From Actinomyces sp. AC-20-1 (lineage in GTDB: Bacteria; Actinomycetota; Actinomycetes; Actinomycetales; Actinomycetaceae): a stretch of DNA of 64,000 bases. The notes beneath the pieces are model-generated. The model did no database searches. It saw nothing but the letters and a program-made list of their open reading frames with translations, and had not been told where the DNA came from. Shown here in pieces: positions 1 through 64,000 of the stretch. The position numbers and the translations under genes were made by a program. Position 1 is the first letter of the stretch. The number at the start of each line of letters is the position of its first letter. The stretch spans positions 248,001 through 312,000 of the forward strand of contig NZ_JACJVC010000001.1 of assembly GCF_023369555.1 (NCBI RefSeq). Reading direction: 5' to 3'.

Positions 1-1
1 C

Positions 2-1387
2 CCTGAGACGCTGACGAGCCAGTTCCAGGTGACGACGACGATGGTGCTCAGCCTCATGGAGCGTCCCGGGGACCCGGTGGCCCACATGGCCCGGCTGCTG
101 GGGCGGGTGCAGTGCACGGCCTCGGAGCGGCGCGTCAACGTGCGCCAGGCGGTGGCGATCTACCTGTCCCTGCGCACCGCCGGCGTGCTCGAGCACGTCT
201 CGAGCGCCCGGGCGGCCCGGGACGGGCGCCCCCGTCTGCGCCTGGCGGTGGACCTGCCCGACGACTTCGCGCTGCACCAGCCGCTGGCGCCCTTCGCCCT
301 GGCCGCGATGGACCTGCTGGGGGTGGACTCGCCCGCGCACGCGCTCGACGTCGTCAGCGTCGTCGAGGCGACCCTGGACGACCCGCGCCCGTTGCTGTAC
401 GCCCAGCAGCGCCAGGCGCGGGGCGAGGCGGTCGCGGCGATGAAGGCCGAGGGCCTGGACTACGACGAGCGGATGGCGGCCCTGGAGGAGGTCACCTGGC
501 CCAGGCCGCTGGCAGAGCTGCTGGCCCCGGCGCTGGAGACGTACCGGCGGGCCAACCCGTGGGTGGCCCAGTACGAGCTGAGCCCCAAGAGCGTCGTGCG
601 GGACATGGTGGAGAACGCCATGACCTTCTCGGACCTCGTCTCGCGCTACGAGCTGGGGCGCAGCGAGGGCGTGGTCCTGCGCTACCTCACGGACGCCTAC
701 CGGGCCCTGCGCCAGGTGGTGCCCGAGGAGCACCGCACCGAGGAGGTGAGCGCCGTCATCGACTGGCTCGGCGCCCTCGTGCGGGCGGTGGACTCCTCCC
801 TGCTGGACGAGTGGGAGGCCCTGGGGGCCGCCCAGGCCGGGCGGGCGGCGGAGGGCGCGGCCCTGCTCGAGGGCGACCGGCCCGGTGCTGACGACTCGAT
901 CGGGGTGGAGCGGGCCTTCGGTGCGGACGCGGACGGCAGGGTCGCCCTCACCCGCAACCTGCACGCCTTCCGGGTGGCGGTGCGCCGGGAGATGTTCCGG
1001 CGGGTCGAGCTCATGGCCCGTGACGACGTCGAGGGCCTGGGCCGGCTGGACGCCGCCTCCGGCTGGGGTGAGGAGCGCTGGGACGAGGCGCTGGCCCGCT
1101 ACTGGGACGAGTACGACTGGGTCGGCACGGACACCGCGGCGCGCGCCGTCGCCCTGGCGCCGCTGGACGAGGCGCCGGATGAGCAGGCGCTGGCCGTTGC
1201 CGGGGTCTCCGAGCGGCTCATTGAGGCGCTGGGCAGGAGCGGGCGCAGGGTGTGGCTGGCGACCCAGGTCATCGAGGACCCAGAGGGCGACCACGACTGG
1301 CGCCTGGTCGCGCTCGTGGACCTGGCGGCCAGTGACGAGGCCGGTCGGGTGGTGCTGCGCCTGCTGTCGGTGGGCCCGCAGGGCTGA
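2..1387 (+). CDS. DEAD/DEAH-box helicase, C-terminal part (DUF3516), 5' end outside window
   Basis: The reading frame is open to the left edge, so this is the last 461 residues of a larger protein; the first GTG (29) is unlikely to be the real start. The first residues (ETLTSQFQVTTTMVLSLMER) look like the stretch after the helicase core of Ski2/HelY-like enzymes. The rest is an alpha-helical, Asp/Glu/Arg-rich region matching the DUF3516 domain found at the C-terminus of about 850-residue actinobacterial RNA/DNA helicases. Walker and DEAD motifs would lie upstream of the window. Family from recognition; exact substrate unknown. It converges with the yccF-like gene. Confidence 0.75.
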   Translation, partial: PETLTSQFQVTTTMVLSLMERPGDPVAHMARLLGRVQCTASERRVNVRQAVAIYLSLRTAGVLEHVSSARAARDGRPRLRLAVDLPDDFALHQPLAPFALAAMDLLGVDSPAHALDVVSVVEATLDDPRPLLYAQQRQARGEAVAAMKAEGLDYDERMAALEEVTWPRPLAELLAPALETYRRANPWVAQYELSPKSVVRDMVENAMTFSDLVSRYELGRSEGVVLRYLTDAYRALRQVVPEEHRTEEVSAVIDWLGALVRAVDSSLLDEWEALGAAQAGRAAEGAALLEGDRPGADDSIGVERAFGADADGRVALTRNLHAFRVAVRREMFRRVELMARDDVEGLGRLDAASGWGEERWDEALARYWDEYDWVGTDTAARAVALAPLDEAPDEQALAVAGVSERLIEALGRSGRRVWLATQVIEDPEGDHDWRLVALVDLAASDEAGRVVLRLLSVGPQG

Positions 1388-1438
1388 GCACGGTGCCAGG
1401 CGCCCCCGGGGCCGGCCGGGTGCGTCCGCCCGCGCGGG

Positions 1439-1822
1439 TCAGAGGATGCCGCGGCCGGGCACGACCCGCTTGCCGAAGGGGAAGCAGGTGACGGGGATCA
1501 TCTTGATGTTGGCGACGGCCAGCGGGATGCCGATGATCGTCACCGCCTGGGCCACGGCCGTGGCGACGTGGCCCAGCGCGAGCCACAGGCCGGCCACGAG
1601 GAACCAGATGACGTTGGCGGCCCCGCTCATGACCCCGGCACCGGGCACGGGCACGACCTCGCGGCCGAAGGGCCACAGCGCGTAGACGGCGATGCGGAAG
1701 CAGGCGACGCCCGCCGGGATGGTGACGACGAGCAGGCAGGCGATGAGCCCGGCGAGCAGGTACTCCAGGAACAGGGCCCACCCGCCGAAGAGGACCCAGA
1801 TGATGTTGAGCAGCGTGCGCAT
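1439..1822 (-). CDS. YccF-family (DUF307) inner-membrane protein
   Basis: A 127-residue membrane protein. The N-terminus (MRTLLNIIWVLFGGW), the central WPFGREVVP motif and the C-terminal FPFGKRVVPGRGIL are the repeated WPFGR-type motifs that define YccF. Hydrophobic segments lie at about 5-45 and 65-105. The family is widespread and its function is unknown. It starts with ATG, converges with the helicase gene and stands alone. Confidence 0.85.
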   Translation of the reverse strand: MRTLLNIIWVLFGGWALFLEYLLAGLIACLLVVTIPAGVACFRIAVYALWPFGREVVPVPGAGVMSGAANVIWFLVAGLWLALGHVATAVAQAVTIIGIPLAVANIKMIPVTCFPFGKRVVPGRGIL

Positions 1823-1982
1823 CGTGACTCCGTTGAGATGGGGCGATCAGGGACACGGGCAAGGGCCGGCGGGGCCGGCCCGCACGTGCAACCGTGCCAC
1901 CGCGCGGGCTATTCCGGCGGTCCCGGTGCCGTGAGCGGCGGACCTGGCCGGAGCCGCGTCCGCGAACGCAGCCGTCCGCCCG

Positions 1983-2402
1983 TCACCCCAGGAGCGTGCG
2001 CCCGGCCAGGCCGCAGGCCCCCGCCCACACGAGGGAGGCGAGGGTGCCGATGATGAACCGCTCGGTGGATCCCGGATTGCCCTGAAGGTCGGCCCACCGC
2101 CCCAGGCCCTTGACCGCGACGACCGCACCGGTCAGCACGGGCTGGCCTGCCAGAAGCACCCCGGTCACTGCCAGGCGCTCCAGCACGCCGATCCACGCTC
2201 CACCGCGCAGAACCGGCGAGCCTGGCTCGTCGCGCGGAGCGATGACTGGGACGCTCGCCCCGCCGGGACCGGCAGCCCGCTGCACGGGAGTCTCCGGCAC
2301 CCGCGCCCAGCGCAGGATGACGGCGACGACTCCCCAGCCGCCGAGGGAGGACAGGAGCAGCACGGACGCGATGACGAGCACGGTGTGCAGGGCCGGGTTC
2401 AC
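1983..2402 (-). CDS. Small membrane protein paired with the HTH gene upstream
   Basis: A 139-residue protein starting with GTG that overlaps the stop of the preceding HTH gene by 4 nt (GTGA), so translation is probably coupled. Hydrophobic segments lie at about 5-30, 70-95 and 113-137. The middle and C-terminal part (VLERLAVTGVLLAGQPVLTG, then FIIGTLASLVWAGACGLAGR) resembles the membrane half of SatD/DUF3307-type pairs. That family link is from memory and tentative. No enzymatic motif is visible. Confidence 0.6.
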   Translation of the reverse strand: MNPALHTVLVIASVLLLSSLGGWGVVAVILRWARVPETPVQRAAGPGGASVPVIAPRDEPGSPVLRGGAWIGVLERLAVTGVLLAGQPVLTGAVVAVKGLGRWADLQGNPGSTERFIIGTLASLVWAGACGLAGRTLLG

Positions 2403-3034
2403 GCGGTGGCCTTCAGGCGGGTGGGTGCATCGGCCTGCTCGAGCAACCTGACGAGGACCGGCATCATGCTCCTCTCCTCGTCGTAGGCGGCGGCGATGCG
2501 CTGCTTGGAGACCGCCTGAGCGCTCACACCGAGCGTCTCGGCGACCTCCTTGCCCGTCATTCCGTCGTCGAGAAGCGCAACGACTCGCGCCTGGGCCACA
2601 GTGCGGCGTGCGGTCAGAGCAGCGACGAGGCGGAGGGCCGCCTCAGCGTCTGCAGCGGCTCGCGCTGCGGCTCCCGTGCTCGTTCCGGCTCTCACTGCGA
2701 GAGAGGTCCGTGTGCGCTTGGCGGACTCCACGGCCTCCCGAGCGGCCAGGAAAGCGGGGCCGGTACCGCTGCGCGGTCCTTCCTCGCCAAGCTCGCCCTC
2801 ACCGATGCCCAGCCCCACGTGCCAGTGCCCGCTGGCAAGGGCGCGGCGCACCACCGTGAGCACCGCAGCGGCGTCGGCGACGACGCCCTGGACCTCATCG
2901 CCGACGGTGCGCTCAAAAGCCACGAGAACGGGCACGCCGTCGAGCGAGGCCAGGAGCTCGGGGACGAGGTCCTCACCGTCGCGACTGCGAACCTGATCGA
3001 TCGTGAGAACGAACACGCGGTAAGGATCTCCCAC
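2399..3034 (-). CDS. SatD-like protein with C-terminal helix-turn-helix
   Basis: A 211-residue protein. The N-terminal half (VFVLTIDQVRSRDGEDLVPE, then FERTVGDEVQGVV) has the alpha/beta pattern of SatD-like proteins. Residues about 160-190 (MTGKEVAETLGVSAQAVSKQ) form a clear HTH. The pairing of a SatD-like HTH protein with a small membrane protein is known in other bacteria (satD-satE in streptococci, linked to acid stress), but function here is inferred. The start is GTG 3034; an alternative GTG lies 6 codons in. Two near-perfect palindromes sit just upstream, so autoregulation is likely. Confidence 0.6.
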   Translation of the reverse strand: MGDPYRVFVLTIDQVRSRDGEDLVPELLASLDGVPVLVAFERTVGDEVQGVVADAAAVLTVVRRALASGHWHVGLGIGEGELGEEGPRSGTGPAFLAAREAVESAKRTRTSLAVRAGTSTGAAARAAADAEAALRLVAALTARRTVAQARVVALLDDGMTGKEVAETLGVSAQAVSKQRIAAAYDEERSMMPVLVRLLEQADAPTRLKATA

Positions 3035-3046
3035 ACAGCGGGAGAA

Positions 3047-3095
3047 ATCAACCTCTTAAGGTTGATACCCCACCAATCAACCTCTCGAGGTTGAT
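3047..3095. promoter_or_regulatory. Tandem palindromic operators upstream of the SatD-like gene
   Basis: Two 20-bp palindromes lie at 3047-3066 and 3076-3095. Both have arms ATCAACCT and AGGTTGAT around a 4-nt centre (CTTA, then CTCG). In the second copy the arms extend to 9 bp. Their centres are 29 bp apart, just under three helical turns, and the first lies only 13 bp upstream of the GTG start at 3034. This is typical of cooperative autoregulation by a dimeric HTH protein, probably the gene downstream. The palindromes are seen; the binding protein is inferred. Confidence 0.75.
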
Positions 3096-3146
3096 CGACT
3101 TCTCGTCAGTCTCGCGAGGTGGGGCCGACCGGCACGGGACCTGCCG

Positions 3147-4073
3147 TCACCAGAAGACGCGCTGGGCGATGGCGTCGGCGAAGTTCGTCATCGCCTGCGG
3201 CGAGGAGGTGAGGTACAGGCCGGCGTCGATGAGCGAGACCTCCATGAGGTAGAAGCCGCCCTCGCCGTCGGAGACGACGTCGACGCGGTTGAACAGCAGC
3301 TGGATGTCGCGCCCGGCGGTCTCCTTGACGACGCCGTGGATGGCCTTGCGCACGCGCTCGCCCCACAGCCACTCCTGCTCACTGGGCTCGCGGGCGCGCA
3401 CGATCTCCTCGTGCGCCTCCTCCTCGTCCGTGGAGCGGAAGGAGGGGTGCAGCATGGGGGCCTTCTCCACGGCGTGGGACAGGACGCCGTTGAAGTAGAC
3501 CAGGGAGAGCTCGCCCTTGCGGTCGACCTCCTCGAGGTAGCGCTGGACCATGACGGTGCGCCCGCGGTGCAGGTGGTGCACGGCGTCGTTGATGGCGTCG
3601 GCGCGCGAGCCGGCGTCCATGGCCGTGTAGCGCCCCGTGCCGCGCCCTCCGGAGGACACCGCGGGCTTGACGACGAAGTCGCCGTGGGCCGGGAAGCGGG
3701 TGTGGACCTGGTGCTTGGACAGCTGCTGCTCGGGCTCGAGCCAGGTCGTGGGGATCATGGGCACGCCGTAGGCGGCCATGCGCTGGAGGTAGTGCTTGTC
3801 GGAGTTCCAGCCGACCACCGAGGCGTGGTTGAGCAGCCGTGGCACCGACCGGGCCCACTCAAGGAAGGAGGTGTAGTTGCGGCGCTTGGCGTAGTCGCGC
3901 ACGGAGCGCAGGACGACGACGCCGGCCTCGTCCCAGTCGACACCGGGGTCGTTCCAGACGGCGACACGGGGCTCGATCCCGCGCTCACGCAGGGCGTCGG
4001 GCAGCCCCTGGTCGTCGGCGTCGAGGTGGGGGTAGTCGGCACTGGTCGCGAGGGTCACGATCGGTGGGGTCAC
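3147..4073 (-). CDS. ATP-grasp domain protein (RimK/glutathione-synthetase-like)
   Basis: 308 residues from the GTG at 4073 (VTPPIVTLATSADYPHLDAD). The frame continues upstream to 4184, but that stretch looks non-coding. ATP-grasp features: DFVVKPAVSSGGRGTG (nucleotide-binding lysine and glycine loop), VMVQRYLEEVDRKGELSLVY, and the metal/ATP-binding end LLFNRVDVV with FYLMEVSLIDAGLYL. Proteins of this type ligate a carboxylate to an amine or thiol; the substrate cannot be told. It is a single gene with no pathway neighbours. Confidence 0.75.
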   Translation of the reverse strand: MTPPIVTLATSADYPHLDADDQGLPDALRERGIEPRVAVWNDPGVDWDEAGVVVLRSVRDYAKRRNYTSFLEWARSVPRLLNHASVVGWNSDKHYLQRMAAYGVPMIPTTWLEPEQQLSKHQVHTRFPAHGDFVVKPAVSSGGRGTGRYTAMDAGSRADAINDAVHHLHRGRTVMVQRYLEEVDRKGELSLVYFNGVLSHAVEKAPMLHPSFRSTDEEEAHEEIVRAREPSEQEWLWGERVRKAIHGVVKETAGRDIQLLFNRVDVVSDGEGGFYLMEVSLIDAGLYLTSSPQAMTNFADAIAQRVFW

Positions 4074-4276
4074 CGGGCCACCGTACCTCGCCCCGGGGGC
4101 GCGTGAGCCGTGGTCCGCGCCCCATGGGCGACACAGCGGCCACAGTCCCGTCCCGGCCACGCAGGCCTGAGACTTCTCGCACACTTGGCCGGTTCCGGGC
4201 CCTCGCGAGTGGACTCAGCGCCGCGGGCGCCGTAAAGTCTTCCTCCGTCGCCGGGCGCTCGCGCCTCGGAGGACAT

Positions 4277-4350
4277 GCCTCCTTAGCTCAGTTGGTTAGA
4301 GCACCTGACTCTTAATCAGGGTGTCCAGGGTTCGAGTCCCTGAGGGGGTA
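4277..4350 (+). tRNA. tRNA-Lys (CTT), copy 1
   Basis: A 74-nt cloverleaf. The anticodon stem CCTGA/TCAGG encloses the loop CTCTTAA, giving anticodon CTT (Lys, AAG). The T arm is CAGGG/CCCTG with loop TTCGAGT. The acceptor starts GCCTCCT and ends AGGGGGT, leaving a G1-U72 wobble, with discriminator A. The encoded 3' bases are CCG, so CCA is completed after transcription. Confidence 0.95.
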
Positions 4351-4390
4351 CCGCGGGCCCCGCTCCCCCGGAGCGGTTCCCACAACCAAC

Positions 4391-4467
4391 GCCTCCTTAG
4401 CTCAGTTGGTTAGAGCACCTGACTCTTAATCAGGGTGTCCAGGGTTCGAGTCCCTGAGGGGGTACCA
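4391..4467 (+). tRNA. tRNA-Lys (CTT), copy 2
   Basis: The 74-nt body is identical to the copy 114 bp upstream, with the same anticodon CTT. This copy has an encoded CCA (4465-4467). The 40-bp spacer shows no separate promoter to the eye, so the two are probably co-transcribed. Confidence 0.95.
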
Positions 4468-4815
4468 CGCAAGGGCCGTGGCGCGAGATGGTCGGGGACG
4501 ATCCTGACCCGCACCACGACGTCGACGCGGGACCTGCTCCTCCCCCACCCGCTCCCGGCCTCTAGCACGCACCACGGTGACCGGCCGTTCACGGGCACGT
4601 CACCTGCCGGAATACCTGCGGCCACCGTGAGCGTTGATCCTTGCGTCGGTCGACGGGCCGCGCGCTCACACCGCGCAGCCCTCCCGGCCACCGGCACCCG
4701 GTGCTCGTCACGCAGCACCACCGGGTCGCCCCCACAGCCTGCCGGGCCGCAGGACAGACCTGCGCACGCACCCGGCACACGAAGGGCCCCTCGGGGCCAC
4801 GAGGAAGAAGAAGGA
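4468..4815. other. Intergenic region without a recognised gene
   Basis: About 350 bp between the second tRNA-Lys and a small ORF. Open frames cross it because of the high GC content, but none has a plausible start with a ribosome-binding site or a recognisable product. Confidence 0.5.
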
Positions 4816-4989
4816 ATGATGACCATGAGCACGAAGATGACCGAGGTCCCCCGCCAGGCCGCCGAGCGCGAGCTGAGCGCGGCCCAGACCGAGCTGTCCT
4901 CCCTGGACGCCACCGCCTCCCCCTCCCGCCTGGAGCGCGCCCTGGAGCGCGTGGAGGCGGCGCGCAGCGCGCTCGCCCTGGCCGCCTGA
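4816..4989 (+). CDS. Small helical charged protein, hypothetical
   Basis: A 57-residue ORF with a strong purine-rich ribosome-binding stretch (GAGGAAGAAGAAGGA) just before ATG 4816; further in-frame ATGs lie at 4819 and 4825. The product (MTEVPRQAAERELSAAQTEL onward) is one predicted amphipathic helix rich in Ala, Glu and Arg. A terminator hairpin follows 31 bp after the stop, which supports a real transcript. No family recognised. Confidence 0.55.
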   Translation: MMTMSTKMTEVPRQAAERELSAAQTELSSLDATASPSRLERALERVEAARSALALAA

Positions 4990-5020
4990 GGCCGGGTGAG
5001 CGGTTGCCCACCACACAACG

Positions 5021-5061
5021 ACGGCGGGTCCCCGCTCCCACCGGGAGCGGGGACCCGCCGT
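5021..5061 (+). terminator. GC-rich terminator hairpin
   Basis: A perfect 19-bp stem (left arm starts ACGGCGGGTCCCC) with a 3-nt loop (ACC), 31 bp after the stop of the 57-residue ORF. There is no long T-tract, as is common in actinobacteria. Confidence 0.8.
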
Positions 5062-5174
5062 TGTCACAGCCCGAGGCCGGCGTCCGAGCACGGCGCTGGA
5101 CCGCAGGCGGCAGGAGACGGCCCCGGGCCGGGCCGGTTATGGTCGGGTCCACCACCCAGCCCAAGGAGACCGAG

Positions 5175-5651
5175 ATGCCCAGGCTCGCCGTCGGAGACAC
5201 CGCCCCTGACTTCACCCTCACCGACGCCTCCGGCGCCAAGGTCCGCCTGGCAGCCCTGCGCGAGGCCGCCGACCGGGGCGTCGTCGTCTACTTCTACCCG
5301 CGCGCCTCGACCCCCGGCTGCACGAAGGAGGCCTGCGACTTCCGCGACTCCCTGGCCTCCTGGCGAGACGCCGGCTACGAGGTCGTCGGCGTCTCGCCCG
5401 ACCCGCAGGCGGCGCTCGCCCGCTTCGCCGAGAACGAGTCTCTGCCCTTCCCGCTGCTGTCGGACCCCGACCACGCCGTCATGGAGGCCTGGGGCGCCTG
5501 GGGCGCGAAGAAGAGCTACGGCCGCGTGCTCACCGGGGTCATCCGCTCCACCGTCGTCGTCGACCGCAGCGGCACGGTCACCCTCGCCCGCTACAACGTC
5601 AAGGCCACGGGGCACGTCGAGCGCCTGCGCAGCGAGCTGGCGGTGGGCTGA
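5175..5651 (+). CDS. bcp: Peroxiredoxin, Bcp/PrxQ type
   Basis: 158 residues; ATG 5175 follows AAGGAGAC. It reduces hydrogen peroxide and organic hydroperoxides with thioredoxin as electron donor in the cytoplasm. The AhpC/TSA fold begins at GDTAPDFTL. The active site STPGCTKEACDFRD holds the peroxidatic Cys and, five residues later, the resolving Cys typical of PrxQ. The length is normal. The gene is monocistronic between a terminator and a convergent oxidoreductase. Confidence 0.93.
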   Translation: MPRLAVGDTAPDFTLTDASGAKVRLAALREAADRGVVVYFYPRASTPGCTKEACDFRDSLASWRDAGYEVVGVSPDPQAALARFAENESLPFPLLSDPDHAVMEAWGAWGAKKSYGRVLTGVIRSTVVVDRSGTVTLARYNVKATGHVERLRSELAVG

Positions 5652-5681
5652 GCCGCGAGCGCGGCCGGCAGCACGTCCGGC

Positions 5682-6809
5682 TCACTCCCCCGGGTAGACG
5701 ACGCCGAGCGCGGCGCGCACCTCGTCCATCATGGCCATGACCGCGAGGGTCGCCTCCCAGGGCATGACGCGCGACTGGGTGAGCCCGCCCTTGACGCAGC
5801 GGGCGGCCTCCGCCGCCTCGAGCTGGAAGCCGCCGGGGACCGAGGCGTCCCACGTGGCCGTGACGTCGCCGTCGGCCCCACGGCGCGACAGGCTCACCGG
5901 GGTCGGGCAGTAGAACCACGGGTCGATGGTGAGCCGGGCCTCGGAGCCGATGACCTCGGCCATGTTCTGGCCGGCGGCGTCCATGCCCGAGGAGGCGACG
6001 GCGATGAAGCCCTCGTAGCCCATGGCGCTGACCTCCTCCAGGTCGAGGCCGTCGGGGCTCAGGCGGCCGATGACGCTCTGGCTGGGCGGCGCGCCGACCA
6101 TGGCGTGGATGAAGCTGAGCGGGTAGACGCCCAGGTCCAGCAGCGCACCGCCGGCGAGCGCGGGGCTCACCATGCGCTCGACGTGGAGGAGGGACTGGAA
6201 GTGGTCGGCGCGCACGTGGCGGACCTCGCCCAGGGCGCCCGAGGTCACGAGCCGCTGGGCCAGGCGGTGCCCGGGCAGGAAGCGCGTCCACATGGCCTCC
6301 ATGGCGAACAGGCCGCGCTCGCGGGCCGCCTCGAGGACGCGCCTGGCCTGGGCGGTGTTGACCGTGAAGGGCTTCTCGACGAGGACGGGCTTGCCGGCCT
6401 CGAGGGCCAGCAGGGCGTGCTCGGCGTGGAAGGCGTGCGGGGTGGCGACGTAGACGGCCTCGACCTCGTCGTCGGCGACCAGCTCCTCGTAGGAGCCGTG
6501 GGCGCGGGCCGCACCGCCCTTGGCGGTGGCGGGGTGGGCGTCGATGAAGGCCTGGGCCCTGTCGCGGTCCCGCGAGCCGACGGCGGCGATGACCCCGGAG
6601 GACAGGTGGGGCACGTCGGTGGCGAAGGTGCCGGCGATGGTGCCGGCGCCGAGGATCCCCCAGCGCAGCTCGGGCGCGTCCTGGGGCTCAGGGACCTCGG
6701 TGGCGAGGTCGAAGGAGGCTCCGACGGCGTCCAGCGCCTCACGGAAGGCCTCCGGCAGGTCGGGCAGGAGGTCGGTGGTGCGGGTGCCGGGCGCGTCGGT
6801 GCGTGCCAT
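5682..6809 (-). CDS. Gfo/Idh/MocA-family NAD(P)-dependent oxidoreductase
   Basis: 375 residues. The Rossmann fold starts after a 45-residue N-terminal extension at [15 protein letters not shown] (GxGxxA). The family motif [10 protein letters not shown] carries the catalytic Lys of EKP, and AMWTRFLPG matches the dihydrodiol-dehydrogenase-like subgroup. The C-terminal half is the alpha/beta substrate domain ([13 protein letters not shown]). Substrate unknown, probably a sugar or polyol derivative. Start ATG 6809. It stands alone. Confidence 0.88.
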
Positions 6810-6958
6810 GGCGCCACCCTAGGGCTCCGGGGTGCGGGTACGGGCCCGGTTTCGGCGCTGTTGCCCGGCAGTGGAGCGGATGCGGGGCGGGTGTGCGGCC
6901 CGGGCTGCATCGACGTCGGCGTCGACGTCACTGCGCAGACGGTAGGGTGGGGCGCCGA

Positions 6959-7043
6959 GCGCGAGTGGCGGAACTGGTAGACGCCCCAGATTTAGGTTCT
7001 GGTGCCTTCGGGCGTGAGGGTTCGAGTCCCTTCTCGCGCACCA
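6959..7043 (+). tRNA. tRNA-Leu (TAG)
   Basis: A class II tRNA of 85 nt including encoded CCA. The acceptor GCGCGAG pairs with CTCGCGC. The anticodon stem CCAGA/TCTGG encloses TTTAGGT, giving anticodon TAG. A long variable arm (GTGCCTTCGGGCGT) and T arm GAGGG/CCCTT are present. Confidence 0.95.
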
Positions 7044-7099
7044 GGGCGGCGGCCGGGGCCCACCGCATGACGCCCCCATGCTCCCGGTACCCTGGGCCG

Positions 7100-7891
7100 G
7101 TGACCACCACCGACTTCACCCGCAAGGACGGGCGTGCGACCGATGAGCTGCGCCCCATCACCATCACCCGCCACTGGCAGGAGCACGGCGAGGGCAGTGT
7201 CCTGGTCGAGTTCGGCCGCACCCGTGTGCTGTGCGTCGCCTCCTTCACCGAGGGCGTGCCGCGCTGGCGCAAGGGCAGCGGCGAGGGCTGGGTGACCGCC
7301 GAGTACGCCATGCTGCCGCGCGCCGGCAGCGAGCGCAGCGGGCGCGAGTCCGTGCGCGGCAAGGTGGGTGGCCGCACCCACGAGATCTCCCGCCTCATCG
7401 GCCGGGGCCTGCGCGGCGTCATCGACGTCGCCGCCCTGGGTGAGAACACCATCGCCCTGGACTGCGACGTCCTCCAGGCCGACGGCGGCACCCGCACCGC
7501 CGCCGTCACCGGCGCCTACGTGGCCCTGGCGGACGCCGTCGCCTGGGGCACCGGGCGCGGTCTCATCACCCCGCGCGCCGGCAGGCCGGTGCTCTCCGAC
7601 ACCCTGTCCGCGGTCAGCGTCGGCGTCATCGACTCCGTGCCCTGCCTCGACCTGCCCTACGAGGAGGACGTGCGCGCCGACACGGACATGAACGTCCTGC
7701 AGACCGGTGACGGGCGCTTCATCGAGGTCCAGGGCACCGCCGAGCACGCCCCCTTCACCCGCGACGAGCTCGGGGCCCTGCTCGACCTGGCGGCCAAGGG
7801 CAACGCGGAGCTGGCGGCGCTCCAGCGCCGTGCGCTCGCCGGTCCCTCCGGTGCCCCCTTCACGGTGCGCTCCGGTGAGGCGCGGCAGTGA
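7100..7891 (+). CDS. rph: Ribonuclease PH
   Basis: 263 residues. A phosphorolytic 3'-5' exoribonuclease that trims tRNA 3' ends as a hexamer. [58 protein letters not shown] and the C-terminal [13 protein letters not shown] are hallmarks. GTG 7100 matches the usual N-terminus ([10 protein letters not shown]); in-frame codons upstream look non-coding. The stop overlaps the rdgB start by 4 nt (GTGA). The rph-rdgB pair is conserved in actinobacteria. Confidence 0.95.
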
Positions 7892-8574
7892 CCGCCGCCC
7901 GCCGCGTCGCGGTGCCCGAGGGCGCCCGCCTGGTCCTGGCCACGCACAACGAGGGCAAGCTCTCCGAGCTGCGCGCCATCCTCACCCCGCTGGTCCCCGG
8001 CCTCGAGCCGGAGCAGGTGATCTCGGCCGCCGAGCTCGAGGCGCCCGAGCCGGTCGAGGACGGCCTCACCTTCGCGACCAACGCCGAGATCAAGGCGCGG
8101 GCCCTGGCCGAGGCGACGGGGCTGCCCGCAGTCGCCGACGACTCGGGCCTGTGCGTCGACGTGCTCGGCGGCGCGCCCGGGATCTTCTCCGCACGCTGGT
8201 GCGGCCGTCACGGTGACGACGCGGCGAACCTGCGGCTGCTGCTCGACCAGCTCAGCGACGTGGCGGACCCGCACCGCACGGCCCGCTTCACCTGCGCGGC
8301 CGTCCTGGTGGTGCCCGACGACGAGGAGAGCGGCGAGACGGGCGGGGCGGTGACGCTCATCGAGCGCTCGATGCACGGCCGGCTCCTGCGCTCGCCGGTC
8401 GGCGCGGGCGGTTTCGGCTACGACCCGGTCTTCGTGCCGGTCGAGGAGGACGCTCCGGGCGCCCTGGGTCGCACGACCGCTCAGATGAGCGCGGCGGAGA
8501 AGAACGCGGTCTCCCACCGGGGCAGGGCCCTCAGGGACCTGGCACCCGTCCTCGCCGGGCTGCTGGCGCGCTGA
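7888..8574 (+). CDS. rdgB: RdgB/HAM1 non-canonical purine NTP pyrophosphatase
   Basis: 228 residues, GTG start inside the rph stop. It hydrolyses dITP, XTP and ITP to monophosphates, keeping deaminated purines out of DNA. Family motifs: [16 protein letters not shown] (nucleotide binding, T/S-x-N-x-x-K), [17 protein letters not shown] and [11 protein letters not shown] near the C-terminus with SHRGRAL. The length is slightly above average because of an insert after [10 protein letters not shown]. Confidence 0.93.
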
Positions 8575-8608
8575 GCCCGGTCCTCCAACCGACCACCTGC
8601 GAGGTCTC

Positions 8609-8972
8609 ATGGGTCACATCGTCTGGGGCGGCGGCTGCGCCCTCATCGGCCTCCTCCTGCTCGCCCGCGGCTTCGCCAACCTCCGCCGCGCTCATGCTGG
8701 TCTTCGCCACAGGAGCCGCCCGGGCGCTGCGCAACGGGGACGGCGCTGATGCCGGCGCCGCGGCCCGGTCCGAGCAGAGCGCCCTCGTCAACCTGGTCAG
8801 GCGCAACACCGTCCTCGCGGCGTTCCTCTTCCTCGCGGGCGGCGTCGGACGCTCCTACGGGTGGCTGAGGGAACCGGGCTTCGACCCCCGTGTCCTCTTC
8901 GAGGTCCTGGGGATCTCCGTCTGGTTCGCCGTCGAGTGGGCGATGTCCTCGGACGCCCGTCGCGGCGAGTAG
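8609..8972 (+). pseudogene. Small membrane protein, apparently frameshifted
   Basis: ATG 8609, preceded by GAGG, starts a membrane-type N-terminus (MGHIVWGGGCALIGLLLLAR) that stops after 46 codons in that frame. From about 8691 a different frame carries the natural-looking remainder: LVNLVRRNTVLAAFLFLAGG, then FEVLGISVWFAVEWAMS. Together they would make one small protein with two or three membrane segments. A single-base indel near 8680-8700 would explain this. Alternatively the gene begins at ATG 8694 (92 residues). No family identified. Confidence 0.5.
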
Positions 8973-8980
8973 GACGCGCC

Positions 8981-9544
8981 TCACGCGGGCGTGCCGTCGG
9001 GCGCCTGAGGCCCCTGCGCTCCCTGCGTCGTCTCCGACCTCCGCGCCTCCTCGGCGTCACGGGCGGCCTGGGCGTCCAGCCTGCGCTGGACCTGCTTCGG
9101 GACCAGCGACTCCTGGGCCTTGACGTAGCCGTACACCCAGCGCCAGCCGCCCTGGGCGACGAGCAGGAACGCGGCCAGCACCAGCCACACGTCCGCCGCG
9201 TCCCCGCCCGAGAGCATCCGCAGGCCGAGCCACGCGAGCCAGGTGGTGCCCACGACCGTCAGCCCGTCGCGGTCCGCGGCCTCCAGGTGGTCCTGCGGCC
9301 GGGTGAGGCCCCACGCCACCAGCCAGGCGGCCGTCGTCGCCACGACGCCGTGCACCATCATCTCGGGCATCAGGGACAGGTCGTGCACGGACGCGGCGAC
9401 GAGGGCGGCGACCAGCAGCACGCTCACGAGGTCCGCCGGGGGCACGAGCCACCAGCGTGTGCGGCGCCCGCGCGTCCACGGGCGGTCCGGGCCGTCCGGC
9501 ACCGGCGGTGTGAAGGAGACGCGGCGCGGGGCCTGGCTCGCCAT
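8981..9544 (-). CDS. DUF3054-like membrane protein
   Basis: 187 residues, ATG 9544. Four hydrophobic segments lie at about 35-55, 65-85, 95-115 and 118-140 (for example DLVSVLLVAALVAASVHDL and DVWLVLAAFLLVAQGGWRW), with a charged cytoplasmic-type tail rich in Ala, Arg and Glu. Segment order and the late G-RMLSGGD motif resemble DUF3054 proteins of actinobacteria, function unknown. It stops just upstream of the metallo-hydrolase stop-to-start run on the same strand. Confidence 0.6.
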   Translation of the reverse strand: MASQAPRRVSFTPPVPDGPDRPWTRGRRTRWWLVPPADLVSVLLVAALVAASVHDLSLMPEMMVHGVVATTAAWLVAWGLTRPQDHLEAADRDGLTVVGTTWLAWLGLRMLSGGDAADVWLVLAAFLLVAQGGWRWVYGYVKAQESLVPKQVQRRLDAQAARDAEEARRSETTQGAQGPQAPDGTPA

Positions 9545-9546
9545 CC

Positions 9547-10377
9547 TCAGATCTCCCAGGTCGCGCCCGCCGTCGCCGCCTCGAGCGGCCCCTCATAGGC
9601 GAGGGCGGCGTTGCGCAGCGGGATGCGGTGCTCGGTCCACGGCTGGATGTGGGTGAGGACGAGCTGGCCGACGGGGCGCCGGGGCACCTGGCCGGCCGTC
9701 CCCGCGGCGAGCTGGCCGGCCCGCTTGCCCGTCAGGTGCATGCCCCGCACCGTGTCACGGCCCTCGACGAAGGCCGCCTCCGCGAGCAGGAGGTCGACGC
9801 CGTCGGCCATCTCGCAGATCGGCTCGCACAGGTCGGTGTCCCCTGTGAAGGCCAGGCAGACCGTCCGGCGCCGGCCCTCGGGGCCCACCTCCTCGCTCGG
9901 CCCCTCGATCCGGTAGCCGTAGGCCTCCACCGGGTGCAGCGCGGTGTAGGGGGTGATCGTCATGGGGCCCACCTGGAAGGACTCGCCCGGCACGGCGGTG
10001 CGGAAGTCGAACTCGGTGGCGTAGGTCTCCGTCTCAGGGGTGCCGTCCACGCCGTTGAGGCGGTGGAGCAGCTCGCTGGGGCCCACGGTGAGGACGGGCC
10101 TGAGGGCGCCGGCGGGGTGCCAGCGGCGGTAGACGTGCATCCCGACCATGTCGACCATGTGGTCGGCGTGGCAGTGGGAGATGAGTAGGGCGTCGAGGTC
10201 CGCGGGGTCGAGGTAGCGCAGCATCTGCCCCATGGAGCCGGGGCCGAGGTCGAGGACCACCGAGTAGATGAGCTCCTCACCGTCCTGGCCGGCACCGGTC
10301 GCCTGCACGAGGTAGGACGAGGCCGCGGAGGCGGGGCCGGACATGCTTCCGGTGCATCCGATGACGGTGAGCTTCAT
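9547..10377 (-). CDS. Metallo-beta-lactamase-fold hydrolase, Rv1339-like
   Basis: 276 residues, ATG 10377. The metal site HCHADH (in LLISHCHADHMVDMVG), FTGDTD and the late VLTHIQPW histidine form the binuclear centre. The neighbours murI, rph and rdgB are the same set that surrounds Rv1339 in mycobacteria, where that protein has been described as an atypical class II cyclic-nucleotide phosphodiesterase. By family and synteny it is probably the orthologue; activity is not shown by sequence alone. It lies 53 bp downstream of murI. Confidence 0.8.
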   Translation of the reverse strand: MKLTVIGCTGSMSGPASAASSYLVQATGAGQDGEELIYSVVLDLGPGSMGQMLRYLDPADLDALLISHCHADHMVDMVGMHVYRRWHPAGALRPVLTVGPSELLHRLNGVDGTPETETYATEFDFRTAVPGESFQVGPMTITPYTALHPVEAYGYRIEGPSEEVGPEGRRRTVCLAFTGDTDLCEPICEMADGVDLLLAEAAFVEGRDTVRGMHLTGKRAGQLAAGTAGQVPRRPVGQLVLTHIQPWTEHRIPLRNAALAYEGPLEAATAGATWEI

Positions 10378-10430
10378 AGGTGGTCCTTGCTGACGGGGCC
10401 GGGCGCGGGAACGGGAGAGGGGACGGGGAC

Positions 10431-11252
10431 TCAGTCGGCTGCGGGCGCTGCGGCGCGCGTGACGTGAGCGACCTCGGGGCCGAGGAAGCGGCGGGCGAGG
10501 ACGGCGAAGGCGTCCGGGTCGCCCGTCACCCGGAACTCGTGGACGGGGGCGGGCGCCTGCGCGTCGCGCAGGAGGTCGCGCCTGGCGAGCTCGCGGTAGA
10601 CGTCCTTGGCGGTCTCCTCGGAGGAGGTCACCAGGGTCACGTCCTCCCCCATGACGTAGGAGATGGCGCCGGTGAGCAGCGGGTAGTGCGTGCAGCCCAG
10701 GATGAGGGTGTCGACCTCGGCGGCGCGCAGCGGGTCGAGGTAGCCGCGGGCGACCTCCATGACCTCGGGCCCGGTGGTCGTGCCGCGCTCGGCGAGCTCG
10801 ACGAAGCGCGGGCAGGCGGTGGACAGCAGCTCGACGCCCGGCACGGAGGACAGGGCGTCGTCGTAGGCGCACGAGTCGACGGTGCCCTGGGTGGCGATGA
10901 GCCCGACGCGGCCGTTGCGGGTCACGCGGGCGGCGGCCCGGGCCGCGGGGTGGACGACCTCGACGACGGGCACGCCGCGCCCGCGCGTGTAGCGGGCACG
11001 GGCGTCGTGCAGGACGGCGGCGGAGGCGGTGTTGCAGGCGATGACGAGCATCTTGACACCGGAGTCGACGAGCTCGTCCATGACGCCCAGGGCGAGCTCA
11101 CGGACCTCCTCGATGGGGCGCGGCCCGTAGGGGGTGTGCGCGGTGTCCCCGATGTAGAGGATCTGCTCCCCGGGGAGCTGGTCGATGACCGCACGCGCCA
11201 CCGTCAGGCCGCCGACGCCTGAGTCGAACATCCCGATGGGCGCGTTTTCCAC
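10431..11252 (-). CDS. murI: Glutamate racemase
   Basis: 273 residues. It interconverts L- and D-glutamate for peptidoglycan. [17 protein letters not shown] at the N-terminus, the first catalytic Cys in VIACNTASA and the second in [10 protein letters not shown] are all present. Start ATG 11252. It lies 10 bp downstream of the DUF2017 gene and is probably in one transcription unit clpS-DUF2017-murI-hydrolase, matching the conserved actinobacterial order. Confidence 0.95.
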
Positions 11253-11262
11253 GCTCCCGAGA

Positions 11263-11994
11263 CTAGGCGGGGCCCTGACCCGTCAGTAGCACGGCCAGCA
11301 GTGATTCCTGCCACCAGGTGAGCATGTTGTAGGACATGGCCAGGGCGCGCCGCAAGCGGTCCTCGTCGGCCTCGTCGGCGGGCGCCGTGTACCAGGTGAG
11401 GTCGTGGACGTCCTGGGCGCTGTCGGCGTCCTCGATGTCGAGCCAGTGGGCGAGGACGAGGCGCACGTCGTTGACGGCGGCCAGCCACTCGCCCTCGAGT
11501 CCCCGGCGCACGAGGACCTCCCCGCCGGTCCCGGTGGGCTCCAGGAGCTCGGAGACGACGTCGGTCAGGCGGCCGTGCTTGAGGGCGCGCAGGCGCTGTC
11601 GGTTCATGGACGAGACCTCGACGGCGACCTCCGGGTCCTCGCTCGCCTCCGGCAGGAGGACCTCCAGCAGGGCGGCGACGTCGGCGGGCACCGGGCGCCT
11701 CGGGGCCGCTGGCGCCGTGGCGCCGTCGGGCTCCTGGGCGGTGGGGACGGCCGGCGGGGTCTCGAAGTCGAGGGCGGCGAGGACGGCGTCGTCATCCGCC
11801 TCGCCCCCTCGGTCCTCACCGTCCCCGCCGTCCCGGGGGCGCAGCGGGCCGGACCCGGCTATGACAGTGGTCTCGAGCGGGCCCTCGGCGGCGAGGACGG
11901 CGCTGACCTGCTCGAGCAGGCCGGCCAGGTACTCGCGCTCCCGCAGGCTCAGCCGGCTCTGCCAGCCGTGCTCGACCGGCTCGAAGGGCCTCAT
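11263..11994 (-). CDS. DUF2017 family protein
   Basis: 243 residues from ATG 11994, which overlaps the clpS stop by 4 nt (ATGA). The N-terminus [16 protein letters not shown] and the C-terminal [13 protein letters not shown] plus [20 protein letters not shown] are typical of DUF2017, a family nearly always next to clpS in actinobacteria. A low-complexity Asp/Gly/Ala/Pro insert (about 50-105) is longer than usual. Function unknown; the coupling suggests a role with ClpS. Confidence 0.88.
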
Positions 11995-12302
11995 GCCGCG
12001 GCCTCGTCGGGGCCGGCCGGCTCGATGGTGGCGCGCAGCCCGTAGGAGTGCATGGCGGCGACGTCCACCTCCATGCGCTCGCGCGGGCCGGTGGAGACGA
12101 CGGCGCGCCCGGTGGTGTGCACCTGCATCATGCGGTGCTCGGCGAGGGCGGTGGGCAGGGCGAAGTAGGTGCGGAAGACCCACACGACGTAGTCCATCGT
12201 GTTGACGGGGTCGTCGTGGACGACGGTGCGCCACTGGTGCAGGGGCGCGGTGCGCGCGTCCTGTCGCGCGTCTGGTGAGACGACGGGCGCGGTGGGGCAC
12301 AT
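11991..12302 (-). CDS. clpS: ATP-dependent Clp protease adaptor ClpS
   Basis: 103 residues. It binds N-degron substrates and delivers them to ClpA/ClpC. The core WRTVVHDDPVNTMDYVVWVF is the conserved N-end-rule pocket (DDPVNxMxYV), followed by MMQVHTTGRAVV and a final Leu/Thr-rich strand. Start ATG 12302; it is divergent from pncB with only 38 bp between the starts. Confidence 0.93.
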   Translation of the reverse strand: MCPTAPVVSPDARQDARTAPLHQWRTVVHDDPVNTMDYVVWVFRTYFALPTALAEHRMMQVHTTGRAVVSTGPRERMEVDVAAMHSYGLRATIEPAGPDEAAA

Positions 12303-12340
12303 GGGCCCCAGCGTAACGGCGCGGGGACTAGGTTGGTGTC

Positions 12341-13750
12341 ATGACGACTCAGCCCGCGCAGGTGCCCGCTCCCCGCACCGCTCCCCTGGCCTCCCCCACG
12401 ACATCGCTGCTGACGGACATGTACGAGCTCACCATGCTCCAGGCCGCGCTGCGCTCGGGCACGGCCGGCCGGCGCAGCGTCTTCGAGCTCTTCGGGCGCT
12501 CCCTGCCTCCCTCGCGGCGCTTCGGCGTCGTGGCCGGGACCGGGCGCCTGCTCGACGCCATCGAGCGCTTCACCTTCACGGCGCAGCAGATCGACTTCCT
12601 GCACGCCCAGCAGGTGGTGGACGACGACACCCTCGACTTCCTGCGCGGCTTCCGCTTCACGGGCACGATCCGCGGCTACGCCGAGGGCGAGTGCTACTTC
12701 TCGGGCTCCCCGCTGCTGACGGTGGAGGGGAGCTTCGCCCAGGCCTGCGTCCTGGAGACGCTGGCCCTGTCGATCTACAACTACGACTGCGCGGTGGCCT
12801 CGGCCGCCTCGCGGATGACGATCGCCGCCCACGGGCGCCCCTGCGCGGACTTCGGTGCGCGCCGCGCCCACGAGCGGGCGGCGGTCTCCGCGGCCCGCGC
12901 CGCCGTCGTCGGGGGCTTCACGGCGACGAGCAACCTGGAGGCGGGCCTGCGCTACGGCATCCCGACCGTGGGGACCTCGGCGCACTCCTTCACCCTGCTG
13001 CACGACACGGAGGAGGAGGCCTTCGCCGCCCAGGTGGCGGCGCTGGGCCCGGGCACGACGATCCTCGTGGACACCTACGACATCGCCCGGGGCATCGAGA
13101 GGGCCGTGAGGGCGGCGCGCGCGGCCGGCGGCGAGCTGGGCGCGGTGCGCCTGGACTCGGGCGACCTCGTGGCCGAGGCCTTCAAGGCCCGCGCCCAGCT
13201 GGACGCCCTGGGGGCGACGTCGACGCGGATCACGGTGACCAACGACCTGGACGAGTACGCGATCGCGGCGCTGGGCGCCGCCCCGGTGGACTCCTACGGC
13301 GTGGGCACGAAGCTCGTCACGGGCTCGGGGCGGCCGACGGCGGCCCTGGTGTACAAGCTGGTGGAGCGGGCGGACGACGACGGCGTCATGCAGGAGGTCG
13401 CCAAGCTCTCCCAGGGCGGCAAGGCGACGGTCGGCGGCCGCAAGTGGGCGGGACGTGTCGTGGACGCCTCGGGCCGTGCGGCCGAGGAGCTCATTGTCTC
13501 CGCGCGCGAGGGTGCCCAGGCGCTGGCGGCCTTGGAGGCGGCGGGGGCCCGTCCGCTCCAGGTGGACCTCGTCGTCGACGGTGTCATCCAGGAGGAGCAC
13601 CGCGGTCCTGAGGGGCTGGCGGCGGCGGCTGAGCGTCACCGGGTCTCGCGGGCGGAGCTGCCCTACGAGGCGTGGCGCCTGAGCGAGGGCGAGCCGGCGG
13701 TGCCCACGCGTCATCTCGACCTGGACGGCCGTCAGGCCCTGCGCGGCTGA
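12341..13750 (+). CDS. pncB: Nicotinate phosphoribosyltransferase
   Basis: 469 residues. It converts nicotinate and PRPP to nicotinate mononucleotide for NAD salvage. LLTDMYELTMLQAAL is the family N-terminus. FGARRAHERAAV carries the catalytic His region, VGTSAHSFTLLHDTEEEAF follows, and VRLDSGDL with SYGVGTKLVTG forms the phosphate site. It is divergent from clpS, the arrangement also seen in mycobacteria (pncB1-clpS). Confidence 0.95.
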   Translation: MTTQPAQVPAPRTAPLASPTTSLLTDMYELTMLQAALRSGTAGRRSVFELFGRSLPPSRRFGVVAGTGRLLDAIERFTFTAQQIDFLHAQQVVDDDTLDFLRGFRFTGTIRGYAEGECYFSGSPLLTVEGSFAQACVLETLALSIYNYDCAVASAASRMTIAAHGRPCADFGARRAHERAAVSAARAAVVGGFTATSNLEAGLRYGIPTVGTSAHSFTLLHDTEEEAFAAQVAALGPGTTILVDTYDIARGIERAVRAARAAGGELGAVRLDSGDLVAEAFKARAQLDALGATSTRITVTNDLDEYAIAALGAAPVDSYGVGTKLVTGSGRPTAALVYKLVERADDDGVMQEVAKLSQGGKATVGGRKWAGRVVDASGRAAEELIVSAREGAQALAALEAAGARPLQVDLVVDGVIQEEHRGPEGLAAAAERHRVSRAELPYEAWRLSEGEPAVPTRHLDLDGRQALRG

Positions 13751-13780
13751 CACGCCCTCACCACCCCACCGCCCCCGACT

Positions 13781-13838
13781 CCTCGGTTTGCGCGCGAGCG
13801 TACGCCACAACCCCAGGGATCTCGGACGCAAAGCGAGG
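13781..13838. terminator. Inverted repeat between convergent genes
   Basis: Arms CCTCGGTTTGCG and CGCAAAGCGAGG (11 of 12 pair) are separated by 34 bp, between the converging pncB and helicase genes. It could be a bidirectional terminator or a protein site; the long loop makes the terminator reading uncertain. Confidence 0.35.
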
Positions 13839-13899
13839 AGATGGGCTGAGGGGCTGGGGCGGTTGGGGCCCGCACGACGGGTGCCGACGGGGCCGGGCG

Positions 13900-15717
13900 T
13901 CAGCGCTTGCCGACGAACCAGCGGCGCAGGGTCTGCACCCGCTTCTCGATCTCCTCCGTGGAGGCCTGGGCCACCTCGGGGCCGCCGCACACGCGGCGCA
14001 GGTCGTTGTGGACGACGCCGTGGGGCTGGCCGGAGCGGCGCGCCCAGGCGGCGACGAGCTGGGAGAGCTCCTTGCGGGCGGCCTGGCGCCTGCGGGCGTC
14101 GTCGACCCCGGAGTTGGCCCGGCGCCGGGCGGCGGCGGCCGACTCGCGCTTCTGCGTCCGGATCTGCTTGTCCTGGCGCTGGCGCAGCAGGGCGGTGACC
14201 TGCTCGGGCTCGAGCAGGCCGGGCAGCCCGAGGTACTCCTGCTCCTCGACGCTGCCGACGACGGCGCCGGTGCCGAACTCCCCTCCGTCGAACAGGACCC
14301 GGTCGAACTCGGCGGTGGAGTCCATGGCCTCGAAGGCGCCGAAGAGGTCGTCGGAGGCCCTCTCCTCCTTGTTGGCCTCGGCGACCAGGCGGTCCTCGGG
14401 GTAGCCGGGGAGGTCGTCCTCGTTCGAGCGGGGCCGGCCCAGGACGTGGTCGCGGGCGACCTCCATCTCGTTGGCCAGGCCCAGCAGGGGCGTGACGGAG
14501 GGCAGGAAGACGCTGGCGGTCTCCCCCTTGGCCCGTGAGCGCACGAAGCGGCCCACGGCCTGGGCGAAGAACAGGGGCGTGGAGGTGGAGGTGGCGTAGA
14601 CGCCGACGGCCAGGCGGGGCACGTCCACGCCCTCGGAGACCATGCGCACGGCGACGAGCCAGCGGTCACGGGAGGCGGAGAAGGCCTCGATGCGGCTGGA
14701 GGCGCCGGAGTCGTCGGACAGGACGACGGTGGGGGCCTGGCCGGTGATGGCCCGCAGCTGTGCGGCGTAGGCGCGGGCGCGGGACTGGTCGGTGGCGATG
14801 ACGAGGCCGCCGGCGTCGGGCACCTGGCGGCGCACCTCGCTCAGGCGCTGGTCGGCGGCGGCGAGCACGGCCGGGACCCACTGGCCGGAGGGGTCGAGGG
14901 CGGTGCGCCAGGCCTGGGCCTCGAGGTCCTTGGTCAGCGGCTCCCCCAGGCGTGCGGCGACCTCGTCGCCGGCCCTGGTGCGCCAGCGCATCTGCCCGGA
15001 GTAGGTCATGAACATCACGGGCCGCACGACGCCGTCGCGCAGGGCCTCGGCGTAGCCGTAGGAGTAGTCGGCGTGGGAGCGCTTGATGCCGCCGGGCTCC
15101 TCGTCGTAGCGGACGAAGGGGATCGGGGACTCGTCGGAGCGGAAGGGGGTGCCGGTCAGGGCCAGGCGGCGGCGGGCGGGGGTGAAGGCCTCGCGCACGG
15201 CGTCGCCCCAGCTCTTGGCGTCGCCGCCGTGGTGGATCTCGTCGAGGATGACGAGGGTGCGGCGGGCGTCGGTGCGGGCGCGGTGGAGGTTGGCGTTGGC
15301 GGCCACCTGGGCGTAGGTGAGGGCGACGCCGTCGAAGCGGGAGCCGAGCGCCCCCTGGGAGTTGGTGAAGGAGGGGTCGAGGTGGATGCCGACGCGGGCG
15401 GCGGCCTCGGCCCACTGGTACTTCAGGTGCTCGGTGGGGGCGACGACGGTGACCTGGTGGACGTCGCCGCGGCTGAGCAGCTCGGTGGCGATGCGCAGGG
15501 CGAAGGTCGTCTTGCCTGCGCCGGGGGTGGCGACGGCGAGGAAGTCCTCGGGCATGGAGGACATGTAGGCGTCCAGGGCCTCGGCCTGCCAGGCGCGCAG
15601 CGACCCCGCCGTGCCCCAGGCGGCACGCCGCGGGTAGGCCGGCGAGAGGTTCTCGGCGGCGAAGATCGAGGGCTGGTTGGGGTGTCCTGCTGCCTGGGAG
15701 CCGCGCGCGGGGCTCAC
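13900..15717 (-). CDS. DEAD/DEAH-box helicase (SF2)
   Basis: 605 residues from GTG 15717, which overlaps the DUF3039 stop by 4 nt (GTGA); the frame continues further upstream but lacks a sensible start there. Motif I ATPGAGKTTFALR, motif II DEIHH, motif III ALTGTPFRSD and motif VI QAVGRFVRSR are all in order. The C-terminal 200 residues are charged helices. Such helicases adjacent to DUF3039 are common in actinobacteria; the nucleic-acid substrate is unknown. Confidence 0.9.
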   Translation of the reverse strand: MSPARGSQAAGHPNQPSIFAAENLSPAYPRRAAWGTAGSLRAWQAEALDAYMSSMPEDFLAVATPGAGKTTFALRIATELLSRGDVHQVTVVAPTEHLKYQWAEAAARVGIHLDPSFTNSQGALGSRFDGVALTYAQVAANANLHRARTDARRTLVILDEIHHGGDAKSWGDAVREAFTPARRRLALTGTPFRSDESPIPFVRYDEEPGGIKRSHADYSYGYAEALRDGVVRPVMFMTYSGQMRWRTRAGDEVAARLGEPLTKDLEAQAWRTALDPSGQWVPAVLAAADQRLSEVRRQVPDAGGLVIATDQSRARAYAAQLRAITGQAPTVVLSDDSGASSRIEAFSASRDRWLVAVRMVSEGVDVPRLAVGVYATSTSTPLFFAQAVGRFVRSRAKGETASVFLPSVTPLLGLANEMEVARDHVLGRPRSNEDDLPGYPEDRLVAEANKEERASDDLFGAFEAMDSTAEFDRVLFDGGEFGTGAVVGSVEEQEYLGLPGLLEPEQVTALLRQRQDKQIRTQKRESAAAARRRANSGVDDARRRQAARKELSQLVAAWARRSGQPHGVVHNDLRRVCGGPEVAQASTEEIEKRVQTLRRWFVGKR

Positions 15718-16100
15718 TGACCGCCCCGGCCGAAGGGGAAACGGGGCCGGCGCGGGCCCTTGCCGCCGCCGGAGCCACCGTCCCTCATACCCTCGTAGAT
15801 CTGCTTGCAGGTGGGGCACACGGGGTAGCGCGACGGGTCGTGGCCAGGGGTCCACACCTTGCCGCACAGGGCGACGACGGGGCGCCCGGTGGCTGCTGCG
15901 GCGGCGATGCGGTCCTTGCGCACGTAGTGGGCGAAGCGGTCGGCGTCGCCGTCGTCGGTGGACTGCAGCTCCTCACGCTCGAGGACGGCGGTGCCGGTGG
16001 AGGCCCCGGTGGAGGGGTCCGAGAGCGGGCGGCCGGGCTCGGTGGGGCCGCTGGGGGCGTCCGTGCTGGCCACGGGGGGCGTCGTGGGGGGCTCGCTCAT
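15714..16100 (-). CDS. DUF3039 protein, probable zinc-binding
   Basis: 128 residues, ATG 16100. A disordered Pro/Ser/Thr-rich N-terminus is followed by DRFAHYVRKDRIAAAAATG and the candidate zinc site VALCGKVWTPGHDP with YPVCPTCKQIYEGM (C-x-n-C-x2-C). A basic Gly/Arg/Pro tail ends the protein. It is translationally coupled to the helicase downstream, so it may work with it; function unknown. Confidence 0.85.
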   Translation of the reverse strand: MSEPPTTPPVASTDAPSGPTEPGRPLSDPSTGASTGTAVLEREELQSTDDGDADRFAHYVRKDRIAAAAATGRPVVALCGKVWTPGHDPSRYPVCPTCKQIYEGMRDGGSGGGKGPRRPRFPFGRGGQ

Positions 16101-16253
16101 GGGCGCCAGTGTAGGCCGGGGCGCAGCGGGTGCCCTGGGGAGGGTCCTGTGGTTCTTCTCCCGCCGGCCCGCCGAGACCGCGGCAGGACCGGCGGTGGGA
16201 CCGGGCAGCGGGCCCGGTGGCGGATCCGGGCCGACGGGGCTTGACGACGGCGA

Positions 16254-16282
16254 GGGGCCGCCTCCGGCTGGGAGGCGGCCCC
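16254..16282 (-). terminator. Terminator after nagB
   Basis: A perfect 12-bp stem (GGGGCCGCCTCC) with a 5-nt loop, 58 bp beyond the nagB stop. Confidence 0.75.
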
Positions 16283-16340
16283 TGGCTGGTGGGCGACGTG
16301 GCGGCCTGTGGGACGCGGGGCGGGCCGGGGCGCCGTCGGC

Positions 16341-17078
16341 TCAGCGGTTGCTCAGCAGGCTGGCGGCCGCGGGGTCGACGAGGACGAGGGCGTCGGCGTG
16401 GTTCTGCATGACGGTGGCGGGCCACTCGGCGCTGACCTCGCCCTCGACGAGCTGGCGCACGGCCTCGGCCTTGTTCTCGCCGGTGGCGATGAGGACGAGC
16501 TTGCGGGCCCTCATGATGGTGCCCAGGCCCTGGGTGATGCAGTGCGTGGGGACGGCGTCGATGTCGCCGTCGAAGAAGCGGGCGTTGTCGCGGCGGGTCT
16601 GCTCGGTGAGGACGTCGACGTGGGTGGCGGAGTCTAGGGGGCCGCCGGGCTCGTTGAAGCCGATGTGCCCGTCGGCACCGATGCCGAGGATCTGCAGGTC
16701 GCAGTAGCCGGCGGCGGCCATCTTGGCCTCGTACTCGTCGCAGGCGGCCTGGAGGTCGGGGTTGAGGGCGTCGGGGCCGTTGAGGGCGCCGGGGCGCATG
16801 TCGACGCGGGAGCGCAGGTTGCGCTCCATGAAGGTGGCGTAGCGCTCGGGGTGGCCCTCGGGCAGGCCGACGTACTCGTCGAGCATGAAGCCGGTGACCT
16901 CCTTGAAGGAGATGCGTCCTGCCTCGCAGCGGCGCGTGAGCTCGTCGTAGAGCGGCAGCGGGCTGGAGCCGGTGGCGGTCCCCAGGACGGCGTCGGGCTT
17001 GGTGGTGAGCAGCTCCTCGATGGCGTCAGCGGCCCGCTCGGCGATCTGCTCGGCGGTGTCCAGGACGATAAGCTCCAT
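16341..17078 (-). CDS. nagB: Glucosamine-6-phosphate deaminase
   Basis: 245 residues from ATG 17078 with GGGGGAAC as ribosome-binding site. It converts glucosamine-6-P to fructose-6-P and ammonia, the last step of amino-sugar and sialic-acid catabolism. LGTATGSSPLPLYDEL binds phosphate, FMLDEYVGLPEGHPERY carries the catalytic Asp, and ILGIGADGHIGFNEPGGP carries the catalytic Asp/His. A palindrome matching the sites at the nan genes lies 82 bp upstream of the start, which ties nagB to the sialic-acid regulon. Confidence 0.95.
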   Translation of the reverse strand: MELIVLDTAEQIAERAADAIEELLTTKPDAVLGTATGSSPLPLYDELTRRCEAGRISFKEVTGFMLDEYVGLPEGHPERYATFMERNLRSRVDMRPGALNGPDALNPDLQAACDEYEAKMAAAGYCDLQILGIGADGHIGFNEPGGPLDSATHVDVLTEQTRRDNARFFDGDIDAVPTHCITQGLGTIMRARKLVLIATGENKAEAVRQLVEGEVSAEWPATVMQNHADALVLVDPAAASLLSNR

Positions 17079-17159
17079 CTGTTCCCCCTTGGGGTTCGGG
17101 TCCACGGCGGTGTGCGCCGGTGCGCCTCGGTGCGCGTGGTCCAGCATACCCGCTCCAAG

Positions 17160-17181
17160 CATCAGACGTCTGATGTCTGAG
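17160..17181 (-). promoter_or_regulatory. Candidate NanR operator upstream of nagB (site A)
   Basis: It contains a perfect 16-bp palindrome CATCAGACGTCTGATG followed by TCTGAG. On the nagB strand it reads ACATCAGACGTCTGAT, sharing ACRTCAGACGTC with the sites at 23244 and 33618. Palindrome seen; regulator (GntR protein at 35594) inferred. Confidence 0.7.
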
Positions 17182-17254
17182 ACTCGTCCTCACGCCACCG
17201 GGTCTCTCTCACGGGCCCGGCGGGCGGCACCGGCCCGCACGGGCCGTCCCGGGC

Positions 17255-18942
17255 TCAGCGGACCTCCTCGTGCCCGGGCCAGGAGCGGATCGTGGCGAGC
17301 ACCCGCGGCCCCCTCTCGTCGAGGTGGCGGCCGCCCAGGACGACGCCACCCCAGGTGGCGCCCGCGCCCCACAGCAGGCCGCCCGGGAGCACGTGCCACC
17401 CCCACACCCACTGACCGCTCACCGCCGTGACCGCGAAGCCCGCGATGACGGGGGCGCTCATGAGCCCGATGAGGAGGAAGCCGACCATCTGGACCAGGGC
17501 GGCAATGAAGGCCGTGCCGGAGGTGCGCGACCTCATCGGGCTCTCCCCCGGTGCGTTCGTCTCGTAGGGTAGGAGCACGCTCGTCACGCTCGACCAGGCG
17601 TAGGCGCAGCCCATGACGGCGGCGCTGAGCCCCAGCACGGCCGGCAGGATGTCCCAGCGCCCGCTCGCCCCGGCGCCGAAGACGGCCAGGACCACCACGG
17701 CGGGCACCTGCCACAGGGCCGCGGCGACCACGCGCCCCAGGCGGTCGTCGCACCCGCTCAGCCCGGCGGACAGGTGCTGCCACAGGGCGGTGGAGTCGAA
17801 GGCGAGGTCGTTGTGCAGGCCCCAGCCGCACATGAGCGCGGCGAAGACGGCGGCGACGAGCACCAACGGGGGCGCGCTGCCCCAGGACAGGAGATCCCCG
17901 AAGGAGAGGGCGGCGCCGTCCCCACCCACGACGGCCTGCCTGCTGCCGACGAAGGCGACCGCGAAGACGACCGGGACGAGGAGCAGCGCGACCAGCTGGG
18001 AGAGGTACCGGGGGTCGGAGCGCCAGTAGCGCAGGGACCGGGCGGCGACGGCGGCCGCGGGCGAGGGCATGAGCCGCGACAGGCGCGCGTGCCACGCCAG
18101 TGCCCGCACCGTGCCGGCACCGCGCTGCCCGGTGGTCTCGTAGGCGCGCGCCCGGGCCGAGGCACGGGCAGGTCCCGTCATCACGCGCCTGGTCACCCGG
18201 TCCCAGGCGGGCATGAGCGCCAGGGGCACGATGACGGCCCCGAGGGCCAGGACGACGGCGGACAGCGCCTCCCCCTGGGCGAGGTAGCCGGGGGCCGCGA
18301 CCGCCCAGCCGAAGGGGGTCAGGCCCGCGACGCCCGCGCACGCGCGCAGCGCCCCCAGCAGGGCGTCCGGGTCCCCGAGGCTCAGGCTGGACAGCAGCGA
18401 GGGCAGCATGGCGACGACGACGAGCACGAGCATGCTGATGACGCCCACGAGCTCGCGCCCGCGACGGGACTGGGACACGCCCGCCCCGATGACGACGACG
18501 CGGCTGAGCAGGACGCAGGTGGCGAGCAGGGCGGGCGCGAGCAGGAGGGAGAGCAGGGCGGCGCCCACCTGGCCGGCGCACGCCCACACGAGGGCCGGCA
18601 GCAGCGTCCCCAGGCCGGTGAGGAGGCCGGTGACGCCGCAGGCCGAGGCCACGGCCAGGCCCCGCGACAGGGAGCGCGAGGGCGCGACCCAGGCGGCCAT
18701 GGCGCGGGGGTCGAGCGTGGCGTCGACACCGGTGAGCATGAGCGGGACGAGGACCCAGGCCAGGACCGTGAGCACCCCGGCGGCGGCGAGGACCTCGGCG
18801 ATGACGTCGGCGGGCGCCTGCCCCAGGGCGACGGCGCCGACGAGGAGCATGACCAGCAGCCCCATCCCGTAGAGGGCGCCGACGACGGTGGCGATGAGGG
18901 CCCAGACGTTGCGCGAGAGCGCGTTGAGCGTCAGGCGCCACC

Positions 18943-18967
<25 letters not shown>
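17255..18967 (-). CDS. ABC-2-type exporter permease, large integral membrane protein
   Basis: 570 residues from GTG 18967, preceded by GGAGGAG and overlapping the ATPase gene by 25 nt. About 12 hydrophobic segments are visible, among them VWALIATVVGALYGMGLLVM, LVGVISMLVLVVVAMLPSLL and LVALLLVPVVFAVAFVG. It forms the membrane part of an exporter with the ATPase encoded directly upstream. The substrate is unknown; no adjacent lantibiotic, drug-resistance or polymer genes help. It is not part of the sialic-acid genes by any visible site. Confidence 0.8.
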
Positions 18968-19764
<797 letters not shown>

Positions 19765-19994
19765 GGCCCCACCCTAGGGAGACGGGGGTGGCGTGCACCT
19801 CATCCGCCAGAAGGATCGGTGGCGCTCCTGCGGGAGGAGACGCGCTCCCGGGACGCCGCGGCGGCGGCGCCGATGCCGTCGGTCCCGGTCGGGCCGGTGG
19901 CGCGGACGCGGCGAGGGCGCACCACGTCGTGTGGCGCGCCCTCGCGGGTGCTGGGGGCTCGCGCGGACCTGCCGCGCGCCGCCTCAGAGGGTCG

Positions 19995-20276
19995 TCACTT
20001 GGCGACGGCCTTCTTCAGGGCGGAGCCGACGGTCAGCTTGACGCCGTAGCCGGCCGGGATCTGGATCTCCTCGCCCGTGCGGGGGTTGCGGCCGGTGCGG
20101 GCGGCGCGCTCGACGCGCTCGACGCCCATGAGGCCCGTGATCTTGACGGCCTCGCCCTTGGCGACGTTCTCGACGAGCACCTCCTGGAAGGCGCCGAGGA
20201 AGGCGTCGGCCTGGACCTTGGTGAGGTCGGCCTTCTCAGCGATGGCGGCGATGAGCTCAGTGCGGTTGACGGACAT
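19995..20276 (-). CDS. HU-family DNA-binding protein
   Basis: 93 residues from ATG 20276. A dimeric histone-like nucleoid protein. VNRTELIAAIAEKADLTK, VTGLMGVER-type centre (KITGLMGVERVERAARTGRN), then PRTGEEIQIPAGYGVKLTVG with the DNA-bending arm Pro, and the end ALKKAVAK. It lacks the long Lys/Ala-rich tail of mycobacterial HupB. A small palindrome (AAACGGCCCGTTT, 20344-20356) lies in the upstream region. Confidence 0.93.
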   Translation of the reverse strand: MSVNRTELIAAIAEKADLTKVQADAFLGAFQEVLVENVAKGEAVKITGLMGVERVERAARTGRNPRTGEEIQIPAGYGVKLTVGSALKKAVAK

Positions 20277-20384
20277 GTATCTGCCTCTCAGTCGTGGGTG
20301 GGCACCGGGTCGGTTCGGTGCCGCTGGCGGTAACGCTATGCGCAAACGGCCCGTTTTGTCAGATATCGCGGCGTTCTGCGTGGC

Positions 20385-20410
20385 GCGGGGGCGCCCGGGG
20401 GCACCCCCGC
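20385..20410 (-). terminator. Terminator after nanE
   Basis: A 7-bp GC stem GCGGGGG/CCCCCGC with a 12-nt loop, 47 bp beyond the nanE stop. It probably ends the nanA-nanK-nanE transcript before HU's promoter. Confidence 0.5.
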
Positions 20411-20456
20411 TTCCCCGCTCGTCACACGAGTCACACGGACCACGCGGGCGGGGCGG

Positions 20457-21146
20457 TCAGGCGTTCCTCACGGCGTCGACGAACCAGGAGGTGATGGTGG
20501 TCGGGTGCGTGATGGCGGTGCCGACGACGACGGCGAAGGCCCCGTGCTGCATGGCGAGGGCGGCCTGGGCCGGGGTGTGGACGCGGCCCTCGACGACGAG
20601 CGGCACCTGGGCGATGGCGGCGACCTGGTCGATGAGCTCGACGTCGGGGCCGTCCGTCTTGGGGCGCTCGCCGGTGTAGCCGGCCAGGGTCGTGCCCAGG
20701 ATGTCGGCGCCGGCGTCCTGGGCCATCTTGGCGTCGTCGAGGCTGCCGCAGTCGGCCATGACGAGGATGCCCTCGCGGACCTCCTTGAGGCCCGCGACCG
20801 TCTGGGCGAAGGTGAGGCCGTCGGGGCGGGGACGGCGGGTGGCGTCGATGGCGACGATCTCGACGCCGGTGGCGGCCACGGCGATGGCGTGCGTGAGGGT
20901 GGGGGTGATGAAGACGCCGTCGTGGCCGTCCTTCCACAGGCCGATGACCGGCACGTCGACGTGCTGGGTGATGAGGGCCAGGTCCGCCAGGCCCTGGGCG
21001 CGGATGCCGACGGCGCCGCCGGCCACGCAGGCCTGGGCGACCTCGTCCATGGTGCGCGGGTCGCGCATGGGCTCACCGGGGTAGGCCTGGGCGGAGGCGA
21101 TGAGGCCGCCGCGCAGCCTCTCGAGGACGGGGTTGAGGGTGCTCAT
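20457..21146 (-). CDS. nanE: N-acetylmannosamine-6-phosphate 2-epimerase
   Basis: 229 residues from ATG 21146 with AAGGAAG upstream. It converts ManNAc-6-P to GlcNAc-6-P. The TIM-barrel family signatures LRGGLIASAQAYPGEPM, GAVGIRAQG, VPVIGLWKDGHDGVFITP, ADCGSLDDA and LGTTLAGYTG are all present. VVEGRVHTPAQAA and VVVGTAITHP bind phosphate. Third gene of nanA-nanK-nanE, separated from nanK by 123 bp that contain a strong hairpin. Confidence 0.95.
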   Translation of the reverse strand: MSTLNPVLERLRGGLIASAQAYPGEPMRDPRTMDEVAQACVAGGAVGIRAQGLADLALITQHVDVPVIGLWKDGHDGVFITPTLTHAIAVAATGVEIVAIDATRRPRPDGLTFAQTVAGLKEVREGILVMADCGSLDDAKMAQDAGADILGTTLAGYTGERPKTDGPDVELIDQVAAIAQVPLVVEGRVHTPAQAALAMQHGAFAVVVGTAITHPTTITSWFVDAVRNA

Positions 21147-21208
21147 GTGTGCTTCCTTACGTGTTCGGTGGGCTCGCTGTGGTGGCTGGTGGGCGGTGCG
21201 GGCCCGGT

Positions 21209-21263
21209 GGGTGCGCACCCGGGCGCGCCCCGGCGCCGCGGCCGGTGGCCGCGGCGCCGGGGC
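21209..21263 (-). terminator. Strong hairpins between nanK and nanE
   Basis: A perfect 17-bp stem (GCCCCGGCGCCGCGGCC, loop GGT) spans 21227-21263. Just downstream on the transcript is a second palindrome GGGTGCGCACCC (21209-21220). They lie directly after the nanK stop and may reduce or stabilise the distal nanE message. Confidence 0.65.
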
Positions 21264-21269
21264 GTCGTG

Positions 21270-22301
21270 TCAGGAGGAGCGGGCCAGGCGCAGGTGCGCC
21301 TCGTGCGCGGACCCGATGATGGGCGCCGTGGCGCCGAGGGTGGCCGGCAGGAGCTCGGTGTCGTGGGCGACGAGGTCGATGAGCTCGGCGGCGACGGTCT
21401 CGCGCAGGGGCCCCCACCACAGCTCGCCCGAGCGGGCGAGGCCTCCTGAGATGATGATCTTGTCCGGGTCGAGGACGGTGACCACCTGCGCGATGGCCTT
21501 GCCCAGGGCGGTGGCCGCCTCCCGGTAGACCCGTTGGGCGGTGGCGTCGCCGGCGTCGGCCAGCCGCTCGACGGCGAGGGCGGTGGTGACGTCGGTGGCG
21601 CCGGTGGCCTCGCGGTAGCGGCGGGCGATCTGCGGCCCGGCAGCGACGGCCTCGAGGTGGCCGGGGCGCCCGCAGGTGCAGGTCTCCTGCCCGGCGAGAC
21701 CACTGGGCATGTGACCCATCTCACCGGCGACGTAGTGGGCGCCGTGGTGGACGGAGCCGCCGAGGACGACGGCTCCCCCGACCCCGGTGCCGACGGCGAC
21801 GACGAGGGCGGTGCGCGCTCCAGCGCCGGCACCGATCCAGGCCTCGCCCGCGGCGTAGGCGTTGACGTCGTTGTCGACGTGGATGAGCGGGGCGCCCGCG
21901 TCGGGGCGGGTGACGCCGGCGGCCCGCAGCCGGGCGCCGACACCGGAGACGATGTCCGTGCCGGGCCAGTCGGTGATGGCGTCGGTGGCGGAGGTCACGA
22001 CGCCGCGGTCGGCGTCGATGACGCCGGCGGAGCCGATGCCGACGGCGATCGGGGCGCCCCTCTCGCCGGGGCGGGTGCGGGTCCCCGCCGCCACGACGTC
22101 CGCCACGAGCCCGGCGATGGCGTCGAGCATGCGCTCGGGGCCGTCGTGGGCCGGTGTCGGCACCTCGAGGACGTCGCTGAGGACGGTGCCGTCGGTGCCG
22201 ACCAGGGCTGCGGCGATCTTCGTTCCGCCCAGGTCGACCCCAACGAGGACGTCGTCGGCGCCGGGGCGCGGTGTCGTGGTGGCGGGGACCGGCGCGGTCA
22301 T
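21270..22301 (-). CDS. nanK: ROK-family N-acetylmannosamine kinase
   Basis: 343 residues, ATG 22301, one base after the nanA stop. It phosphorylates ManNAc at C6 with ATP. The ATP-binding DLGGTKIAAALV, VGIGSAGVID, catalytic Asp in VDNDVNAYAAGE, VGTGVGGAVV, and the ROK zinc motif GHMPSGLAGQETCTCGRPG are in order (His in place of the usual third-position Cys). ManNAc specificity is inferred from its place between nanA and nanE. Confidence 0.9.
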   Translation of the reverse strand: MTAPVPATTTPRPGADDVLVGVDLGGTKIAAALVGTDGTVLSDVLEVPTPAHDGPERMLDAIAGLVADVVAAGTRTRPGERGAPIAVGIGSAGVIDADRGVVTSATDAITDWPGTDIVSGVGARLRAAGVTRPDAGAPLIHVDNDVNAYAAGEAWIGAGAGARTALVVAVGTGVGGAVVLGGSVHHGAHYVAGEMGHMPSGLAGQETCTCGRPGHLEAVAAGPQIARRYREATGATDVTTALAVERLADAGDATAQRVYREAATALGKAIAQVVTVLDPDKIIISGGLARSGELWWGPLRETVAAELIDLVAHDTELLPATLGATAPIIGSAHEAHLRLARSS

Positions 22302-22302
22302 G

Positions 22303-23220
22303 TCAGATCAGGCCCCGGCTGCGGACGATGGCGACGACGCCCTCCTTGGTCTCGCCCTCGAGGGCCTTGACCGGGAAGGCCATCTCGTTGGTGGCGATGG
22401 TGCCCTGCGCCTCCATGGCGGTCTTGAAGGCGCCGATGCCCGTGGCGTCGCCGGAGCGGCCCTGCGGCACGAAGACGATCTCGAAGCCCTCGTTGATGCC
22501 GTCCTGGATGCGGCGGGCCCTCTCCCAGTCCTTGGCCTGGGCGGCGGTCCACAGGTCGGCGTAGGCGCGGGGCTCGACGTTGCCGTAGCCGGGGACGACG
22601 CCGTCGCCCCCGCCCAGGAGCATGCCGTCGACGACGCACTCGTGGCCGGTGAGCAGGACGAGCGGGTGGCCGGCCTTCTCATTGAGCTGGACGAGGCGGC
22701 GGAAGGCGACGTCGTTGCCGGAGGAGTCCTTGACGCCGGTGAGGACGCCCTCGGTGCCGAGCCTGACGAGCATCTCGGTGGAGAGCTTCTTGCCGTTGAG
22801 GCGCACGGGGACGTCGTAGGCGAACAGGGGCAGGCCGGTGGCGGCGGCGACGGCGCGGAAGTGGTCCTCGATCTCCGCCATGTCGTTGATGGCGTAGAAG
22901 GGGCAGGTGGCGACGATCGCGTCGGCCCCGAGGGCCGCGGCGCGCTTGGCCTGCTCGATGACGCGGGCGCTGGTGGTCTCGATGGCGCCGACGAGGACCG
23001 GGACGCGGCCCGCGGTGCGCTCGATGACGCGGGCGGCGACGGCGTCGCGCTGCTCGTCGGTGAGGTAGGCGACCTCGCCGGAGGAGCCGCCGACGAAGAG
23101 GCCGTCCATGCCGTTGTCGATGAGGAAGTCGACGACCTTGTCGAGGGAGTCGAAGTCGATCTCACCGTCCTTGAAGGGCGTGACGACGGGGGGGATGACG
23201 CCGGTAAAGCGGGTGTCCAT
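22303..23220 (-). CDS. nanA: N-acetylneuraminate lyase
   Basis: 305 residues, ATG 23220. It cleaves Neu5Ac to ManNAc and pyruvate. DapA/NanA TIM barrel: GVIPPVVTPFKDGEID, the pyruvate-binding loop VGGSSGEVAYL, YDVPVRLNGK with the catalytic Tyr, and the Schiff-base Lys in GVLTGVKDSSGNDV. The DapA superfamily contains several aldolases, so specificity rests on the adjoining nanK, nanE and sialidase genes. A putative NanR operator lies 24-43 bp upstream. Confidence 0.9.
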   Translation of the reverse strand: MDTRFTGVIPPVVTPFKDGEIDFDSLDKVVDFLIDNGMDGLFVGGSSGEVAYLTDEQRDAVAARVIERTAGRVPVLVGAIETTSARVIEQAKRAAALGADAIVATCPFYAINDMAEIEDHFRAVAAATGLPLFAYDVPVRLNGKKLSTEMLVRLGTEGVLTGVKDSSGNDVAFRRLVQLNEKAGHPLVLLTGHECVVDGMLLGGGDGVVPGYGNVEPRAYADLWTAAQAKDWERARRIQDGINEGFEIVFVPQGRSGDATGIGAFKTAMEAQGTIATNEMAFPVKALEGETKEGVVAIVRSRGLI

Positions 23221-23243
23221 GAGTACTCTCTTCTTTGACAGTT

Positions 23244-23263
23244 GATCAGACGTCTGACGTCTA
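23244..23263 (-). promoter_or_regulatory. Candidate NanR operator upstream of nanA (site B)
   Basis: It contains the perfect palindrome TCAGACGTCTGA (23246-23257), extended by CGTCTA. On the nanA strand it reads GACGTCAGACGTCTGATC. The core is identical to site A in 15 of 16 positions. Confidence 0.75.
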
Positions 23264-23285
23264 GGTGTAAGTGTGCCAGACATGG

Positions 23286-23357
23286 CTCACCCACGCCACC
23301 CCTGCGACGGGATCGATGGCGATCACTTCCGGCCCCGGACGGGGCGACGTGGGTGAG
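23286..23357 (-). terminator. Composite inverted repeat after the CUT1 permease operon
   Basis: Outer arms CTCACCCACG and CGTGGGTGAG (perfect, 10 bp) enclose a smaller GCCCC/GGGGC hairpin. It starts 17 bp after the permease stop and separates the sialidase-ABC operon from the separately controlled nanA operon. Confidence 0.55.
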
Positions 23358-23373
23358 GGCGTTGACAGGGCGG

Positions 23374-24210
23374 CTACTTCACCGACCCCTCCGACAGCCC
23401 ACCGGCGATGTGGCGCTGGATGAGCATGAAGAACACGACCGACGGCACGATGACGATGACGGAGGCCGCCATCATCGCGCCCCAGTCCAGCACCTCCGAA
23501 CCCTGCAGGGAGTACAGCCCCACCGCCACCGGCATCTTGTCGGAGTCGGTGATGAACAGCAGCGCGTACAGGAACTCGTTGAAGGTGTTGATGAAGGTGT
23601 AGACCGCCGTCGCCACGATCCCCGGCAGGATCACCGGCACCGAGATCTGCCAGAACACGCGCAGCCGGCTGGCGCCGTCGACCGCCGCCGCCTCCTCGAT
23701 GCCGATCGGCACCGTCTGGAAGAAGCCGATGAGCATCCAGATCGCGTACGGGATCGAGAAGGACAGGTAGGCGATGACGAGCCCCGCGTAGCTGTTCATG
23801 AGCCCGAGCCTGACCATGGTGATCGTGTACGGGATCGCCAGGAGGATCGGCGGGAACATGTAGGTGCTGATGAGCAGCTTCGTCAGCTGGCGCCCCACCC
23901 GGGGGAAGAAGCGGACGATGCCGTAGGCGCCCAGCAGCGAGACGAGCACCGCGATGAGCGTCGAGCAGGTCGCGATGAGCAGCGAGTTCCTGAGGTTGCC
24001 CAGGAAGCCGATCTCCGTGACCACTGTGCGGTAGTGCTCGAGCGTGGGCGAGGACGAGAAGGGCTGCAGCGGGTTCTGCGCCAGCTCCGTCGACGTCTTG
24101 AAGGACGAGGTGACGACCCACAGCAGGGGGAAGACCGCGATGAACGAGGCGATGACGAGCAGGACGTAGACACCGGCTGTGCCCCAGCGGCTCTGACCGA
24201 CACGGCGCAC
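23374..24210 (-). CDS. Carbohydrate ABC transporter permease (MalG-like, CUT1)
   Basis: 278 residues from GTG 24210, 4 bp after the previous permease stop. Six membrane segments are visible, starting AGVYVLLVIASFIAVFPLLW. The EAA loop with conserved Gly is IEEAAAVDGASRLRVFWQI, the ATPase-docking site. It forms the membrane channel with the MalF-like partner. There is no ATPase gene in this cluster, so it probably uses a shared MsiK/MsmK-type ATPase encoded elsewhere, as in streptococcal SatABC. Confidence 0.9.
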   Translation of the reverse strand: MRRVGQSRWGTAGVYVLLVIASFIAVFPLLWVVTSSFKTSTELAQNPLQPFSSSPTLEHYRTVVTEIGFLGNLRNSLLIATCSTLIAVLVSLLGAYGIVRFFPRVGRQLTKLLISTYMFPPILLAIPYTITMVRLGLMNSYAGLVIAYLSFSIPYAIWMLIGFFQTVPIGIEEAAAVDGASRLRVFWQISVPVILPGIVATAVYTFINTFNEFLYALLFITDSDKMPVAVGLYSLQGSEVLDWGAMMAASVIVIVPSVVFFMLIQRHIAGGLSEGSVK

Positions 24211-24214
24211 GGCT

Positions 24215-25102
24215 TCAGCCCCTTTCCTCTTCCCAGCGGCTCATGACCCGGAAGGCCACCATGGCGACGGCCAGCAGGAACAGCAGCAGCAGGACGGTGA
24301 CGGTGGAGGCCACCCCGAGCTGTCGCAGGTTCCAGCCCTCCTGGTAGGCGTAGATCGGCAGCGTCGTCGTGCGCGTGCCCGGACCGCCGCCCGTGAGCAG
24401 GAAGAGCATGTCGAAGTTGTTGAAGACCCAGATGACGCGCAGGACCACGAGCAGGCCGACGACCTCGCGGATGTGCGTGAGCGTGATGAACCGGAAGCGC
24501 TGCCAGCCGCTGGCCCCGTCCACCATCGCCGCCTCGTACTGTTCCTGGGGGATCGTCTTGAGCGCCGAGAGGATGTTGACCATGAACAGGGGCGTGCCGA
24601 ACCAGACGTTGACCCCCAGCACCACCCAGAAGGTGAGCGACGGGTCGCCCAGGAGGGCGATGTTCGACTCCGTCAGCCCGCTGCGGGTCAGCAGGTTGGG
24701 CAGGACGCCGTAGACGTCGTTGAGGACCCACTTCCAGGCGAAGGCGGTGATGATGGCCGGGAAGGCCCAGGGGACGATGAGCAGCGTGCGGAACACCGCC
24801 GATCCCCGGGGCACCCGGTCGAGGGCGAGGGCCAGGACGAGGCCCATGAGCAGCTGCAGGCCGATGGACAGGACGGTCCACCGCACGGAGACGCCGAAGG
24901 CGTTCCAGTAGTCCGGGGACGTGAGCAGGGCGGTGTAGTTACCGAGCCCGATGACGTCGTAGCCGGTGCGCAGCAGGTGCTTGTTGGTGAAGGAGAACCA
25001 GATGCTGGACAGCACCGGGTAGATGAGCAGCGCGAGCACCACCACGATCGAGGGGGCGACGAAGGCGATGCCGGTCCAGTTGACGTGCTTGAGACGAGAC
25101 AT
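24215..25102 (-). CDS. Carbohydrate ABC transporter permease (MalF-like, CUT1)
   Basis: 295 residues from ATG 25102, after AGGAGC. Membrane segments include IAFVAPSIVVVLALLIYPVL and VFRTLLIVPWAFPAIITAFA. The EAA loop is QEQYEAAMVDGASGWQRFRF. The GGGPGTRTTTLPIYAYQEGW motif before the last segment is typical of sugar permeases. The operon order is sialidase, binding protein, this permease, MalG-like permease. Confidence 0.9.
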   Translation of the reverse strand: MSRLKHVNWTGIAFVAPSIVVVLALLIYPVLSSIWFSFTNKHLLRTGYDVIGLGNYTALLTSPDYWNAFGVSVRWTVLSIGLQLLMGLVLALALDRVPRGSAVFRTLLIVPWAFPAIITAFAWKWVLNDVYGVLPNLLTRSGLTESNIALLGDPSLTFWVVLGVNVWFGTPLFMVNILSALKTIPQEQYEAAMVDGASGWQRFRFITLTHIREVVGLLVVLRVIWVFNNFDMLFLLTGGGPGTRTTTLPIYAYQEGWNLRQLGVASTVTVLLLLFLLAVAMVAFRVMSRWEEERG

Positions 25103-25156
25103 GTCGTGCTCCTGGTGCCGGTGGCGTCGCACGACGCCACCGGCGGCCCGGCCGGG

Positions 25157-26539
25157 TCAGCCGATCTGCGCCCCGGCGGCCTCGAAGGCCGAGTTGAGCT
25201 TGTCCTCGCACTCCTTGGCGGCTGCCTCGATGTCCGTGCCGTCGATGATGACGGAGTGGAACATCTTCTCGATCAGGCCCTGGCTGGTCAGGACGCCGGC
25301 CTGGACGACGGGCCCCTCCTCCATGCCGATGGCGCTGCCGACGCCGACCTGGTCCTGGATCACCTGGATCGAGTCGGAGAAGGCGGTGATCGTCTCGTTG
25401 TCGAGGTAGGCGGGGTGCTCGGCGACGTCGCTGAGCACGGGCAGCATGCCGCCGGGCACCGCGTGCAGGAACTCGATGTACTCGTCCTTGGAGAAGAGGA
25501 ACTCGAGGAACGCCTTGGCCTCGCGCCGGACCTCGGAGGCCTGCCAGACGACCAGCGGGATGTTGGAGACCTCAGCCGGGTAGCTCACCGGGTCGGAGGC
25601 CTTGAGCCGGGGCAGGGGCGCCGCGGCGATGGAGCCGAGCAGGTCGGGACGGTTGGTCTCGACACCGGAGACGTGGAAGCCGGAGTTGAAGTCGAAGGCG
25701 GTCTTGCCCTGGTAGAAGAGGGTCGCCTGGTCGAGCACCGCGTACTCGAGGGAGCCCTCGGGCGAGACCGCCTTGTACAGGTCCACCCAGTACTTGACGC
25801 CCTCCAGCGCCGCGGAGGAGGTGAGGTTGGCGGAGCCGTCGGCCTTGAGCAGACGCTCACCCGCCGAGCGGACGTAGAAGTTGAGGTAGCGAGCGCCCAT
25901 CATGTCCCCCGTGCCCAGCGGCACCGACAGACCGTAGAGGTCGTTGCCGCGCCCGATGGTCCTGGCGGCCTGGGCGAGCTCGTCCCAGGTCTGGGGCACG
26001 CTCAGGCCGTGGGCCTCGAGCAGGTCCGTGCGGTACCACATGACCTGGGCGTGGGAGTAGATCGGCACGGAGTAGGAGACGGAGTCGAGCCGCCCCTCGC
26101 GCAGCGCGGCCTCGGGGAACCTGTCCCTGCCGATGGAGTCGATGACGTCGTCCAGCGGGACCAGCGCCTCGGCGTTGATCATCTCGACGACGTTGTTGGG
26201 CAGGGCGGTGGACAGGTCCGGGACCTGGCCCGCGGTCAGGCCGGTGGTCCACTTGGTGTTGAACTCGCCCCACGAGAACTGCTCGATGTTGACGGTGACC
26301 TGCGGGTTCTCGGCGTGGAAGGCGTCGGCCATCCTCTGCATCCAGCCGGCCCGCGGGCCCTGGGTGAAGGAGGACCACATGGTGACGGTGCCGGACAGCG
26401 GGCCGGTCCGCTCGGCCTCGGCGTCGTCGGAGCCGCCTGAGCCGCAGGCGGCGAGCAGGCCGAGCAGGCCGACGCCGGTGGCGGTGACGAAGCCGCGGCG
26501 CGACAGGGTGTGAAGGGCGGGGACAGTGGTACGGGACAT
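25157..26539 (-). CDS. Extracellular sugar-binding lipoprotein (SBP family 1)
   Basis: 460 residues from ATG 26539 with CAGGAGAAC upstream. The N-terminus LSRRGFVTATGVG is a twin-arginine signal followed by the lipobox LLAAC (Cys about 32), so it is probably a Tat-exported lipoprotein. Family features: VTMWSSFTQGPRAGWMQRM, YSVPIYSHAQVMWYRTDLL and the late FLEFLFSKDEYIEFL. It delivers substrate to the two permeases downstream. Position behind the sialidase suggests a sialylated sugar or sialic acid; the ligand is not readable from sequence. Confidence 0.9.
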   Translation of the reverse strand: MSRTTVPALHTLSRRGFVTATGVGLLGLLAACGSGGSDDAEAERTGPLSGTVTMWSSFTQGPRAGWMQRMADAFHAENPQVTVNIEQFSWGEFNTKWTTGLTAGQVPDLSTALPNNVVEMINAEALVPLDDVIDSIGRDRFPEAALREGRLDSVSYSVPIYSHAQVMWYRTDLLEAHGLSVPQTWDELAQAARTIGRGNDLYGLSVPLGTGDMMGARYLNFYVRSAGERLLKADGSANLTSSAALEGVKYWVDLYKAVSPEGSLEYAVLDQATLFYQGKTAFDFNSGFHVSGVETNRPDLLGSIAAAPLPRLKASDPVSYPAEVSNIPLVVWQASEVRREAKAFLEFLFSKDEYIEFLHAVPGGMLPVLSDVAEHPAYLDNETITAFSDSIQVIQDQVGVGSAIGMEEGPVVQAGVLTSQGLIEKMFHSVIIDGTDIEAAAKECEDKLNSAFEAAGAQIG

Positions 26540-26595
26540 GAGTGTTCTCCTGTGAACGGGTGAGGTCGGTGGTCCGGGGTGTCGGTGGGAGCCGC

Positions 26596-28904
26596 TCAGC
26601 GCGTGGGGACGGTCTGCTCGTCCGCCGTGGTGGCATCGAGCGGCAGGCCGAAGAAGCTCAGCGGCAGCCGCGAGAGGTACAGGCCCTGGCACTCGTTCTC
26701 CCACAGCAGGCCGATGTCACCGTCGGGCAGCTCGCACATGCACTGGTAGACGTAGTGGGCGGGGTTGAAGGTGCGTGAGCGCGCCCAGCTGTGCCCGCCG
26801 TCGAGGCTCAGGCGCACGACGCCGCAGCCGCGGTAGGGCAGCATGAGGGAGGCGTTGGCGAAGACCACCCGGTCCTCGCCCTCCGGGCAGTCCAGCGACA
26901 GGGCGTTGGGCTGGCACCAGATCTCGGGCAGCGCGTCGTCGAAGCCGATCTCTCCCCAGCTCTCACCGCCGTCACTGGAGACGGCCGTGGCGACGCGGCC
27001 ACGCGGGTGCTGGTTGCGCATGAGCATGAGGAGGCTGCCGTCCTGGCGCTCGACGACGGTCGCCTCGTGCAGGGACCAGGTCTCGTCGGTGAAGGTCCGC
27101 GGGTCCAGGGGCCCGGTGCCGGTGGGACGGCCCTGGTTGGGGCTGGCCCCGAGCGTCCACGTCTCACCGTGGTCGTCGGAGTAGATGACGGCGGCGCACA
27201 TGGCGAGCCAGTTCTCGTCGTTGTTGTGGTAGACCGGGACGATGATCCTGCCGGCGCGCGGGCCGTGGCGCAGGACGGTGCCGGTGCCGGGGCAGGTGCC
27301 CAGGAACCTCATCCACGGCTCCTTGAGCGACGGGTTGAGGTCGCGGGGCGCGGACCACGTGAGGCCGTCGTCGTCGGAGTACACGTGCTGGAGGTAGCAG
27401 GTGGGCACGGCGAACAGGCTCTGTCCGGGGAAGGCGCCCGGCGCCAGCTCGATGTTGCCCTCCGGGCGTCCCCCGCGGGTGAGGTTGAGGGCCTCATCGA
27501 CCCGGTAGCCGGTGGCGGAGCCGTCCTCGGTGCTCACCGACCCGTCGGCCTCGACGCGGTAGAGCGCGCCGTCGAGGTCGCGCAGCAGGCGCCTGCCCTG
27601 CTCGTCGAAGCCCGTGCCCGCCACGCAGTTGGGCTGGCCCAGCCCGCCGGGGAAGTGGTCGATGAGCACGTGCACGCGCCCGGTGGCCGGGTCCTGCACC
27701 ATGCAGGAGTCGATGACGGAGGCGGCGTCCTGGCCGGTGCCGGGGCAGTCGATGACCGTCTGGAGCGGGCCCCAGGTCCGGCCGCCGTCGGTCGAGCGCC
27801 GCACGACGAAGTTGATGTCGTTGGGCGAGTCGTTGGCGATGGAGACCCGCTGGTCGGCGCCGGCCAGCACCGTGCCCGAGGCCAGGGTGAGGATGGAGGG
27901 GATGCGGTAGGAGGCCGAGCCGTGGAAGCCGCGGTCGAAGACGGCGTCGGTCTCGACGGGAGCGGCGCCGTGCAGCCGCTTGACCTGCTCATTGCTCAGC
28001 ACCTGCTCGTAGATCCCGGCGCTCTGGACCTCTCCGGACAGGCGCACGCCGTGGCAGTCCTGGCCGACGACGACCTCGTCCAGGGCCTCGACGTCGCCGA
28101 GGAAGAACTCGCCGGGGGCGTGGACCTCGCGGAAGCCGTCCACGTAGAGGTCGACGGCGCCGTGTCCGCAGGAGACGGCGACGCGGTGCCACTGGCCGTC
28201 GCTCCACTCCCCCGTGGCGGAGACCTCCCGCAGGGGCGATCCGTCGGCGGCCAGCGCCCGGTAGACCAGCCCGTGCGGGGTGACCCGCAGGTGCAGGCCC
28301 TCGCGCCCGCCGCCGCCCGCGGCAGGAGGGTGCCCTCCTGCATGCGGCCGCGCACGCGGAAGCGCAGGTCGATCGAGCCCCGCCGGCTGGCGGTGAAGCG
28401 GGCGACGTCGAGGACGTTGAGGCGGTTGGCTGCGAACTCGACCGCGGGCCGTGCGACGTGGGCGCGGCTGAGGACCTCGCGTGAGGTGAGCACGTGGTCG
28501 AGGACGTCGAGCGCGAGGACCCGGGGGCCGCCCTCCTCGCCGGCCCTCAGCGTGAGGTCCCCCTCGAGGCTGGCCAGGAAGGCGGTCGAGGTGCCGCAGA
28601 ACACCTGGTAGCCGTCGATGTAGAGGCGGGTGCCCCGGGCGGTGACCGTGACGACCGCGCTGTGCCGGTAGCCGTCGGTCAGGGCCCGGGAGTCCTCCGC
28701 CTCGAGCCGGTTCCACGTCCCGGGGGCGTTGGCCTCGTAGACGGCGTAGCCGCCATCGAGCCGCAGGGACAGGCTGTAGGAGGCCTCGTCGGTCACCCGT
28801 AGGAGGTCGCCGTCACTGCGGGAGACGAAGTCGAGGACGATGCTGCCCTCCTGGCAGGACCGCAGGTCGTGGTTGAGGTCCGGCACGCTCAGCGTCGTGG
28901 GCAT
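26596..28904 (-). pseudogene. nanH: GH33 sialidase, interrupted by a frameshift in this sequence
   Basis: ATG 28904 follows AAGGAGAAGG. About 195 codons (MPTTLSVPDLNHDL onward) run in one frame to the GC run near 28310-28325; the protein continues in another frame (HLRVTPHGLVYRALAADG onward) to 26596. Loss of one base explains it; joined length is about 768 residues. The N-terminal part has lectin/LamG-like repeats. The catalytic part has the FRIP-like YRIPSI, five Asp boxes (STDGGRTW, SDDDGLTW, SDDHGETW, SSDGGESW, SLDGGHSW) and the late YVYQCMCELPDG. No signal peptide or LPXTG anchor is visible, unlike secreted Actinomyces sialidases. Decay, slippage or sequencing error cannot be told apart here. 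Confidence 0.8.
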
Positions 28905-29528
28905 GTCCTTCTCCTTTCCTGAAATGGGCGCACGTGCCTCAAGGAAATGCATTCAAGAAAATGACGCGTCACCGAGGGGATATGGTCCTCGGAGAATGAC
29001 GGTCGACCGGTCCTCCCGCGTCGCGGCGGCGACGTCACAGGTAGGCCGGTACCCGGCGGGGCCGGGACGGCGGGCAGGTCCCGAGACTCAGCTCAAGGGC
29101 AGCAGTGCCCGCACGACAGCGGAGAAACAAGGAGCCTGACGCTCCCGCACCGCCTCAGGCGGTGAGGACGGAGGGGCCGCGTCCCTGGCGGACAGCAGAC
29201 CGACGACGACGGGTGCTCGTGGTGATGCGCCAGCTTGATGCCGTGTGCATGAGCCCCTCCTCTGTCATTCACCGTCGAATTGCCCGGGGCTTCAGGCGCC
29301 CCGCGAAGGTCGTCTTTGACCTGTCGGTGGGGAGAATCTATCCCGAGCCATAATCGGAGGTCAAGGCGTTTCCGTGAAATGCATCGAGTAATTCTCCTAG
29401 CGCTCACGAAGGGCCCACCGCGCGCAGCCGCACCGGCCGGGCACGGCGGGGGGGGCGGGCCGGGCGGGGCGGGTGGGCCGGGCAAGGGAGGGAGGGTCGG
29501 CGCGGGCACGGACGGGCCCCGCCGAAGG
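28905..29528. other. Long gene-free leader/intergenic region upstream of the sialidase operon
   Basis: About 620 bp with no credible gene. It holds a short palindrome TGACGCGTCA (28962-28971), two copies of GAAATGCAT (28944-28952 and 29376-29384), a leftward promoter-like pair near 29335-29364, and a rightward TTGACC-17-TATCCC (29316-29344). No copy of the NanR-like palindrome is seen. Confidence 0.5.
29335..29364 (-). promoter_or_regulatory. Possible promoter for the sialidase-ABC operon
   Basis: On the minus strand TTGACC (29359-29364) and TAGATT (29335-29340) are 18 bp apart, a fair sigma-70-type match in an otherwise GC-rich region. It would give a leader of about 420 nt before the sialidase ATG. 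Inferred from sequence only. Confidence 0.35.
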
Positions 29529-29570
29529 CCGGCAGCCGGCCCCCGCGCACGTGCGGGGGCCGGCTGCCGG
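29529..29570 (-). terminator. Terminator of the peptide-type ABC operon
   Basis: A perfect 18-bp stem (CCGGCAGCCGGCCCCCGC) with a 6-nt loop, 29 bp beyond the stop of the last ATPase gene. Confidence 0.85.
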
Positions 29571-29599
29571 CGACCGGGGGTGCCTGGGAGGGCGGCGGG

Positions 29600-30424
29600 T
29601 CAGGCCTCGAGGAGCGAGGGCACGGCACCCAGGAGGGTGCGCGTGTACTCCTGCTGCGGGTTGGAGAAGATCTCCTCCGTGGTGTTGAGCTCGAGGATCT
29701 CCCCGAAGTACATCACCGCGATGCGGTCCGAGACGTAGCGGACCGTGTTGATGTCGTGGCTGATGAACACCAGGCCCAGGCCGAGGGCGGCCTTGAGGTC
29801 CTGGAGCAGGTTGAGCACCTGGGCGCGCACCGACACGTCGAGCGCGCTCGTGGGCTCGTCGGCCACGATGATGTCCGGGTCCAGCGCGAGGGCGCGGGCG
29901 ATGGCGACGCGCTGGCGCTGGCCACCGGAGATCTGGCGGGGCAGGACGTCCATCGCGCTCGGCGGCAGGCCGACGAGGTGGAGGAGGTCCTTGACCTTGG
30001 CCTCGCGCTCGGCCGGGGAGCCGATGCCGTGGACGTTGAGCGGGTCGATGAGCGTGTCGTGCACGATCATGCGCGGGTTGAGCGCCGTCGCCGGGTCCTG
30101 GAAGACCACGGAGACCGCACGGCCCAGCTCGCGCCGGTCCGCGGCGCTGTGCCCGAGGGGACGGCCCTTGAACAGGACCTCGCCCTTGGTCAGCTCCTGC
30201 AGGCCGACCATGACACGGGCGGTCGTGGACTTGCCGCAGCCGGACTCACCCACGAGGCCCAGGGTCTCGCCGCGACGCACCGAGATGGAGACATCGTTGA
30301 CGGCGTGGACCGTGTCCGGCCGGAAGAGCTTGCCCGTGCGGGACTTGTGGATGACGTGCGCGTGGCGCAGCTCGACCACCGGGTCCGTCTCCGGGTTCCA
30401 CCCGGCGTACTTGTCAGCGGACAT
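29600..30424 (-). CDS. ABC transporter ATPase, OppF/DppF-like (sialic-acid importer candidate)
   Basis: 274 residues, ATG 30424 overlapping the previous stop by one base (TGATG). Walker A GESGCGKST, Q-loop FQDPATALNPR, signature ISGGQRQR, Walker B IIVADEPT and H-loop ISHD are complete, with the oligopeptide-family C-terminus PQQEYTRTLL. It pairs with the ATPase domain of the fused protein upstream. The same arrangement (binding protein, permease, permease-ATPase fusion, ATPase) occurs in corynebacterial siaEFGI and bifidobacterial nanBCDF sialic-acid importers, as I recall them. Confidence 0.88.
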   Translation of the reverse strand: MSADKYAGWNPETDPVVELRHAHVIHKSRTGKLFRPDTVHAVNDVSISVRRGETLGLVGESGCGKSTTARVMVGLQELTKGEVLFKGRPLGHSAADRRELGRAVSVVFQDPATALNPRMIVHDTLIDPLNVHGIGSPAEREAKVKDLLHLVGLPPSAMDVLPRQISGGQRQRVAIARALALDPDIIVADEPTSALDVSVRAQVLNLLQDLKAALGLGLVFISHDINTVRYVSDRIAVMYFGEILELNTTEEIFSNPQQEYTRTLLGAVPSLLEA

Positions 30425-32565
30425 CAGTTGGCCTCCTTCGCGAGGATCGCCTCGAGCTCGGGCGTGATGGCGTGGTAGTGCTCGCTCGTGCCGGGCACCA
30501 GCTTGAGCACGGGACGGGTCTCGAGCCCCACCGTCGGGTGGTCCGAGCGCGGAGCGAAGCGGTCGCCCGCGACGAACTCCGAGGGGCTGGGGACGGTGCC
30601 GCGCACCTGGTGCAGGCGCTTGGAGCCGGCCTCGATGGACAGGACCGCGCCCAGCAGGCCACGGGTGTACTCGTGGACCGGGTTGCTCATGAGCTCGGAG
30701 GTGCCCGCCTGCTCGACGACCTGTCCGGCGTACATCACCGTGATGCGGTGTGCGACCTTGGCGACGAGCGCCAGGTCGTGGCTGACGAAGACCATGGCGA
30801 AGCCGAGCTTCTCGCGCAGGTCGTTGAGCAGGTCGATGACCTGCTTCTGGACCGTCACGTCGAGGGCCGTGGTGGGCTCGTCGGCGATGACGAGGCTCGG
30901 GTCGCGGGTCAGAGCCATGGCGATGAGCACGCGCTGGCGCTGTCCGCCGGACAGCTCGTGCGGGTAGCTCTTGAGGGTGCGCACCGGGTCCAGGCCGACG
31001 AGCTCGAGGAGCTCCTCGGCGGTCCGCGTGCCACCGCGGGAGGTCAGCTGCTTCATCTGCGCGGAGATGAGCATCGACGGGTTGAGCGAGGACAGGGCGT
31101 CCTGGTAGATCATCGCCATCTCGTGACCGCGCAGCCCGTTGTGCTCGGCGGGGGTCATCTCGAGGATGTTCCTGCCGTTGAACAGGATCTCACCGGTGAT
31201 CCGGGCGGTCGGGGGCAGCAGGCCCATGACGGCCATCGAGGTGATCGACTTGCCGCAGCCGGACTCGCCCACGAGGCCCATGGTCTCGCCGGGGCGGACC
31301 GAGAAGGACACGTTGTCGACGATGTTGACCTCGCCGTGCTGCTGCGGGAAGGCGATGGAGAGGTTCTTGACCTCCAGCACGGGCGTGGCCTCGGGGGTGG
31401 CGTAGACGAGGCGGTCACCGCGGGCGAGCTCGGCGTCGCGCAGGACGGCGAGGCGCTCGGACAGCGGGATGTCCTCGGCGGCGGGCTCGATCAGGCCGGT
31501 GAGGGCGGAGGCCTGTCCACCGGCGACGGCGTCGGCGGGCAGCTCGGCGTTGCCACGCACGGCCTCGCCGGCCTCGTTCCAGGCCTTGTCCGTCTTCATG
31601 GCCTCCTCGTCGGCCTGGACGTCAACCTTCTTGCGGATCCTGGGCGAGGCCATGGCGTCGGTCAGGCCCTCGGAGAGGATGTTGAGGCACAGGGTGGCGA
31701 TGAGGATGAGCAGGCCGGGGAAGAAGGTCGGCCACCAGTGGCCGGACAGCACCAGGGCCTTGCCCTCGGAGAGCATGTTGCCCCAAGTGGGCGTGTTGAC
31801 GGCCTGGATGCCTGTTCCGATAAAGGACAGGGAGGCCTCGAAGACGATGGCGTCGGCGACGAGGACCGTCGCGTAGACCATGATCGGGGCGATGCAGTTG
31901 CGCACGACGTGCTTGGCGAGGATCCACGGGACGCGGGCGCCCATGACCTTGGAGGCGGCGACGTAGTCCTCGCCGAACTGGGAGAGGATGTTGGCGCGCA
32001 CGACGCGGGTGAGCTGCGGGGTGTAGACGATGGCGGTGGCCGTGATGATGACGGGGACCATCGGCATGTGGGAGCTCAGGGCGAGCACGAGGACTGCCGC
32101 CAGGGCGATGCCCGGGAAGGACATGACGACGTCGAGGAAGCGCATGAGCGTCTCGGAGATCCACTTGCGGCTGGTGGCCGCGACGGCTCCCAGGACGGAG
32201 GCGACTGCGAGAGCCAGGCCGGTGGCAGACAGGCCGACGACGAGGGAGACTCGGGCGCCGTAGACGGCGCGCGAGAAGATGTCACGGCCGGAGGCGTCGG
32301 TGCCGAAGAGGTGGTCGGACGAGGGCGCGACGGCCGGGTCGACGGAGACGACCTCGCCGACGCCCTCGATCTGGGTGATGACCTCGGTGGAGTCCAGTCC
32401 GGTCGCGCGGGGTGAGTAGGGGGCGATGAGCGGGGCGAAGATCGCCACGAGGACGAGGACGCCCAGGACGCAGACGGCGATCTTGGAGCCCAGCGGCAGG
32501 GCCTTCCAGCCCTGGAAACGCGTACCGGGTGCGGAGGCCTTCTCAAGTGTGCGACGGTGCAGCAT
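30424..32565 (-). CDS. Fused ABC permease (OppC-like) and ATPase (OppD-like)
   Basis: 713 residues, ATG 32565, one-base overlap with the previous stop. Residues about 1-315 form an OppC-type permease (IAVCVLGVLVLVAIFAPLIA; HLFGTDASGRDIFSR; EAA-like loop VAASKVMGARVPWILAKH). A linker of about 80 residues rich in Ala and Glu follows. Residues about 395-660 form the ATPase: Walker A GESGCGKSI, signature LSGGQRQR, Walker B VIADEPT, H-loop VSHD, and the oligopeptide-type C-terminus VHEYTRGLL. This fusion is characteristic of actinobacterial sialic-acid importers of the peptide type. Function inferred from NanR-type sites and the nan genes. Confidence 0.9.
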   Translation of the reverse strand: MLHRRTLEKASAPGTRFQGWKALPLGSKIAVCVLGVLVLVAIFAPLIAPYSPRATGLDSTEVITQIEGVGEVVSVDPAVAPSSDHLFGTDASGRDIFSRAVYGARVSLVVGLSATGLALAVASVLGAVAATSRKWISETLMRFLDVVMSFPGIALAAVLVLALSSHMPMVPVIITATAIVYTPQLTRVVRANILSQFGEDYVAASKVMGARVPWILAKHVVRNCIAPIMVYATVLVADAIVFEASLSFIGTGIQAVNTPTWGNMLSEGKALVLSGHWWPTFFPGLLILIATLCLNILSEGLTDAMASPRIRKKVDVQADEEAMKTDKAWNEAGEAVRGNAELPADAVAGGQASALTGLIEPAAEDIPLSERLAVLRDAELARGDRLVYATPEATPVLEVKNLSIAFPQQHGEVNIVDNVSFSVRPGETMGLVGESGCGKSITSMAVMGLLPPTARITGEILFNGRNILEMTPAEHNGLRGHEMAMIYQDALSSLNPSMLISAQMKQLTSRGGTRTAEELLELVGLDPVRTLKSYPHELSGGQRQRVLIAMALTRDPSLVIADEPTTALDVTVQKQVIDLLNDLREKLGFAMVFVSHDLALVAKVAHRITVMYAGQVVEQAGTSELMSNPVHEYTRGLLGAVLSIEAGSKRLHQVRGTVPSPSEFVAGDRFAPRSDHPTVGLETRPVLKLVPGTSEHYHAITPELEAILAKEAN

Positions 32566-33530
32566 CAGACGCTCCTGATTCGCGGGTTGACGAGGACGTA
32601 GAGCATGTCCACCACGATGTTGATGATGATGAACGCGGCGGCGACGGTGATCGACACGCCCTGGACGATGTTGACGTCGTTACGGGTGATGCCCTGGAAG
32701 ATGAGCTGGCCCATACCCTGGATGTTGAAGATGATCTCGATGACGACGGCGCCGCCCATGGCGTAGCCCAGGCGCAGGCCGAGGACGGTGAGCGGGGTGA
32801 TGAGGGCGTTGCGCAGGACGTTGCGCGCGATGACGGTGCGCTTGGGGATGCCGGCGCCGATGGCGGTGCGCACGTAGTCGCGGTCGAGCTCCTCGACCAT
32901 GGCGGTACGCACGATGCGGGTCAGAGTGCCGGAGTTCGGGACGGCGATGGCGAAGGCGGGCAGCGCGATCTGGCGCAGGTAGGCGCCGGCGTCGTCGGAG
33001 AAGTGCACCCAGTCGGTGACGACGGAGGGGAAAAGACCGGCTCCGCCGGGCACGTCCCCGACCCACTGGATGAGCAGGAGGGCGAGCCAGAAGGAGGGGG
33101 TCGCCAGCGACAGGATGGAGATGACGCGGATAACCTGGTCGGGCCAGCGGTCCCGGTAGAGTGCGGCGACGACACCCAGGACGAGAGCGATGATGACGGC
33201 GATGAAGATGCCGATGAAGGTCAGTTGGAGGGTAATGGGGAAGGCCGTGGACACGAGGTCCGTGATCTTGACGCCCGTAAAGCTCTCACCGAGATCGCCG
33301 CGCACGAGGCCCATCATGTAGGTCCAGTAACGGGTCAAGAGCGGGTCGTTGAGGTGGTGGGCTTCGCGGTACTGCTCGAGGGCGTCAGCCGAGGCGGACT
33401 CACCGAGCGCCAGGCGCGCGGGGTCGGCGTTCGAGAACGACATGACGATAAAGACGAGCAGCGTCACGCCCAGCACCATGAGCGGCAGCGCGATGAGGCG
33501 CCGCCCGATCAGGCGGAGGAGGTTGGACAC
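32565..33530 (-). CDS. ABC permease, OppB/DppB-like (sialic-acid importer candidate)
   Basis: 321 residues from GTG 33530, with AAAGGAGC 7 bp upstream; a longer in-frame start at 33560 lacks a site. Six membrane segments; the N-terminal IALPLMVLGVTLLVFIVMSF and the loop YVRTAIGAGIPKRTVIARNV are typical OppB features. First gene of a three-gene unit, all coupled by one-base overlaps, with its own operator 88 bp upstream of the start. Confidence 0.9.
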   Translation of the reverse strand: MSNLLRLIGRRLIALPLMVLGVTLLVFIVMSFSNADPARLALGESASADALEQYREAHHLNDPLLTRYWTYMMGLVRGDLGESFTGVKITDLVSTAFPITLQLTFIGIFIAVIIALVLGVVAALYRDRWPDQVIRVISILSLATPSFWLALLLIQWVGDVPGGAGLFPSVVTDWVHFSDDAGAYLRQIALPAFAIAVPNSGTLTRIVRTAMVEELDRDYVRTAIGAGIPKRTVIARNVLRNALITPLTVLGLRLGYAMGGAVVIEIIFNIQGMGQLIFQGITRNDVNIVQGVSITVAAAFIIINIVVDMLYVLVNPRIRSV

Positions 33531-33617
33531 TGGGTGCTCCTTTGCTTCGGTGTCCTGCACCGCTCGCGGGTACGAGCGGCTGCAGAGAGGACGACAGCGG
33601 CGCCGCCCCCTCTATTG

Positions 33618-33637
33618 TCTGACGTCTGACGTCAGAT
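33618..33637 (-). promoter_or_regulatory. Candidate NanR operator upstream of the importer permease operon (site C)
   Basis: A perfect 9-bp inverted repeat with a single central base: TCTGACGTC-T-GACGTCAGA (33618-33636). It lies between the binding-protein gene and the permease operon, so the permeases can be controlled separately. Confidence 0.8.
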
Positions 33638-33699
33638 GGCAAGCGTTCGGGTGTGTCGTGCCTGACGCCTCCTCACCATGTGAGGCCCCAGACACAGTA

Positions 33700-33736
33700 G
33701 GGTGCCGGGAGTCACAAACTGCGACCCCCGGCACCC
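33700..33736 (-). terminator. Hairpin directly after the binding-protein gene
   Basis: Arms GGGTGCCGGG-GTC and GAC-CCCGGCACCC, 10 bp beyond the stop at 33747. It would let the binding protein be made in excess of the membrane components. Confidence 0.7.
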
Positions 33737-33746
33737 AGCGTCAGCC

Positions 33747-35372
33747 TCAGGCGGTCGTGCCGACCTCAACGAAGGACAGCCCGGTCAGCGCGATCGGCTT
33801 GAAGCCCTGCAGCGTCTCGCCGTTGTAGGCCGTGGGTGTCTTGCGGTGGAAGATCGGGTAGAGCGGGACGTCAGTGGACAGCAGGTCGAAGATCTCCTGC
33901 CACTTGGCGACCTGCTCATCACCGGAGAGCTGGACGGCCTCGTCCAGCATGGCCTGGACCGACACGTAGGCCTCGGTACCCTTCCAGTGCATACGCGTGT
34001 CGGTCCACACGTCGCCGCCGTACCACCAGCGCAGCAGGAGGTCAGCGTCGGAGCCGAAGACCGAGGGGTCACCCGGAGCCACGACGACGTCCCAGGGGCC
34101 CTCGGCGGAGTCCACGTAGCCGTAGACGTCGGAGGACTTCTTCTCCTGGTAGTTGACGGTGATGCCCAGGGCCTCAAGGTTCTGGCGAATGATCGGGCGG
34201 ACGTTGGAGAACCAGCCGTGGTCGGTGCACAGCAGGTTGATCTCCGTGACGCCAGCCTCGGCGATGAGGCTCTTGGCCTTCTCCACGTCGTAGGAGTAGA
34301 CGGTCGAGGCCTTCTTGTAGGCGGGGTGGTCCTCGTGCACGAAGCAGGAGGCCGGAGTCGCCAGCGTGCCCATGCCCGTCTCACAGATGGAGGCGTAGTC
34401 GAGGGCGTACAGGACGGCCTGACGCGCCTTGGCGTCAGCGAGGACGGCGTTGTTGAACATGACGAAGAGCAGACCGAAGCCCTGCTGCGCAGCGACCTTG
34501 ATCGGGTCCGCCATGGAGGTGAGGTTCGCCACAGGGACGGCGTCGATCGCCTGGACCGTGTTGGAGGTCATAGCGTTGGTGCGGGTGGTGTCGTCCGGGA
34601 GGATCTGCCAGACCATGGACTTGGCCAGGGCGGGCTTGGGGCCGGTGTAGGCGTCGTTGCGCTCGAAGACGACCTTCTGTGAGCCGGCGCCGTTGTCGGT
34701 CATCGTGTAGGGGCCGGTGCCCACGGGCATGAGGTCGAAGGCCTTGGCGTCGGCCTCGACGGCGGCCTTGGGGACGATCTTGACGACACTGATGCGCTCG
34801 GCGACGAGCGAGTAGGGGTACTTCGTCTTGATCGTGACGGTGGTGTCGTCCTTGGCGGTGACGGAGTCCACGAAGGTGATGAACTGCGAGTACAGGGACT
34901 TGTTGTCCGGGTTGAGGACGCGCTCGAAGGAGAAGACGACGTCGTCGGCGGTGACGGGGGTGCCGTCGGAGAAGACGGCGCCGTCACGCAGCATGACCTC
35001 GTAGGTGGTGTCATCGACCATCGCGGGCAGGTCGGCGCCAAGGGCGGCGTAGACCTCGCGGCTAGCGGGGTGGAGCTCGGTGAGCCCCTCCATCGTGTGC
35101 CAGTTGGCCGCGACCGTCAGGGCGGCGGTCGTCGTCATCGGGTCGTAGCCATTGGTGCCCAGCTCGTAGGAGATGCCGGCGGTGATGGTGCCGTCCGAGC
35201 TGGTGGCCGCGGGGGCCTCAGTCTCAGCGCCACCCTCGGAGGCGGCGGGGGTCGAGCCGCCGTCGCCGCCACCACAGGCGGCCAGGGTGGCGGCGATGCC
35301 GGCAGCCAGGCCGAGGGTGGAGCTGATGCGGATGAAGTCGCGGCGGGATGCGCGGGGGGTTGAGATCGCCAT
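33747..35372 (-). CDS. Solute-binding lipoprotein, SBP family 5 (sialic-acid importer candidate)
   Basis: 541 residues from ATG 35372 after CAGGAGACC. Twin-arginine motif ASRRDFIRISS and lipobox LAAC (Cys about 33) point to a Tat-exported lipoprotein. Family 5 features: GAVFSDGTPVTADDVVFSFE, MPVGTGPYTM, LLFVMFNNAVLADAKARQAV and the late DLLSTDVPLYPIFHR. Family 5 proteins usually bind peptides or nickel, but some bind sialic acid (SatA of Haemophilus ducreyi, SiaE). A candidate operator overlaps its promoter region and the divergent GntR gene lies next to it. Confidence 0.9.
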   Translation of the reverse strand: MAISTPRASRRDFIRISSTLGLAAGIAATLAACGGGDGGSTPAASEGGAETEAPAATSSDGTITAGISYELGTNGYDPMTTTAALTVAANWHTMEGLTELHPASREVYAALGADLPAMVDDTTYEVMLRDGAVFSDGTPVTADDVVFSFERVLNPDNKSLYSQFITFVDSVTAKDDTTVTIKTKYPYSLVAERISVVKIVPKAAVEADAKAFDLMPVGTGPYTMTDNGAGSQKVVFERNDAYTGPKPALAKSMVWQILPDDTTRTNAMTSNTVQAIDAVPVANLTSMADPIKVAAQQGFGLLFVMFNNAVLADAKARQAVLYALDYASICETGMGTLATPASCFVHEDHPAYKKASTVYSYDVEKAKSLIAEAGVTEINLLCTDHGWFSNVRPIIRQNLEALGITVNYQEKKSSDVYGYVDSAEGPWDVVVAPGDPSVFGSDADLLLRWWYGGDVWTDTRMHWKGTEAYVSVQAMLDEAVQLSGDEQVAKWQEIFDLLSTDVPLYPIFHRKTPTAYNGETLQGFKPIALTGLSFVEVGTTA

Positions 35373-35390
35373 TGATGGTCTCCTGAAGTC

Positions 35391-35410
35391 GGACGTCTGT
35401 TGTCTGACGT
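35391..35410 (-). promoter_or_regulatory. Candidate NanR operator between the binding protein and nanR (site D)
   Basis: GGACGTCTG-TT-GTCTGACGT on the plus strand; on the minus strand ACGTCAGAC followed by aaCAGACGTC. It is weaker than A-C (core interrupted by TT) and lies 19 bp upstream of the binding-protein start and about 185 bp from the regulator's start. Confidence 0.6.
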
Positions 35411-35593
35411 TGGTAGGATCACTGTAACACACATGACGACGCGTCGTCGCCTGTCGCGTGCCACGTCACATTGTGCGTCACACGCGGCCCGCCGACACGC
35501 TTTCCACAGGGCCGGCGCACCGACGCACCCGTATCCACGGGCGGGACGCGCAGCAGGACCTAATACTCACGAACGACCGGAGCACCGAGGACA

Positions 35594-36337
35594 ATGAGGC
35601 CCATGGCATCCACGCGCGGCACCTACACCTCCCTCACCGAGGCCCACACGCCGCAGGCCTCGACAGCCATCAACGCGATCAAGGACTACATCCTCGCCAA
35701 GCACCTGCAACCAGGGGACCCCCTGCCCACCGAGTCCCAGCTCTGCGCCGACCTGGGCGTGTCCCGGTCCTCCGTCCGCGAGGCCGTGCGCACGCTCGTG
35801 GCGCTCGACATCGTCACCGTGCGCCACGGGCACGGCACCTTCGTGGGCCAGGTCTCCATGCGGCCCATGGTCGAGTCCCTCGTCTTCCGCGGGCTGCTCA
35901 AGCCCGGGGACGACTTCCGCTCGCTGCGCGACGTCGTCGAGGTCCGCGTCACCCTGGACGCCGCCCTCACCGAGGAGGTGCTCGCCGTCTGGAAAGGCCG
36001 CGAGGACCCCATGATCGACGCCGTCGTCGAGGAGATGGAGGAGCTCGCCGCCGCCGGCAGCACCTTCACCGACCAGGACCACCAGTTCCACTCCATGCTC
36101 CTGGAGCCGCTGCCCAACCAGCTGTTCCGCCACCTCATCAACGCCTTCTGGGCCATCCACACCCTCACCGTGCCGCTGCTGGACGCCCCGACCCCCGAGG
36201 ACATCCTGCGCACCGCCAAGGCTCACCGCGCCATGCTCGAGGCCGCTCGCGCCGGCGACGCCGAGGCCTACCGGAGCGCGATCACCGACCACTACGCCCC
36301 GCTGCTGCAGGCGCTGGAGGCCAACCGCGGGGCGTAG
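35594..36337 (+). CDS. nanR: GntR-family regulator, FadR/FCD subfamily (NanR candidate)
   Basis: 247 residues; ATG 35594, alternative ATG 35603. The winged HTH is KHLQPGDPLPTESQLCADLG, then VSRSSVREAVRTLVALDIVT and VRHGHGTFVG. The FCD effector domain has DFRSLRDVVEVRVTLDAAL, FHSMLLE and the metal-type late AKAHRAMLEAARAGD with ITDHY. It is divergent from the importer binding protein and close to four matching palindromes. FadR-type regulators of this group sense sugar acids including Neu5Ac or ManNAc-6-P; ligand here inferred. Confidence 0.8.
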   Translation: MRPMASTRGTYTSLTEAHTPQASTAINAIKDYILAKHLQPGDPLPTESQLCADLGVSRSSVREAVRTLVALDIVTVRHGHGTFVGQVSMRPMVESLVFRGLLKPGDDFRSLRDVVEVRVTLDAALTEEVLAVWKGREDPMIDAVVEEMEELAAAGSTFTDQDHQFHSMLLEPLPNQLFRHLINAFWAIHTLTVPLLDAPTPEDILRTAKAHRAMLEAARAGDAEAYRSAITDHYAPLLQALEANRGA

Positions 36338-36372
36338 GCCGCCCCGGCTCCGCGCCCGCCTCCCGCAGCCCC

Positions 36373-36410
36373 CAGGGCCCGGTCTGACGTCCTCGTCACA
36401 CCGGGCCCTG
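36373..36410 (+). terminator. Terminator after the GntR gene
   Basis: An 11-bp perfect stem CAGGGCCCGGT/ACCGGGCCCTG. The loop contains GTCTGACGT, which is also the half-site of the NanR-like operator. Confidence 0.75.
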
Positions 36411-36482
36411 AGTCACGTCCCCGGTGCCGGGCCCGGCCCTCACAATAGGCCCGCCCTCCCCTACCCCGACCTAGGAGCCCCC

Positions 36483-38456
36483 GTGCCATCAGGCCTGACC
36501 ACCCCCACCAGCCCCGCCGCCCCGGCCCTGCGGGCCAAGGACCCCGTCGACGCCGTGCCTCCCCTCGGGCGCCTGACGGTCCTGGGTGTCCAGCACGTCC
36601 TGGCCTTCTACGCCGGCGCCGTCGTCGTCCCCCTCGTCATCGCCACGGGGCTCAACCTCGACAGCGCCACCACCATCCACCTCATCAACGCCGACCTGCT
36701 CACCTGCGGCATCGCCACCATCATCCAGTCCGCCGGCCTCGGCCCGAGGATCGGCGTGCGCCTGCCCCTCATCCAGGGCGTCACCTTCACGGCCGTGTCC
36801 CCGCTCATCGCCATCGGCCTGGCCGCCTCAGGGGGCGCAGGCGGCACCGAGGGACTGGCCGCCATGTACGGCTCGATCATCGTCGCGGGCCTGGTCACCT
36901 TCCTCGCGGCCCCCTGGTTCGCCCGGCTCCTGCGCTTCTTCCCGCCCGTCGTCACCGGCACGCTCCTGACCGTCATGGGCACCACGCTCATGAGCGTGTC
37001 CGCCAACGACATCGTCAGCTGGGGCACCAGCGCGGCCGCCGCCGGGCAGGACCCCACCGGGCCGACCCTGCGCGGCCTGGCCTACGCCTTCCTCACGCTC
37101 GTGCTCATCGTGCTCGTCCAGCGCGTCTTCAAGGGCTTCGTGTCGACGATCTCCGTGCTCATCGGCCTCGTGGCGGCCACCGCCGTCGCCTGGGCCCTGG
37201 GCGACGCCAGCTTCGCCGGCGTCGGTGACGCCGCCGCCCTGGGCATCACCACGCCGTTCTTCTTCGGCCTGCCCCAGCTCACCCTCACCGGCATCGTCTC
37301 CATGCTCATCGTCATGGCCGTCACCGCCGTCGAGACCACCGGTGACGTCTTCGCCACCGGCGAGGTGGTCGGCAAGCGCATCACGCCCGACCACGTCGCC
37401 AACGCGCTGCGCGCCGACGGGCTGTCCACGGTGCTCGGCGGGGTCATGAACTCCTTCCCCTACACGTGCTTCGCCCAGAACGTCGGCCTCGTGCGCCTGA
37501 CCCAGGTCAAGTCCCGCTGGGTGGTCACCTGCGCCGGCGTCATCATGATCATCCTGGGGCTGCTGCCCAAGGCGGCAGCCGTCGTCCAGGCCATCCCCAC
37601 CCCCGTCATCGGCGGGGCCAGCCTCGCGATGTTCGCCTCGGTCGCCGTCGTCGGCATCCAGACCCTGGGCAAGGTGGACATGACGGACAACCGCAACTCG
37701 GTCATCGTCTCCACCTCGCTCGGCCTGGCCCTGCTCGTCACCTTCAAGCCGGACATCGCCTTGATGGTCCCGTCCTGGCTCGCGATCCTCTTCGGCTCGG
37801 GCGTCACCATCGGGGCGCTCACCGCGGTGGTGCTCAACATCCTGTTCTTCCACGTCGGTCGTCAGAAGGGCGCCGACGTCGCCCTCGTCGAGGGCCGGGC
37901 ACTCGGGCTGGACGACGTCAACGCCATGGAGCGCGACGAGTTCGTGCGGGTCTTCTCGCGTCTGCACGCCGGTGCCACCTGGCCCGCCGAGCGCGTGTGG
38001 GGCGCACGCCCCTTCGCCACGACGACGGCCCTGCGCCAGGCCTTCGAGGACGAGGTCCTGGCCGCCTCCAGCCAGGAGCAGGAGGATCTCATCGCCGGCT
38101 ACACCGACGTCGTCGACCTCCTGCTGGGCACGGGCGGGGACGAGCAGGCGCGCCTGGAGACCGCCTCGCTGGCGCTGGGCGAGCCCGACGACGCCGAGCG
38201 GGCCGAGCTGCGCGGCCTGTCCGAGGCCTACCGGGCCAAGTTCGGCCGTCCGCTGGTGATGTGCGTCGAGCGCCTTGCCGACCGCGGCCAGCTCATCGCG
38301 CGCGGCTGGGCCCGCGTGGAGGGCTCCGAGGCGCGTGAGGCGCGCACCGCCGTCGGCGAGGTCATCGACATCGCCGACGAGCGCTTCAGTGAGATGGTCG
38401 CCGACGCCAACCCCATCCGCTCCGCCTGGGCGCGCAAGTTCGAGCAGCTGGACTGA
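36483..38456 (+). CDS. NCS2 purine/xanthine permease fused to a UraD-like domain
   Basis: 657 residues; GTG 36483 eight bases after AGGAG. Residues about 25-465 form an NCS2 (uracil/xanthine) transporter with about 12-14 membrane segments, including LGVQHVLAFYAGAVVVPLVI and the substrate motif AVTAVETTGDVFATGEVVGK. Residues about 480-655 match OHCU decarboxylase (UraD): EFVRVFSRLHAGATWPAERV, WGARPF, ELRGLSEAYRAKFGRPLVM and EARTAVGEVIDIADERF. The catalytic His of the usual HPDL motif is replaced (LIAGYTDVVDLL), so decarboxylation is doubtful and a regulatory or binding role is possible. No other uricolytic gene is nearby. Confidence 0.85.
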   Translation: MPSGLTTPTSPAAPALRAKDPVDAVPPLGRLTVLGVQHVLAFYAGAVVVPLVIATGLNLDSATTIHLINADLLTCGIATIIQSAGLGPRIGVRLPLIQGVTFTAVSPLIAIGLAASGGAGGTEGLAAMYGSIIVAGLVTFLAAPWFARLLRFFPPVVTGTLLTVMGTTLMSVSANDIVSWGTSAAAAGQDPTGPTLRGLAYAFLTLVLIVLVQRVFKGFVSTISVLIGLVAATAVAWALGDASFAGVGDAAALGITTPFFFGLPQLTLTGIVSMLIVMAVTAVETTGDVFATGEVVGKRITPDHVANALRADGLSTVLGGVMNSFPYTCFAQNVGLVRLTQVKSRWVVTCAGVIMIILGLLPKAAAVVQAIPTPVIGGASLAMFASVAVVGIQTLGKVDMTDNRNSVIVSTSLGLALLVTFKPDIALMVPSWLAILFGSGVTIGALTAVVLNILFFHVGRQKGADVALVEGRALGLDDVNAMERDEFVRVFSRLHAGATWPAERVWGARPFATTTALRQAFEDEVLAASSQEQEDLIAGYTDVVDLLLGTGGDEQARLETASLALGEPDDAERAELRGLSEAYRAKFGRPLVMCVERLADRGQLIARGWARVEGSEAREARTAVGEVIDIADERFSEMVADANPIRSAWARKFEQLD

Positions 38457-38470
38457 CGCTGCCGGCCCCT

Positions 38471-38510
38471 CGTGAGGCGGTGGCCCCGTGCACGGGGTCG
38501 CCGCCTCACG
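38471..38510. terminator. Bidirectional terminator between convergent genes
   Basis: Nested perfect stems: outer CGTGAGGCGG/CCGCCTCACG and inner CCCCGTGCACGGGG, with 3-nt internal loops. It lies between the NCS2 gene (+) and the MarR gene (-). Confidence 0.8.
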
Positions 38511-38551
38511 TCGTGGCGGGGCGGGGGCCCGACGGCGGGGCCCCGCCGCGC

Positions 38552-38974
38552 TCAGGAGGCGAGGTCGGCGGCGATGGTGCCCAGGTCCTCGAGCAGCCGG
38601 GCCCGCCGCTCGGGCGTGAGGCTCCTCGTGGCCTCGGCGCTGATCCTCCTGCCGATGTCGACGACCTCGTGCGTGAGGCCCCTGGCCTTGTCGGTGAGGT
38701 GGATGCTGGCGGAGCGGCGGTCGTGAGCGCTCGGCGTACGGGTGATGAGGCCGTCGCGCTCCATGCGGGACAGGGTCTGGGCCATGGTCGGCTGGCGGAT
38801 GTCGAGGACGGTGGCCAGCTCGGCCTGGGTGCGGGGCTGGGACTCGGCCAGGATGAGCAAGACCGGCAGGTAGGCGGGCCTCAGGCCGAGGGGGCGCAGG
38901 GCCTCGGCCATGTGCCGCTCCAGCTGGCGCGCCACGTGGTTGATCATGAATCCGAGGAGCTGGGTGTGCTGCAT
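38552..38974 (-). CDS. MarR-family transcriptional regulator
   Basis: 140 residues from ATG 38974 (MQHTQLLGFMINHVARQLER). The winged HTH is QAELATVLDIRQPTMAQTLS, then MERDGLITRTPSAHDRRSAS with the DRR wing. Second gene after the flavin reductase, 43 bp downstream on the same strand. A perfect palindrome at the reductase start is the likely operator. Confidence 0.92.
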   Translation of the reverse strand: MQHTQLLGFMINHVARQLERHMAEALRPLGLRPAYLPVLLILAESQPRTQAELATVLDIRQPTMAQTLSRMERDGLITRTPSAHDRRSASIHLTDKARGLTHEVVDIGRRISAEATRSLTPERRARLLEDLGTIAADLAS

Positions 38975-39017
38975 GGGCACAGTCTCCCTCAGTACCTCTC
39001 CCCGCCCCTCAACGGGG

Positions 39018-40283
39018 TCAGCGCCAGCGGTAGGTCTCGGCGTGGAGGCGTGAGCGCCGGCCCCCGGCGCCGAGGTAGGCGGACGTGGCCGCCTCGACCA
39101 GGCCGGTGGGGCCGCAGAGGTACCAGTGGGCGCCTGCGGGAGCGTCCGTGGCCAGAGCACCCAGGGCCTCGGCGGTCAGGCGGCCGCCCTGGGCGCTGAG
39201 GGCCGGTTGGAGGGTGAGCCAGGGCAGTGCCCGGACCGCGTGCTCGACCTCCTCCCAGCAGGGGGCGTCGCAGGTGTCGCGGGCGCTGTAGACGAGGTGG
39301 ACCGCGGGGTGCGGCACGGCGCCGGGGTCCTGCACGGCGGTGCGCAGCACGGAGAGGAAGGGGGTGATCCCTGCGCCGCCTGCGACCCACACCTCCGGCT
39401 CGCCGCTGCGCCCGGGGGTGAAGGCCCCGTAGGGCCCCTCGACGCGGACCGTGTCACCGGGGCGCAGGCCGCGATGGGCGGCGTCGGTCCAGTCCCCCGC
39501 GGCGCGCACGAGCACGCACCGGCTCGGCGCCCCCGCCCGGTTGGTGAGGGTGAAGGGGTGCGTCTCCCGCCGTCCGTCGACGGTGGCGGTGAGCAGGACG
39601 AACTGGCCCGGGGTGTGGGCCGCCGGCGAGTCCGTCGGCCAGGAGAGCTCGATGGCGCGCTCGCACGCCACGACCGACTCGATGACGCTCCCGGAGGGGC
39701 GGCGCAGGCGGCTGCGCAGGCGGTGGATGACGCCCGTGAGGCTCATGGCGGCGAAGGCCAGCGCCCACGCCGAGGCGACCGGCGCGCGCACCGAGCCGGC
39801 GATGACGGAGACCAGCACGCGGAGGCTGATGAGCGCGACCGCGCCTGTCGCGGCGGCGCCGTGGACCTTCTGGAAGGCGGCGTAGGGCACGCGGGGGTTG
39901 AGCGCGCAGACGGCCGCCACGAGCAGGAGGAGCACGGCGAGCGCACCCATGACGGCGAGCGGGAGGACGGCCGCGGAGGCGGGGGCGGGGCCCAGGGGAG
40001 AGAGCTCGGGGGCGCTCACCGTGAGGGCGACGTGGGCGATGACCAGCGCCACCGTCCCCATCCCGAAGGCCTTGTGGAGGGCGTAGGCCCGGTCGAGGGG
40101 GCCGAAGACCCTCTCCACGAAAGCGGGCCGGGCGGCGATGGTGACGGTGGCGGCGAGGCAGCCCTGGGCGGCTGCACCGGCCGTGACGGCGAGGGCGTGG
40201 TGCCAGCCGACGGCTGAGACTGCGGTGACGCAGGTCGTCACGAGCATGACGACGGCGATGACGAGGGGGATCCGCGAAGACAT
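39018..40283 (-). CDS. Membrane ferredoxin/flavin reductase (ferric-reductase-like)
   Basis: 421 residues from ATG 40283. N-terminal 200 residues: about six membrane segments with His in ALHKAFGMG, IAHVALTV and FQKVHGAA that could bind heme. C-terminal FNR-type module: FAD motif HPFTLTNRAG, the GPYGAF strand, NAD(P) motif VAGGAGITPFLSVL, LVYSARD and WYLCGPTGLVEA. It probably passes electrons across the membrane, for example to ferric iron or an oxidant. No plus-GG ribosome-binding site is visible, so the message may be leaderless. Confidence 0.85.
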   Translation of the reverse strand: MSSRIPLVIAVVMLVTTCVTAVSAVGWHHALAVTAGAAAQGCLAATVTIAARPAFVERVFGPLDRAYALHKAFGMGTVALVIAHVALTVSAPELSPLGPAPASAAVLPLAVMGALAVLLLLVAAVCALNPRVPYAAFQKVHGAAATGAVALISLRVLVSVIAGSVRAPVASAWALAFAAMSLTGVIHRLRSRLRRPSGSVIESVVACERAIELSWPTDSPAAHTPGQFVLLTATVDGRRETHPFTLTNRAGAPSRCVLVRAAGDWTDAAHRGLRPGDTVRVEGPYGAFTPGRSGEPEVWVAGGAGITPFLSVLRTAVQDPGAVPHPAVHLVYSARDTCDAPCWEEVEHAVRALPWLTLQPALSAQGGRLTAEALGALATDAPAGAHWYLCGPTGLVEAATSAYLGAGGRRSRLHAETYRWR

Positions 40284-40284
40284 A

Positions 40285-40298
40285 CATAGCATGCTATG
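40285..40298 (-). promoter_or_regulatory. Palindromic MarR-type operator at the reductase start
   Basis: A perfect 14-bp palindrome CATAGCATGCTATG that ends 2 bp before the ATG at 40283. Size and AT-rich ends fit a MarR site; the regulator is probably the gene downstream of the reductase. Confidence 0.65.
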
Positions 40299-40371
40299 CA
40301 AATGGGAGGAGGGGCGCAACCGCGACGCCCCTCGCCGTCGGACCTCACAGCCTCCCCGGGTGCGCACAGCA

Positions 40372-40409
40372 AGGCCCCTTACCTCCCATGTTCGGGAGGC
40401 AAGGGGCCT
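40372..40409. terminator. Hairpin at the edge of the accessory region
   Basis: A 16-bp stem with one mismatch, AGGCCCCTT-A-CCTCCC and GGGAGG-C-AAGGGGCCT, loop ATGTTC. It could end transcripts from the 445-residue gene (stop 254 bp away). The rest of 40299-40662 shows no gene. Confidence 0.6.
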
Positions 40410-40471
40410 GCACGCCGCTCCCGCCCGGCGCCCCTCAGGGCACCGACGCGTGGGAGCGCTGGTGGAGCTCA

Positions 40472-40481
40472 GGGGGGGGGG
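40472..40481 (+). repeat. Ten-base G homopolymer
   Basis: A run of ten Gs in the gene-free stretch between the reductase and the 445-residue gene. Such tracts slip easily; no reading frame is obviously controlled by it. Confidence 0.6.
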
Positions 40482-40662
40482 CACGTGTCGAGCTCTTTGC
40501 CGCGCGTGATCACCTGCTGCTCGTTCAAGTTGCGGCTCACCTTGAGTGCTCGCGCACCTTCGCGGCCTGACAACGACTGTCGCCGGTCGCTGCAGCAGTC
40601 CCAATTGACACCACACTACGGGGCACACCCACGAAAAATCGTCGGACCACATGGCCCGCCCC

Positions 40663-42000
40663 TCACGCATCGGGGATCGGCGCATCATCAGCGTGCCATT
40701 CAGGGCTGGCTCCTGAGTCTGCAGACACGTCGACCCAGCCTAAGCTCGCTGAGCCTGGATAGCTCGAGGGCGACTCGGTACCTGCATATCGCCAACGCTC
40801 CTCAAGGTCCTGAGTGCCACCGACCCCTAAGCAAAACCCTCCCACCGTGTGTCGCCAGGCAGCCCAAGCCTGACCATCATCACGCACGCAGAAGTCGACT
40901 CCGTGGTCTTGGGGCAAGTTCCGGAACCCGCTTACAGGCAAGACGACGATCGGGTCGGTCCAGTAGCGACCGCCACGGTGCCTGTACAAGCCCATCTGGG
41001 TATAGAAAATACCGTCAAGTGCTTCCTTGGTTTCATGAAACTCTCGCCGATCTAGCCACCGGCCGTTCTCGTCCACGCCTATCGCGCCAGCTTGTTTTCT
41101 GAGCCGACGACGGCGTTCGCGATTCTGTCGAGCACGGTGCCGGACCGACCGTCGGTACTCTCGCATTATTCGTGAAGCATCCCTGAACGACTTCTGCTTC
41201 GCCAACTCGGGCAACCAGCGCCCGGCAAAGCAAGTGGCATATCGCAGGCTGCCGAGCACACCAAGCAAGAACGCAAGCCGCACCGCCAAAGGCAGCACCT
41301 GCCTACCGTTGAGGAACTTGGCTCTCACCAATGTCGCCTCGCACGAAGCGATCAGCCCCAAGACATAAATGAAGGGTATGAGCGAGACAGGGAGCCACAC
41401 TGACAGCGCAAAAGCGGTGGCCTCACGTTCCCAGTCGAACTCATTGAAACCAGAGGCAACCTGGATCGCGACGTGAGCAGTGAGTCCGATCCCGATAAGG
41501 GCCATCAGGACATCGAAAAAACTCCCTACCGCAGCCGTCCCGGGATCTCGCTTGCCGACGACAGAGAACATCACGAAGAATAATAGGACCACCTGGAGGA
41601 CGAGCTCACCCCACAGTGGAAAGAGCACCAGGTTGAGGTAAACGACGAGCAGCGCCGTTACGCCGAGCACTTCTTTGACCACGTGTTTGACCACGCCAAG
41701 TCCGTCTCCGAACTTCGCACTATTGAACAGAATCGGAAAGCCAACAACGAAGACGCCGATCAGCGTGTCTTTCAGCAACTCGCCAGACCAGGCTCCTACC
41801 GAATGTGCGAGAACGACCACGGCAGCCACGAAAACCAGGTAAGAGAGAACCACTGTCCAGACCTTCAATTCCGCACACGCCTTCACAACGTCGAGGAGTG
41901 ACCGCAGCAGTCCCTTACGGTCCTTAGTGAGCAAGAAGGACAGCAGAACAAGCGTAACGACGACTATTCCAGTCGCTAGTTCTCGCGATGTCAGTTCCAT
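40663..42000 (-). CDS. Unrecognised membrane protein with basic cytoplasmic-type domain
   Basis: 445 residues from ATG 42000 after GGAGTGGGA; GTG 42006 is an alternative. Seven or so hydrophobic segments fill residues 10-270 (LATGIVVVTLVLLSFLL, VWTVVLSYLVFVAAVVVLAH, LVLQVVLLFFVMFSVVG). A very basic stretch follows (REYRRSVRHRARQNRERRRR, about 290-315), then a soluble 130-residue C-terminus (YTQMGLYRHRGGRYWTDPIV; FCVRDDGQAWAAWRHTVGG). Base composition is clearly lower in GC than the surrounding core, suggesting acquisition. No family recognised; it neighbours an AbiF-like gene. Confidence 0.7.
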   Translation of the reverse strand: MELTSRELATGIVVVTLVLLSFLLTKDRKGLLRSLLDVVKACAELKVWTVVLSYLVFVAAVVVLAHSVGAWSGELLKDTLIGVFVVGFPILFNSAKFGDGLGVVKHVVKEVLGVTALLVVYLNLVLFPLWGELVLQVVLLFFVMFSVVGKRDPGTAAVGSFFDVLMALIGIGLTAHVAIQVASGFNEFDWEREATAFALSVWLPVSLIPFIYVLGLIASCEATLVRAKFLNGRQVLPLAVRLAFLLGVLGSLRYATCFAGRWLPELAKQKSFRDASRIMREYRRSVRHRARQNRERRRRLRKQAGAIGVDENGRWLDRREFHETKEALDGIFYTQMGLYRHRGGRYWTDPIVVLPVSGFRNLPQDHGVDFCVRDDGQAWAAWRHTVGGFCLGVGGTQDLEERWRYAGTESPSSYPGSASLGWVDVSADSGASPEWHADDAPIPDA

Positions 42001-42060
42001 TCCCACTCCACCCCTCAGCTACAGAACCCCATAGGGGACAAGGCTAAGACTGCTCACTGG

Positions 42061-42300
42061 CACTGGGGCATCCGCTCCGGTTTCCCGCATGGCACGGCCC
42101 ACTCCCGCCACCCCTACGATTACCGCTTCTATCACGGCATGCTCCACATCATCGAGGCTGAAGCCACCATCGTGCGAGCCATCTTCGACGAATTCCTTGC
42201 CGGACACGGCCCCCGAAGCCACCGTCGAACGACTCAACAGCAAGGGCCTTCACTCTCGCGCCGGTGGATCGTCCCGGGACGCTGATGGTCATCGATCTGA
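42061..42300 (+). pseudogene. Remnant of a serine recombinase
   Basis: Translating from 42061 gives HPYDYRFYHGMLHIIEAEAT, then IVRAIFDEFLAGHG, which matches the P-x-G-Y-R ... EEAxIVRRIFDEFLAGxG region of large serine recombinases. The next family block (EATVERLNSKGLHSRAGGSS) follows in a different frame, so a one-base shift has occurred near 42220. No catalytic N-terminal domain is present. Outside it, 42301-42537 shows nothing recognisable. Confidence 0.7.
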
Positions 42301-42537
42301 GTCTAGTGGCCCCAGCCGCGCAGCGTCTCAGCGTTGATGCCCGGGCTCCTCGCCGACGCGTCTGGAGGAGCCCTTGGATCGGTTGGGGTCCCTCAACAAA
42401 GCTTCCAGGCGCAAGCGGATCGCTCACACCTTGAGCCCCTCAGGGGATTCCCAGGGTGCTGGCATGGTCATCATCCTTCCGTGGATGCAGACCCTCTACT
42501 ACGCCCGAGACGATCCCAATAGAGGCAGTTGACTCTC

Positions 42538-43260
42538 CTACGGACGGCTCCTAAGCATTGCCGGGACGTGGGACCGGGAGAGCAGGAACGAGTGCAGATC
42601 GCGATCCAGCATCGCAGCCAGACGCAGGGTGTCCAGGTGCGCATCATGGGCACTCATCCGCATTGCCTGGCCTGACAGCGGGAAGCCGCGCACCAGTGGT
42701 TCGTGGTGGGCGACACGGTTGCGAAGTTCATTGACGCGCGTAACGACAGCGAGGGCATACTCGCGGTTCCAGCGCTGCCCGTCGGCCTTAGCCTGCGCGC
42801 GACCACCAGGGAAGGCCTTGTCGAGAACGCCGCGCCACAGTACCTCGTAGTCGCACCGCACCCGTCGAGGCGGTTTGCCCGCATAATCACCCTTGTCCAG
42901 CAGTCCGCGCCAGAACCCGAACATGCACTGGGCGACGAGTTTCCCGGCAGTCTTCGGCTTATTGACACGCTTCCACGCCGCGCTCAGCGTGGTCATCGAA
43001 CGGTCATCGAGGGGCATGTCGAGATTCTCGTACCAAGCTGGACCCCACTTGGCTTCGAGCTGGGCGCTCATTGCATTGCGCAACGCCACCTCGAGGATCG
43101 CCAGATCAGCCAGGAAGGCCACAGCAAGCTCGCGGTCCCACAGGTACAGTTCCCGGGCTCGATCAGCGTCACCACCGGCCTCAGCAAGGTACGTGCTCAT
43201 GCGGGTGGGTGTGATCGAGCGATCAAGCGCTGCGACGTGGTGAGCGGGCAACAACGACAC
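42538..43260 (-). CDS. AbiF-like HEPN protein (Abi_2 family)
   Basis: 240 residues from GTG 43260 with GGAGG 10 bp upstream; an earlier ATG (43290) would overlap the structured RNA segment. Family pattern: MSTYLAEAGGDADRARELYL, LADLAILEVALRNAMSAQLE, WGPAWYEN, and the HEPN RNase motif R-N-x3-H in VNELRNRVAHHEPLV. Abi_2 proteins act in abortive phage defence by RNA cleavage; AbiF relatives are described as working with an adjacent non-coding RNA. It lies in the AT-richer island between a recombinase remnant and ssrA. Confidence 0.85.
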   Translation of the reverse strand: MSLLPAHHVAALDRSITPTRMSTYLAEAGGDADRARELYLWDRELAVAFLADLAILEVALRNAMSAQLEAKWGPAWYENLDMPLDDRSMTTLSAAWKRVNKPKTAGKLVAQCMFGFWRGLLDKGDYAGKPPRRVRCDYEVLWRGVLDKAFPGGRAQAKADGQRWNREYALAVVTRVNELRNRVAHHEPLVRGFPLSGQAMRMSAHDAHLDTLRLAAMLDRDLHSFLLSRSHVPAMLRSRP

Positions 43261-43290
43261 TGGACCCCGACCTCCTGTCGGATGTAGCAT

Positions 43291-43370
43291 GGTGGGGAAG
43301 TCCCCGGCATACGCCTCTGTCGAACATGAGTCGGCAAGCAGCCGGGGTTTTTCTTTGCCTCCGGCAGTCT
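43291..43370 (-). ncRNA. Candidate abiF-type structured RNA upstream of the AbiF-like gene
   Basis: On the minus strand a small hairpin TGCC-GGA-GGCA (43356-43366) is followed by an A-rich stretch (AAAGAAAAA) and a long-range stem CCCCGGC/GCCGGGG (43341-43347 with 43302-43308) closing a 32-nt region. It lies between a promoter-like TTGTGG-17-CATAGA and the gene. I recall an abiF RNA motif described beside such genes; identity needs a covariance search. Confidence 0.45.
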
Positions 43371-43516
43371 ATGACGGCCCTCGGCGGCAGCCACAAGAAT
43401 CATCGTGGCCAACGCATCGACCGAGTCCAGCATGAACCGGCCTCAGTTGGTAGATTTGCGTTTCTAAGACATCACGGAACCGCTGAGGCAGAGAGCCTTC
43501 GTCGATGAGACAAAAC

Positions 43517-43557
43517 GGGGAAGTGCTGACACTCCCACGAGTGTTCAGCACTTCCCC
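43517..43557 (-). terminator. Intrinsic terminator of ssrA
   Basis: A stem of about 18 bp with one bulge (GGGGAAGTGCTGA paired with TCAGCACTTCCCC) followed on the minus strand by GTTTTGTCTC. It begins 7 bp beyond the tmRNA 3' end. Confidence 0.9.
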
Positions 43558-43563
43558 CTGGAG

Positions 43564-43931
43564 TGGAGATGCGGGGAATCGAACCCCGGTCCGACGGTGG
43601 TGCAACAGGACTTCTCCGGGTGCAGCTCGCTGCTGACTTTCTCAGCCCCGGCGTCTCACGCGAGCAAGGACGCCGACGGGCTCAGTCACCTAAGAGTCCC
43701 GAGGTCCCCGGTGACGAGGGACCTCAGCAGTGGCTCCCTGGATGACGCCAGGAACCGGGGCGGAAGCAGTCCCCGGGCTGACGGACTTCGAGGCTCGCTC
43801 AGGCGGCGAGGGCGAAGTCGGTGCGAGTGTTATCGGCACCTATTGGTTCGCACAGAGCGTTGACGAGATGACTGTGCGTCCTCGACCCGCTTCTCCTGAA
43901 CCCACGACCGTCGTCGAAACCGATCATCCCC
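43564..43931 (-). ncRNA. ssrA: tmRNA (transfer-messenger RNA)
   Basis: About 368 nt. The 5' end GGGGATGATCGGTTTCGAC and 3' end GGGTTCGATTCCCCGCATCTCC form the tRNA-like domain (acceptor GGGGATG with CATCTCC, discriminator A; CCA not encoded). The tag reading frame encodes ADNTRTDFALAA and stops at 43799-43801, the expected proteolysis tag ending ALAA. It rescues stalled ribosomes with SmpB, whose gene is 1.2 kb away. Confidence 0.95.
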
Positions 43932-44162
43932 TGTGAAGTTGTCCCCGGCTGGCCGGGCGCACACGCTCCTGACGGAGCCACAGAATCGTAGCAGGACACT
44001 GACCGGGAGCACCAGCAGCAGCGGTCGCGCTCCGGTCCCGCCCCGGCGTCCCGGAGCCGGGTTTCGATACCGGTTCCTGCCGCTCCCCCGGCCGCCGCCG
44101 GCCTGGAAGGATGGCCCCGTCCCTCCCCCCTCGGGAGGGCGAGCACGACGAAGGAGCACGCC

Positions 44163-45167
44163 ATGGAGTCAATGGAGTCACGCCCTCTGCCCGCGCTGGG
44201 GCGCAGCATCTCAACCATCGGTATCGGGACCTGGCAGCTGGGCACCGACTGGGGCGAGGTCACGCCCGCCGACGCCGAGGCGACCCTCCAGGCGGCCATC
44301 GACGCGGGTGTCACCTTCATCGACACCGCCGACGTCTACGGCGACGGCCGCTCAGAGCGCCTCGTCGGCGAGTTCGTGGGCGCCCGCCCCGAGGCCGGGC
44401 TCACCGTGGCGACCAAGATGGGCCGCCGCGTGGAGCAGACCTATGACAACTACACCCGGGACGGCTTCCTCGCCTGGAACGACCGCTCCCGCCAGAACCT
44501 CGGCGTCGAGACCATCGACCTCGTCCAGCTGCACTGCCCGCCCAGCGAGGTCATCGAGGCCCAGCACACCTGGGACTGGCTCGACGAGATGGCCGCCGAG
44601 GGGCGCGTGCGCGCCTACGGCGTGAGCGTGGAGACCTGCGAGCAGGCCCTCGAGGCCATGCGCCGCCCGGCCTGCGCCTCCGTCCAGATCATCCTCAACG
44701 TCTTCCGCCGCAAGCCCCTCGAGCAGGTGCTGCCGACGGCGCTGGCCACCGCGACCGCGGTCATCGCCCGCGTCCCGCTGGCCTCCGGCCTCCTGTCCGG
44801 CCGCTACAGCGAGGAGACGGTCTTCGCCCCGGGAGACCACCGCACCTACAACCGTGACGGCTCCGCCTTCGACATCGGTGAGACCTTCTCCGGGGTCCCC
44901 TACGAGGTCGGCGTCGCGGCGGCCCGCGAGCTCACCGCCCTGGCCCGCGAGATGGGCCCCGAGGGCGCGAGCCCGGCCCAGGTGGCGCTGCGCTGGATCA
45001 TCGACCAGCCGGGCGTCACCACCGTCATCCCGGGCGCCCGCAACGCCGATCAGGCCCGCGCCAACGCGCAGGCCGCGTCACTGGCACCCCTGGGCGCCGA
45101 GCTGCACGCCGCGCTGGCGGACCTGTACGACCGGCTCATCCGCGAGCACGTGCACGGGCGCTGGTGA
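44163..45167 (+). CDS. Aldo/keto reductase
   Basis: 334 residues; ATG 44163 after AAGGAGC. NADPH-dependent carbonyl reductase fold: GIGTWQLGTDWG, the catalytic Asp and Tyr in FIDTADVYGDGRSE, the Lys in TVATKMGRR, and a His-containing VQLHCPPSEV in place of the usual LxxxHWP. The late VALRWIIDQPGVTTVIPGAR is the cofactor-binding region. It belongs to the Tas/YajO-like subgroup; substrate unknown. It separates ssrA from smpB. Confidence 0.9.
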   Translation: MESMESRPLPALGRSISTIGIGTWQLGTDWGEVTPADAEATLQAAIDAGVTFIDTADVYGDGRSERLVGEFVGARPEAGLTVATKMGRRVEQTYDNYTRDGFLAWNDRSRQNLGVETIDLVQLHCPPSEVIEAQHTWDWLDEMAAEGRVRAYGVSVETCEQALEAMRRPACASVQIILNVFRRKPLEQVLPTALATATAVIARVPLASGLLSGRYSEETVFAPGDHRTYNRDGSAFDIGETFSGVPYEVGVAAARELTALAREMGPEGASPAQVALRWIIDQPGVTTVIPGARNADQARANAQAASLAPLGAELHAALADLYDRLIREHVHGRW

Positions 45168-45176
45168 GCCGCGGGC

Positions 45177-45704
45177 TCAGCCCCGTCGGCGGTTCGCGTC
45201 CGCCATCGCGCGCGCGGCCTCGCGCTTGTCCTGGGCCTCGCGCAGCGACTGGCGCTTGTCCCAGTCCTGCTTGCCCCGGGCGAGCGCGATCTCGACCTTG
45301 ACGCGCCCGCCGACGAAGTACAGCTCCAGGGGCACGATCGTGTAGCCCTTGGCCTGCACCCGCATGGCCAGGCGCTCGATCTCGCTGCGGTGCAGGAGCA
45401 GCTTGCGCTTGCGCCGCGGCGCGTGGTTGTTCCACGTGCCCTGGAGGTACTCGGGGATGTGGGCGCCCTGGAGCCAGGCCTCACCGCGGTCGATCTCGAT
45501 CCACGCCTCGGTCAGCGAGGCGCGCCCCATGCGCAGGGCCTTGACCTCCGTGCCCGTCAGCACGAGGCCCGCCTCGTAGCGGTCCTCGATGAAGTAGTCG
45601 TGGGTCGCCTTCTTGTTGCGGGCGATGGTCTTGTGGGCGTCGGAGGCCGCCTTGGCCCGCTCGCCCGCGGTGGGCTTCCTCGGCCTGTCCTGGTGCTTGG
45701 CCAT
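45177..45704 (-). CDS. smpB: SsrA-binding protein SmpB
   Basis: 175 residues, ATG 45704. It binds tmRNA and fits it into stalled ribosomes. [56 protein letters not shown] and the basic tail [20 protein letters not shown] are diagnostic. It is the last gene of ftsE-ftsX-M23-smpB, 98 bp after the peptidase gene, a common actinobacterial order. Confidence 0.96.
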
Positions 45705-45802
45705 GCGACTCCTCTCCCGGCCCGTGCGCCCGCCGTGCGCGGGACGCAGGGGCCCACCCTACGCGCGGCCCGCCCGGCTCTGAAACCCGGTGGGCCGGTC
45801 GA

Positions 45803-47158
45803 TCAGAAACCCGGCAGGGTCATGGGGTCGATCGAGGCTCCGTTGAGGTAGACCTCGAAGTGGACGTGGGGGCCGGTGGCGCCGCCGGTCATCCCGGTCA
45901 GGCCGACCTGGTCGCCCTTGGTGACGTAGGAGCCGTTGCCCGCCGTGATCGAGGACAGGTGGCAGTAGTACAGGACGACGGACTGGCCGTTGATGACCCC
46001 GCCGTTGATGACGACGCCGTTGCCGCACGAGGAGTTGATGTTGTAGGTGACGGTGCCGGAGACGGCGGCGTACTGGGGCACGCCCTGGGCGGCGACGAGG
46101 TCGACGCCCTCGTGGAGCGTGCGGGCCCCGGTGATAGGGTGGATGCGGTAGCCGTAGGGCGAGGCGACGGTCAGGGCCCCGGTGATGGGGTGGCCGATGG
46201 CGCCCGAGCCGAGCGCGGCCGCGGCCACGGAGCCGGAGGAGGACCCCGTGTAGCCCGCGCTGGCCTGGTTGGCGGCGTCGATCTGCGCGATGGTCGCGGC
46301 TGCGGCGTCCTGGTCCGCCTGCGCCTGGACGAGCTGGGCCTCGAGGCCCGCCTTGTGAGTCTCGAGGGTGGCGGCGGCCGTCTCCCTCTCGGTGGTGAGG
46401 GTCGCGACCTCGTCGCGCCTGGTCTGGGCGGCGTCGGCGGCCTCCTGCGCCTCGGACTCGGCGGCGTCGGCCTCCTCCTTGAGCAGGCTCACGCGCTCGG
46501 CGACAGCGTCCTGGCGGGTGCGCCGGTTGGCGGCCTGAGCCCGTTCCTCCTCGGCGGCGGCCAGGACGGAGGACTGCACCCCTGAGGCGATCTCCATGGC
46601 CGAGGCGCGCTGGGTCAGGTCCTCCACGGAGTCGGAGGCGAGCACGTAGGACCAGGAGGTGATGCTGGAGTCGCCCTGGTAGGCGGAGACGACGAGTGAG
46701 GCCACGGAGGCCTCGTTCTCGGAGGCGGTGCGCTCGGAGGCGGTGGCCTCGGCCTCCAGGGTCTCGAGCTGGGACTCGGCGACGTCGAGGCGGTCGGCGG
46801 CGGCCTGCTGCTCGCGCTCCTTCTCCGCCAGGACCGTCTCGGCGTCCGCGAGCGCCGTCTCGGCGGTCGCCAGCTCGCTCTGGGCGGCGAGCAGGTCGAG
46901 GTAGGCCTGACCGAGCTCGGCCGAGACGCCCTCGAGGGAGGCGGTGAGCTCGTGGGCGCGCTGCTCGGCCTGGTCCCGGTCCGCGACGGCGTCGGAGCGC
47001 TCGTCGGCGCTGGCACCGGGCAGGAGCGAGGACATTGGTGCGGCGAGCAGGCACAGGGCCGCGAGGAGGGCCAGGCCCCGGCGCGCCCGTCCCCGGCGGG
47101 AGGAGGCCCGGAGGCGCTGGTGCCCGGCGGCGGCAGGGCGGTGCGGGAGCGGGACCAT
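45803..47158 (-). CDS. M23 endopeptidase with coiled coil (EnvC/PcsB-like)
   Basis: 451 residues, ATG 47158. A signal peptide (RRGLALLAALCLLAAPMSSL, cleavage near SADE) is followed by about 230 residues of Ala/Glu coiled coil. The C-terminal LytM/M23 domain has zinc ligands in LHEGVDLVAAQG (H-x3-D) and GPHVHFEVYL (H-x-H). It lies 5 bp after ftsX. Coiled-coil peptidases of this design are activated or recruited by FtsEX at division, so it is probably a peptidoglycan hydrolase or its activator. Confidence 0.92.
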   Translation of the reverse strand: MVPLPHRPAAAGHQRLRASSRRGRARRGLALLAALCLLAAPMSSLLPGASADERSDAVADRDQAEQRAHELTASLEGVSAELGQAYLDLLAAQSELATAETALADAETVLAEKEREQQAAADRLDVAESQLETLEAEATASERTASENEASVASLVVSAYQGDSSITSWSYVLASDSVEDLTQRASAMEIASGVQSSVLAAAEEERAQAANRRTRQDAVAERVSLLKEEADAAESEAQEAADAAQTRRDEVATLTTERETAAATLETHKAGLEAQLVQAQADQDAAAATIAQIDAANQASAGYTGSSSGSVAAAALGSGAIGHPITGALTVASPYGYRIHPITGARTLHEGVDLVAAQGVPQYAAVSGTVTYNINSSCGNGVVINGGVINGQSVVLYYCHLSSITAGNGSYVTKGDQVGLTGMTGGATGPHVHFEVYLNGASIDPMTLPGF

Positions 47159-47163
47159 GGCTG

Positions 47164-48081
47164 TCAGACCCTCGTGTACTTCGACAGGGAGAAGGCGGAT
47201 GAGGCGGCGGCGATGACGATGGCGGCCAGGATGAGCCAGGGAGCGACGCGCAGGACGTCGTCGGTGCCAATGAAGGCGGTGGTGAAGGAGATCGACTGCG
47301 CGAGCCACCCCTCGACGAGGTAGCGCACGCCCGCGTAGAGGCCGCCGACGGCGAGCAGGGCCCCGGCGAGGGCCGCGAGGGCCCCCTCGAGCATGAAGGG
47401 CAGCTGGATGAAGAGGTTGGAGGCCCCGACCAGGCGCATGATGCCGGTCTCGCGTGAGCGGCTCATGGCGGACAGCCGGATCGTCGTCGTGATGAGCAGG
47501 ACGGCGGCGACGGCCATGATGGCGGCCAGGCCCCCGGTGACCCAGGAGGCGCGGTTCATCACGAGGAACAGGGGCTCGAGGGTGGCCCGCTGGTCGACGA
47601 CGCGCTCGACCCCGCTGCGGCCCGTGAACTGCTCGGAGACCACCTGGTACTGCTCGGCGTCGACGAGCTTGATGCGGAAGGACACAGGCATCATGTCCTC
47701 GGTCGCGTTCTGGCCGATCTGGGTGTCCCCGTAGCCCTTCATGAAGTTCTCGTAGGCCTCGGCCTTGGACTCGATGGTGTAGCTGGCGACGTAGGGGGCC
47801 AGGGCGTTGGAGGTGACGAGGTCCTCGATGGCGTCGATCTGCTCCTGGGTGGCCTCCCCCTCGGCGCACTCCGCGCGGGCGGATGAGGCGGGGCACATGT
47901 AGACGCTGACCTCGACCTTGTCGTACCAGTCGCCCTTCATCGTGGTGATCTGGGCCTGCAGGAGGGCGGAGGCGCCGACGAAGAGCAGGGAGACGAAGGC
48001 GACGAGGACGACGGAGACCGACATCGCGAGGTTGCGCGTCAGGCCCTTGAGGGTCTCGGTCAGGATGAGACGGAATCGCAT
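47164..48081 (-). CDS. ftsX: Cell-division protein FtsX
   Basis: 305 residues, ATG 48081 after AGGAGC. Four membrane segments: one at about 20-42 (VSVVLVAFVSLLFVGASALL), then three after residue 165. The extracellular loop (about 45-165, with two Cys) would contact the peptidase. The C-terminal YAGVRYLVEGWLAQSISF and ALLITTTIRLSAMSRSRE are typical. It forms the FtsEX complex with the gene directly upstream. Confidence 0.95.
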   Translation of the reverse strand: MRFRLILTETLKGLTRNLAMSVSVVLVAFVSLLFVGASALLQAQITTMKGDWYDKVEVSVYMCPASSARAECAEGEATQEQIDAIEDLVTSNALAPYVASYTIESKAEAYENFMKGYGDTQIGQNATEDMMPVSFRIKLVDAEQYQVVSEQFTGRSGVERVVDQRATLEPLFLVMNRASWVTGGLAAIMAVAAVLLITTTIRLSAMSRSRETGIMRLVGASNLFIQLPFMLEGALAALAGALLAVGGLYAGVRYLVEGWLAQSISFTTAFIGTDDVLRVAPWLILAAIVIAAASSAFSLSKYTRV

Positions 48082-48093
48082 GGTGGTGCTCCT

Positions 48094-48783
48094 TCAGCGG
48101 TCGGAGCCGTAGACGCCGCGGGCCTGGTCGCGCACGACCTGGCCGGCCTTGAGCTCGATGACGCGCTTGCGCATCTGGTCGACGATCTCGTCGTCGTGGG
48201 TGGCCATGACGACGGTGGTGCCCTGGCGGTTGATCCGGTCGAAGAGCCGCATGATGCCGACGGAGGTGGAGGGGTCGAGGTTGCCGGTCGGCTCATCGGC
48301 AAGGAGGAGCTTGGGGCGGTTGACCATGGCGCGGGCGATGGCCACGCGCTGCTGCTCGCCGCCGCTGAGCTCGTGGGGCCTGCGGTTCTCCTTGCCGGAG
48401 AGGTCGACGAGGTCGAGGGCCTCGGGCACGGCGGAGAGGATGTAGTGGCGGGGTTTGCCGATGACCTGGGAGGCGAGGGCGACGTTCTCCAGCACGGTCT
48501 TGTTCTCCAGGAGGCGGAAGTCCTGGAAGACGAAGCCCATCTCGCGGCGCAGGTGGGGGACCTTCCAGGAGGACACCTGGGACAGGTCGCGGCCCAGGAC
48601 GTGGATGCGGCCGGAGGTGGGGCGCTCCTCGCGCAGGGTCAGGCGCAGGAAGGTGGACTTGCCGGAGCCGGAGGCCCCGACGAGGAAGACGAACTCGTCC
48701 TTCTCGATCTCGATGTCGACGCCGTCGAGGGCAGGGCGCGCTCCCCTCTTGTAGACCTTGGAGACGTGGTCGAAGCGGATCAT
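48094..48783 (-). CDS. ftsE: Cell-division ATP-binding protein FtsE
   Basis: 229 residues, ATG 48783. [20 protein letters not shown], Walker [14 protein letters not shown], signature [14 protein letters not shown], Walker [14 protein letters not shown] and H-loop ATHD. ATP hydrolysis drives FtsX, which controls the peptidase encoded downstream. It is divergent from the 209-residue gene at 48942; prfB, often upstream, is not here. Confidence 0.96.
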
Positions 48784-48941
48784 GGGTGGGGTCTGCTCTC
48801 CTGGCTGACGGCTGGCTCCCTGCGGCGCGCGACGCGCCCGGGCTCCCCGTCACGGTATCCAGCAGGGCTGAGGATCCGGCCGTGACACGCCCGGGGCGCT
48901 CTGTGGTGAGCCCCGCTCAGGGGGCCGCTAGCGTGCAGGGC

Positions 48942-49571
48942 GTGAGCTCCTCCCCTGTGCACGACGCCTCCCGCACCGACCCGGCCGACGCCACCGCGGG
49001 CCCTCCCGGCACCGCGGTGCCTGCCGACGAGGCGGTGTCTGCCGACGGCGTCCCGGCAGCCGGCGAGCAGCCTCCCTCCGACGGCGTCCCGCCCCGTCTC
49101 GACGACGTCGTGGACCTGGGCTCCTGGGCCGCCTTCGAGCCCTCGCTGGCGGCCCTGCTCGACGGTCGGGCCCGGCCGGCTCCGGACTGGCCGGGGCTGA
49201 CGGTCCTGCTGACCGCGCCGCGCCCGGTGGTGACGCAGGCGGACCTCGAGCAGCGCATGGGGCTGCGCTCCCTGCTGCGCGGGCGCCGCAAGCGCGTGCC
49301 CTCGCCCGAGGTGCCGGGGCTCGTCGTCGTCGGACGGGGAGACGGGGTGGAGGTCGGTGTCCCGGTGCTCGACGCCGAGGGCCGCCACCTGCTGGGCCCC
49401 GACACCCGTGAGGCACTGGGGCGGCTGGGCTGGGCGCAGCACGAGGACGTCATGGTGCGGCTGCTGCCCGACGGCGCGGGTGCGGCGCAGGCCGTCGCGC
49501 GGGTGCTCATCGAGATGCTGCGCGTCGCCCACCCCGCCGACCTCGACCACCTCGTGGCGCTCACCGGCTGA
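48942..49571 (+). CDS. Possible YbjN/TY-Chap-like protein
   Basis: 209 residues from GTG 48942; longer in-frame starts exist but look non-coding. The first 55 residues are a disordered Pro/Ala/Ser-rich segment. Then WPGLTVLLTAPRPVVTQADL, VPVLDAEGRHLLGPDTREAL, LGRLGWAQHEDVMVRLLP and RVAHPADLDHLVAL follow the pattern of the chaperone-like TY-Chap/YbjN domain (short strands, L-x-x-LGW, final HP-x-L). Family assignment is tentative. It is convergent with the ssb-like gene. Confidence 0.55.
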   Translation: MSSSPVHDASRTDPADATAGPPGTAVPADEAVSADGVPAAGEQPPSDGVPPRLDDVVDLGSWAAFEPSLAALLDGRARPAPDWPGLTVLLTAPRPVVTQADLEQRMGLRSLLRGRRKRVPSPEVPGLVVVGRGDGVEVGVPVLDAEGRHLLGPDTREALGRLGWAQHEDVMVRLLPDGAGAAQAVARVLIEMLRVAHPADLDHLVALTG

Positions 49572-49602
49572 GGCCACCGGCCCTCACGCGGCGCCGGCCC
49601 GG

Positions 49603-50229
49603 CTAGGCGTTGACGGCCTCGTAGGACAGCTCGGCGTCGCTGAAGCCGTCACCGTCCGGGGGCGCCAGCGGGCTCGGCCAGGGGTCGTCGTCCAGGTCGG
49701 TGGAGACCGGCTCGGTGCCCGTCCCGGGACCCGTCTCAGGACCTGCGCCGACCTCGCTCCCGGTCCCGGCGCCCGGCTCGGGCCCCGCCCCGGCCCCCGT
49801 CGGCCCGGCGGAGTCCGCCGAGGGCGCGGACTGCGGCGTCGCGGCGCTGCGCGCAGAGCCCATGACGGGCTCGACCCGCATGTAGGTGGAGGTCCCCCGA
49901 CCGAGGTCGTGCCCGCCCGCGGTGACAGTGATGACGTTGCTGGTCTGCGCGGGCCCGTCCTCAGGCTGCCAGGTCTCCTGGGTGAGGCGGCCCTGGAGCA
50001 GGACGGGGTCCCCCTTGCGCAGGCTGCGCGCGAGGTTCTCCGCCAGTGGCCCCCAGGCCTTGGCCGTGAACCACAGGGTCTCGTCGTCGTGCCACTGCCC
50101 GCCGGCGTCACGGTAGGCGGGGGTGGAGGCGACGCGGAAGCGGCAGTACACGCGGCGGCTGGGGGTGATGGCGATGGTGGGCGTGGTGCCCACGACGCCC
50201 TGGACAGTGAGGTCGATCTGGCGGCTCAT
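49603..50229 (-). CDS. Single-stranded DNA-binding protein, paralogue type
   Basis: 208 residues from ATG 50229 after AGGACC. OB fold: SRQIDLTVQGVVGTTPTIAI, RVYCRFRVASTPAYRD, TLWFTAKAWGPLAENLARSL and KGDPVLLQGRLTQETW. The C-terminal 80 residues are a Gly/Pro/Ala/Thr-rich linker, ending DAELSYEAVNA; the acidic DDDIPF-type tip that recruits replication proteins in main SSBs is missing. It is therefore probably an accessory SSB rather than the replicative one. It sits beside two GTPase genes. Confidence 0.85.
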   Translation of the reverse strand: MSRQIDLTVQGVVGTTPTIAITPSRRVYCRFRVASTPAYRDAGGQWHDDETLWFTAKAWGPLAENLARSLRKGDPVLLQGRLTQETWQPEDGPAQTSNVITVTAGGHDLGRGTSTYMRVEPVMGSARSAATPQSAPSADSAGPTGAGAGPEPGAGTGSEVGAGPETGPGTGTEPVSTDLDDDPWPSPLAPPDGDGFSDAELSYEAVNA

Positions 50230-50389
50230 GGAAGGTCCTCCTGGTGCTTCGGCCGGCGGCGTTGCCGACGTGCCAACCGTGCCGCCGTCGGCCCACCGGC
50301 GCGAGGGCGCCGGCCTCCGCCTGTGGACACCGGTGCCGCCGGGTGCCTCGGGCGGCACCTGTGGAGCCCGGCCGGGCAGCCGCCGCCCG

Positions 50390-51913
50390 TCAGCCGCCCA
50401 GGCCCAGGGCCCTGCGCAGCTGCGCGTGGCGCTCCAGGACCCCCGCCGCGGGTGTCACCAGCCCCCGTTCCACCACAGCGTCCACACGCCTGCGCACCAG
50501 CCGGGAGTAGGCCGCGGCCTCGCGTGCGGCCCGACGGCGACGGGCCCACGCCGCCCACCCGGCCGACACGCACCCCAGCAGGGCCAGCAGCACCGGCCCG
50601 AGTGCGCCGCCACCGGCCAGCAGGGCGGTGCCGCCCCCAGCCAGGAGGGTGAGGGCCGCCCAGACGGCGGCCCCCAGGAAGGCAAGCAGGCCCGCCCACC
50701 AGCCCAGGTCGATGAGCGTCGAGCGCGGCGAGGGCAGGGCGACGGAGCCGACGCCCTCCGCGGTCTGCGCGCCCAGGGTGTCCGGCCCGGCGACGGCCTC
50801 CTCGACCGAGCGCGCCCAGGCACGGGGCAGGCCGTGGGTGACACGGGTGAGCCACTGGGTGCGGGCGGCGGCGACGGCCGCGCGCGCCGGCGGCTCGGGG
50901 CGCGCCAGGGCCCCGGGCAGCGCCCTGGACAGGCTGGTGGCGACACTCGACTCGACCGCGCGCGCGCCCGAGGCCTGCACGAGGGCGTCCACCACCTCCT
51001 CGCGGGGCCCGTCCTCCACGCGCGCGGGGGCGGCGGCGACAGTGCCCCCCAGTCGGGCGGCGATGGCGTCGAGCTCGGCCGCGGCGGTGCGGGCGGCGTT
51101 GGACTCTCTCGCGACGCGCTCGATGAGCAGGCGGCGGACCTGGTCGAGGTTGTCGCCGCGCACGGCGGAGACCGGCAGCACGGTGACCTCCGCCAGCCCG
51201 TCCTCCACCAGCAGGGCGCGCACGTCCTCGAGAAGCTGGTCCTGGCCCGAGGCCGGCAGCTCGTCGATGTGGTTGACGAGGACGAGCATGTCCTCCTGGC
51301 GGGCGCCCAGCCTGCGCAGGTAGCCGTCGTGCAGCGCCGAGTCCGCGTACTTCTGCGGGTCGAGCACCCACACGAGAATATCCGCCAGCGGCACGAGCCG
51401 GTCCACCTGGAGGGCGTGCGCCGTCGTGACGGAGTCGTAGTCCGGCACGTCCAGCAGCACGAGGCCGGCGAGCTCGTCCTGGTCGGCGGCGTCCAGCAGG
51501 GACTCGCGGCGGATGCGCCGGCCCTGGTCGACGCCCAGGAAGGTGAGCAGGGCGCTCGCGTCGTCGCCCCAGGAGCAGGCGGCGGCCCGGGAGGTCGTCG
51601 GGCGGCGGGCGCCGACATCGGCGAACTGCAGCGCGCTGAGCGCGTTGAACAGCGAGGACTTGCCGGAGCCGGTGCCACCGAAGAGGGCGACGACGGTGTG
51701 GTCGACGCCGAGGGCCAGCCGCTCGGCGACCGCGTCCAGGCCCGCGCGTGCGGGGATGGCGAGCGAGGCGGGGACCTCCGTGGGGCAGGCGTCCAGGGCG
51801 GCGCGCATCGCGGTGAGGCGGGCGTCGAGGACGGCCGCGGGGCTCGGCGTGCGGGGGGCCGGGTGGGTCATGTCCTCGTCGCTCTCCTTGGTGCTCTCGG
51901 TGGTCTCACTCAT
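50390..51913 (-). CDS. Dynamin-like/YfjP-type GTPase, membrane-associated
   Basis: 507 residues, ATG 51913. GTPase motifs: G1 FGGTGSGKSSLFN, G3 LLDVPDYDSV, G4 VLVNHIDELP. C-terminal hydrophobic pair (LIDLGWWAGLLAFLGAAVWA and GPVLLALLGCVSAGWAAWAR) would anchor it in the membrane, with a basic tail. It lies 13 bp after a second GTPase gene, so the two may form a heteromer. Role unknown; such pairs are seen in actinobacteria. Confidence 0.85.
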   Translation of the reverse strand: MSETTESTKESDEDMTHPAPRTPSPAAVLDARLTAMRAALDACPTEVPASLAIPARAGLDAVAERLALGVDHTVVALFGGTGSGKSSLFNALSALQFADVGARRPTTSRAAACSWGDDASALLTFLGVDQGRRIRRESLLDAADQDELAGLVLLDVPDYDSVTTAHALQVDRLVPLADILVWVLDPQKYADSALHDGYLRRLGARQEDMLVLVNHIDELPASGQDQLLEDVRALLVEDGLAEVTVLPVSAVRGDNLDQVRRLLIERVARESNAARTAAAELDAIAARLGGTVAAAPARVEDGPREEVVDALVQASGARAVESSVATSLSRALPGALARPEPPARAAVAAARTQWLTRVTHGLPRAWARSVEEAVAGPDTLGAQTAEGVGSVALPSPRSTLIDLGWWAGLLAFLGAAVWAALTLLAGGGTALLAGGGALGPVLLALLGCVSAGWAAWARRRRAAREAAAYSRLVRRRVDAVVERGLVTPAAGVLERHAQLRRALGLGG

Positions 51914-51926
51914 GCCTGCGCCCTCG

Positions 51927-53513
51927 TCACTGGTCGCCCGGGCGCACGAGCACGGACAGCTCGCCGGCGCGCAGGCGCAGGGCGGCGGCGAGGTCGGGGG
52001 CCGGGACCAGGCTCAGCCCTGCCCGCGCGGGGACCGCGGCCTCGAGGGCCGCGGTGAGGGCTTCGGCCAGGCGGGGGCGCGCGTCACCGACGGCCTCGGC
52101 CAGGCCCAGCCGGGCAGCGGCCGCGCGGGCTCCCTCGAGACCGCAGGCGGCCGCGACGAGGAGGTGGCCGACGGCCTGCGCCTCCATGCCCTTGACGGGG
52201 GCCGCGGTGCTGACCACGCCCTCCACCCAGGCGGTCACCGCCTCGTGCGCGCCGGGGCCGTGGCCCAGCAGCCGCCCGGCGTGCTCGGTGGCACCGGCCT
52301 CGGACCAGGTGGTCCTGGCCTCCTCGGTGACGGCGGTGAGGTCGGCCGACAGGCGCAGGGCGAGGGCGCCGCGCAGGTCGTCAGCGACCTCGGCGAGCGC
52401 CTGGGCGCGGGCCCGGGCGGTGCGGCCGAACCAGCCCCCGCGCAGGCGGGCGCCGGTGGCCAGCGCGGCCAGCGGCCCTCCGGCGGAGGCGTGGGAGACC
52501 CAACGGGTCGTCGGCGCGCCCTCCGCGAGGCCCCCCCGCTCGACATCGGCGCGCAGGGCGTCGCAGGGCCCGGCCAGGATGTCGCGGCCCGCCTGCTCGA
52601 GGCGGCGTCCGGCGTCCCCCTGGGCGTCGACGGCGTCGGCCAGCGCGAGGAGGTCGTGGCGCAGGGCGGGCCACAGCTCACGGTCGGCACGGCGCACGAG
52701 ACCCGCCGCCCGGTGGCGGCCGGCGAGCAGCTGCATCCAGTCGCGCAGCTCGCGCACCGACCCGGCCGGCAGCAGGCCCTCGTAGGGGCCGACGTCGGGG
52801 ACGACGAAGAAGGGCGAGCCGGCCAGGCCGAGCCCGTCGAGCCTCTCGACGAGGTCGAGCCGGACCTCGCTCAGGACGGCCGCGGGAACGCGGTTGAGGA
52901 CGACGGCGATGGAGGCGCCACGGGAGACGGCCTCCTCGAGCGTCGCCCAGGGTGTGTGGTCGCCGTAGCGGGCGGCGGTGGTGACGAAGAGCCACAGGTC
53001 GCAGGCCTCGAGCAGGCGGGCGGCGAGAGCGCGGTTGTCCGCTTGGACGGAGTCGAGGTCGGAGGCGTCGATGAGGGCGAGGCCGGCGGGCTGGGCCTCG
53101 CAGACGACGGTCTGGACGACCTCGCTGACGGGGTGGGCCTCGAGGGCGGAGGCGTCCTCGGGGTTGACGACGAGGACCGGGACGCGGGTCGTGGGTCGCA
53201 GGACACCGGCCTCGGAGACCTCGGTGCCCAGGACGGAGTTGACGAGGGTGGACTTGCCCGCCCCCGTGGAGCCGCCGACGACGACGACGGCCGGCACGTC
53301 GGCGTCCTCCAGCCGCGGCAGGACGTGGTCGCGGAGCTGGCCGGCCACGCTCGCGCGCAGGCGGCGCGCGTCGTCCACGCCGTCGGCCGCCAGTGTCAGG
53401 GGCAGCGCCTCGAGGTCCCGGACGGTGTCGGACAGGACGTCGATGAGGCGACCACGGCTGATGACCGTGGAGGGGACGTCGAGGCCGTCGGCCTGAGGGC
53501 GGGAGGGTGGCAT
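51927..53513 (-). CDS. Dynamin-like GTPase, soluble partner
   Basis: 528 residues from ATG 53513; an in-frame extension to 53606 has no better start. G1 VGGSTGAGKSTLVNSVLG, G2-type RPTTRVPVLV, G3 LIDASDLDSVQ, G4 AVVLNRVPAAV. The remainder is alpha-helical and Ala/Arg-rich without membrane segments. First gene of the pair with the membrane GTPase. Confidence 0.85.
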   Translation of the reverse strand: MPPSRPQADGLDVPSTVISRGRLIDVLSDTVRDLEALPLTLAADGVDDARRLRASVAGQLRDHVLPRLEDADVPAVVVVGGSTGAGKSTLVNSVLGTEVSEAGVLRPTTRVPVLVVNPEDASALEAHPVSEVVQTVVCEAQPAGLALIDASDLDSVQADNRALAARLLEACDLWLFVTTAARYGDHTPWATLEEAVSRGASIAVVLNRVPAAVLSEVRLDLVERLDGLGLAGSPFFVVPDVGPYEGLLPAGSVRELRDWMQLLAGRHRAAGLVRRADRELWPALRHDLLALADAVDAQGDAGRRLEQAGRDILAGPCDALRADVERGGLAEGAPTTRWVSHASAGGPLAALATGARLRGGWFGRTARARAQALAEVADDLRGALALRLSADLTAVTEEARTTWSEAGATEHAGRLLGHGPGAHEAVTAWVEGVVSTAAPVKGMEAQAVGHLLVAAACGLEGARAAAARLGLAEAVGDARPRLAEALTAALEAAVPARAGLSLVPAPDLAAALRLRAGELSVLVRPGDQ

Positions 53514-53594
53514 ACCGCCAACACTAGGTGGGCGGCGGTCCTGCGGCCGTATTGAGCGTCCTCGGGGCACGGTGCGTGGCGCGAGGGAGGCAGG

Positions 53595-53670
53595 TGGTGC
53601 CCCCACCCGGACTCGAACCGGGAACCTGCGGATTAGAAGGCCGTTGCTCTGTCCATTGAGCTATGGAGGC
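53595..53670 (-). tRNA. tRNA-Arg (TCT)
   Basis: 76 nt including encoded CCA. Acceptor GCCTCCA/TGGGGGC, T arm CCCGG/CCGGG, anticodon loop CTTCTAA giving TCT (Arg, AGA). The anticodon stem has two weak pairs at its ends. Confidence 0.93.
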
Positions 53671-53916
53671 ACGTCGCGGGTGCCGGGTGGTCACCGGCGC
53701 TGGCGGCGGCGGCCTGTGAGCCGCGAGCCGCACCATACCAAGCGTTGCCACCTGTTGCCTGCGCAGGAGGTGGTGCGCGCTGCGCCGCGCGGTGGGGACC
53801 CCATCCCCCACGAGCCGGGCCGACGGCGCCAGGACCCGCGGGCTGCCGGCCGGTATCGTGATCGCGAGCGCCCCGGATCCCGCCCCCGGGGCGCACCCTC
53901 TCCCGGAAGGACCTCC

Positions 53917-56502
53917 GTGGCCACCACCGCGATCACTGTGCGACCCGCCAACGCCCCCGCAGGCCAGCCACCGCTGGTCTTCGACCGCGAGTTCACGGTG
54001 GGGCGCCGTCCCGGCAACGGCATCGTCATCGAGAACACGACCATCGTCTCCGGCACCCACCTGCGGGTGCGCCCCACCGACCAGGGGTGGCTCATCGAGC
54101 TCGTGTCCCAGACCAACGGGATGCTCGTCGACGGCGTCGACACGCGCGGTCCCGTCCTGGTCACCCACCCGGTGCGGGTCCAGCTGGCCAACGCCTCGGG
54201 CCCGGTGCTCGTCTTCGTGCCGCAGCCGGCCGTCGCCCCCGCATCCGGGGCCCCGGCCGCGGGCTCCGCGTCCTGCCCGGCCGAGCAGACCGTCCCCGCC
54301 GGGCGCACCACCGTCATGCGCTCCACCCCGCCCGCGGTCTCAGCCTCCTCAGCGCCGGCAGCGCCGTCGTCCTCCTCATCGGCCCAGACGGCGGGCGCGC
54401 AGGGGCCAGTCGACCCCCGTGACCCGCTCGCCCCCGTGGGACAGCGCCGCACCATCGGCGGAGTGCGCCTGACCGGGCCCGGGACCATCGGCCGCTACCC
54501 CGACAACGCCCTCGTCATCCCCGACTCCGCGGTCTCCGGGCGCCACGCGCGCGTCGAGCGCACGCCGCAGGGGCTCGTCGTCATCGACAACGGCTCCACC
54601 AACGGCATCTTCGTGGGCGGCCAGCGCGTGCCCCACGTGCTCGTCACGCAGCCGACGGTCATCGGCATGGGCGGCCACTTCGTGGAGGTCAGCCCGGACG
54701 GGGTGCTCAAGCTCCAGGAGCGCGGTGGCGAGCTCATCGGGCGCGACCTCACCTTCACCGTCAACGACGGGCGCCTGCGGCTGCTGGACCGCGTCTCCTT
54801 CCAGCTGCCCGGCAACGAGCTGCTCGCCGTCGTCGGCCCCTCCGGTGCCGGGAAGTCCACCCTGCTCAAGGCCCTGACCGGTGAGCAGCGGGCCCAGGAG
54901 GGCCAGGTCCTGTTCAACGGCATGGACGTGTACGAGCACTACGAGACGATGCGCAACATGATCGGCGTCGTCCCGCAGAACGACGTCGTGCACGCCAACC
55001 TCACCGTCGCCCAGACGCTTCAGTACGCCGCCGAGCTGCGCTTCGCCAAGGACGTGTCCAAGGCCGAGCGCGACCAGCGCATCGCCGAGGTCCTGGACGA
55101 CCTCGACCTCACCGAGCACGTGGCCAAGCGGGTCAAGCAGCTCTCCGGCGGGCAGCGCAAGCGCGTGTCCACGGCCATCGAGCTGCTGACCAAGCCGGGC
55201 CTGCTGTTCCTGGACGAGCCGACCTCCGGCCTGGACCCCCAGCTCGACCGTGACGTCATGGACCTGCTCGCCCGGCTCGCCCACGGCACCCGGGGCTCGG
55301 ACTCCGGACGCACCGTCATGGTGGTGACGCACAACGAGAACCACATCGACCGTGCGGACAAGGTCCTCATCCTGGCCACCGGCGGGCGCCCCGTCTACTA
55401 CGGGCCGCCCCGGGACGTGCTGCCGTACTTCACCGAGCGCCTCGGGGAGATCTTCCGCGCCGGCAGGCTCGTGACGCACGCGCCCGCCGGAGGGTTCGCG
55501 GACCCCACGGAGATCACCGGCTACGCGGACGTGTACGCGCTCGTGCGCAACCACACCCCCGAGCTGCGTGCCGCCCTGGAGGCACGCGTGCCCTCCACGC
55601 GCCCCACCGGCGGCGCCAAGGTGCGCTCCTCCACGGCGGACCTGGACCAGAACCGCCGCCCGCAGCAGTCCTGGCTGCGCCAGGTCTCCACGCTCGTGCG
55701 CCGTCACCTCAGGCTCGTGGTCGCGGACCCCTCCTACCTGGCCTTCATGCTCATCCTGCCGCTGGTCATGGGGGTGCTGACGAAGGTGATGGAGGGCGAG
55801 TGGGGCTTCGCGGTGCCCGACTACACGCCGACGCCGGAGAACCCGGTCCCCGTGTACTCCACGCAGGCGCTCCAGCTGCTCGTCATCCTCATCACCGGGG
55901 CCGCCTTCGCCGGCATGGCGGCCACGATCCGTGAGCTCATCGGCGAGCGGGAGGTCTTCCTGCGGGAGAAGGCGGTGGGGCTGCGCTCGGGCGCGTACCT
56001 GCTGGCCAAGACGGTGGTGCTGGCGCTCATCGTCACCGTCCAGACCCTGCTCATGGTGGGGGTCGCGCTCCTGCTCAACGACGCTCCCTCCGACGCGGTG
56101 CTGCTCGGCAGCCCGGGCCTGGAGCTGGCGGTGGGCTGCTGGCTCACGGCCTTCACCTGCGGCCTGCTGGGCCTGGCGGTGTCCGCCTTCGTCACGAGCT
56201 CCGAGCAGGTGATGCCGGTGCTCGTCGTGACGATCATGGCGCAGCTCGTGCTCGCCGGCGGTGTCATCCCCGTGGCGGGCCGGGCCGTCTTCGAGCAGCT
56301 CGCCTGGGTCATGCCGGCCCGCTGGGGCTACGCCCTGACCGCCTCGACCGTGGACATGAACGCGATCGTGCCCTACCGGGCCGACGACCTGTGGGAGCAC
56401 AGCCTCGCGCAGTGGGGGATGGACGCCGGCGCCCTGGTGGGCCTGGGACTCGCCTTCGCGGTGATCACGTACCTGGGGCTCGCGCGCCGCGGGCGTCGGT
56501 GA
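53917..56502 (+). CDS. ABC transporter with two FHA domains (Rv1747-like)
   Basis: 861 residues from GTG 53917 after GAAGGA. FHA domain 1 (about 10-105; FTVGRRPGNGIVIENTTIVS) and FHA domain 2 (about 180-270; IGRYPDNALVIPDSAVSGRH, then NGSTNGIFVGG) are joined by an Ala/Ser/Pro linker. The ABC domain (about 280-540) has VGPSGAGKSTLLK, LSGGQRKRVSTAI and LLFLDEPTSGLDP. Six membrane segments at the C-terminus form the ABCG-like permease (for example FMLILPLVMGVLTK). Length and order match mycobacterial Rv1747, whose FHA domains bind phosphothreonines placed by Ser/Thr kinases. Exported substrate unknown. Confidence 0.93.
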   Translation: MATTAITVRPANAPAGQPPLVFDREFTVGRRPGNGIVIENTTIVSGTHLRVRPTDQGWLIELVSQTNGMLVDGVDTRGPVLVTHPVRVQLANASGPVLVFVPQPAVAPASGAPAAGSASCPAEQTVPAGRTTVMRSTPPAVSASSAPAAPSSSSSAQTAGAQGPVDPRDPLAPVGQRRTIGGVRLTGPGTIGRYPDNALVIPDSAVSGRHARVERTPQGLVVIDNGSTNGIFVGGQRVPHVLVTQPTVIGMGGHFVEVSPDGVLKLQERGGELIGRDLTFTVNDGRLRLLDRVSFQLPGNELLAVVGPSGAGKSTLLKALTGEQRAQEGQVLFNGMDVYEHYETMRNMIGVVPQNDVVHANLTVAQTLQYAAELRFAKDVSKAERDQRIAEVLDDLDLTEHVAKRVKQLSGGQRKRVSTAIELLTKPGLLFLDEPTSGLDPQLDRDVMDLLARLAHGTRGSDSGRTVMVVTHNENHIDRADKVLILATGGRPVYYGPPRDVLPYFTERLGEIFRAGRLVTHAPAGGFADPTEITGYADVYALVRNHTPELRAALEARVPSTRPTGGAKVRSSTADLDQNRRPQQSWLRQVSTLVRRHLRLVVADPSYLAFMLILPLVMGVLTKVMEGEWGFAVPDYTPTPENPVPVYSTQALQLLVILITGAAFAGMAATIRELIGEREVFLREKAVGLRSGAYLLAKTVVLALIVTVQTLLMVGVALLLNDAPSDAVLLGSPGLELAVGCWLTAFTCGLLGLAVSAFVTSSEQVMPVLVVTIMAQLVLAGGVIPVAGRAVFEQLAWVMPARWGYALTASTVDMNAIVPYRADDLWEHSLAQWGMDAGALVGLGLAFAVITYLGLARRGRR

Positions 56503-56616
56503 GAGACCGTCTCCCCGGACCCGTCCGACCTCATGCTGCCGGTGGCCGAGCGGGTCCACCGCGCTGAGGGAGCCCCGGCCAAGCGGCGCCCCTCTCTCTG
56601 GGGCACCTGGGGCGTC

Positions 56617-56762
56617 AGGACAACCTGTGCTCACAAGGACAACGCTCGCGCAGCAGGACAATGCTCGCGCAGCAGGACAACCTCCGTGCGCCAGGACAAC
56701 CTCCTGGCATCCACCAGATTGTCCATCCGCGAGCAAGTTGTCCATTCACACGCAGGTGGTCC
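56617..56762. repeat. Dyad-symmetric 19-bp iteron array 1
   Basis: Five direct units starting AGGACAAC or AGGACAAT at 56617, 56636, 56655, 56674 and 56693, exactly 19 bp apart. Then, mirrored, three units ending TTGTCC or GGTCC at 56717-56724, 56736-56743 and 56755-56762, again 19 bp apart. The centre is CTCCTGGCATCCACCAG. The unit consensus is GGACAAC followed by a less conserved CTGCGYGYG-type stretch. Confidence 0.85.
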
Positions 56763-56831
56763 GCCCGCATGTTCCCTCCTCGCCGCGATCGCCCGCGACC
56801 TGACCCCAGCACTCGGACAAGGATGGCTGAG

Positions 56832-57059
56832 ATGAGCACGTACACCGCCACCGTCACCCGCGAGGGCAGCGCCTGGCTCGCCCAGTGCGTCCAGGAGCCC
56901 ACCGCCCACACCTGGGCCCCGACCCTCGCTGCGCTGCGTCGCGAGATCGTCGACGCGGTCATCCTGGCCGCCGACCTGCCCGATGACGCCGACGTCACCG
57001 TCCGCCTTGTCGCGGGCGAGGGCCTCAGCCAGGACCTGGCTGAGGTCCTCGCTGAGTGA
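56832..57059 (+). CDS. HicB-like small protein
   Basis: 75 residues from ATG 56832; ATG 56823 is an alternative. STYTATVTREGSAWLAQCVQ and LAALRREIVDAVILAADLPD follow the HicB/DUF1902 partial RNase-H-like fold of toxin-antitoxin antitoxins (strand, strand, helix, strand). No HicA-like toxin is adjacent. It starts a cluster of three HTH modules just downstream of iteron array 1. Confidence 0.7.
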   Translation: MSTYTATVTREGSAWLAQCVQEPTAHTWAPTLAALRREIVDAVILAADLPDDADVTVRLVAGEGLSQDLAEVLAE

Positions 57060-57237
57060 CCGACGCACCGAGCTGCGCGACGCCCAGGCTGCTCTACAGG
57101 CCGACGCCCTCGCGTCCATCCACAGCCTCATCGACGCCAGCTAGTCCGTGCGCGACCAGGTCGAGAAAGCCATCTGCCTCACCCTGCCCGACTGGATACC
57201 CTCGTCCCAGGGCGACGCCAGGCAGGCGACGCCATGA
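57052..57237 (+). pseudogene. Short ORF split by an in-frame amber codon, coupled to the HTH gene
   Basis: The frame starting at 57052 reads LSDRRTELRDAQAALQADAL and ASIHSLIDAS, meets TAG at 57142-57144, then continues VRDQVEKAICLTLPDWIPSS to a TGA that overlaps the next ATG by 4 nt (ATGA, 57234-57237). The end (LPDW-PSSQGDARQ) has a related copy before the second HTH gene (THWLSSVQGHAGQ). No start codon is clear. A remnant or a gene read with a stop; function unknown. Confidence 0.45.
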
Positions 57238-57692
57238 GCGGGCAGGGGGTACCGAGGGTGTACAGCGGCGAGATCAAGATGGTCCGGGAGGCCCTGAGCC
57301 TGACCACCCTGGCGATGTCCCAGCTGCTCGGTGTGTCCGAGGGCACCATCAAGAACTGGGAGAAGGGGAAGTACCAGCCACCGCCTGGGGTGGAGCGTGA
57401 GATCGCCGGCCTGGAGGCGTGGACCCGGAGGTGCGTCGACGCCGTCGTCGCCGCCGCCCAGGACGCGGACGGGCAGCCGATGGTCGTCGTGTGGCGCCTG
57501 ACCAACGACATGCCCCCCGGACCGGCGCGCACCCTAGGCGCGGGCTGGTGGCGCTCTGTCGCGGCCCGGGCGCGCGAGCGTGTCCCCGGCCTCGTCGTCG
57601 CCTACCCCGACGAGCTCGACAAGATCACCGGCAGCCGGGATATGACCCTCTCGCGAGCGGTCAGCCCGGACGTCCTGCCATTACCTCGGTAG
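57234..57692 (+). CDS. HTH protein, module 1
   Basis: 152 residues, ATG 57234 overlapping the previous stop. HTH at about 20-45 (LAMSQLLGVSEGTIKNWEKG, XRE-like). The C-terminal domain has PMVVVWRLTNDMPPGPARTL, GAGWWRSVAARARERVPG and YPDELDKITGSRDMTLSRAV, shared with the next HTH gene. The overall plan is like Aca2/YdiL-type DUF1870 regulators (HTH then a partner domain), tentatively. The usual role would be autorepression of a small operon. Confidence 0.75.
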   Translation: MSGQGVPRVYSGEIKMVREALSLTTLAMSQLLGVSEGTIKNWEKGKYQPPPGVEREIAGLEAWTRRCVDAVVAAAQDADGQPMVVVWRLTNDMPPGPARTLGAGWWRSVAARARERVPGLVVAYPDELDKITGSRDMTLSRAVSPDVLPLPR

Positions 57693-58045
57693 GGCGACCC
57701 ACCAGAAGAAACCCACCCCAGCAATACACGCAGCCAAGATCGGGTTTATTCCTAGGAGGAGATGCGGAGCGCCCGACGCAAAGGCAGGGAGAACAAATTC
57801 CCCGAATTAACCAGGACAAAACCCAATATCATCCCTGCGCCACACGCAGCGAACCCACCTCTGACGATGTCCTTGCCACGACCAGCGAAGGCACCTCCAA
57901 CCTGCGCCAGGTCGACGAGGCCGCTGACTTCTTGTCAAAGATGATCACCCTCTACGACCGCATGCGCCACTCAGCAGAATGAGCCCTCACCCCTCACCCA
58001 CTGGCTATCCTCGGTCCAGGGACACGCCGGACAGGAGGCACCCTC
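57693..58045 (+). other. Degenerate coding remnants between HTH modules 1 and 2
   Basis: An ATG at 57762 with a perfect AGGAGGAG starts a 60-residue frame, while natural-looking residues (VDEAADFLSKMITLYDRMRH) end in another frame at 57982. A third frame gives THWLSSVQGHAGQEAPS and stops at 58049, matching the C-terminus of the short ORF in module 1. The stretch looks like a decayed small gene rather than a working one. Confidence 0.4.
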
Positions 58046-58067
58046 ATGACCGAGGAGACCTGGGGAC

Positions 58068-58508
58068 ATGCGCAGCGGAGAGTTCAAAACCCATCGTGAG
58101 CGCATGGGGCTCACCATCTCGACGATGGCTGCGCTCCTGAGCGTGTCCGACACGACGATCAAGGCCTGGGACAAGGGCCGCCACCGCGTCCTGCCCGGAG
58201 CCGCGCAGGAGGTCGACCTCCTGCGCGCCTACACGCACAGGTGCGTGGACGCCGTCGTTGGGTCCGCAGCCCATACTGACGCCCCGATGATCCTGGTGTG
58301 GCATCTGACCGATGACATGCCGCCCGGCCCGGCGCGTACCCTCGGCGCCGGCTGGTGGCGAGCCGTCGCAGCCGCTGCCCAGGAGCGCACCCCCGGTATC
58401 ACCATCGGCTACGCGTCCGAGCTCGACAAGATCACCAGTAGCAGGGACCAGACGCTGAGCGAGGCGATCACCCCCTCTATCCTGCCGCCGCCCAGATTCA
58501 CCGCATAA
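58068..58508 (+). CDS. HTH protein, module 2 (probable frameshifted start)
   Basis: 146 residues from ATG 58068. HTH LTISTMAALLSVSDTTIKAW, then the shared C-terminal domain MILVWHLTDDMPPGPARTLG, GAGWWRAVAAAAQERTPG and LDKITSSRDQTL. The better ribosome-binding site (AGGAGG) serves ATG 58046, which overlaps the preceding stop as in module 1, but that frame ends after 17 codons. Removing one G of the GGGG at 58062-58065 would join them (MTEETWDMRSGEFK), matching the module 1 N-terminus. So the original start was probably 58046. Confidence 0.7.
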   Translation: MRSGEFKTHRERMGLTISTMAALLSVSDTTIKAWDKGRHRVLPGAAQEVDLLRAYTHRCVDAVVGSAAHTDAPMILVWHLTDDMPPGPARTLGAGWWRAVAAAAQERTPGITIGYASELDKITSSRDQTLSEAITPSILPPPRFTA

Positions 58509-58837
58509 ACGATCATGTGATTAGGCGCAGCGGCGGCAGGCGGCCACCACAGATGTCATGCTCTCTGCCGTCTTGTGATACCGAGCTTCTCGTACCTGTT
58601 GTTCCATCAACAGTCATTGAGACTGCCTGGGGCCAGTACAGGAGCGATGTCGGCGGGCAAGTAGGAGGAGGCACGCCCCGGTAGAAGCATGTGTGAAAAC
58701 CCCCTTTTACCATGACCTCGCGCCCACGCTCCTGTGTCCCCACCGCGATCACTGATACACCCCTTCGTCAATCCCCCATCATCGACATCCTTTTGAACGA
58801 GCACATCTATCGGTGAGCACCAACAGCGCATCCGATC
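58509..58837. other. Intergenic stretch without a recognised gene
   Basis: About 330 bp of mixed composition between HTH modules 2 and 3. No frame gives a recognisable product, and no strong hairpin or operator is visible. Confidence 0.5.
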
Positions 58838-59041
58838 ATGGATCAGCGGGATGCGAACCTCCACTTACCAGACGGTCCGATACGCCGTATCCATCACCGG
58901 GTCGAGCGGTCCATCGCCCCCATCTCGACCTGCAACTCGCAGGTTACGGCGCGTAAAGCCCGCGACATGCACCACCAGGTGCGCCGTATCATCAGGGCAT
59001 CAGGGGTGGGACACCGGCAATCTCGACAAGAGGAGAACTGA
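58838..59041 (+). pseudogene. HicB-like remnant coupled to HTH module 3
   Basis: The 67-codon frame ends TGATG, sharing one base with the next ATG. Its second half (VTARKARDMHHQVRRIIRAS) resembles the helix of HicB-like proteins. The matching first half (STYQTVRYAVSIT) lies in the other frame starting at 58851. One indel near 58895-58905 would explain this. Weak evidence. Confidence 0.35.
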
Positions 59042-59826
59042 TGCCACGAGTCAACCGTGACTCGCGTACACCCGCGCACTTCCGAGCACTGCGTACCGCG
59101 CTCGGCATTGAGCGCCGCGATCTCGCAGACCTTCTCGACGCCCACATCCACTCCGTGCGCGCCTGGGATTACCACGCCACCGCCCCCGACGATGCGTGGG
59201 CCGTCCTGGACACACAGGCCCGCAGGCTCCAGGACTACGTGGACACGACCCTCAACGACGCCGACCGCGAGTCCGGCCCCGTCACCCTGACCGCCTACGT
59301 CAACGACACTGCCGCCCAGGAAGCCGGAATGACCGTGCCTGCAGCCTGGCACCTGGCCGCCGTCGGGCATGCCGTCATCGCTTTGAAGGCCAAGGACCGT
59401 GAAGTGAGGATCCTCTACATCCCCCAGCAGGACCGACCCCCCACGCGCATAGAAACCCGGACGGCACGGAGCCCGTCCCTGAGCAGCTGGGCGGCACCCA
59501 GCGTCTCCTGGCCGTCTTCACGCGCCGTACCGGGCGACCGGACCAGGCGACCTCAGGACAATCTGTGTATGCAAGGACCACTCCCACGTGCCAGGACAAC
59601 TCCTGCGCGTATGGACAACCTCCTGGCATCCACCAGGTTGCCCATACGCACGCAGGTGATCCATCCTCGCGCAAGTGGTCCGCCCACACGCGAGTTGTCC
59701 ACCGACACGCAAGTGATCCACCCGAGGTGGCAGCGATGTGGCAACGGACGACGCCGCGCGACAACCGGGAACCGACTTCTCGTTGGGTCACCGGGGAAAG
59801 GGAATGGGGTGGCTGACGGGGCTTGA
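59041..59826 (+). CDS. HTH protein, module 3 (Aca2/YdiL-like), 3' end disrupted
   Basis: ATG 59041 follows GAGGAG. The first 145 codons look like a YdiL/Aca2-type regulator: HFRALRTALGIERRDLADLL, HIHSVRAWDYHATAPDDAW, then VPAAWHLAAVGHAVIALKAK and DREVRILYIPQQDRPP. At a run of six Cs (59432-59437) the natural continuation (RNPDGTEPVPEQLGGTQRLL) moves into another frame. The frame as given reads on through iteron array 2 and into the tRNA-His gene, so its last 90 or so codons are not real protein. Confidence 0.6.
   Translation: MPRVNRDSRTPAHFRALRTALGIERRDLADLLDAHIHSVRAWDYHATAPDDAWAVLDTQARRLQDYVDTTLNDADRESGPVTLTAYVNDTAAQEAGMTVPAAWHLAAVGHAVIALKAKDREVRILYIPQQDRPPTRIETRTARSPSLSSWAAPSVSWPSSRAVPGDRTRRPQDNLCMQGPLPRARTTPARMDNLLASTRLPIRTQVIHPRASGPPTRELSTDTQVIHPRWQRCGNGRRRATTGNRLLVGSPGKGNGVADGA
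59555..59719. repeat. Dyad-symmetric 19-bp iteron array 2
   Basis: Four direct units at 59555, 59574, 59593 and 59612 (AGGACAAT, AGGACCAC, AGGACAAC, TGGACAAC), then five mirrored units ending 59643, 59662, 59681, 59700 and 59719, all 19 bp apart. The central core matches array 1 (CCTCCTGGCATCCACCAG), with the same 24-bp offset between the innermost units. Confidence 0.85.
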
Positions 59827-59881
59827 ACCCGCGACCTCCTGGACCACAACCAAGCGCTCTGCCAACTGAGCTACAGCCACC
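59805..59881 (-). tRNA. tRNA-His (GTG)
   Basis: 77 nt including encoded CCA and the extra 5' G (G-1 paired with C73). Acceptor GTGGCTG/CAGCCAC, anticodon stem CTTGG/CCAGG around TTGTGGT, anticodon GTG. The 3' end lies 86 bp from iteron array 2. Confidence 0.95.
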
Positions 59882-59976
59882 ATTGTCGCGAGCCGGCCCG
59901 CGACGAGGAGAACTTTATCGGGTCGGCGCCGGGGGCACCAATCCGCGCCCCGTGCACTGCATCACGTCACGCCCGC

Positions 59977-60597
59977 TCAGGCGAGCGCCGTCGTCGGGTG
60001 GGCGAGGACCTCGGCGGCCGCCCGGCGGCAGTCCTCCGTGCTCGGGCCCTCCCCCGCGGGGAAGAGCACGCTGCGGTAGTAGCGCAGCTCGTCGATGGAC
60101 TCGAGGATGTCCGCGAGCGCGCGGTGCCCCCCGTTCTTCTTCGGGGACTGGAAGTAGGTGCGCGGGTACCAGCGCTTGGCGAGCTCCTTGAGGGAGGAGA
60201 CGTCGACGACGCGGTAGTGCAGGTAGTCGATGAGCTCGGGCATGTCCCGGGTGAGGAAGGCCTTGTCCGTGCCGATGGAGTTGCCGGCGAGCTGGGCGGT
60301 GCCGGCGGTGGGCACGAGTGAGCGCACGTGGTCGAGGACGACCTTCTGCGCCTTGGCCATCGTCAGCCCCTGCTCCAGCTCGTCCAGCAGGCCGGAGGAG
60401 GTGTGCATGTCGCGCACGAAGTCGTTCATCTGCTCCAGGGCGGCCGCCGGCGGCTTGATGAGGACATCGATCCCCTCCCCGAGAGGCTTGAGCTCGTAGT
60501 CGGTCACGACCACGGCGACCTCGACGAGCGCGTCAGCGCCCAGGTCGAGTCCGGTCATCTCGCAGTCGATCCACACCAGGGGGTCAGAGGTCGTCAT
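59977..60597 (-). CDS. orn: Oligoribonuclease
   Basis: 206 residues from ATG 60597; GTG 60609 (four codons more) is possible. A 3'-5' exonuclease that degrades di- to pentaribonucleotides. DEDDh motifs: VWIDCEMTGLDLGAD (Asp/Glu), LAGNSIGTDKAFLTRDMP, and KKNGGHRALADILESIDELR (His/Asp). Single gene between tRNA-His and a divergent deacetylase gene. Confidence 0.95.
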   Translation of the reverse strand: MTTSDPLVWIDCEMTGLDLGADALVEVAVVVTDYELKPLGEGIDVLIKPPAAALEQMNDFVRDMHTSSGLLDELEQGLTMAKAQKVVLDHVRSLVPTAGTAQLAGNSIGTDKAFLTRDMPELIDYLHYRVVDVSSLKELAKRWYPRTYFQSPKKNGGHRALADILESIDELRYYRSVLFPAGEGPSTEDCRRAAAEVLAHPTTALA

Positions 60598-60768
60598 CTG
60601 TCGGCTCACGGCACGGCAGTCTAGCCCTCGGCGCAGCGGCCTCCCCCGGGCCCGCGGCGTGAGCCTGGACGCGCGGCGGCGGTCTCCTCCCCCAGGAGGA
60701 CGCGCTCACAGCCCTCTCACTGGGATGCTCTGCTCCGCAAGGACACCACCGCCATCTCAGGAGCACCC

Positions 60769-61641
60769 GTGCGACGTCGAGAATTCATGCTCATGCTGGC
60801 CGCCGGCACCGCGGCCGCGACAGGGGCCTGCACCGCCCCCGGCCAGAGCGGGGCCGCCCCCACCGGCACCTCGGCGCCCAGCCCGACGTCGTCTCCCACT
60901 CTGGTGCCCAGCCCCACTCCCAGCCCGACCCCGTCGCCCACCCCCACGAGGGACCCGCTGTTCCTCCAGGACGGCCCTCCTCCGCTGCCGGACCCGCAGC
61001 CGCTCGACGGCAGCGTCCTCACCGGCCTGCCGGAGGCGGTGGGCAACACGGTCGCCCTCACCATCGACGACGGCGCCTCGACCGAGGTCGTCGACGCCTA
61101 CCTCGACTTCGCCATCGCCTCGGGCGTGCGCCTGACCTTCTTCGTCACGGGCTCCTACCCGTCCTGGACGGACTGCCGCGACAAGATGCTCCCGCTCGTC
61201 GAGTCCGGGCAGGTCCAGCTCGGCAACCACACGTGGACGCACCCGGGGCTCACGAGCCTGTCCGAGGCCGGGATCATCGAGGAGCTGAGCCAGTGCGAGG
61301 CCCTGCTCAACGACCAGTACGGGGTGACGGGAACCCCCTTCGTCCGCCCGCCGTACGGGTACCGCGACGACTGGACGGACTCGGTGTGCGCCAAGCTCGG
61401 CTACACCGCCCCGACGATGTGGTACGGGTCCTTCGGCGACTCGGGGCTGCTGACCGAGGAGGTGCTCCTCGGTGAGGCCCAGAAGTGGCTGCTGGCTCAG
61501 CACATCGTCATCGGCCACGCGAACTTCCCCACCGTCACGCACCTGTACGGGCAGATCATCGACATTCTCCGCGAGCGCACGCTGCTCACCGCGACGCTCG
61601 ACGACGTCTACCTCGGCCCCGGGCACGACCGCAGCGTGTGA
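60769..61641 (+). CDS. Polysaccharide deacetylase, predicted lipoprotein
   Basis: 290 residues, GTG 60769. N-terminus MRRREFMLMLAAGTAAATGA with a probable lipidated Cys (residue 21; lipobox weak), then a 45-residue Pro/Ser/Thr linker with PTPSPTPSPTP. NodB domain: VALTIDDGAS (metal Asp), GNHTWTHPG (H-x3-H), TPFVRPPYGYRDDW and IVIGHANFP (late His). It removes acetyl groups from a surface polysaccharide or peptidoglycan outside the cell. No neighbouring pathway genes. Confidence 0.88.
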   Translation: MRRREFMLMLAAGTAAATGACTAPGQSGAAPTGTSAPSPTSSPTLVPSPTPSPTPSPTPTRDPLFLQDGPPPLPDPQPLDGSVLTGLPEAVGNTVALTIDDGASTEVVDAYLDFAIASGVRLTFFVTGSYPSWTDCRDKMLPLVESGQVQLGNHTWTHPGLTSLSEAGIIEELSQCEALLNDQYGVTGTPFVRPPYGYRDDWTDSVCAKLGYTAPTMWYGSFGDSGLLTEEVLLGEAQKWLLAQHIVIGHANFPTVTHLYGQIIDILRERTLLTATLDDVYLGPGHDRSV

Positions 61642-61717
61642 GCACCCGCCGGTCCCGCTCGCCACGCCCGGCGTGTGGGGCCGGGCCTCCCCGGCTTCCA
61701 CGGCCGGCGGGGCCGGC

Positions 61718-63382
61718 TCAGCGCGGCCGCACGCCGGAGCGCAGGAGGCCGACGACGTGCCCGTCGGTCAGGGCCTCCCAGGAGGCCTCGATGATGTCCG
61801 TGCCGACGCCGACGGTGGACCAGGTGCGCTCGCCGTCGGTGATGTCGATGAGGACGCGCACGATCGAGCGGGTGCCGCGCTCGGAGTCGAGCAGACGCAC
61901 CTTGAAGTCCGTCAGCTCGAAGGCCCGGATCTCCGGGTAGACGGTGGCCAGCGCGTCGCACAGGGCGTGGTCGAGGGCGTTGACGGGCCCGTTGCCCTCT
62001 CCCAGGACGGCGTGGCGGCGCCCGCCGATCCACAGGCGCACCGTGGCCTCGGAGTCGGTGACGGTGGCCCCGTCGTCGGGCAGCAGCGCTTGTCCCGGCC
62101 CGGGGCGGGCGGCGACGGAGGCCCGCCACGACTCGACGCGGAAGTACTCGGGCAGGTCGCCGCGGGCCTGGCGCAGCAGGAGCTCGAAGGAGCCGTCGGC
62201 GGCGTCGTAGGCGTAGCCGCGGGCCTCGTGCTCCTTGACGGCCTCGGTGACCCGGGTGAGCAGGTCGGTGTCCCCGGCGGTGTCGATGCCGAGCTCGCGG
62301 GCCTTGAGCTCGATGCTGGCTCGGCCGGCCATCTCGGAGACGAGCATCGTCATGGTGTTGCCCACGCGGGCCGGGTCGGTGTGCTGGTAGAGGCAGGGGT
62401 CCACCTTGATGGCGGAGGCGTGCAGGCCGGCCTTGTGGGCGAAGGCCTTGGCCCCCACGTAGGGCAGGCGTCCCGAGGGCGTGCGGTTGGCGATCTCGCC
62501 GATCCTGCGGGAGACGGCGGAGATCTCGGCCAGGCGCGCGGCGCGCTCGTCGTCGTCGCCGGGCAGGACCCGGTAGCGGGTCTTGAGCTCGAGGTTGGCG
62601 ATGAGGGTGAGGAGGTTGGCGTTGCCGGTGCGCTCGCCGTAGCCGTTGACGCAGCCCTGGACCTGGCGGGCCCCGGCGTCGACGGCGGCCATGGCGCAGG
62701 CGACGGCGAGGCCGGAGTCGTCGTGGGTGTGGATGCCGACGACGCAGCCGCCGTGGCCGGCGCCGTCGAGGGCCGCGCGCAGGGCCCTGACCCCCTCGGC
62801 CACGTCGCCGGGCAGGCTGCCGCCGTTGGTGTCGCAGGCGATGACGGCGCAGGCTCCGGCGCCGGCGGCGGCCAGGGCGACGTCGAGCCCGTAGGAGGGG
62901 TCGTGGGCCAGGCCGTCGAGGAAGTGCTCGAGGTCCACCATGACCTGGCGCCCGGCCCGGACGAGCACGGTGACCGTGTCCGTCACCATGCGCAGGTTCT
63001 CCTCGCGGGTGGTGCGCAGGGCTCGCTCGACGTGGGTGGGGTCGGACTTGGCGACGATGGTGACGGTGGGGGCGCCGGAGTCGATGAGGGCTCGGACCTG
63101 CGGGTCCTCGGCGGCCGCGACCCCGGGGCGGCAGGTGGAGCCGAAGGCGACGAGGCGGGCGGTGGTCAGGCGCAGCTCGTCGCGGGCGCGGGCGAAGAGC
63201 TCGGTGTCCTTGGGCACGGCCCCGGGCCACCCGGCCTCGATGTAGGCAACGCCGAGCGCGTCGAGCAGGCGCACGACGGCGAGCTTGTCCTCGACGGTGA
63301 AGGACACGGACTGCTGCTGGGCGCCGTCGCGCAGGGTGGTGTCGTAGGCGGCGACGCGTGCGCTGTGGTCGGGTGCGTTCAC
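61718..63382 (-). CDS. cimA: Citramalate synthase
   Basis: 554 residues, GTG 63382. It condenses pyruvate with acetyl-CoA to (R)-citramalate, the first step of threonine-independent isoleucine synthesis. TTLRDGAQQQSVSFTVEDKL, YIEAGWPGAVPKDTELF, ACDTNGGSLPGDV, VGIHTHDDSGLAVAC and GCVNGYGERTGNANL form the metal-dependent barrel. The C-terminal regulatory (LeuA-type) domain includes LIDITDGERTWSTVGVG. It lies 33 bp after ilvE, so the two act together in branched-chain amino-acid synthesis. Confidence 0.93.
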   Translation of the reverse strand: MNAPDHSARVAAYDTTLRDGAQQQSVSFTVEDKLAVVRLLDALGVAYIEAGWPGAVPKDTELFARARDELRLTTARLVAFGSTCRPGVAAAEDPQVRALIDSGAPTVTIVAKSDPTHVERALRTTREENLRMVTDTVTVLVRAGRQVMVDLEHFLDGLAHDPSYGLDVALAAAGAGACAVIACDTNGGSLPGDVAEGVRALRAALDGAGHGGCVVGIHTHDDSGLAVACAMAAVDAGARQVQGCVNGYGERTGNANLLTLIANLELKTRYRVLPGDDDERAARLAEISAVSRRIGEIANRTPSGRLPYVGAKAFAHKAGLHASAIKVDPCLYQHTDPARVGNTMTMLVSEMAGRASIELKARELGIDTAGDTDLLTRVTEAVKEHEARGYAYDAADGSFELLLRQARGDLPEYFRVESWRASVAARPGPGQALLPDDGATVTDSEATVRLWIGGRRHAVLGEGNGPVNALDHALCDALATVYPEIRAFELTDFKVRLLDSERGTRSIVRVLIDITDGERTWSTVGVGTDIIEASWEALTDGHVVGLLRSGVRPR

Positions 63383-63415
63383 GGTGCTCCTCCGTGGCCC
63401 GGCTCCCGCTGGCCG

Positions 63416-64000
63416 TCAGGCCAGTCGGTACATCCAGCCGTAGGGGTCCTCGAGCCGGCCGTACTGGATGCCGGTGAGGCGGTCGTGGATCTCGTGGGTG
63501 ACCTCGGAGCCGGCGATCTCGATGTCGAAGTCCCTGCCCATGAGCCTGCCGAGGGGGACGACGACGGCGGCGGTGCCGCAGGCGAAGACCTCGGTGACCT
63601 TGCCGGAGCGGATGTCCTGCACGAGTCCGTCCAGGCTGATGGTGTCCTCGACGACGCGGCGGCCGGCGTCGGTGAGCAGGCGGATGATGGCGGAGCGGGT
63701 GCTGCCCTCGAGGATGGTGCCGGTCAGGCGCGGGGTGCGCACGGTGCCGTCGGCGTCGACGACCATGATGTTCATGCCGCCGAGCTCCTCGAGGTTGGTC
63801 TGGGTGACGTCGTCGAGGAAGCAGACCTGGTCGCAGCCCCTGGCGGCCGCCTCCTGCTGCGGCAGCAGGGAGGAGGCGTAGTTGCCCCCGGTCTTGGCGA
63901 AGCCGGTGCCGCCGCGGCCGGCGCGGTGGTAGTCCTGGGTGACCCAGATGCTGATCGGCGTCAGGCCGTGGGTGAAGTAGGCGCTGGAGGGGGAGGCGAT
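63416..64000 (-). CDS. ilvE: Branched-chain amino-acid aminotransferase, 5' end outside window
   Basis: The last 194 residues; the frame is open to the window edge. PLP class IV features: SAYFTHGLTPISIWVTQDYH, GGTGFAKTGGNYASSLLPQQ (catalytic Lys in AKTGGNYA), CFLDDVTQTNLEELGGMNIM, and TILEGSTRSAIIRLL (phosphate site). The normal C-terminus ends PYGWMYRLA. The final transamination step for Ile, Leu and Val. Confidence 0.95.
   Translation of the reverse strand: MASPSSAYFTHGLTPISIWVTQDYHRAGRGGTGFAKTGGNYASSLLPQQEAAARGCDQVCFLDDVTQTNLEELGGMNIMVVDADGTVRTPRLTGTILEGSTRSAIIRLLTDAGRRVVEDTISLDGLVQDIRSGKVTEVFACGTAAVVVPLGRLMGRDFDIEIAGSEVTHEIHDRLTGIQYGRLEDPYGWMYRLA

Follow-up and report, generated by a model that had tools for sequence, protein, structure and literature searches.

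In two reports (PMC3733652, PMC3116915), REP/RAYT systems are described as short dispersed repeats, mostly intergenic, together with a dedicated gene that has repeat copies on its flanks. The same reports describe several repeat types per genome, each beside its own gene, and some repeat families without a dedicated gene. Inverted repeats belong to AbiE systems: one report (PMC3985639) has AbiEi binding inverted repeats in its own promoter, and another (PMC7319586) gives inverted-repeat binding for an AbiEi repressor of M. tuberculosis. Here, we looked at two mirrored repeat arrays of Actinomyces sp. AC-20-1 within a window of 64,000 nucleotides, the whole stretch of DNA that was analysed. Our reading is that each of them is a solo copy of an element that resembles REP/RAYT but has another kind of protein.

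The window arrays and the genes between them

Array 1 (about 56617-56763, no strand) contains 8 units, 5 forward and 3 reverse, and array 2 (about 59555-59720, no strand) contains 9 units, 4 forward and 5 reverse. Forward units carry a AGGACAAC-type core and reverse units GTTGTCC(T/A), and every unit-to-unit step is 19 bp. The dyad centre, CTCCTGGCATCCACCAG, lies without strand at 56701-56717 in array 1 and at 59620-59636 in array 2 and is identical in both. A preliminary description of this DNA had proposed mirrored arrays of 8 and 9 units with an exact 19-bp period, which was borne out; the shared centre, given there as 17-18 bp, is 17 bp. Array 2 shows 79% identity to array 1 across 97 bp. 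The pattern GGACAA-N13-GGACAA, with at most one mismatch, was matched 10 times in the window, where 0.12 matches would be expected; no shuffle out of 100 gave as many. Since their units reverse at the centre, these arrays differ from CRISPR arrays, in which the repeats all have one orientation and the spacers are unique.

The arrays enclose 2.8 kb holding three HTH-type open reading frames, as had been described, only the first of which passes the Pfam cut-off (HTH ORF 1, 57234-57692, plus strand, HTH_3, 4e-05). HTH ORF 2 (58068-58508, plus strand) is a paralog of the first (58%) with HTH matches under the curated cut-offs. The HTH-like ORF 3 (59041-59826, plus strand) has an open frame that continues through array 2; its first 150 residues gave no match in a Pfam search, and a gene product encoded next to the HTH genes in genome G033 matches its first part with 42% identity over 135 aa. 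A 75-aa ORF without family match (56832-57059, plus strand) completes the bracketed segment. The whole array-cargo-array segment (56503-59803, 3301 bp, no strand) is missing from a close relative, G027, where 51 bp occupy the orthologous site. Just beyond array 2, where this missing segment ends on the right, lies a tRNA-His gene (59805-59880, minus strand).

Close homologs of HTH ORF 1, with identities of 76%, 62% and partly 54-59%, were found in G033, G029 and G013, and these three genomes gave zero matches to the GGACAAC dyad. No such homolog was found at E 1e-3 in G027 or in A. bovis (G002), both of which bear arrays. The HTH module of G033 adjoins a tRNA-Lys gene, and the nearest dyad-like scan match is more than 2 kb off.

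Dispersal within and between genomes

Two-unit matches numbered 131 across the genome under study (G000) against 5 for a reversed control, and the GGACAAC dyad pattern was found there 28 times on the plus and 28 times on the minus strand. We catalogued 29 dyad arrays in G000, a catalogue that covers the stretches fetched rather than the complete genome. The window arrays are members of this genome-wide repeat family, which goes beyond what the preliminary description had noted. Array pairs are four in number in G000: one, on contig C45, brackets a nuclease-like gene, and three bracket other genes. Beside plasmid iterons or a replication origin, a replication-initiator gene would be expected; the array neighbours are presumably ordinary chromosomal genes.

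We also looked at 49 genomes of the genus, which beyond A. bovis we take to be Actinomyces. The GGACAAC core was present in 3 of the 49, among them A. bovis, with about 15 arrays whose cores are well kept. A second core, ATCTCGT, gave dyads 47 times on the plus and 48 times on the minus strand in G027, whose family gene (L170, of the family described below) carries ATCTCGT. Arrays of this second core were present in G003 and G004, and cores vary from species to species. A further repeat family, CGCTACC/GGTAGCG, contains GTAG, and some other repeat families are near-perfect palindromes as judged by eye. Viral contigs contained neither the exact GGACAAC dyad pattern nor, when scanned with the nuclease-family alignment, a confirmed relative; a phage origin was rejected on these two results.

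The presence of arrays was compared between G000 and G027 at 17 array sites, with both flanks aligned at 15. At 9 of these 15, the comparison showed a short gap (9-155 bp). In 4 of the 15, the slot holds an array of another core, one of these 4 being among the 9 short gaps. One slot keeps a GGACAAC array in both genomes. Close species thus differ in array presence, and the same intergenic slots are used by arrays of other cores. Nine junctions, compared by eye, showed no target-site duplication; their intergenic flanks diverge. A single-array site beside a gene that we take to be purA was left out, its neighbour gene being different in G027.

We then compared units within one mismatch of TTGTCC. 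Cores were conserved and spacers variable, the conservation of the cores being partly due to this very choice of units. Mirrored spacers of G000 had an identity of 0.403 (77 pairs) against 0.409 (443) for other spacers of the same array; the values were 0.40 (15) against 0.36 (49) in G027 and 0.55 (22) against 0.438 (64) in A. bovis. The structured RNA proposed earlier is therefore unsupported for G000, where mirrored spacers resemble each other no more than they do other spacers of their array and the arms give no sign of hairpin covariation. Pairing may occur in some genomes and repeat families, since the mirrored spacers of A. bovis are somewhat more alike than its others (0.55 vs 0.44) and some other families are the near-perfect palindromes mentioned above.

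A nuclease-like gene family and its flanking elements

An all-against-all comparison of the ORFs flanking the arrays turned up chiefly transporter-like clusters that recur, along with a DUF6318 operon, and a common array-neighbour gene was rejected; besides these, a 276-aa protein led to a nuclease family. The family gene of contig C45 (G000, 104708-106078) is the single predicted gene between the two arrays of that unit, which contains no AbiEii toxin gene. The family protein has an AbiEi-like N-terminal part and a C-terminal part like the PD-(D/E)XK nucleases of DUF559/MTES_1575. Among 19 homologs, the commonest PADLOC AbiEi model matched 16, and the Pfam families AbiEi_4, AbiEi_1, MTES_1575 and DUF559 matched 2, 1, 4 and 2, respectively. 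E198, E202, D235, E246, D248 and K252 are invariant in the 19 (an E, D, E-F-D-G, K pattern), and we take them to be the putative PD-(D/E)XK active-site residues. With these conserved acidic residues and the lysine, the protein is a predicted nuclease at the sequence level. The 19 homologs gave no Y1_Tnp match and no transposase family match in the searches made. A sequence search for relatives of solved structure returned three matches, all weak, with E values from 0.15 to 0.74; the C-terminal part was covered by one of these, an 'endonuclease-like protein'. The family was found in at least 47 of the 49 genomes of the genus.

We compared the two flanks of 79 of 80 family genes, partly hand-picked from among the matches listed; the remaining one (L198) is without downstream flank. 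Flank-to-flank matches reached at least 60 bits for 60 of the 79 and at least 40 bits for 69 (median 92.5), the matching elements being found downstream of the gene too. One housekeeping gene in 30 genomes gave 2/30 at 40 bits and 0/30 at 60 bits, and other genes of G000 gave 18/105 and 1/105, both control sets being unmatched to the family genes in intergenic flank length. Fisher's test at 60 bits gave 3e-14 against the 30 and 3e-30 against the 105. Ten of the 79 have no clear bracket, and outside the genus 11 of 30 family genes reach 40 bits. Six further family matches (L169, L172, L173, L177, L180 and L181) were omitted without a set rule; two are fragments of one broken gene, L173 has no start, and L180 shows arrays.

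The bracketing elements differ between genes of one genome: of the 59 pairs that the 69 bracketed genes form within single genomes, none has an element in common. Element matches were confined to protein pairs of at least 53% identity. Non-orthologous pairs at 60-75% identity lacked an element match in 16 of 17 cases, and none of 46 orthologous-site pairs under 75% identity had one. Two TCGAGGG arrays from a blind scan of G000 stretches proved to bracket a family member, as predicted. Two cores, GGACAAC and ATCTCGT, are dispersed in the genomes of the genes that carry them. In A. bovis, the sole family gene among the matches listed is bracketed by a different palindrome and not by GGACAAC arrays, and 10 ATCTCGT array regions fetched from G003 and G004 contained no family gene.

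Interpretation and comparison with known systems

We consider it probable (about 0.6) that the window arrays are solo copies of a spreading Actinomyces repeat family, of which the gene-bearing form is array-gene-array, the window HTH genes being cargo caught between two arrays. The C45 nuclease-like gene is the best candidate for spreading the arrays. We infer that the family protein binds, cuts and moves arrays: its N-terminal part would bind the 7-bp core along the array, its nuclease part would cut at or near the array or its target, and repair or re-insertion would give a new array copy. That this is a one-gene mobile element, whose protein, an AbiEi-like DNA-binding part fused to a PD-(D/E)XK nuclease, would recognise mirrored iteron arrays and propagate them in trans as a new class of bacterial mobile DNA, is a more tentative proposal, to which we give slightly less than even chances; fast-diverging families of gene-less arrays would then fill Actinomycetaceae genomes and compete for intergenic slots. 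The preliminary description had suggested the ends of an uncharacterised element. This came close: the copy that bears a gene runs array-gene-array, and G027 lacks the entire array-cargo-array segment; the window arrays themselves are members of the dispersed family. Its author knew no family with this arrangement, and our search of the open-access literature, which turned up no account of nuclease genes flanked by arrays of this kind, is consistent with this.

We count several observations against our explanation: the arrays of A. bovis, G003 and G004, for which no matching family gene was found among the matches listed or in the array regions fetched; the 10/79 genes without clear bracket and the 11/30 at 40 bits outside the genus; the unlike elements often carried by similar proteins; the three G000 array pairs, of four, that bracket other genes; dyad-like matches of the blind scan in G000 stretches without family gene (L039, L045, L053, L054); and the nine junctions without target-site duplication by eye.

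An unlikely alternative, the best of those left, is that the arrays are multi-site operators, with the AbiEi-like protein acting on them as repressor of its own gene and, at the dispersed arrays, of other genes, and with a separate role for the nuclease part (e.g., defence). The AbiEi-like N-terminal part, the inverted-repeat binding of the AbiEi repressors introduced above, and cores conserved where spacers are not agree with this. However, the family gene has matching elements on its downstream side as well, arrays are missing at orthologous sites of G027, and they persist in genomes without a matching gene found. Moreover, 8 of 25 array-bearing gaps were convergent and 3 divergent, against 32 and 41 of 191 other gaps; convergent gaps count against operators because they have no promoter side. 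Less probable still is a host function of the arrays (chromosome organisation, insulation or termination), with nuclease genes merely settling there. The A. bovis arrays, whose cores are conserved and for which a matching gene was not found, and the slot that holds a GGACAAC array in G000 as well as in G027 speak for it, but the core occurs in just 3/49 genomes and cores differ between species. Chance settling in a common array is also disfavoured because genes of the same genome have different elements. That a DDE or HUH transposase encoded elsewhere in the genome moves the arrays as ordinary MITEs, with the nuclease genes hitchhiking, is very improbable: size and dispersal resemble those of MITEs or REPs, yet no target duplication was seen by eye, and one protein family has two-sided brackets of different elements in many species. 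Finally, action of the three HTH proteins on the two window arrays, the operator reading of the preliminary description, has physical closeness in its favour and is close to negligible, because 29 arrays are dispersed in stretches of the same genome, outside G000 arrays and close HTH ORF 1 homologs occur in separate genomes, and the G033 module lies beside a tRNA gene, over 2 kb from the nearest dyad-like match of the scan.

With the arrays read as a spreading family, a large protein family of Actinomyces and relatives that is nearly without annotation acquires a candidate function. If the nuclease propagates the arrays, DNA would be mobilised by a new route, one whose short cores vary between paralogs; if it does not, why matching mirrored repeats bracket nuclease genes becomes a sharp, testable question.

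As in MITEs and insertion sequences, gene-less copies outnumber gene-bearing ones; here, no target duplication was seen by eye, and the family protein has no transposase match in the searches made. Homing endonuclease elements likewise tie a small nuclease-like gene to sites gained or lost between close species, whereas here many arrays are gene-less and the gene lies between arrays, not within an intron or intein. The AbiEi-like N-terminal part and inverted repeats 5' of the gene recall AbiE type IV toxin-antitoxin systems, but the C45 unit has one predicted gene with a nuclease-like C-terminal part, and the repeats flank both sides and disperse. The likeness to REP/RAYT is that the family gene has its own repeat on either side and that the repeat, for two cores, is dispersed. 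In contrast to that system, the arrays are mirrored 19-20 bp iterons, their arms in G000 give no sign of hairpin covariation, the window-family cores AGGACAAC/GTTGTCCT have no GTAG tag at their end, and the protein, judged from 19 homologs, is AbiEi-like with a PD-(D/E)XK part, not an HUH tyrosine (Y1) transposase. The arrays and their genes would join REP/RAYT as another system of dedicated gene and dispersed repeat, with an unrelated protein.

Mirrored arrays and their distribution in the genome

The two mirrored 19-bp arrays that the preliminary description had reported around HTH genes proved real. Dyad array 1 (56617-56763) holds 5+3 units of 19 bp and dyad array 2 (59555-59720) holds 4+5. 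Both carry the unit core AGGACAAC, which becomes its reverse complement past a 17-bp centre, CTCCTGGCATCCACCAG, the turning point of both arrays, and the two-unit pattern gave 10 matches in the window vs 0.12 expected. One 75-aa ORF and three HTH-type ORFs lie between the arrays, with a tRNA-His just outside the pair. The arrays are not confined to this locus: 29 were catalogued in fetched stretches of the window's own genome (G000; 2.70 Mb, 47 contigs), 10 in those of A. bovis and 8 in those of the close relative G027, and genome-wide in G000 the two-unit pattern has 131 matches (reversed control, 5) and the full dyad 28 per strand. GGACAAC arrays are intergenic; 25 array-bearing gaps comprise 14 tandem, 8 convergent and 3 divergent ones, and gaps without arrays 118, 32 and 41, respectively. 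Among 49 genomes of the genus, the core was present only in G000, A. bovis (G002) and G027. A search of 213 Actinomycetaceae genomes added a fourth, G078, with one match at 2 mismatches, and the reversed control also gave one. Exact scanning of 84,980 species genomes, from which G000 and its near relatives may be missing, gave 12 stretches, all from Actinomyces bovis NCTC11535.

In 186 G000 units selected at no more than 1 mismatch to TTGTCC, the core GTTGTCC is almost invariant save one T/G position, and the top base frequency at the other 12 positions is at most 0.67. Spacer identity in G000 was 0.403 for mirrored pairs (77), 0.409 for other pairs of the same array (443) and 0.381 between different arrays (3000 random pairs). 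Mirrored spacers being no more alike than others, there is no sign of hairpin-type covariation of the arms in G000, and these sites resemble double-stranded iterons. The A. bovis values were 0.55 (22), 0.438 (64) and 0.48, indicating some arm-to-arm likeness, and in G027 0.40 (15), 0.36 (49) and 0.326. A structured RNA, one of the roles suggested at first, is not supported for the G000 arrays; in A. bovis some pairing of the arms may occur. In a slot common to G000 and G027 (L057/L096), cores are retained and spacers differ. Counting outward from the centre, G000 units from the third onward have GGACCAC-type cores more often than the first two do; GGACCAC is the core of a separate family, which has a gene of its own in G011.

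HTH genes and other cargo

The proposed tie between the arrays and the three HTH genes did not survive. The first HTH protein has close homologs in G033 (76%), in G029 (62%) and partly in G013 (54-59%), three genomes in which the GGACAAC dyad has no match, and no homolog was found in array-bearing A. bovis and G027. The operator reading was rejected on this lack of co-occurrence. In G033, a window-type HTH module (L274:6479-8500) starts ~170 bp from a tRNA-Lys, and the closest dyad-like match in a de novo scan is more than 2 kb off. The reading frames downstream have what we take to be a phage-like appearance; together with the tRNA-Lys, this suggests that the module travels with integrating elements.

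Other G000 array pairs enclose a PIN toxin and a FitA-like antitoxin (contig C2, 67786-68933, L041), an MntA-like nucleotidyltransferase below the model's cut-off (C43, 118083-119132, L039) and a 276-aa protein (C45). The two arrays of the C2 pair, and likewise those of the C43 pair, repeat each other directly over 215-253 bp, flank included, and a 69-bp flank piece is present a third time in C2. A further A. bovis pair (L104:6470-7126), 0.5 kb apart, surrounds only one predicted 47-aa ORF. Operons that join a DUF6318 gene to one whose product has weak PKD matches adjoin arrays in A. bovis (L100, L101) and G027 (L093).

Presence and absence of arrays between species

We compared 17 G000 array sites with G027, a close relative at 97% identity across a 427-aa housekeeping protein; two further queries of the 19 had no close ortholog. 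Both flanks aligned at 15 of the 17 sites, nine of which are short gaps in G027: the window site (51 vs 3301 bp), the C45 pair (39 vs 1600 bp), the C2 pair (155 vs 1309 bp) and six single-array sites (9 to 116 vs 180 to 333 bp). Four of the 15 slots are occupied by a dyad array of another core, namely GGACCAC (L053), ATCTCGT in two arrays (L054) and a TCGAG-type identified by eye (L059, two slots, one being the 116-bp gap). Other DNA, 1.3 to 5.8 kb in length, fills the last three (L042, L045, L051). G007, a more distant genome, also has short C2 and C45 sites (~170 and ~140 bp), and its window site aligned at one flank only. No target duplication was visible by eye at the compared junctions. 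It looks as though one core family takes the place of another in common slots, or as though the families prefer the same insertion sites. The suggestion that the arrays are ends of an uncharacterised element gained partial support from the segment absent in G027 and from the dispersal of the arrays as a family with a gene-bearing form that runs array-gene-array.

G027 slots with a core different from that of G000 lie at L150:6317-6815, L151:3936-5074, L154:4582-5263 and L155:6872-6989. At L096:3293-6316, beside an array also present in G000, G027 has a ~3 kb insert with a 20-bp GGACCA array, a family nuclease gene and a presumably ion-channel-like gene.

A nuclease-like gene family and a repeat-spreading reading

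Homologs of the C45 protein (AbiEi-like plus PD-(D/E)XK nuclease-like; 104708-106078) in other species lie between dyad arrays of their own core: GGACCAC in G011, TCGACCG in G026, CTTACTA in G013, CGCTACC in G044, GGACAAC at a period of 20 bp in G007 and ATCTCGT-type in G027. Two TCGAGGG arrays found in G000 by blind scan also bracket a member; the other hits (L039, L045, L053, L054) had no family gene within the stretch. At E 1e-20, members of the family are present in at least 47 of the 49 genus genomes; in other Actinomycetaceae genera, 28 of 40 genomes have one. Nineteen aligned members share E198, E202, D235, E246-F-D-G and K252; 16 match the commonest PADLOC AbiEi model, four the Pfam MTES_1575 nuclease and two DUF559, and NCBIfam gave no convincing match for ten members scanned. 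Many family genes (for example L159, L164, L166, L171 and L185) have, by eye, a conserved segment around GGGCTCCACAGG...GTCCACAGG between the upstream element and the start codon. A ~33-bp tandem repeat (CTGGGCTGATCTCGCTACACCGCCTGCGGCGTC in G011) adjoins a gene we take to be purA (L112 in G026, L115 in G011).

To quantify the bracketing, we took 79 members (20 from initial homolog and blind-scan loci, 59 of 60 hand-picked among the matches listed) and matched the 800 nt upstream of each to the 600 nt downstream. The flanks matched at 40 bits or more in 69 and at 60 or more in 60 (median 92.5), ten lacking a clear bracket. One housekeeping gene in 30 genomes gave 2 and 0, and 105 other G000 genes 18 and 1 (Fisher tests at 60 bits, 3e-14 and 3e-30). 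Outside the genus, 11 of 30 loci reached 40 bits and 9 reached 60. The 69 bracketed genes form 59 same-genome pairs, and no such pair had a common element. All nine non-orthologous pairs with matching elements share at least 53% protein identity, and over non-orthologous pairs identity correlates with element match (0.238; none of 2000 permutations reached this value). Elements change fast, only one of 17 non-orthologous pairs at 60-75% identity having a match. Recognition and shared descent of the entire unit would look alike in this comparison.

Another core is dispersed as well. The ATCTCGT dyad has 47 plus- and 48 minus-strand matches in G027, whose gene L170 has this core, 6/5 in G004, 5/5 in G003 and none in the other 46 genomes; its reversed control matched nowhere in the 49. 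In fetched DNA, which for most other genomes amounts to 4 to 70 kb, 7 of 69 elements had copies elsewhere in their own genome: L159 28 and L170 15, both raised by the choice of stretches, L185 5, L163 3, L174 2, and L166 and L184 1 each.

An AbiEi protein binds inverted repeats, according to PMC3985639. By analogy, the AbiEi-like part of the protein in an array-gene-array unit would bind the array cores, and the putative nuclease part would start the copying. The window arrays with their HTH cargo may be one product of this system, or cargo caught between two solo copies. Against such spreading stand the GGACAAC arrays kept by A. bovis, where the single family gene among the matches listed has another palindrome, the ten G003/G004 array regions fetched, which hold no family gene, the ten unbracketed genes and the other genes within three of four G000 array pairs. 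No earlier description of such nuclease genes with flanking arrays was found in the open-access literature searched. Because the family protein does not belong to the HUH transposases and the G000 arms do not show hairpin covariation, the system would not be a member of REP/RAYT; the best account is nevertheless a selfish repeat system that would work like REP/RAYT.
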